A stretch of 21,257 nt of DNA from a virus: positions 1 to 21,257 of IMG/VR virus record IMGVR_UViG_3300037069_000480; one strand, written 5' to 3'. A program made the position numbers and the translations under genes. The notes under the pieces were generated by a model. That model saw only the letters and a list, made by a program, of their open reading frames with translations, did no database searches and was not told the DNA's origin. Positions 1 through 21,257 of the stretch are shown one piece after another (within the stretch, counting starts at the first letter, position 1; each line of letters begins with the position of its first letter).

Positions 1-1749
1 CGTCGCATTGATTGCATTAGCTTTGCTGCTTATTTCGCAAAATCTCATACTACATTGGTAGTAGTGATTCCATTTACGGACCTGTTCTTCATTGAATGGA
101 CCCGTAGATTTTGTGATCTTCAACCACCGAAGGTATTTCAAAATGGACTCTACGACAATCTTTATCTGCTGCGCTGGAGTTGCCCTGTGCGCAATTGGCT
201 TCATGACACTCAGCATCTATTCCATAGCATGTTTTCTGAGTACCCTAAACGCCTCTCCTTTGTCGCCGCATACGCCCTACGAAACATCCGTTACTGGAAA
301 GATGACGGTAAGACTGGGAATCTGCTGGATTATTATCGGTATAACGCTCTTGATAGCTGGGCTACTGTAAACAGCTACGTGAGTCTTATCTCGGAAGCAG
401 AACCGTATGCAATTCGGAATTACCTAATGGAGTTTCCATTGGTCTTCCCCTGTCTTACTTGCGAGATCGAAGGGATCAAGGTAGACATGGAAAGATTGGC
501 AGTCGTGAAGGCTGAGAAGGAACAGCAAGTTAACATGGAACTCGCAGAGTTTCAAACTGCTATTGCTGCACCAGCTTTCAATCCCAACTCACCACCACAG
601 AAGATGAATCTGTTCAAGGTGCTGGGACTAGGACACCTGCCGAACACTGCTAAGGCGAGCATGCTTAAAGCTCAGGCCAGCAGTCCGTTCAACAACCGTA
701 TCTTGTCGGACATGGTTAGCATTATCAAAGCTGCTAAGCTTGTCAATACCTATTTTCAACCGGAGAAATTCTGGCATGGACGTTGTTACTATAAGATTAA
801 TCCAGCAGGAACAGACACCGGAAGACTTGCAAGTTCTGAATCATCTTACTGGTGCGGCCTTCAAATCCAAAACATACCGCGAGATGATTCGGTTAAACAA
901 TGTCTTGTATCCGATCCCGGCTACTTGCTTTGTGAGATTGACAAAGCTCAAGCAGAAGCAAGATGTGTTGGATATTTGGCTGGAGAAACTGCCCTTATTG
1001 ACTTAGTTGAGGGACCACATGATTATCACTCGTACAACGCCCAACGATTCTTTGGAGTTCCTTACGAGACAATCTACTCCGATGAATTTCACAAGACTAT
1101 TAACAAGGAGTTGCGTGATCTTTCCAAGCGGACGAATCATGGTGCTAACTACAACATGGGAGCAAGTGTCATGCTTGACACCATGGGACCTAAGGATGTG
1201 GCACGAGCAAAGATTCTCCTCAAACTTTCGGGATCACTTCGGGAAGTATGCCAAATACTCTTGGACCGTTATGCAGCAACATATCCGCGAGTCAAGGGAA
1301 GCTGGTATGAGAGTATCATTATGCAGGTCAAACTTACTGGCAGACTTGTTAACCCCTTCGGACGCACGCGTATATTTTTTGGAAAACCTTGGTTGGACAA
1401 GCGGGCTCTGAATGCAGCAGTAGCACACCAGCCACAGTCTACTAGTGTTGATGCAGTGAATATCGAATTCTACGATCTGTGGCGTTGCCAGATTTACGGT
1501 AGCTTCTATCGTGACGGCAAACAAATCTTCGTGGACCTAGTCAATAAGATTCGTATCAAGGCACAGATTCATGACAGTCTGTTCTTCCAGTATCTCAAAG
1601 GAAAATCTAACGAGTGGATTCCACAGGCAGTGCGAGATACGATCATGACAACTCGCGTGAAGATCACCGATCCTCATGGAGTTACTAGAGAAATGTACAT
1701 TCCTTCCGACATTGGTTGCGGAAAAGAAAGATGGTCAGAACTGAAATGA
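1..1749 (+). CDS. DNA polymerase I, family A (3'-5' exonuclease + polymerase), 5' end outside window
   Basis: Replicates phage DNA with proofreading. The frame is open to the left edge, so the true start and the Exo I motif lie outside the window. Residues are numbered from the first ATG at 55, which cuts into the exonuclease domain. Exo II is N30/D34 and Exo III is Y96xxxD100. Polymerase motif A is D296-K-A-Q-A-E301-A-R303, with the catalytic Asp and the steric-gate Glu five residues apart as in E. coli Pol I. Motif B (O helix) is R354, K358, H362 and Y366, the same spacing as R754, K758, F762 and Y766 of Pol I, so His replaces Phe/Tyr. Motif C is H506-D507-S508, with the catalytic Asp kept and Ser in place of the usual Glu. 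No 5' nuclease domain is visible. The 3' end overlaps the next gene. The family call is very secure; the exact start is unknown. Confidence 0.96.
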   Translation, partial: RRIDCISFAAYFAKSHTTLVVVIPFTDLFFIEWTRRFCDLQPPKVFQNGLYDNLYLLRWSCPVRNWLHDTQHLFHSMFSEYPKRLSFVAAYALRNIRYWKDDGKTGNLLDYYRYNALDSWATVNSYVSLISEAEPYAIRNYLMEFPLVFPCLTCEIEGIKVDMERLAVVKAEKEQQVNMELAEFQTAIAAPAFNPNSPPQKMNLFKVLGLGHLPNTAKASMLKAQASSPFNNRILSDMVSIIKAAKLVNTYFQPEKFWHGRCYYKINPAGTDTGRLASSESSYWCGLQIQNIPRDDSVKQCLVSDPGYLLCEIDKAQAEARCVGYLAGETALIDLVEGPHDYHSYNAQRFFGVPYETIYSDEFHKTINKELRDLSKRTNHGANYNMGASVMLDTMGPKDVARAKILLKLSGSLREVCQILLDRYAATYPRVKGSWYESIIMQVKLTGRLVNPFGRTRIFFGKPWLDKRALNAAVAHQPQSTSVDAVNIEFYDLWRCQIYGSFYRDGKQIFVDLVNKIRIKAQIHDSLFFQYLKGKSNEWIPQAVRDTIMTTRVKITDPHGVTREMYIPSDIGCGKERWSELK

Positions 1750-3068
1750 CAACCAATCCACCAAAGAACCACGAACTCTTTGATCTGTACTTCAGGTATG
1801 TGGAAGATACTGAAGCGCCACTTATCTATCACCGCTGGTCCTTGTTGACCGGCGTTGGTGCTTTTCTGGGAAGACAATTCTACATCAGCAATGGGCTTGG
1901 TAGAATCTTTCCTAACATGTATACGATGCTGGTCGGGAACCCCGGCACCCGTAAGAGTTCCGCGATTAAGACAAGTCGCCGTATTCTCAGCACTGCTGGT
2001 TACTCGACATTCTCAGCGGACCGGACTACGAAAGAAAAGTTCCTACTTGACCTTGAAGGAATTACTGATGAAGACGAATACCTTGCCAAAGCGAATGGCC
2101 GCAGTAAAAAGAGAGATGAAAATCCTAGAGACATTCTTGAATCCCTGGGCCTCGTCACTGGAGATAGTGGACATGATGGAATCCCTAAAGAAGTCTTTAT
2201 CGTTGCCGACGAGTTCAATGAATTCGCAGGTACCGGTAACATTGATTTCTTATCAACCCTTGGGAGTCTCTGGGATTGGGACGATGAGAATCTCACTTAC
2301 AAGCAGCGGTTTAAAAACTCAAAATCCATTTCCATTTTTCAGCCTACGATTTCGCTGCTTGGAGGGAACACTCACACTAGTTTGCAAGCTACCTTTCCGG
2401 CTGCGGCAATTGGACAAGGTTTCCTCTCTAGACTTATTCTTGTTCATTCAGAGCCAAGCGGTAGGAAAATTACGTTTCCTAAGAAGCCGGATGAAAGCAT
2501 TATCGTACGAATGGGAGAACTCTTCAACACAATCCGCACCGAGATAAAAGGTGAGGCTAGCTTCACACCGACAGCTATCCAAGCATTAGATACAATCTAT
2601 CGGACGTGGAAAGATATTGAAGATTATCGGTTCAAGCATTACTCAACTCGTAGATTCACGCACTTGCAGAAACTCTGCATGATTTGTGCAGCTTGCAGGT
2701 TGAGTACGAAGATTGATGTTCAGGATGTGATTCTCGCTAACACCGTACTTACATTCACCGAACGAGATATGCCGAAAGCACTGGGTGAATATGGCAAGGA
2801 CCCGAACTCAGAAGCTAAGCAAAACTTGATGGCCCATTTGTACGAATGCAAGGAACCACAGAGTTTCAATCAACTCTACAAAGTTGTCCAACGGGACCTG
2901 CCGAAACAGAGCATGATGCCAGAACTAATTGCTAGTCTTATGCACGCAGGTAAGATTCAGGAATGGCCAATGGGTCATGCCAAAGGATACTTGGCTAAAC
3001 AGAAGCCAGTAGATGACCGAGCTAGTTATGTTGATTTGAAACTACTTAAGGAAGCGAGACCAAGATGA
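1731..3068 (+). CDS. Phage ATPase, DUF3987 / primase-helicase-like
   Basis: A P-loop ATPase of 445 aa, probably acting in replication as a helicase-like motor or loader next to the polymerase. Numbered from the ATG at 1731, Walker A is G69-N-P-G-T-R-K75-S76. Walker B is a hydrophobic strand ending in D160-E161. A later G-F-L-S-R stretch after a G-G-N-T segment could supply the sensor/arginine finger. The N-terminal layout (aromatic-rich helix, then Y-P/F-P-N strand into the P-loop) is that of phage DUF3987-type proteins. No primase zinc finger or TOPRIM domain is seen. Start choice: ATG 1731 has GGA eight bases upstream. ATG 1746 overlaps the polymerase stop as ATGA and is the main alternative, and an in-frame TTG lies at 1716. 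Translation is probably coupled to the polymerase gene. The ATPase call is strong; the replicative role is inferred from context. Confidence 0.85.
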   Translation: MVRTEMTTNPPKNHELFDLYFRYVEDTEAPLIYHRWSLLTGVGAFLGRQFYISNGLGRIFPNMYTMLVGNPGTRKSSAIKTSRRILSTAGYSTFSADRTTKEKFLLDLEGITDEDEYLAKANGRSKKRDENPRDILESLGLVTGDSGHDGIPKEVFIVADEFNEFAGTGNIDFLSTLGSLWDWDDENLTYKQRFKNSKSISIFQPTISLLGGNTHTSLQATFPAAAIGQGFLSRLILVHSEPSGRKITFPKKPDESIIVRMGELFNTIRTEIKGEASFTPTAIQALDTIYRTWKDIEDYRFKHYSTRRFTHLQKLCMICAACRLSTKIDVQDVILANTVLTFTERDMPKALGEYGKDPNSEAKQNLMAHLYECKEPQSFNQLYKVVQRDLPKQSMMPELIASLMHAGKIQEWPMGHAKGYLAKQKPVDDRASYVDLKLLKEARPR

Positions 3069-3259
3069 GCACTGATGCAAATGGCGCTACACTGAAACCA
3101 GAGTGGCAACAAGCTCAGGTAGTAGATACTGACAAGTGTCAACCACCGGGCGATGGCCGCACCTACAAACATAAGGATGTTTGGGTGTGGGAAGGCGGAG
3201 TGATTACCAACAAGGTACGTTGCTCTACGTGTGGACGAGTTGAAACTAAAGGAGAATGA
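3065..3259 (+). CDS. Small putative zinc-ribbon protein
   Basis: A 64-aa protein whose ATG overlaps the stop of the ATPase gene (ATGA), pointing to translational coupling. It has C25, H36 and a C53-x-x-C56-G knuckle near the C-terminus, a spacing that could bind one zinc ion (C-H-C-C). The middle is rich in Trp and Lys. An AAGGA 12 nt upstream is a rather distant SD. I do not recognise the family. Zinc ribbons of this size in phage replication blocks are often nucleic-acid-binding or regulatory, but that is a guess. The reading frame is well supported by the tight packing and by the next gene's SD lying within its 3' end. Confidence 0.7.
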   Translation: MSTDANGATLKPEWQQAQVVDTDKCQPPGDGRTYKHKDVWVWEGGVITNKVRCSTCGRVETKGE

Positions 3260-3260
3260 C

Positions 3261-3983
3261 ATGGCGTTTAAGAATCTGGACATGCTGATTGCAGTCCTTC
3301 GCAGTGGTGGAGAGATTGGTGATTTCGTTGGACCCTTGCCAACTGACAATGATGCAGCTTGGCTGACTTACGATGAATTCGTTGGTCGACTTGCCAAGGA
3401 TATGGGTAGCCAGCAACAAGATTTGATCCACATGGCCGTGGGAATCTCAGGTGAAGCTGGTGAACTCCTTGATGCGATCAAGAAATACTGGGCCTATAAC
3501 AAGCCACTCGACTTGGAGAATGTGATCGAAGAGTTGGGAGATTTGGAATTCTACATGCAAGGCATGCGACTCCTGTGTGGCCTCACTCGCGAGCAAGTGC
3601 TGGAGGCTAACTACGCGAAACTGTCCGAGCGCTACAAGGGACTGGTGTATTCCGATGAAGCTGCGCAAACTCGTGCAGATAAGATCGAACCACAGTTGCA
3701 GATAGTTGATTGCACGAAGAAGGAATTCCAGACGCCGGAAACTCAGAAGCCAGTTTCGCTCAGCAATGAGCAAGTGGCGGCAGTGGATGAAACTGCTGGT
3801 CTGGAGAATCCAGACTTGTTTGAAAACATGCCACCGTGGTTGCAAGAACTGGTGGTGAAATTTACGCCAATGCCTATTCCAAAGGTACTGGCTTTTAACA
3901 CTGGCATGTCTGGTGTGCATGGTTCTGTACTCTTCGTAGGAGAGACTGAACCGAAGTTCTTTTACAAACCCAAGGAAGCATGA
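3261..3983 (+). CDS. MazG-like nucleoside triphosphate pyrophosphohydrolase with C-terminal extension
   Basis: A 240-aa protein. Residues about 55-130 form the MazG-like all-alpha fold, with the metal-binding pair E65-A-G-E68 and E91-L-G-D94 (the EXXE...EXXD signature), followed by an N-x-x-K-L-x-x-R-Y end typical of phage members. The family hydrolyses (d)NTPs to monophosphates. In phages this is linked to clearing aberrant nucleotides or lowering stress alarmone signals. The start is ATG 3261 because a strong GGAG lies 6 nt upstream; an in-frame GTG at 3231 lacks this. About 35 residues precede the MazG core. Roughly 100 residues follow it (from about 140), beginning with a Gln/Glu/Pro-rich linker, and I recognise no domain there. 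The function of the core is secure; the extension is unassigned. Confidence 0.88.
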   Translation: MAFKNLDMLIAVLRSGGEIGDFVGPLPTDNDAAWLTYDEFVGRLAKDMGSQQQDLIHMAVGISGEAGELLDAIKKYWAYNKPLDLENVIEELGDLEFYMQGMRLLCGLTREQVLEANYAKLSERYKGLVYSDEAAQTRADKIEPQLQIVDCTKKEFQTPETQKPVSLSNEQVAAVDETAGLENPDLFENMPPWLQELVVKFTPMPIPKVLAFNTGMSGVHGSVLFVGETEPKFFYKPKEA

Positions 3984-4207
3984 TGAACGTCAGTGAACGA
4001 TGGAAGTATAAAGTAGCAATCGTAGATGCCGTTCAGTTGAAGTCGCTGAACACTGATGCTACTATCTCCATCCCAGCCTTCGTAATCCAAGCTATGCAAC
4101 AGCCGGAATTCGGAGACTGGAATGAAGATGCATGGATTGTGCAGAAGCCTGATGGTTCTGTTGCCATGTATTCCGACGGTGATTTCCGTGCGGAGTTCGA
4201 GCAGTAA
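3983..4207 (+). CDS. Small conserved phage protein of unknown function
   Basis: A 74-aa protein, last gene of the + block. The start is ATG 3983, which overlaps the mazG-like stop as TGATG. AGGA at 3973-3976 sits 6 nt before it, a better distance than to the ATG at 3980. The pattern (an N-terminal K-V-A-I-V-D-A-V-Q strand, a central G-D-W, then A-W-I-V...D-G-S-V and a C-terminal D-F-R-x-E-F) is that of a small protein common in many tailed phages with no known function. Its stop codon directly touches the stop codon of the opposing 1728-aa gene. The gene is likely real; no function is proposed. Confidence 0.75.
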   Translation: MNVSERWKYKVAIVDAVQLKSLNTDATISIPAFVIQAMQQPEFGDWNEDAWIVQKPDGSVAMYSDGDFRAEFEQ

Positions 4208-7200
4208 CTAAGGAGTAGTAACTCCCGCTGCTTCCGGACTTGGTTCAATCACTGCATTGCTCCAGTCCGGAAGTGGTTCTCCACCCATGATCTCGCTAAG
4301 TCTCTGTCCATACGGACTCTGCATCTTAGCTCGCATCTTCTCCACCACACTGACGTTTGCATCCTTCGACCACTTCTGCATACTTGCTTGGAAGTTCTCG
4401 ATGCGACCACCAGCACGTGCGTAGTCTTTCATCAGTCCATCAATCACCTCGTCTGGTGGAAACTGATTCTTGTTGAAGTAACTCTTAGCACGCTCACCCA
4501 GAGCTTCACGTCGCGCAGTATCTGCAGCTTCGTAACTCTTGAGTCGATACATGTTGTTAAGTGCGACAGCTTCATCCATCGGGCGACTGCCGAGAATTCG
4601 GCTGCTACTAGCGATGAGACTGAAGTCACTGCTCGCAGAAATCAAACTCCCCTTGCTTGTCGTAGCTTGTTGATTCACTACTTGCGCCAGTCCTGCGAGT
4701 GGACGATTGACACCATTGTGTTCCAATCCTTGCAGTAGTGATTGGCCGATCGCAGCACCGCCTGCAATGTTGCTACCAACACTGATGAGGTTCTTGACAA
4801 TCTTCGTGCTCGCGTCAATCGCAGGAATATCCAACGGATTGATTGGCAAGATGGTCATGTGCCGTGGGTTGATATCACCACGAGTGTAGAGTGCGGGAGT
4901 CTGCCCATTCATGATAAGTGGGAGCGCACTCGTAGTTCCATACATCAACCAATCTCCAACTTCCTTCCCGAGCAGATTCGGAGCGAAAGAGTACGCGTCG
5001 GTGTGTCCTTGGTTCGTAGCTGCGTTGCCAATAAGGTGAGTATTGACAGCTTCGAAGAACGGTGTTCCGTTAAGTCCAAACAAGCCCGCCTGCATTCCGA
5101 ACAAAGTTGCAACTGCCCTCTTATCCTTATTCTCAACGTGTCGAAAGAGCTGCTGCATAAGGTTGAAGGAGTATGTTTGGAACAGTGACACCGCAGAACC
5201 AAGAACCCCTTGGAAGACAATGGGCCTTTGTGATGTGATATAGTTACCTTGCACCCGGTTGGTGAAGACGCTGATATATGCATTTTGTTCCGCCAGTGAT
5301 AGCGCTCCTTTTTGTACTGCTGGTTCTGTGAGTTGTCGCATCACATCAGCAGAAATGAATCGGGTGAATTGTTCAGCTTGCTCGTTGAGAGTAATCTTAG
5401 CACCAGTCTCGAAAGCTTTGGTAATTCCATCCGAGAATACTTTATAGTCCGGACGCATGGCGATATCTTCCATCATGCTATGGACTTGTTGGAGAGTTTC
5501 ACGAATATCACCATTGGCTTTGTAGCGAGCCACGAGAGTCTTACCTTCAGGGCCCCAATAGTTCTGGATAGCTTGAGCCAGCAACTTGGTGGAACTAGGA
5601 ACACGCGTGGTACTACCGGGCATTGCAATGGTCAATGCTTCATTAAGTTTGCCAAGCAGCTCCGGATCTTTGGCCGCCAGTGTCCGGATACTAGCGAGTT
5701 CCGTACTCAGCAGGAGTGGCGTGCTGACGGTGTTAAGAACAGAGTTGAAGAAGTCAAGTCGCAGGACGGAGTTGGCCAAGAAAGCATTAGCCTTCGAGAG
5801 TCCTTCACGAATCAGATTCCGATCACGCGGTGCATTAGCTGTGATCAGTTGTTCTTGGTTCTGATAGATTCCCTTGACACCATACTTCTCCATGATGTCA
5901 TTGACTTCCTTGTAATCAATCAATCCTTTGCTAGCCTTACCAAAAGCATCATCAACGAATCGATACGCACGAACACCAAGAGCATCTACAAATTCGTTAG
6001 CTTGGTGCAAGAATTGATACTCGCTCCGCTTGCTGACGTCAAGGAATGTTTTGATGTAGTCGTCGAATGGATTGACAACTTCCGTGTTGCTCGCTCGCGC
6101 GCTTCCAGCAAATCGAGAAGTAGCCGCGTCCGTGTAGCTCCGGCCGAGAGCGCGCAGTTCAGCAAACTGTTGCGCATAGTTTGTCTCGACTGAATCTCGG
6201 ACCAGTCGCTTAGTTTGGTTCTGGTGCCAACGGAGATAGTCCTCGACAATGTTTCCTCCACGCACTTCTGGGAAAGTGTCGGCCAAGGCTCCGGATTTCC
6301 GGAGTTCCGAATTGATGCGAGGCTCGTTGATTGTGAGATTGTAGTCATACAAGTCCTTGGATTTAAACCAATCTTCGGTACCACGCTTGCTAACCACAGT
6401 GAAGTTCTTGGTATCAACCATCGCAATACGCTTCTGGAGTTCAGCTGCATCACGACCGAAGACCATAGTAACTTCACTGGTGCCAAATGCACGACCTTCA
6501 ATCGGTCGGACGAATGCGAAATGTTGGAAGTACGTGGTGTCAATTGGCGGCACATAGACAGTGTCACCTTGGTAGCTAGTGGTAGTTCCCTTTGCATTCC
6601 ACAGAACTTGACGCTTGCCCACACGCTCACCATTGATGGCAGTGTGACCAGCAAGGAATTCTACAACCGTGGGATTCTGCACATCGATATACAACTTGCG
6701 ACCATCCGCAGTTGCTTGCGAGATAGCTGCTGCCAGCTTCTCACCTTGGAGTTCTTTCAACTCTCGCAGCATCAGTTGGTTGGGATTCGCAGGATTGAAT
6801 ACGTATTTCTCATCACTGTTCCGCAAGAGATTCGTGACAACACCAAGTTCAGCTGCTGCCTTAGGATCACGTTGAATCTTGAGACTCAGTGGACCCATGA
6901 GTTCCATCATCTTTGCAGTATCTTCTTGCGCCCACAGATGTACCAACTTACCACTGGTCTGAGCAGCAAGTTCAAGTTGGTCACCGTAGTTGGCATTGGC
7001 ACTGCCGAACATGCTGGAACCAGCACCATTCGAGTCAGCCAACTTGGCTGCAGTCTGCTGGAGTTTGATAAGTTTGCTGTGACGTGCGGTACCAAGAACG
7101 GAAGCAGATGCTTCTTCGCTAGCTTGAACTGCTTGCTGGACACGATACGTCCAAGCAAGTTCACCCGTGACAAATTGCCCACCATTGTTGGACACTTGAT

Positions 7201-9394
7201 CAATGATGGCATTCCGCTTAGCTTGCCAAGTATCAGTAGGCTTGATCGTAGAAAGTTCGGTGAATTGTCCAGGAAGTTCGTAGTTGACTTGAACATTCTC
7301 ACGACGGGCGAAACTGGCCAGAGGCAAGGAAATACCCTTGTCTGCATCCGCTGAGCTAACTCGGCCAGTGACGGCACTATCGTAGTTCGGAGAGAAGCGA
7401 TTAGCAACAGTATCTTCCAACCACTTGCCATCTACGTTCAGTCGATACGCGACTTCTCGTACATCCTTGCTGACACCTTCTTCGGCAGCTTCAGCAAAGA
7501 TACGCTGGGACTCTGACAGTTTCGCACTGCGAATCATATCTGGGATTGATACGTCCGATGCAGCGTACAACTCAGAACCATCCGGGCGAAGGATAGTCAC
7601 ACGTTCGAGAGTATCAGGACTGGCAGTGCGCAAACGATCCATGAGACTGAAATCGTCAACACGGATGATATCTGGAATATTCTTATCTTCGAGCGCACCA
7701 GCCCATGCGTGACGTGCAGTGTAGTAAGTCGTGTCACCAGCTTCATTGAATCCAGAAGCCATGTTGATCACACGATTCTTCACACCTTGTGCGCTAGGAA
7801 TGATGACACCTTGGGCAGTCAATTGCAGAGTGCTCCCAGCAGGAACTTGGTCAGCGGCAGTAAGCACTGTCGAATCTGTGAATGCACCCGTGCGAGTGTT
7901 CAAGAATTGCTTGCTGCTGGTGATAGGATCATCAACACGCTTCCACAAGCTACTCTTGGGATTCACTCGGAAGGTGCCATCTGCCAGCACAGCATTGTCA
8001 TGTCCTGCTTTCCATGCAGCTGCGAGAGTATCGTAACCACCTTCTTCTGCAGGCTTACCAATCTTAGCTACGTTGGCGAATGCAGTAGCACGTTGTTCAG
8101 GTGTGCCAGTGAAGATGTATGGCTTGGAATAAGCATCATCACCGAATGGAGTAGAACTCGTGGTTGCTTTCTCCCAGTCTTTGACAGTCTTGATCTTGTC
8201 AAGTTCGTCCGCCGAGAGTGCTTTCTTGAAATACCACAAATCATCTTGCCCAAATTTCTGAGCCGTGGTGACAGCATCTACATTCTTGAGTCCGAAGAGA
8301 TAATCTCCTAGACGATCACGGATCATGGCAGGATCAGTTCCTGCTGCTCGCATACTGGAGAAATCTTCCAACACCTTGAGTGCCATTGGACCAGCAACAT
8401 CAGAGTTCGGCGAGAGTTCACGAAGTTGCTTCTCCAGATTTTGGAGTCCAACAGTCTGACTACCCGTGAGAGTACGATCAAGAACTTTAGAAATATCAGT
8501 CTTGATAGTCTTGGTCACCGGGTCCCAGCCAGCAACCTTATCCGGACGAGAAATGTGGAAGCTAAGATCAAGCAACTTGTCAGCAGCAAGAACTTCTGTA
8601 GGGAGATTCAACAGACTGTCAGTAATCGCGAATGCCTTGTCACCAGCAGTGATGTTGAAACCACTGATATCTGTGATGGCTTGGTAATCCATTGCCTTCT
8701 TGTCCAAGGCACCGACAGCTTTCTTGAAGCTACGATTAAGAATGAGTGCATCAATGCTACCACCGATGACACCACCAAAGAGTGCACCAGTCAACGCAGT
8801 CTTACCAATATCCCACCAGCTGTCATTCTCGAAGACTGGTGACTTGTACATGGTTGCAGCAACAGCAGTCTCGAAAGCTGCAGCTTGCAGAGTCTGGTCA
8901 GCAGCACCCCAAGCCATCGCACCGAGCTTATTCTTATTGATGTTCGTAAACACAGAACCACCTTCGGTTCCAAGTTCCGTCAGTGCTTTGCTGAGATACT
9001 GAGATTGCTTCGTCTGTGCGAAACCAAGTGCGCGACCAATAGCACCAGCACCCTCACCCGCACGTGCGAGATTCAGGGCTTTGACCCCCATACTTCCAGG
9101 AATAAAGCTACCTGCGATAAAGCCGGCAGTATCTAAAGTCTCCTTGTTCTCACGATACAGTGATGCCCACTTCTCGTCCATGCCGGAGAGTTCATTGGCA
9201 GTATCAATCATCGATGCATTGGCACCAAGCAGATTCGCACCACTGGCGAACGTGTTGTAGATACTACCAAGCCCGCTGATCACAGCAGCAGTAGCACCTG
9301 CAGCAGCACGATCACCAATACCCATGCCAGAAGTAACACTGGCTTGCGCTTCAACACTATCAACTGCCGGAGCAACAACATCAAAGAGAGACAT
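4208..9394 (-). CDS. Giant internal virion / DNA-ejection protein
   Basis: At 1728 aa this is the largest and last gene of the late block. It probably packs inside the virion and is ejected with the DNA, like the large internal-core proteins of podoviruses (T7 gp16 is 1318 aa). No enzymatic motif was recognised. The N-terminal ~150 residues are Ala/Gly-rich with amphipathic, membrane-active-looking helices. A Gly-rich hydrophobic stretch near residues 190-215 could insert in a membrane. The C-terminal ~350 residues hold further hydrophobic segments and then a charged helical tail with an R-P-M-D-E-A sequence resembling the ends of other podoviral internal proteins. The SD AAGGA overlaps the stop of the preceding gene (TAAGGA, 10 nt before ATG). 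Gene order 881-738-1728 mirrors three-gene ejection cassettes. The structural role is likely; exact homology is not proven here. Confidence 0.75.
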   Translation of the reverse strand: MSLFDVVAPAVDSVEAQASVTSGMGIGDRAAAGATAAVISGLGSIYNTFASGANLLGANASMIDTANELSGMDEKWASLYRENKETLDTAGFIAGSFIPGSMGVKALNLARAGEGAGAIGRALGFAQTKQSQYLSKALTELGTEGGSVFTNINKNKLGAMAWGAADQTLQAAAFETAVAATMYKSPVFENDSWWDIGKTALTGALFGGVIGGSIDALILNRSFKKAVGALDKKAMDYQAITDISGFNITAGDKAFAITDSLLNLPTEVLAADKLLDLSFHISRPDKVAGWDPVTKTIKTDISKVLDRTLTGSQTVGLQNLEKQLRELSPNSDVAGPMALKVLEDFSSMRAAGTDPAMIRDRLGDYLFGLKNVDAVTTAQKFGQDDLWYFKKALSADELDKIKTVKDWEKATTSSTPFGDDAYSKPYIFTGTPEQRATAFANVAKIGKPAEEGGYDTLAAAWKAGHDNAVLADGTFRVNPKSSLWKRVDDPITSSKQFLNTRTGAFTDSTVLTAADQVPAGSTLQLTAQGVIIPSAQGVKNRVINMASGFNEAGDTTYYTARHAWAGALEDKNIPDIIRVDDFSLMDRLRTASPDTLERVTILRPDGSELYAASDVSIPDMIRSAKLSESQRIFAEAAEEGVSKDVREVAYRLNVDGKWLEDTVANRFSPNYDSAVTGRVSSADADKGISLPLASFARRENVQVNYELPGQFTELSTIKPTDTWQAKRNAIIDQVSNNGGQFVTGELAWTYRVQQAVQASEEASASVLGTARHSKLIKLQQTAAKLADSNGAGSSMFGSANANYGDQLELAAQTSGKLVHLWAQEDTAKMMELMGPLSLKIQRDPKAAAELGVVTNLLRNSDEKYVFNPANPNQLMLRELKELQGEKLAAAISQATADGRKLYIDVQNPTVVEFLAGHTAINGERVGKRQVLWNAKGTTTSYQGDTVYVPPIDTTYFQHFAFVRPIEGRAFGTSEVTMVFGRDAAELQKRIAMVDTKNFTVVSKRGTEDWFKSKDLYDYNLTINEPRINSELRKSGALADTFPEVRGGNIVEDYLRWHQNQTKRLVRDSVETNYAQQFAELRALGRSYTDAATSRFAGSARASNTEVVNPFDDYIKTFLDVSKRSEYQFLHQANEFVDALGVRAYRFVDDAFGKASKGLIDYKEVNDIMEKYGVKGIYQNQEQLITANAPRDRNLIREGLSKANAFLANSVLRLDFFNSVLNTVSTPLLLSTELASIRTLAAKDPELLGKLNEALTIAMPGSTTRVPSSTKLLAQAIQNYWGPEGKTLVARYKANGDIRETLQQVHSMMEDIAMRPDYKVFSDGITKAFETGAKITLNEQAEQFTRFISADVMRQLTEPAVQKGALSLAEQNAYISVFTNRVQGNYITSQRPIVFQGVLGSAVSLFQTYSFNLMQQLFRHVENKDKRAVATLFGMQAGLFGLNGTPFFEAVNTHLIGNAATNQGHTDAYSFAPNLLGKEVGDWLMYGTTSALPLIMNGQTPALYTRGDINPRHMTILPINPLDIPAIDASTKIVKNLISVGSNIAGGAAIGQSLLQGLEHNGVNRPLAGLAQVVNQQATTSKGSLISASSDFSLIASSSRILGSRPMDEAVALNNMYRLKSYEAADTARREALGERAKSYFNKNQFPPDEVIDGLMKDYARAGGRIENFQASMQKWSKDANVSVVEKMRAKMQSPYGQRLSEIMGGEPLPDWSNAVIEPSPEAAGVTTP
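4212..4273. other. Tandem hairpins at the convergent gene junction
   Basis: Two inverted repeats follow the + strand stop. The first is GGAGT/ACTCC (4212-4216 with 4221-4225, 4-nt loop). The second is a perfect 10-bp repeat, CTTCCGGACT at 4231-4240 with AGTCCGGAAG at 4264-4273 (23-nt loop). Both can fold in transcripts from either strand. No T-tract follows on either side, so they are not classical intrinsic terminators. Both lie within the 3' coding end of the 1728-aa gene. They may stabilise mRNA 3' ends or help stop converging polymerases; this role is inferred. Confidence 0.45.
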
Positions 9395-9403
9395 GTCAAT
9401 TCC

Positions 9404-11620
9404 TTATTTTTGTCCGAACGTTTGCTTGAGAACTTCTTTGGGATCAATGCCACCCATGACTGAGAAGTTAGAACTCGCTGCAACATTCTGAGCGTAACTC
9501 ATCATGAACATACGTTCGACTTGCACCGGATCACCCATGTCAATCGTACCCAACTTACCACCAGCCATCTGTGGAAGTTGCAGTGCATAAGTCTTCTGCG
9601 GCTTACTCATGCCGAACATCGGATAGTGTGTATCTGTGACTGCCTTCTTGGCAGCAGCTTGATAGAACGCAGCAATATCTGCAGCAGTCTTCTTCACTGC
9701 CATTGCTGGGTCCTTGGAATAGAAGATGTTCGTATCCAAGCGATTCATGAATGCATTCTCATCATAGGTATCGTAGAGTTTATCTACGGTAGCTTGAGGA
9801 CCATTCTTGAGAATCAGTTGAGCGTAGACATTCCCAGCCATGTCAGGAGACTTAGCAATACTTGCGTAGTCAGCTTTGTATGGATTAGAATCAGGAGCAT
9901 TAGTCATGTTGACTGCAGCTTGTCCAGCATACGCATTCGCAGTTGCTGCCAATTGTTCACGTTGCACCTTAACAATATCAAAAGGCTTCATGCGATTGGG
10001 ATTCTTCGGCGAGTCCCATTCTTGCTGCGCAGCGAGAGTCTTATTACTTGCAGTTTCACGAGTCTTCTGAACCCAGCGAGCAGCGCCCAAATTATTCCCA
10101 ACTGCCATCCCTTGCAGACTGCCGAAGTTATCGATGAATTCAACAGCTTCAACGAAGTCACTGCCGAAAGTACCACGACTTGCAGCTTGGTCCAACATCT
10201 CACGACCCTTGGCAGGAAGCGACTTGTAGCGAGCAGCATCAATTTCACGTTGGCTGCCAGCAGCTTTCATGACCCTGTTGATATCTGCCAAATTCTGATC
10301 CATCAGTTTCTTGCTGGCTTCCTTCTCCGAGATGCCTTCAGATTCTGCAAGTTTCTGTGCAGTGAGATTCACACGTTGCAGTGCTTCTCCAGTACCTTGA
10401 CGAGCAAGGGCTGCAAGACTCATAGCATCACTGACATTCTTTCCCTGAGCTTGCTGTTGAAGCAGTTTCGCCTTTGCTACAGCTTCACTACTGGCAGCAT
10501 TCGCAGCAGCAACACCAGCCTTGGCAATCTCATCAGCTTCCGTACCTTGACTGAGAGTAATCTGACTGCCCGCAATATCTTTGGCAGCGTTGTATCGGCC
10601 GAGTTGATCCTGTTGCAGACGAACGATATTGTTATACTCACTCACGGCACCCGGGAGTTTGATCTGAGCAGACAACCATTTGAATGGATCATCAAAGATA
10701 CTCGCAGAAAGCATCTCATCCATTGCACCGCGACGAGCATCAACTTGTGCACTCGTAGAATCGAGAGCATCAAGAGCTACTTGCGCACGATTGTTAGCTG
10801 CCGCTGGATCAAGATTGGCTTTGCTGAGAATGTCTTGGCGACGCAGAGCACCGGCCGTGGCGATAGCTGCTTCCGCACCAGCTTTCGTAGCAGCTGCCGT
10901 ACCAGCATCTAGGATAGCTTGCATAGTATCCATCACCATGCCGGGACGGTCAGCAGAAGTTTGAGCTACTTGCTGAGATGCATTGCTAAATGCAAGCTGA
11001 CTGGTGTTGAATGCTTGATCGTAATCTGCCATCGCAGCAGGATCAAAGAGAGTGCTACGTGTGGTAGTCCGGCTACTGGTGGAACTTGTATTTCCATTGG
11101 GGCCAGTAGAATTTCCAGAACTAGCTTGACGTTCAATCTGTTGTGGCGTGAGAGGTGTACCGAGTTCCATGGCAGAACGCTCCAATTTCTTAATGTATTG
11201 CGTTGTTTCAGCATTCATCGGACGACCAGCAAGATATGCTTTATGTGCTGCATTCCCGCCGTTGTACATCGCACCAAGTTCACGAACGTCATTCGGATCA
11301 CGCTGACGTGGTTGCATTTCTTTGATCGCAGCAAGACCTGCAGAGATTTGACTCTGCAAGTTGGTAGGATCATTTGTCCAGTCTGCTGGCAAGAATCCTG
11401 CTTGTTTCAAACCTTCTGCCGTAGCCGGCATGACTTGCATCAGGCCACTGGCACCCTTAGGCGAAACTGCCGCACCATTGTAAGTCGAACGGGACGTAGT
11501 GCTACCGCTGCCAGTATTCTCAGCAGTCAAGAACATCTTAGCTACCTTGGGATCAACACCGTACTTGGGTGCCAATTCCTCGATAGTCGAATAGATATCT
11601 CCAATAGCAAAGTCAGCCAT
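9404..11620 (-). CDS. Internal virion protein with N-terminal lytic transglycosylase (SLT) domain
   Basis: A 738-aa protein. Residues about 8-150 form an SLT/lysozyme-like fold: catalytic E34 in a T-A-E-N context, then S53-P-K-G-A-S-G-L-M-Q-V-M-P and later an A-M-Y-N-G-G motif. These are the classical family 1 transglycosylase landmarks. The enzyme would cut peptidoglycan locally during DNA ejection. The rest (about 200-738) is Ala/Gln-rich, mostly helical and probably coiled, as expected of an internal core protein. Start ATG 11620 is chosen over an in-frame TTG at 11692 because AGGTAA lies just upstream, overlapping the stop of the 881-aa gene (stop 11625-11627, 4-nt gap). That start also removes an odd leader overlapping the upstream gene. 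In T7 the SLT domain is on gp16, the largest protein; here it is on the middle one. Confidence 0.88.
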   Translation of the reverse strand: MADFAIGDIYSTIEELAPKYGVDPKVAKMFLTAENTGSGSTTSRSTYNGAAVSPKGASGLMQVMPATAEGLKQAGFLPADWTNDPTNLQSQISAGLAAIKEMQPRQRDPNDVRELGAMYNGGNAAHKAYLAGRPMNAETTQYIKKLERSAMELGTPLTPQQIERQASSGNSTGPNGNTSSTSSRTTTRSTLFDPAAMADYDQAFNTSQLAFSNASQQVAQTSADRPGMVMDTMQAILDAGTAAATKAGAEAAIATAGALRRQDILSKANLDPAAANNRAQVALDALDSTSAQVDARRGAMDEMLSASIFDDPFKWLSAQIKLPGAVSEYNNIVRLQQDQLGRYNAAKDIAGSQITLSQGTEADEIAKAGVAAANAASSEAVAKAKLLQQQAQGKNVSDAMSLAALARQGTGEALQRVNLTAQKLAESEGISEKEASKKLMDQNLADINRVMKAAGSQREIDAARYKSLPAKGREMLDQAASRGTFGSDFVEAVEFIDNFGSLQGMAVGNNLGAARWVQKTRETASNKTLAAQQEWDSPKNPNRMKPFDIVKVQREQLAATANAYAGQAAVNMTNAPDSNPYKADYASIAKSPDMAGNVYAQLILKNGPQATVDKLYDTYDENAFMNRLDTNIFYSKDPAMAVKKTAADIAAFYQAAAKKAVTDTHYPMFGMSKPQKTYALQLPQMAGGKLGTIDMGDPVQVERMFMMSYAQNVAASSNFSVMGGIDPKEVLKQTFGQK

Positions 11621-11624
11621 GACG

Positions 11625-14270
11625 TTACCTATTAACAGGAGTGTGGAAAGCGGCGCAGATATCATCCAAGGTCTTCGCACCGAGTGCATCAACTACATCC
11701 TTGGGTACAACATATTCGCCATCCGAATAGTTGAGAGTCTTACCACCAGCTTGCTTGGGTTTGACACGGATGGAATCACTGGTGCCAGTGCCAGCACCGA
11801 AGACAATACCACCATCAGCATATCCGGGACCAGCACTATCGCCGGGACCACCTCCATTACCTGTGCCGTTACCAGAACCAGTTCCACCACCGTCACTAGA
11901 ACCGCCACCTGCAGTATCACCGATACCAACTGTGCTAGAGGTGCCGGGAGTATCACCAACTGCACCGACAGAGACAGTAGCAGTAGTAGGACCCTCACCT
12001 ACCGAAGAACCACTGACACCACCATTGGCACTACCAGCAGCTTGATTAGCTGCATTGACTTGGTTTGCCATGAATGCCATGAATGCAAGAACACTACTCA
12101 GTCCCGGAGCACCGAGTCCAATTTGGCCCAATCCCATACTCACAGCTTGACCAGTTCCAGGAGGTGCAGCAGCAATACCACTAGGACCAATGCCTGCTTG
12201 GCCGTTATCAGCTTCATTCTGTCCCGGAGCACCACCTTCACCAACTCCACCAGAACCACCACCACGTTGATTCATGATAGCTTCACGAGCAAGCGAATCA
12301 TAGAATTGAGCCCAGGCCTGTGCATTTGCATCACCAGCACTCTGTGCTGTAGTACCTGCAGTAGCTTGCATTGGAGCAACACCGAGAGCTTGAATACCAG
12401 CACCAGCTGCCATACTTGGAGAACCACCAGCAGGTACGCTAGCACCAACTGCAGGAGCTGGAGCATAACCTTCGTAGTTCATTGCACCGCTACGTTCACG
12501 TGCCTGTTGCGGACCGAGATAGTTTTGATTCCGTACGCGAGTGGCACCGCCAGTCTCCACCTGCCCACCATCTGCATAACCTAGGCCAGTAGTAGAATTA
12601 CTAACACCTAGCATCATCAGAAGTTGAGTGAACAAATCTGGACTCAGTGTATTCTGAATGCCAGATTGGATGCCCCGATCACGAGCGGTAGCATCCATAA
12701 TCTGTCCTACGTTCATTCCTTCAAACCCGTAAGCAGGACGAGTAGCAAGACTATTTTGCCGCTGACTCATCATGGTACGAAGTTCACGAGCACCATCTTG
12801 TGGACTAACCTGCCCACCGTCAGCGAAACCAGTACCTTGACGAATCAAGAATGGCAGAAGTTGCATCATGCCAGCAATATCTACAGGCACCCCAGTAGGA
12901 GTACCCGGCGGCACTTGCACGTTCGTACCTTGCTGCATCTGCATCGGAGGTGCTACCAGACCAGCGTTAGTTTCATTACGCAGTCGAGTCATGTCGAAGA
13001 TATTACCACTAACTGGTACTCGCGGAGCAACTGCAGGAGCACCGTAACGGGTGTCGCCAGGAGCACCAATTCCACGATTACCAACTTGCCCACCATCAGC
13101 AAAGAAACTTCCAAGCCAGTCACCTGCACTACTGAGAGCGCTACCGATACCACTAGCTGCGCCGTTGAAGAAGTCTCCAATTCCACCACCTCCGGCACCA
13201 CCAACTGCGCCAGTAATACCACCCGCGGACCCTGTGTAACCGAATGGATTGCTGCCGAAATTAAAGTTACTCCCGAGACTGTCAGTACCCAGAGTACCGA
13301 AAGCGTTGAAGTTACTCGGCAAGCTACCGAATCCAAGATCAGCAGCAGAACCAAGAAGGCCACCACTTCCGGAAAAGCCACCAAGTCCACTGATACCACC
13401 ACCGAAATCGTAACTAGGAGCGGCACCACCTGCTGAAACACCGCCACCGATGCCAGAACTGACACCGTATGGATTAGCTGCAACAGGTGCGGCAAGGAAA
13501 CCACTAGAAGCTGTCGGAGTAGACAGCATGCCAGAAGTACCACCACCATTGGTTAGCATGGGTGCAGTAGCAGAACCAGTGTTACCGACAAGACTGCCGC
13601 CACCGGAGATTGTTCCCGGCGAACTAGCAGAAGCTGGGGTTACTGGAGCAGCAGACTTGCCGAAACTGGGCAGAAGACCCATCTTATTAGCAAGACCAGC
13701 ACCTCCCATCAGAGCTGCAAGCATGCCAGAACTCTTGGGATTAACCGTAGTTGCTTGCTGTTGTTGCTGCTGTTGCTGACTCGTGCCAGCTTGTTGCTGC
13801 ACATTCTGTTGAGTCTGCGAACGGGTGTTACCAGCAATTTGGGCCGCAGCATTTGCTGCAGTTTGTTGGCTACCTTGATTGTAGTTCAACAGAGCTTGCA
13901 CTGCTTGGGTGCTCATGTTCTTGTTGAGTTCATCAAGTGCCAGTTTCGTCGGACTATTACCAGTCGCGCGACTACCAGTAGCATTGGCATACGCACCAAT
14001 GAGACTAGGAACCTGATTAGCACCTTCAGTGAAGATACTAGAAATCAGTGCCGACAGTTGTTCAGAACTCATCCCAGCAGAAGCTGAGTTGAAGATTTGG
14101 TTCAACGCACCCAGATCAGCAGAGCTGGTGGACGTAGTAGTACCAGCAGTCGTGCCAGTGGTATTCCCACTAGTCGTGCCGCTGGTAGTGTTGCTTTGTC
14201 CGATGATCTTATCAATGATCCCAGACAATGGAGACTGGTAATTGACAGTCTGGTCAGCAGTGGTTGCCAT
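11625..14270 (-). CDS. Large Gly/Ser-rich internal virion protein with tape-measure-like C-terminal signature
   Basis: An 881-aa low-complexity protein, the first of the three large late genes after the internal promoter. The N-terminal ~45 residues are Thr/Ser/Gly-rich. A helical region (about 50-160) runs into an eight-Gln tract (Q165-Q172). Long Gly/Ser/Ala-rich stretches follow. The motif [FY]-A-D-G-G-[QI]-V recurs near residues 389, 481, 564 and 816. The end has G-T-S-D-S-I, then Y-S-D-G-E-Y-V-V-P and L-D-D-I. This order is well known at the C-termini of phage tape-measure and virion-internal proteins. A T7 gp14-like role (outer-membrane part of the ejection channel) or assembly scaffold is inferred from position. 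ATG 14270 has GGAGA a few bases upstream. The gene is certain; the role is moderately supported. Confidence 0.75.
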   Translation of the reverse strand: MATTADQTVNYQSPLSGIIDKIIGQSNTTSGTTSGNTTGTTAGTTTSTSSADLGALNQIFNSASAGMSSEQLSALISSIFTEGANQVPSLIGAYANATGSRATGNSPTKLALDELNKNMSTQAVQALLNYNQGSQQTAANAAAQIAGNTRSQTQQNVQQQAGTSQQQQQQQQATTVNPKSSGMLAALMGGAGLANKMGLLPSFGKSAAPVTPASASSPGTISGGGSLVGNTGSATAPMLTNGGGTSGMLSTPTASSGFLAAPVAANPYGVSSGIGGGVSAGGAAPSYDFGGGISGLGGFSGSGGLLGSAADLGFGSLPSNFNAFGTLGTDSLGSNFNFGSNPFGYTGSAGGITGAVGGAGGGGIGDFFNGAASGIGSALSSAGDWLGSFFADGGQVGNRGIGAPGDTRYGAPAVAPRVPVSGNIFDMTRLRNETNAGLVAPPMQMQQGTNVQVPPGTPTGVPVDIAGMMQLLPFLIRQGTGFADGGQVSPQDGARELRTMMSQRQNSLATRPAYGFEGMNVGQIMDATARDRGIQSGIQNTLSPDLFTQLLMMLGVSNSTTGLGYADGGQVETGGATRVRNQNYLGPQQARERSGAMNYEGYAPAPAVGASVPAGGSPSMAAGAGIQALGVAPMQATAGTTAQSAGDANAQAWAQFYDSLAREAIMNQRGGGSGGVGEGGAPGQNEADNGQAGIGPSGIAAAPPGTGQAVSMGLGQIGLGAPGLSSVLAFMAFMANQVNAANQAAGSANGGVSGSSVGEGPTTATVSVGAVGDTPGTSSTVGIGDTAGGGSSDGGGTGSGNGTGNGGGPGDSAGPGYADGGIVFGAGTGTSDSIRVKPKQAGGKTLNYSDGEYVVPKDVVDALGAKTLDDICAAFHTPVNR

Positions 14271-14293
14271 GAAATTCTCCAGAAATTACCAGC

Positions 14294-14322
14294 AGTATAC
14301 TACCATGCAAGTTGAGATTCAA
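14294..14322 (-). promoter_or_regulatory. Candidate sigma70-type promoter inside the late block
   Basis: On the - strand, -35 TTGAAT (14317-14322; 4 of 6 consensus) and -10 TATACT (14294-14299; 5 of 6) are separated by exactly 17 bp. They lie in the 60-nt gap (14271-14330) between the endolysin gene and the 881-aa gene. All other gene junctions in this block overlap or are 25 nt or shorter. Transcription would start about 20 nt before the ATG at 14270 and drive the three large virion genes. The -10 is part of the palindrome AGTATACT (14294-14301). Confidence 0.55.
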
Positions 14323-14330
14323 CGCAGGAA

Positions 14331-14696
14331 TTAAGCCTGACGCTCGAAATGCGGACTGTCAATGAAACTGGATTTACCAGCTTCTACTAGTCCACGCCAG
14401 CTGCCGCCCCAGCGATTCAGCGGATCGAGAGATTCCCAATACTTACCAAGAGGTGTGATCTCTTTGGCAGTTGCAAGTCGACCTTGTACGATCAAATTCA
14501 GATCAATGGCCAGCTTCTTCAGGTGTTGCGAATCCATGGTCTTGCTTGCACCACTAGCAAAATACAACTTCTGTTGTTCTGGCGTGCGGAGTGCTTCTCC
14601 GAGACGGATACCAAAGCCAAGTTCATTGGCCTTAGTCATGAGTTTGATCACATCCAGAGAGAATGCTTCTTGATGCTGTCCGAGAGTGAGGGCCAT
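14331..14696 (-). CDS. Endolysin, M15-type peptidase (L-alanyl-D-glutamate / D,D-carboxypeptidase-like)
   Basis: A 121-aa zinc peptidase that would cleave peptidoglycan peptide stems at lysis. The M15 landmarks are S56-Q-H58-x6-D65 (two zinc ligands) and S114-P-H116-F-E (third ligand and likely general base region), with an R37-T-P-E-Q-Q segment before them, as in T5-endolysin-like enzymes of similar size (about 137 aa). No signal peptide is seen, so it needs the holin encoded just upstream. The SD AAGGA lies in the last codons of the holin gene, and only 2 nt separate that stop from this ATG. Cleavage specificity cannot be told from sequence alone. Confidence 0.88.
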   Translation of the reverse strand: MALTLGQHQEAFSLDVIKLMTKANELGFGIRLGEALRTPEQQKLYFASGASKTMDSQHLKKLAIDLNLIVQGRLATAKEITPLGKYWESLDPLNRWGGSWRGLVEAGKSSFIDSPHFERQA

Positions 14697-14698
14697 GA

Positions 14699-15214
14699 TT
14701 ATTCCTTGCGGATGCTGAGGTTGTTGATCGCGGTATCTTTCTGGCTGCTGCTCTTGCTGCTACCGAAGTAGTAACCAAGAACCAGAATCATCAAATTGCT
14801 GACAGAGAATTTCACTTCATTGTCACTGTGAAAGTAGAGGATCAATCCACCGCCAACAATCACAATCAACGTAATCATGCTAACGATGTTTCGATTCAAC
14901 CAACCAGAATGTTCAGCTTCCATGACACGAATTTCTCGTTCACGTGCGCTTGCTCGATCTTGCTGGTCGATCTGATAGTAGCTGGCATCCAGCTTCTTAT
15001 CCTCGAGTGCTAGTTCTAGCAGTCGTTCCTCGTGCTGCATCTGCAGTTCTCGCAGTTTCGCCGTGCCATCTTCCGAGGTCAGCGAATCATCAATGCTAAC
15101 TCCGAGCTCTTTTTCAACTACATCCTTACCCTTGGCAAGAATTGCAGAACCAATGAGATCGAGACCCTTGCTAGCAAGAGTGGTGAGGATAGGAATGAGA
15201 AGCGGCGCTACCAT
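14699..15214 (-). CDS. Holin-like membrane protein (3-TM type)
   Basis: A 171-aa protein, probably the holin that releases or activates the adjacent endolysin. The N-terminus (residues 2-27) is hydrophobic/amphipathic. A charged coiled-coil region spans about 50-100. Two transmembrane helices follow near 104-128 and 131-152, with a Y-Y-F-G-S-S end and a charged C-terminal tail. This layout and the Y-F-G-S-S signature match the phage/GTA '3-TM holin' type. ATG 15214 is preceded by TAGGAGA, whose TAG is the stop of the previous gene. Position directly before an M15 endolysin supports a lysis role; direct homology was not tested. Confidence 0.75.
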   Translation of the reverse strand: MVAPLLIPILTTLASKGLDLIGSAILAKGKDVVEKELGVSIDDSLTSEDGTAKLRELQMQHEERLLELALEDKKLDASYYQIDQQDRASAREREIRVMEAEHSGWLNRNIVSMITLIVIVGGGLILYFHSDNEVKFSVSNLMILVLGYYFGSSKSSSQKDTAINNLSIRKE

Positions 15215-15222
15215 GATTTCTC

Positions 15223-15789
15223 CTAGATGATGTGGGCGTACGAACTAATGTTAAGAATCATTTGACTGGGACTGAGAGCCCAGCCGATTGGTTGAATGAT
15301 TTGACCTGCAGAAACTGGCCGCAGATTCTGAACTGCTCCGAGAGTAGTACTCAAATAATACAAGATTCCCGGAGTCATACCACCGATGGCATCAATCAAA
15401 CCACCCATGATTACTTCTACTTTCTGGCCTGGAGCAACACTGGTGTTAGCTACTCCACAAGCAGGACCATTCACCAACCCCGTGCCAGCACCTGCTAGAG
15501 TGCAATGGTTGCTACCGACAGTAGTAGGACGCACCAGCTGTCCACGAACAATTGCAACGTCAGCAATCGGATACCACTTGGCCAGATTCGATGCTTGCAA
15601 GTATTTCGTCGGGTCCATTGAAGCAATCTCAATAGCATCCGGCGGGTCAATACCAGCGAACTCAGAAACACCTGCTAGCAGATTCTGGATGGCACGATAG
15701 ATTGTCAGAAATTCAGAGTAGAATTTCGGATCAATCGTGTCAGCTGGGAGGTTGGGGAGTCCCAGCAGAATCTTGCTGTTAAGCGCCAT
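15223..15789 (-). CDS. Virion appendage / fibre-like structural protein
   Basis: A 188-aa protein. The N-terminus (L-P-N-L-P, then Y-S-E-F-L-T-I-Y-R-A-I-Q-N-L-L) resembles the attachment helix of small podoviral fibre or collar proteins. The rest is beta-rich, with Gly/Pro turns, and ends in Q-P-I-G-W-A-L-S and alternating hydrophobic residues, typical of small trimeric virion proteins. The ATG overlaps the stop of the 550-aa gene (TAATG), with AAGGAG 7 nt upstream. No enzyme motif is seen. A structural role is likely from position; the exact place in the virion is unknown. Confidence 0.6.
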   Translation of the reverse strand: MALNSKILLGLPNLPADTIDPKFYSEFLTIYRAIQNLLAGVSEFAGIDPPDAIEIASMDPTKYLQASNLAKWYPIADVAIVRGQLVRPTTVGSNHCTLAGAGTGLVNGPACGVANTSVAPGQKVEVIMGGLIDAIGGMTPGILYYLSTTLGAVQNLRPVSAGQIIQPIGWALSPSQMILNISSYAHII

Positions 15790-17441
15790 TACCTATCTCC
15801 TTCAGCCGTAACTTCCAATAGATAAGTCTTGAGTGCAAATGTACCTTCGATGATAGCATTCACGTTGAGACCAGTTAGCCGACGAGCATATCGTGCATTC
15901 TTGCCCTTGGCACTCTGGAGTTTCATAGCACTGAACACAGTTCCCTTGTTATCAGGAAGTTCAGCATATGCAGTTACCGTGAATGGGTGCGGACGATCAC
16001 TCACTGGTTGGTAGATACCTTCAAGATTCAACTCTTGCATCGTGATAATCAAGGCACGATCAACTTGGAACTTGCCGAAGATCAACACACCTTTCTCTTC
16101 AGCTTCCTTGTTGTAATCCATCAACATCAGCTTGACTTCACCGTCAACACCGAGGAATGCTACCGTGAGTTTGCTTGGCGGATCGCTGATGACACCAGTA
16201 TCCAAGTCAGCGTAGGTTGTCTGACTCAAATCATCGTAAGTGGTGTTCGCCAGATCGTCATACGTAACTACACCAGCCACATTCGGATATGGGTAGCTGA
16301 AGCAATCCGTATGATCCATCTTAACTCGGCCATACCGACGCAACACAATGTCATAGACAATGCAATACTGGTACACTGACGAATCAGATGACACCGAATA
16401 ACTAATCATCAAGAAGCGACTGCTGATGAAACTCAACTTCACCGGAAATTCTGCAGAATCGGAATAGAAAGTTTCAATCACCTTCGTGACTGGATCAAAC
16501 TCGTCCCACATCTTACCGGCGATGAAGTCGTTAATCTCAGCAGCTACTGGTTCCGCATTTTGTACTGTAATCTTTTGGAGGCCGCCAGTAGTCCACGCGT
16601 ATTGCGCCCCAGATGTTTGCTCACTAGTAACTTGCTCATACGTCTGGATGCCTCCAGCATTTGCAATTTCCTTGAAAGTGAACGGTGCGCGAGTGTTGTT
16701 GGTATAGACCGCAGCGATAGCATTCTTAGCAGTGTAGATGATGAAGCCACCAGAAATCCCCAGTACCGCAGTGATACGAGCTTTGACGTCCTGCGGAATA
16801 GAACGACCAGCGCCAGTAGCCATACTTGGAGCAAAGTCCAGAGGATTAACCAAGGAACTCCAGCAAACTTCCAAATCAGTGAATGCGATTAGATAATTAC
16901 TACTACCGCCAATCCCTCGAATCTCTGCATTCGTGAGACCTGTGACTGCTTGCAGGGTAAATGTACCAGCTACGAAGTCGTACTCGTAGATACCTTGACC
17001 TTCGTAGCAAATGAATGTGCGACCATTTACGTATGCACGCGTGACTAGACGGCCCGTCCAACCAGTGAACGGTGTCGTAGATTCCCAGTCACCAGTTGCT
17101 GCATTCCAGATGTAATTCTTGCCACGTGCAGGTACGAAGAGGAAGTTGTTCTCATCCTCGTCTCGCAGTGTGATTGCTTGATCGAAATCATCAGCACCAG
17201 CGAGTGGCCGAATCTTCTGCAAGAATCCCACACTCTGCATACCTTCACTGGTCGGTACGACGTTCTGAGCAAAGAGAACTTGCGGAGTATCAAACTGTGA
17301 CGGACTCGGCTGACCAAGCACAGTTTGTGGTGCCTTAACATCCAAGTCAGTACGGCCGTTATTGACAGTTCGACCTGCTAGCTCCAGAGCTAGTGGAAAC
17401 TGTGCGGCAGCAAGTGCGCCACGAAAGCGATACTTGGACAT
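15789..17441 (-). CDS. Putative tail nozzle / tail-stabilising structural protein
   Basis: A 550-aa beta-rich protein with repeated Trp/Tyr/Phe-containing strands, suggesting a beta-propeller-like core over about 60-370. Proteins of this size and character in the late block of podoviruses form the tail nozzle or head-tail stabiliser (T7 gp12-like or P22 gp10-like). Three tandem units of eight residues (T-Y-D-D-L, T-Y-D-D-L, T-Y-A-D-L) lie near residue 395-420; similar T-[YW]-x-x-L repeats occur in other phage tail proteins. ATG 17441 has TAAGGA upstream, the TAA being the stop of the glycine-rich gene. It follows the adaptor-like gene in the same block. The nozzle call is inferred from size, composition and position; no signature motif proves it. 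Confidence 0.55.
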   Translation of the reverse strand: MSKYRFRGALAAAQFPLALELAGRTVNNGRTDLDVKAPQTVLGQPSPSQFDTPQVLFAQNVVPTSEGMQSVGFLQKIRPLAGADDFDQAITLRDEDENNFLFVPARGKNYIWNAATGDWESTTPFTGWTGRLVTRAYVNGRTFICYEGQGIYEYDFVAGTFTLQAVTGLTNAEIRGIGGSSNYLIAFTDLEVCWSSLVNPLDFAPSMATGAGRSIPQDVKARITAVLGISGGFIIYTAKNAIAAVYTNNTRAPFTFKEIANAGGIQTYEQVTSEQTSGAQYAWTTGGLQKITVQNAEPVAAEINDFIAGKMWDEFDPVTKVIETFYSDSAEFPVKLSFISSRFLMISYSVSSDSSVYQYCIVYDIVLRRYGRVKMDHTDCFSYPYPNVAGVVTYDDLANTTYDDLSQTTYADLDTGVISDPPSKLTVAFLGVDGEVKLMLMDYNKEAEEKGVLIFGKFQVDRALIITMQELNLEGIYQPVSDRPHPFTVTAYAELPDNKGTVFSAMKLQSAKGKNARYARRLTGLNVNAIIEGTFALKTYLLEVTAEGDR

Positions 17442-17449
17442 TGCCGTCC

Positions 17450-18217
17450 TTAAGAGAATTCAAGAACCAAGATAGTACCCGCACTACCTGCACCGCCCGG
17501 CTCAACAGGACCACCAGCCAGCGACGAACCACCAGAGCCACCAGAACCAAAGCCAATACCGGGATTACCGCCCAAGTTACCAGCAGTTCCAAGTGCGCCA
17601 CCGCCGAATGGGCTACTACCCCCGTTACCAGACAAGAATGAGGCGGCACCGGCGAAGATAATAGCGTTAGCACCTGGTGCACCACTTGCATTCAAGATGT
17701 TAGCACCCGTACTCAGAGATGGTGCACCACCTGTGATCATGGCAGCAGACGGTGTACTAGTAATAACAGAACCGGGATTACCACCCCCAGCAACTACACC
17801 TAGGAAAGTAGTATTAGCGCCGGGGTTGCCAGCATTGGCGTTATTACCAGCTCCACCACCACCCACAACGTAGGCAGCACCGGCAAAACCAGAAGTAGCG
17901 TAGTGAATAGCAATAGCACCAGCTCCACCACCAGAACCGCAAGACAGCTGACCACCGGGATTAGCTTGTGCTCCGCCACCACCACCGCCACCACCAAGTC
18001 CAAGCCAGATAGTAGCAGTAGTTCCGGGAGTAGCACTGTAGTTACCAGCACCGGCCAGCCGCTTAACTCCCAGCAAACGACCCGGAGAATTGATAGCACC
18101 ACCTGCAACCAATACTCCCAAATATTGCTTGAGCGCACGAAACTCTGCGGCAGCTGTACGAGCAATTACACTTTCTACTGGCTGTGTCGGGTCAGTTGGA
18201 TCGGGTACGTATGCCAT
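17450..18217 (-). CDS. Glycine-rich tail tip / adhesin-like protein
   Basis: A 255-aa protein. An N-terminal region (about 1-40; P-D-P-T-D-P motif, then a helix A-E-F-R-A-L-K-Q-Y-L) probably anchors it to the virion. From about residue 70 it is a succession of Gly-rich runs (an 8-Gly run, G-S-G-G-G-A-G, V-G-G-G-G-A-G, and so on) separated by hydrophobic strands, ending in a hydrophobic beta strand. Such glycine-rich domains cap phage tail fibres, where poly-Gly-type helices pack and variable loops contact the receptor. ATG 18217 has AGGAA upstream and lies 2 nt after the stop of the coiled-coil gene's reading order neighbour. A role in host recognition is inferred from composition and context. 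Confidence 0.65.
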   Translation of the reverse strand: MAYVPDPTDPTQPVESVIARTAAAEFRALKQYLGVLVAGGAINSPGRLLGVKRLAGAGNYSATPGTTATIWLGLGGGGGGGGAQANPGGQLSCGSGGGAGAIAIHYATSGFAGAAYVVGGGGAGNNANAGNPGANTTFLGVVAGGGNPGSVITSTPSAAMITGGAPSLSTGANILNASGAPGANAIIFAGAASFLSGNGGSSPFGGGALGTAGNLGGNPGIGFGSGGSGGSSLAGGPVEPGGAGSAGTILVLEFS

Positions 18218-18219
18218 GA

Positions 18220-18540
18220 TTATTTCCTGAGAGTATCACGTTGATTGGTAGCATTGATGATTGCGAGTGTTTGTTGAACACTGCCAATCGTCTGCTTGAT
18301 TTCTTTTACATCAACCTTGAGTTCGAGATAATTCTCGCGGTTGGCTGCTTTGAGTTCGATGTTCTGGCTACTGGCTTGCTTAAGTTGTTCTTCTGCAATC
18401 GTCAGTCTCCGATCCATCACATTCCACTGGAGGAATAAACCACCAATGAATGTGGCCATTGCAATCAAGTGACCTAGATCAATCGTGCGTACGAAGTTAA
18501 TCCAAGGTTCTTTATGTGTGCTTCCATCAGCATTGAGCAT
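18220..18540 (-). CDS. Membrane-anchored coiled-coil protein
   Basis: A 106-aa protein with a short polar N-terminus, one transmembrane helix (about 22-42), a D-R-R stop-transfer and then a Lys/Glu/Gln-rich coiled coil to the C-terminus. Start ATG 18540 is chosen because AAGGAG lies 6 nt upstream and overlaps the stop of the previous gene; an in-frame TTG at 18561 is less likely. The architecture would fit an inner-membrane spanin or an accessory lysis/holin-type protein, but no partner lipoprotein is visible nearby, and similar single-TM coiled-coil proteins in phages are often of unknown role. No catalytic motif is seen. Confidence 0.65.
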   Translation of the reverse strand: MLNADGSTHKEPWINFVRTIDLGHLIAMATFIGGLFLQWNVMDRRLTIAEEQLKQASSQNIELKAANRENYLELKVDVKEIKQTIGSVQQTLAIINATNQRDTLRK

Positions 18541-18550
18541 GATGAACTCC

Positions 18551-19114
18551 TTACGCACCAATCAAACCATGATTAATCAGCGCAGTCTGCATTGCCATCA
18601 CAATGCCTGCCAACTGTGCAAGTGTCACCGTGCCAGTGGCAGCAGTAGTCTTCTGGGGAGTACCAGTCATTGCAGTCCAGCCCGTGTCACGAGCAGCAAC
18701 TACCTTGATACCTTGAATGTTCAATTGGTTGTTCAACAGTTCTGCGTTGGCAGCACCACTGACAGCCTTCAACGTCAGACCTTGGACAGTGCCACTGGCC
18801 GTAATCAGACCGTTTGCAGCAACTGCGTTGTTAACAGTCAAGCTGTCCATGCCTTGGGTGAAGACAGGCTTGGCGGCAAAAGTTGCTACTCCTGTGACAC
18901 CAAGAGTTCCACCGATCAACGCATTTCGAACTACTGAGAGATCACGAGCAACACCGATATCACCAGTAGCACCCACCACGAATGGAATGTAATCCAGTGC
19001 TTGCAGCGCAGGATTCCAGCCGAGTACGTACTGAGCGTTGATATCCAAAGGTGCCGCACTAACCATCGGTAGCGCGAATCCTGCATTGTTGACATTGCCA
19101 AGAACGGTGATCAT
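18551..19114 (-). CDS. Tail fibre-like structural protein
   Basis: A 187-aa protein, Ala/Gly/Val/Thr-rich. Residues about 48-110 have short beta repeats (G-D-I-G-V-A-R-D-L-S, G-G-T-L-G-V-T-G-V-A-T-F) of the kind that form trimeric beta-helical or triple-beta spiral fibres. The C-terminal ~45 residues (A-R-D-T-G-W-T-A-M-T-G-T, then T-V-T-L-A-Q-L-A and a helix ending G-L-I-G-A) match the common end of phage tail/fibre proteins. ATG 19114 has AGGAA upstream, next to the TAA of the CBM-like gene. Fibre nature is inferred from composition and ending. Confidence 0.6.
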   Translation of the reverse strand: MITVLGNVNNAGFALPMVSAAPLDINAQYVLGWNPALQALDYIPFVVGATGDIGVARDLSVVRNALIGGTLGVTGVATFAAKPVFTQGMDSLTVNNAVAANGLITASGTVQGLTLKAVSGAANAELLNNQLNIQGIKVVAARDTGWTAMTGTPQKTTAATGTVTLAQLAGIVMAMQTALINHGLIGA

Positions 19115-19125
19115 GATTGTTCCTA

Positions 19126-19575
19126 TTAATAAATCTTGCGAACAGAAATGTTATCGAAGCTGGCCGAAAGCAGAGAGTTCGCCCACACGTAGATACTACC
19201 GCTGGCAGTGGCAGTAGCAATTCCCGTAAATACACCAGCCGACGTGTGGTCACCAGTGGGATTAACACCACCTTCAAATAGCAATTTCCAGCCACCTGAG
19301 GTGTAAGCAGTACAAGCAATCTGCACTAGATATGTTTCACCTGACGTGATTACTGGGCCACTCTGTGTGAAAGTATCTTGGGCTGCAGCAGTTGCAACTA
19401 ATTGACCCGCTGCAACACTCCAGCCAGCTCCCAGAGTCCAACCAGTAGCTCCCCCACTGAAGTCACCATTGGGAACTAATTCTGGGCCCAGCCGCATGCC
19501 GCCAACTTCCGAAGGTGGTAGCAATGGAGAACGCAGCAATGGCTGCAGAAGTGGTTGCAAGAGCAAGGATGACAT
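19126..19575 (-). CDS. Carbohydrate-binding-module-like virion protein
   Basis: A 149-aa protein. The N-terminus has a Leu/Pro/Gln repeat (L-L-Q-P-L-L-Q-P-L-L) that is probably a docking segment. Residues about 32-149 look like a CBM4/9-type jelly roll: E-L-V-P-N36-G-D-F39 opening, G-W-x5-G-W-S-V, a mid-domain Y-L-V-Q-I strand, then F-D-N-I-S-V-R-K-I-Y as the closing strand, all typical landmarks. It could bind surface glycans or decorate the virion. ATG 19575 has TAAGGA upstream, overlapping the stop of the preceding gene. The beta-sandwich call is fairly good; sugar binding is untested. Confidence 0.65.
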   Translation of the reverse strand: MSSLLLQPLLQPLLRSPLLPPSEVGGMRLGPELVPNGDFSGGATGWTLGAGWSVAAGQLVATAAAQDTFTQSGPVITSGETYLVQIACTAYTSGGWKLLFEGGVNPTGDHTSAGVFTGIATATASGSIYVWANSLLSASFDNISVRKIY

Positions 19576-19583
19576 GGCAATCC

Positions 19584-19859
19584 TTAGTTCTTATCAACTC
19601 CGAAAGCATCAGCAGCAGCAAGCTTGGCTACTCGGAATGTACCAACCGCACTGAGAACTGCAGCTGGTTGTTGAACTGTCAAAGAACCGATGGTGTAATA
19701 GCGACCATCAGCACTCTTGATCTGTACATATGCAATACTCTGCGGACCGACCCAAGTGTCAGCAGGGCCCTTGAGATTCAGAGTTGCAGTAACTCCAGTG
19801 GTCAGTGTGAAATCAGCAGAGTTGGCAGCATTGACACTGCTAGCAATAAGTTCAGCCAT
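19584..19859 (-). CDS. Small beta-rich structural protein
   Basis: A 91-aa protein made of short beta strands (D-F-T-L-T, A-T-L-N-L, Y-V-Q-I-K-S-A-D-G) and ending in G-T-F-R-V-A-K-L...A-F-G-V-D, a pattern seen in small virion proteins that sit near the neck or tail. Start ATG 19859 has AGAGGTAA upstream, overlapping the stop of the adaptor-like gene (stop 19864-19866); an in-frame TTG at 19880 lacks this. It lies between the adaptor-like and CBM-like genes, so a structural role is likely. No specific family is claimed. Confidence 0.6.
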   Translation of the reverse strand: MAELIASSVNAANSADFTLTTGVTATLNLKGPADTWVGPQSIAYVQIKSADGRYYTIGSLTVQQPAAVLSAVGTFRVAKLAAADAFGVDKN

Positions 19860-19863
19860 GATG

Positions 19864-20487
19864 TTACCTCTGTGCTCCAAAAAGGAAGTTACTCTTGAGT
19901 TGGGGAATGTAGAATTTCTCTACTTGTGTGAGATAGTTGCGCGACTTCTCTTCATTACCATTCGTGGCAAGAACAAGCGCAGCAGCCCAATACAGGATGA
20001 TTGCAGGAACTTCCTGAGCAATCCATGAATTGTACAATTCTCGCTTGGTCTGCGGTGTGCGGAGATACTCGAATATGTAGCCACCGACACTGCCAGGATA
20101 CCGGATGATCAACTTGTCACCACTGACATATGCGATGTTGTTCTTGATATTCCCGTATTCAGGATCGTAGATATCACCCATTTCCACAACATCAATCTGT
20201 TGGGAGCCGGGAGACCACAGTGGTTGCTGATTGATATCCAGTCCACGAATGTCAATCAATCCGCGAAACCCCGGCAGAGCTGTGGGAATATCAATGGCAG
20301 CTTGGGTAGAAGTATTAGGAAGTTGCACGTTGTTCGTAACTACGTCACGGAAGTACGTATCAGACAGATGTGCATTCTGAGTAGCAGCACGAAGAGCAAT
20401 CGCAGTCTCACCTTCCAGATCATTCCGGTTGGTAAGCATGTTAATGCCGTCGATCATCTCGTCATACAAATCAGTCTGGAACGACAT
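19864..20487 (-). CDS. Head-tail adaptor-like protein (tail tube A / gp4-like)
   Basis: A 207-aa protein, helical at both ends with a beta-rich middle. The C-terminal helices (P-A-I-I-L-Y-W-A-A-A-L-V-L-A, then a charged helix with L-x-x-V-E-K-F-Y) and the central Y-P-G-S-V-G-G-Y-I-F-E-Y strand pair fit the podoviral adaptor ring under the portal (T7 gp11 / P22 gp4 type). The size is right for that group. ATG 20487 has AGGAG 6 nt upstream. Its place at the start of the tail block fits an adaptor. Without a profile search this is a moderate call. Confidence 0.55.
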   Translation of the reverse strand: MSFQTDLYDEMIDGINMLTNRNDLEGETAIALRAATQNAHLSDTYFRDVVTNNVQLPNTSTQAAIDIPTALPGFRGLIDIRGLDINQQPLWSPGSQQIDVVEMGDIYDPEYGNIKNNIAYVSGDKLIIRYPGSVGGYIFEYLRTPQTKRELYNSWIAQEVPAIILYWAAALVLATNGNEEKSRNYLTQVEKFYIPQLKSNFLFGAQR

Positions 20488-20501
20488 GCAACTCTCCTAA
20501 T

Positions 20502-20513
20502 AGTTCTAGAACT
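20502..20513. repeat. 12-bp perfect palindrome in a short intergenic gap
   Basis: AGTTCTAGAACT is perfectly self-complementary and fills half of the 25-nt gap between the 208-aa gene and the adaptor-like gene. It abuts the stop codon at 20513-20515. It could be an operator-like site or an mRNA processing hairpin (4-bp stem), or chance. Confidence 0.35.
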
Positions 20514-21139
20514 TAGCGGCGCGGCACATCAGCTGCAATGACAGCTTCGATGTTCTCTTGCGCAGCAGCCACGCGCGGATCATGCGCACGAACAGAGTTG
20601 CCTTGTGCGGCAGTGCGAGCTTCTTCCAAATCTTCGTAGAAAGGAATCTTGTGCTCGTTGCGATCCACTTCCGTAACTTGCGAACCGGGCATGTCCGAAA
20701 GACTGGTGAGGTAGTCAATCTCGTCAGTCTTGTTCGTAGCGAAGAAGCCCGGGCTGCCAGCATGACCACCGAAGCGAATCTCCTTACCGTTGGGCATGTG
20801 AGTCTTCGCACCAGCGTAGATGTGCTTGAAGGTACGGAACTCAGGAACCTTGGCAGCTGCTGCTTGCTTGTCTTCCGTCGAAGCAACCACTGCAGAGACA
20901 GTCGGCGTCGGAAGTTTCACATTCACCACTGGCTGACCTTTGATCAAAGCAGCAGGGTCCATGATGTTGGTACCTGACTTGGCACCTTCGTTGCTGGCAG
21001 CCAATGCTTGATTTGCATTCTGAGTCTGCGTGTCAATCGCAGTACTGGGAATGTACAGACCAGCTTGGTTCACTGCAGAGTCAGCGGACTGTGCGGTTTG
21101 TTCTGCCTTGCGCTTTGCAATTTCGTCAACGATGCTCAT
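20513..21139 (-). CDS. Virion-associated protein of unknown function, first gene of the block
   Basis: A 208-aa protein. Residues 1-90 are Ala/Gln/Ser-rich and probably unstructured or helical. A compact domain follows at about 98-160, with F-R-T-F-K-H-I-Y-A-G, then M-P-N-G-K-E-I-R-F-G-G and a T-D-E-I-D-Y-L-T-S-L helix. This layout is seen in small head/neck proteins of tailed phages whose role is unknown. The C-terminus is charged and Ala-rich. ATG 21139 has AGGAG 6 nt upstream, inside the palindrome CTCCTAGGAG. It is the first gene after the terminator and likely belongs to the head-completion/tail group by position. No enzyme motif is recognised. Confidence 0.6.
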   Translation of the reverse strand: MSIVDEIAKRKAEQTAQSADSAVNQAGLYIPSTAIDTQTQNANQALAASNEGAKSGTNIMDPAALIKGQPVVNVKLPTPTVSAVVASTEDKQAAAAKVPEFRTFKHIYAGAKTHMPNGKEIRFGGHAGSPGFFATNKTDEIDYLTSLSDMPGSQVTEVDRNEHKIPFYEDLEEARTAAQGNSVRAHDPRVAAAQENIEAVIAADVPRR

Positions 21140-21146
21140 GAGATAC

Positions 21147-21156
21147 TCCTAGGAGG
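21147..21156 (-). promoter_or_regulatory. Ribosome binding site embedded in a palindrome
   Basis: CTCCTAGGAG is a perfect 10-bp palindrome whose right half, read on the - strand, is the AGGAG SD placed 6 nt before the ATG at 21139. The left half is an anti-SD sequence. It supports the start choice. Confidence 0.6.
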
Positions 21157-21175
21157 TTGATATTGTCACTATAAA

Positions 21176-21185
21176 CTCGGCCGAG
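21176..21185. repeat. 10-bp palindrome CTCGGCCGAG upstream of the late block
   Basis: A perfect palindrome between the terminator and the first gene. On the - strand TATAGT (5 of 6 to the -10 consensus, 21168-21173 region) follows it, but no good -35 sits 17 bp upstream. It could be an operator over a weak or activator-dependent promoter. This is speculative. Confidence 0.3.
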
Positions 21186-21190
21186 CTTAC

Positions 21191-21228
21191 AATAAAAAAG
21201 ACCTACCACTCCGAAAAGCAGTAGGTCT
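21191..21228 (-). terminator. Intrinsic (rho-independent) terminator for genes right of the window
   Basis: On the - strand AGACCTAC (21228-21221) pairs perfectly with GTAGGTCT (21206-21199) around a 14-nt loop, followed at once by a run of six T's counting the stem end, then ATT. This is a standard terminator. It should end the transcript of the upstream gene beyond the right edge, with read-through or a new promoter supplying the block that starts at 21139. Confidence 0.88.
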
Positions 21229-21232
21229 ATAA

Positions 21233-21248
21233 CTGAGCCGAAACTCAG
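21233..21248 (-). other. Small hairpin just before the terminator
   Basis: CTGAG (21233-21237) and CTCAG (21244-21248) form a 5-bp stem with a 6-nt loop. It precedes the main terminator in the - direction and has only a short TTAT after it, so it is at most an accessory structure. Confidence 0.35.
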
Positions 21249-21257
21249 GAGTGACCC

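What the first reader, a model, noticed from the sequence alone, without database searches (positions are those of the whole stretch)
1114..1152. Histidine at the O-helix selectivity position of the DNA polymerase
In motif B the spacing R354-K358-H362-Y366 matches R754-K758-F762-Y766 of E. coli Pol I exactly, so His sits where cellular enzymes have Phe and T7 has Tyr. This position is known to control sugar discrimination and to correlate with polymerase behaviour in phages. His is uncommon there and may alter fidelity, speed or analogue use. Motif C is also unusual (H-D-S in place of H-D-E).
Basis: partly seen in the sequence, partly recalled or inferred. Interest (0 to 1): 0.6.

Follow-up and report, generated by a model that had tools for sequence, protein, structure and literature searches.

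The report
Phage DNA polymerase with histidine-762
A virus-encoded copy of the classic family A DNA polymerase carries histidine, instead of phenylalanine, tyrosine or leucine, at the residue that grips the sugar of each incoming nucleotide, and this turns out to mark a large, old phage lineage that at least one published survey filtered out, so its effect on DNA copying has apparently never been measured.

Summary
Confirmed. The window is a podovirus contig distantly related to Pseudomonas phage 119X. It opens inside a family A DNA polymerase gene (5'-truncated) whose motif B reads R-DLS-K-RTN-H-GAN-Y. An ungapped alignment and a confident fold model (pLDDT 94, Z 34 to Bst Pol I) support His in the E. 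coli Phe762 column. It is not a quirk of this phage: all 80 nearest viral relatives have it, and a scan whose patterns avoided motif B gave 63 His against 8 non-His. His762 forms one branch of the first PolA tree without reversal; wider sampling neither proves nor rejects a single origin. His762 always goes with loss of Asn845 (202 of 202) and nearly always with Asn765; all 75 Phe/Tyr762 enzymes keep Asn845. Keown 2022 kept only Phe/Leu/Tyr762 by a filter. Relatives carry a DUF3987 protein (28 of 28 records) and mostly a Dda-like helicase (26 of 28); no DnaB helicase, RNR, tyrosine integrase or PurZ was found. HDS in motif C is ordinary (T5, Tt72, DpoZ). Most likely the imidazole keeps the sugar-positioning role in a re-tuned active site; effects on ddNTP use, speed and fidelity are inference, untested.

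The parts
1..1749 (+). family A DNA polymerase (exo + pol), 5'-truncated by the contig edge
   Evidence: Pfam PF00476 E 4.8e-24, phrog_17 E 4.9e-60, AF2 model Z 34.1 to Bst Pol I
940..963 (+). motif A, DKAQAEAR: Asp705 and Glu710 (steric gate) equivalents kept
   Evidence: alignment with E. coli PolA
1114..1152 (+). motif B / O-helix, RDLSKRTNHGANY
   Evidence: helix 369-382 (frame numbering) in the model
1138..1140 (+). His codon (CAT) in the E. coli Phe762 column
1147..1149 (+). Asn codon in the E. coli Ile765 column, co-occurs with His762
1423..1437 (+). motif 6, AHQPQ: Ala in the Asn845 column, Pro in 848, Gln849 kept
1570..1578 (+). motif C, H-D-S (Ser in the Glu883 column)
1746..3068 (+). 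DUF3987 primase-like protein, ATGA overlap with the polymerase stop
   Evidence: PF13148 E 4.2e-11, phrog_14296 DNA primase E 1.1e-71, 28 of 28 records
3261..3983 (+). MazG-like nucleotide pyrophosphohydrolase
   Evidence: PF03819 E 6.1e-6, phrog_229 E 3.8e-36; same place in phage 119X

Best explanation
This is the replicative family A DNA polymerase of a podovirus, from a deep phage PolA lineage in which residue 762 is His. SHOWN: His in the 762 column; its conservation across the lineage; co-occurrence with Asn765 and with loss of Asn845 on an otherwise intact catalytic frame (D705, E710, R754, K758, Y766, Q849, H881, D882); a shared set of replication genes. INFERRED: the imidazole packs against the deoxyribose of the incoming dNTP, as Phe or Tyr does, and presents it to the Glu710 steric gate. 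Its ring nitrogens can hydrogen-bond, so it should act more like Tyr (T7) than Phe, giving weaker exclusion of dideoxynucleotides. Asn765 and the loss of the Asn845 amide would be compensating changes around the nascent base pair.
For: His in 80/80 relatives and four isolates; 63 His, 7 Tyr, 1 Leu in a scan whose patterns avoid motif B; one branch, support 100/96, no reversal among 78 representatives with the trait columns removed; 202/202 His762 rows lack Asn845 and 75/75 Phe/Tyr762 rows have it, Asn765 in 195 His762 rows; catalytic residues kept; confident model of Pol I fold. Klenow N845A lowers selectivity (PMC3347538); the 762 residue sets dideoxy discrimination and activity (PMC6302109, PMC13228545).
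Against: No biochemical data on any His762 enzyme was found. The co-occurrence may be one shared ancestral event, so it does not by itself prove functional coupling. No distances were measured in the model. Deep branches of the tree are weakly resolved, and wider sampling needs two changes though one is not rejected.
Confidence: 0.6

Rival explanations
1. Lineage relic: His762 is an ancestral replacement (for example Tyr TAY to His CAY, one transition) with little effect of its own, kept because its neighbours co-evolved; sugar discrimination is set by Glu710 and Tyr766.
For: Single-branch distribution in the first tree; Glu710 and Tyr766 are kept in the window; Tyr762 groups lie next to the His762 branch in that tree.
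Against: No reversal to Phe, Tyr or Leu among 78 representatives with polymerase domains down to 22% identity to the window's; the position strongly affects activity in T7 (PMC13228545).
Confidence: 0.28
2. The polymerase is specialised for a modified base, as in the 2-aminoadenine (Z) phages whose DpoZ is also an unusual PolA next to nucleotide enzymes.
For: A MazG-like gene lies nearby; DpoZ also has Ser883 and lacks Asn845 (for phage J3).
Against: No adenylosuccinate synthetase/PurZ in 28 records; Tyr766, which is Phe in both DpoZ clades (PMC8599892), is kept here; 762 is His, not Leu. Other base modifications were not tested.
Confidence: 0.05
3. Misalignment: another residue occupies the 762 column.
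For: Identity to E. coli Pol I is low, about 25%, and no residue-level superposition was available.
Against: R754, K758 and Y766 fix the register without gaps in two separate alignments, and the model is a confident Pol I fold.
Confidence: 0.02

Closest known systems
DNA polymerases of Pseudomonas phage 119X (Fredfastierviridae, Jamesmcgillvirus), Polaromonas phage Tiera, EBPR podovirus 3 and Aeromonas phage P5
   Same: His762, Asn765, Ala845; polymerase next to a DUF3987-type gene
   Different: 31-39% identity to the window's polymerase; P5 has HDE in motif C
Phe762, Tyr762 and Leu762 viral PolA types (Nasko 2018, Keown 2022)
   Same: Family A catalytic frame; 762 residue follows phylogeny
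   Different: His at 762, Asn845 lost; no DnaB-type helicase or RNR found in 28 records
DpoZ of phiVC8-like phages
   Same: Family A phage polymerase, HDS motif C, no Asn845
   Different: DpoZ has Leu762 and Phe766 and comes with PurZ; here His762, Tyr766 and no PurZ in 28 records
Thermus phage Tt72 DNA polymerase
   Same: HDS in motif C; purified and active (PMC9324360)
   Different: Phe at 762

Membership tests
Family A DNA polymerase | Catalytic residues D705, E710, R754, K758, Y766, H881, D882 | tested here: met
Family A DNA polymerase | Pol I fold | tested here: met
   model pLDDT 93.9, Z 34.1 to Bst Pol I over 509 residues
Family A DNA polymerase | 3'-5' exonuclease residues | tested here: inconclusive
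   D424, Y497, D501 present in the window; D355 and E357 lie before the contig edge but are present in 80 of 80 relatives
Viral PolA 762 types (Phe, Tyr, Leu) | Phe, Tyr or Leu at 762 | tested here: not met
   His
DpoZ (2-aminoadenine polymerases) | Phe at 766, shared by both DpoZ clades | tested here: not met
   Tyr766; definition from PMC8599892
DpoZ (2-aminoadenine polymerases) | PurZ in the genome | tested here: inconclusive
   none in the window or in 27 related records, but the window is a partial genome
DpoZ (2-aminoadenine polymerases) | dZTP preference | not testable with these tools
   needs enzymology
Fredfastierviridae / Jamesmcgillvirus (phage 119X group) | Gene order polymerase-primase-MazG beside an opposite-strand structural block, and close protein identity | tested here: inconclusive
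   order matches but polymerase identity is about 33%; no genome-wide taxonomy was run

The most novel reading that the evidence does not exclude
His762, Asn765 and Ala/Ser845 together form a fourth natural solution to nucleotide selection in family A polymerases, with its own sugar discrimination (for example native acceptance of dideoxy nucleotides, perhaps pH-dependent), and mark a replisome type (PolA, DUF3987 protein, Dda-like helicase) that a Phe/Leu/Tyr filter hid.
Probability: 0.3. Interest if true: 0.72.

Novelty: new variant of a known kind. Interest (0 to 1): 0.52.

Why it matters
Residue 762 is the best-known selectivity switch of family A polymerases: it governs dideoxynucleotide acceptance and is used to classify phage replication types. 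A natural His class, conserved across divergent phages and removed by design in at least one survey, offers untested enzymes for analogue incorporation and makes the question of what this residue does in nature testable beyond Phe, Tyr and Leu. Isolated members exist (119X, Tiera, Aeromonas P5, VS-ABTNL-3, Kuura), as well as complete genomes such as Mel-JY34.

Tried and rejected
DpoZ / Z-genome reading: no PurZ in 28 records, Tyr766 kept. Motif C HDS as special: also in Phe762 enzymes, with a published Ser to Ala mutant. Temperate reading: no tyrosine integrase in 28 records; serine recombinases not searched. N-terminal domain of the window's clade as a degenerate uracil-DNA glycosylase: profile comparison not significant (probability 0.6%). 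UDG-like fusion as a mark of His762: not pursued as a marker, since the window's own clade has no recognisable UDG domain. An alignment of all His762 groups was too diverse to seed a scan. Independent origin of His762 in the fused polymerase L280: suggested by the tree (92/77), but one origin is not rejected (p 0.437). No paper found on F762H, F667H, Y526H or a His762 enzyme; Schmidt 2014 is not held, so a mention there cannot be excluded. Invariance of His within rows chosen for having His is circular and was not used as evidence.

Full report
OBSERVATION. The frame open from base 1 to 1749 encodes a family A DNA polymerase (Pfam PF00476, E 4.8e-24; phrog_17, E 4.9e-60). Bases 1114-1152 read RDLSKRTNHGANY. 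Aligned with E. coli PolA from the MG1655 genome, R, K, H and Y fall on R754, K758, F762 and Y766 without a gap. A separate HMMER alignment with Taq Pol I pairs the same His with Phe667.

WHAT THE SEQUENCE IS. The window is the whole of one virus record of 21,257 bases. Polymerase, DUF3987 primase-like protein and MazG-like protein follow each other on the + strand, with a structural block on the other strand. Pseudomonas phage 119X has the same polymerase-primase-MazG order, and Polaromonas phage Tiera a polymerase, primase and phosphohydrolase. Polymerase identity to these isolates is 31-39%.

HOW WIDE IS HIS762. All 80 IMG/VR relatives from the first scan and the four isolates have His in this column. 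One pattern of that scan was the NHG motif itself, so it was biased. A later scan used two patterns that do not touch motif B; it gave 63 His, 7 Tyr and 1 Leu among rows with a letter there. His762 is also found in Microcystis phage Mel-JY34 and Desulfofustis phage LS06-2018-MD01, in Vibrio phage vB_VspS_VS-ABTNL-3 and Caulobacter phage Kuura, and in groups with K..NHG..YGM found by a DNA pattern that demanded His762 but neither 765 nor 845. The 56 polymerases with Phe762 met in the genome-contig scan lie in contigs of bacterial genomes. These counts describe what the searches reached; they are not an unbiased frequency among all phages.

COUPLED POSITIONS. In 202 rows with His762 and a readable 845 column, Asn845 is never present (Ala 188, Ser 11, Asp 2, Gly 1). 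In 75 rows with Phe or Tyr762 it is always present. Position 765 is Asn in 195 His762 rows (His 6, Ser 3) and in only one other row. Position 848 is Pro in 38 of 41 His762 representatives and in none of the commonest Phe/Tyr states listed. The window has all three: N765, A845, P848. In E. coli Klenow fragment, N845A lowers selectivity, and N845 is suggested to help identify the correct shape of the primer-terminal base pair (PMC3347538). In the phiVC8-like polymerase of Vibrio phage J3, the column is Gly and 762 is Leu, in line with the published DpoZ residues (PMC8599892). Because the rows share ancestry, these counts are not independent events.

TREE. With columns 762, 765, 845, 848 and 883 removed, 78 His762 representatives form one side of a branch with support 100/96, without reversal, in all bootstrap trees. 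With wider sampling, including a 1406-aa fused polymerase (L280), the minimum is two changes, but a single origin is not rejected (AU p 0.437). Deep branches are poorly resolved. Polymerase domains of His762 rows go down to 22% identity to the window's.

STRUCTURE. It matches Bst Pol I at Z 34.1, rmsd 3.2 over 509 residues. The His (frame residue 380) lies in helix 369-382, where the O-helix is expected.

MECHANISM. Shown: a complete catalytic frame, with Asp705, Glu710, Arg754, Lys758, Tyr766, Gln849, His881 and Asp882 equivalents in place. From the literature: the 762 ring positions the sugar of the incoming nucleotide for the Glu710 gate; a Tyr there raises dideoxynucleotide use; in T7, Y526F halves activity and Y526L nearly abolishes it (PMC6302109, PMC13228545). 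Inferred: His keeps a planar ring against the sugar and adds a hydrogen-bonding nitrogen, so it should be closer to Tyr in dideoxy acceptance, with Asn765 and the missing Asn845 as compensating changes. Nothing here measures that. The main rival is that His762 is an ancestral replacement held in place by its neighbours, with little effect of its own.

REPLICATION GENES. In 28 records carrying this polymerase (the window plus 27 records of 39-49 kb), a DUF3987 match is found in all and an AAA_30 (Dda/RecD-like) helicase in 26; the two without it are the window itself and Mel-JY34. No DnaB_C helicase, ribonucleotide reductase, tyrosine integrase or adenylosuccinate synthetase/PurZ was found. This differs from the ring-helicase and RNR neighbours reported for Tyr762 and Phe762 types (PMC6302109). 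The records were chosen from the window's clade and the Mel-JY34 group, so this is not tested for the rest of the lineage.

LITERATURE. Nasko 2018 and Keown 2022 sort viral PolA by Phe, Tyr or Leu at 762. Keown 2022 states that only sequences with F, L or Y at 762 were kept (PMC9069017), so His762 polymerases would have been removed by design. Nasko 2018 gives 2,095 peptides in the text but lists 2,045 as Leu, Tyr or Phe (PMC6302109); the gap of 50 may be other residues or a misprint. I found no paper on a native His762 enzyme, but the library is incomplete and Schmidt 2014 is not held.

MOTIF C. HDS is not remarkable: it occurs in T5-like (Bf23), SPO1-like (BSP18) and Microbacterium phage polymerases with Phe762. 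In Tt72 polymerase, Ser616 to Ala keeps 76% activity (PMC9324360).

VERDICT. The better statement is that the window holds a member of a His762 family A polymerase lineage, a new variant of a known kind, with a clear and untested biochemical prediction.

Noticed in passing
L087:1565-4045, L089:1164-3596, L304:2229-4841, L318:1456-3162, L319:3977-5086: Several His762 polymerases outside the window's clade carry an N-terminal uracil-DNA-glycosylase-superfamily domain fused to the exonuclease/polymerase. The N-terminal domain of the window's own clade has no recognisable family.
   Followed up: partly
L318:1456-4590; L319:3977-7381; L288, L307, L314, L317, L275, L293, L308: Polymerase gene split over two ORFs: in Vibrio phage VS-ABTNL-3 with a 184-aa ORF of no known family between the halves, in Caulobacter phage Kuura between exonuclease and polymerase parts, and in several IMG/VR contigs. 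Intron, intein or true split enzyme not decided.
   Followed up: no
L280:922-5142: A 1406-aa protein joining D5_N / DUF3854 / DUF5906 primase-helicase-like domains to a His762 family A polymerase; possible separate origin of His762, not resolved.
   Followed up: partly
L136, L249-L255, L257-L259: A group of short His762 polymerases, about 500-560 aa; no exonuclease domain was reported by Pfam for L250.
   Followed up: no
window 4208-9394 (-): A 1728-aa opposite-strand protein with no Pfam match, at the place of the giant hypothetical protein of phages 119X, Tiera and P5.
   Followed up: no
window 14331-14696 (-): M15-type peptidase, probable endolysin (PF13539 E 5.2e-6, phrog_465 E 4e-16).
   Followed up: no
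L131-L135: His762 polymerases on contigs binned in assemblies named Coxiella, Anaerolineae, Ponticaulis and Thermoprotei archaeon; probably phage contigs, so the host labels need checking.
   Followed up: no
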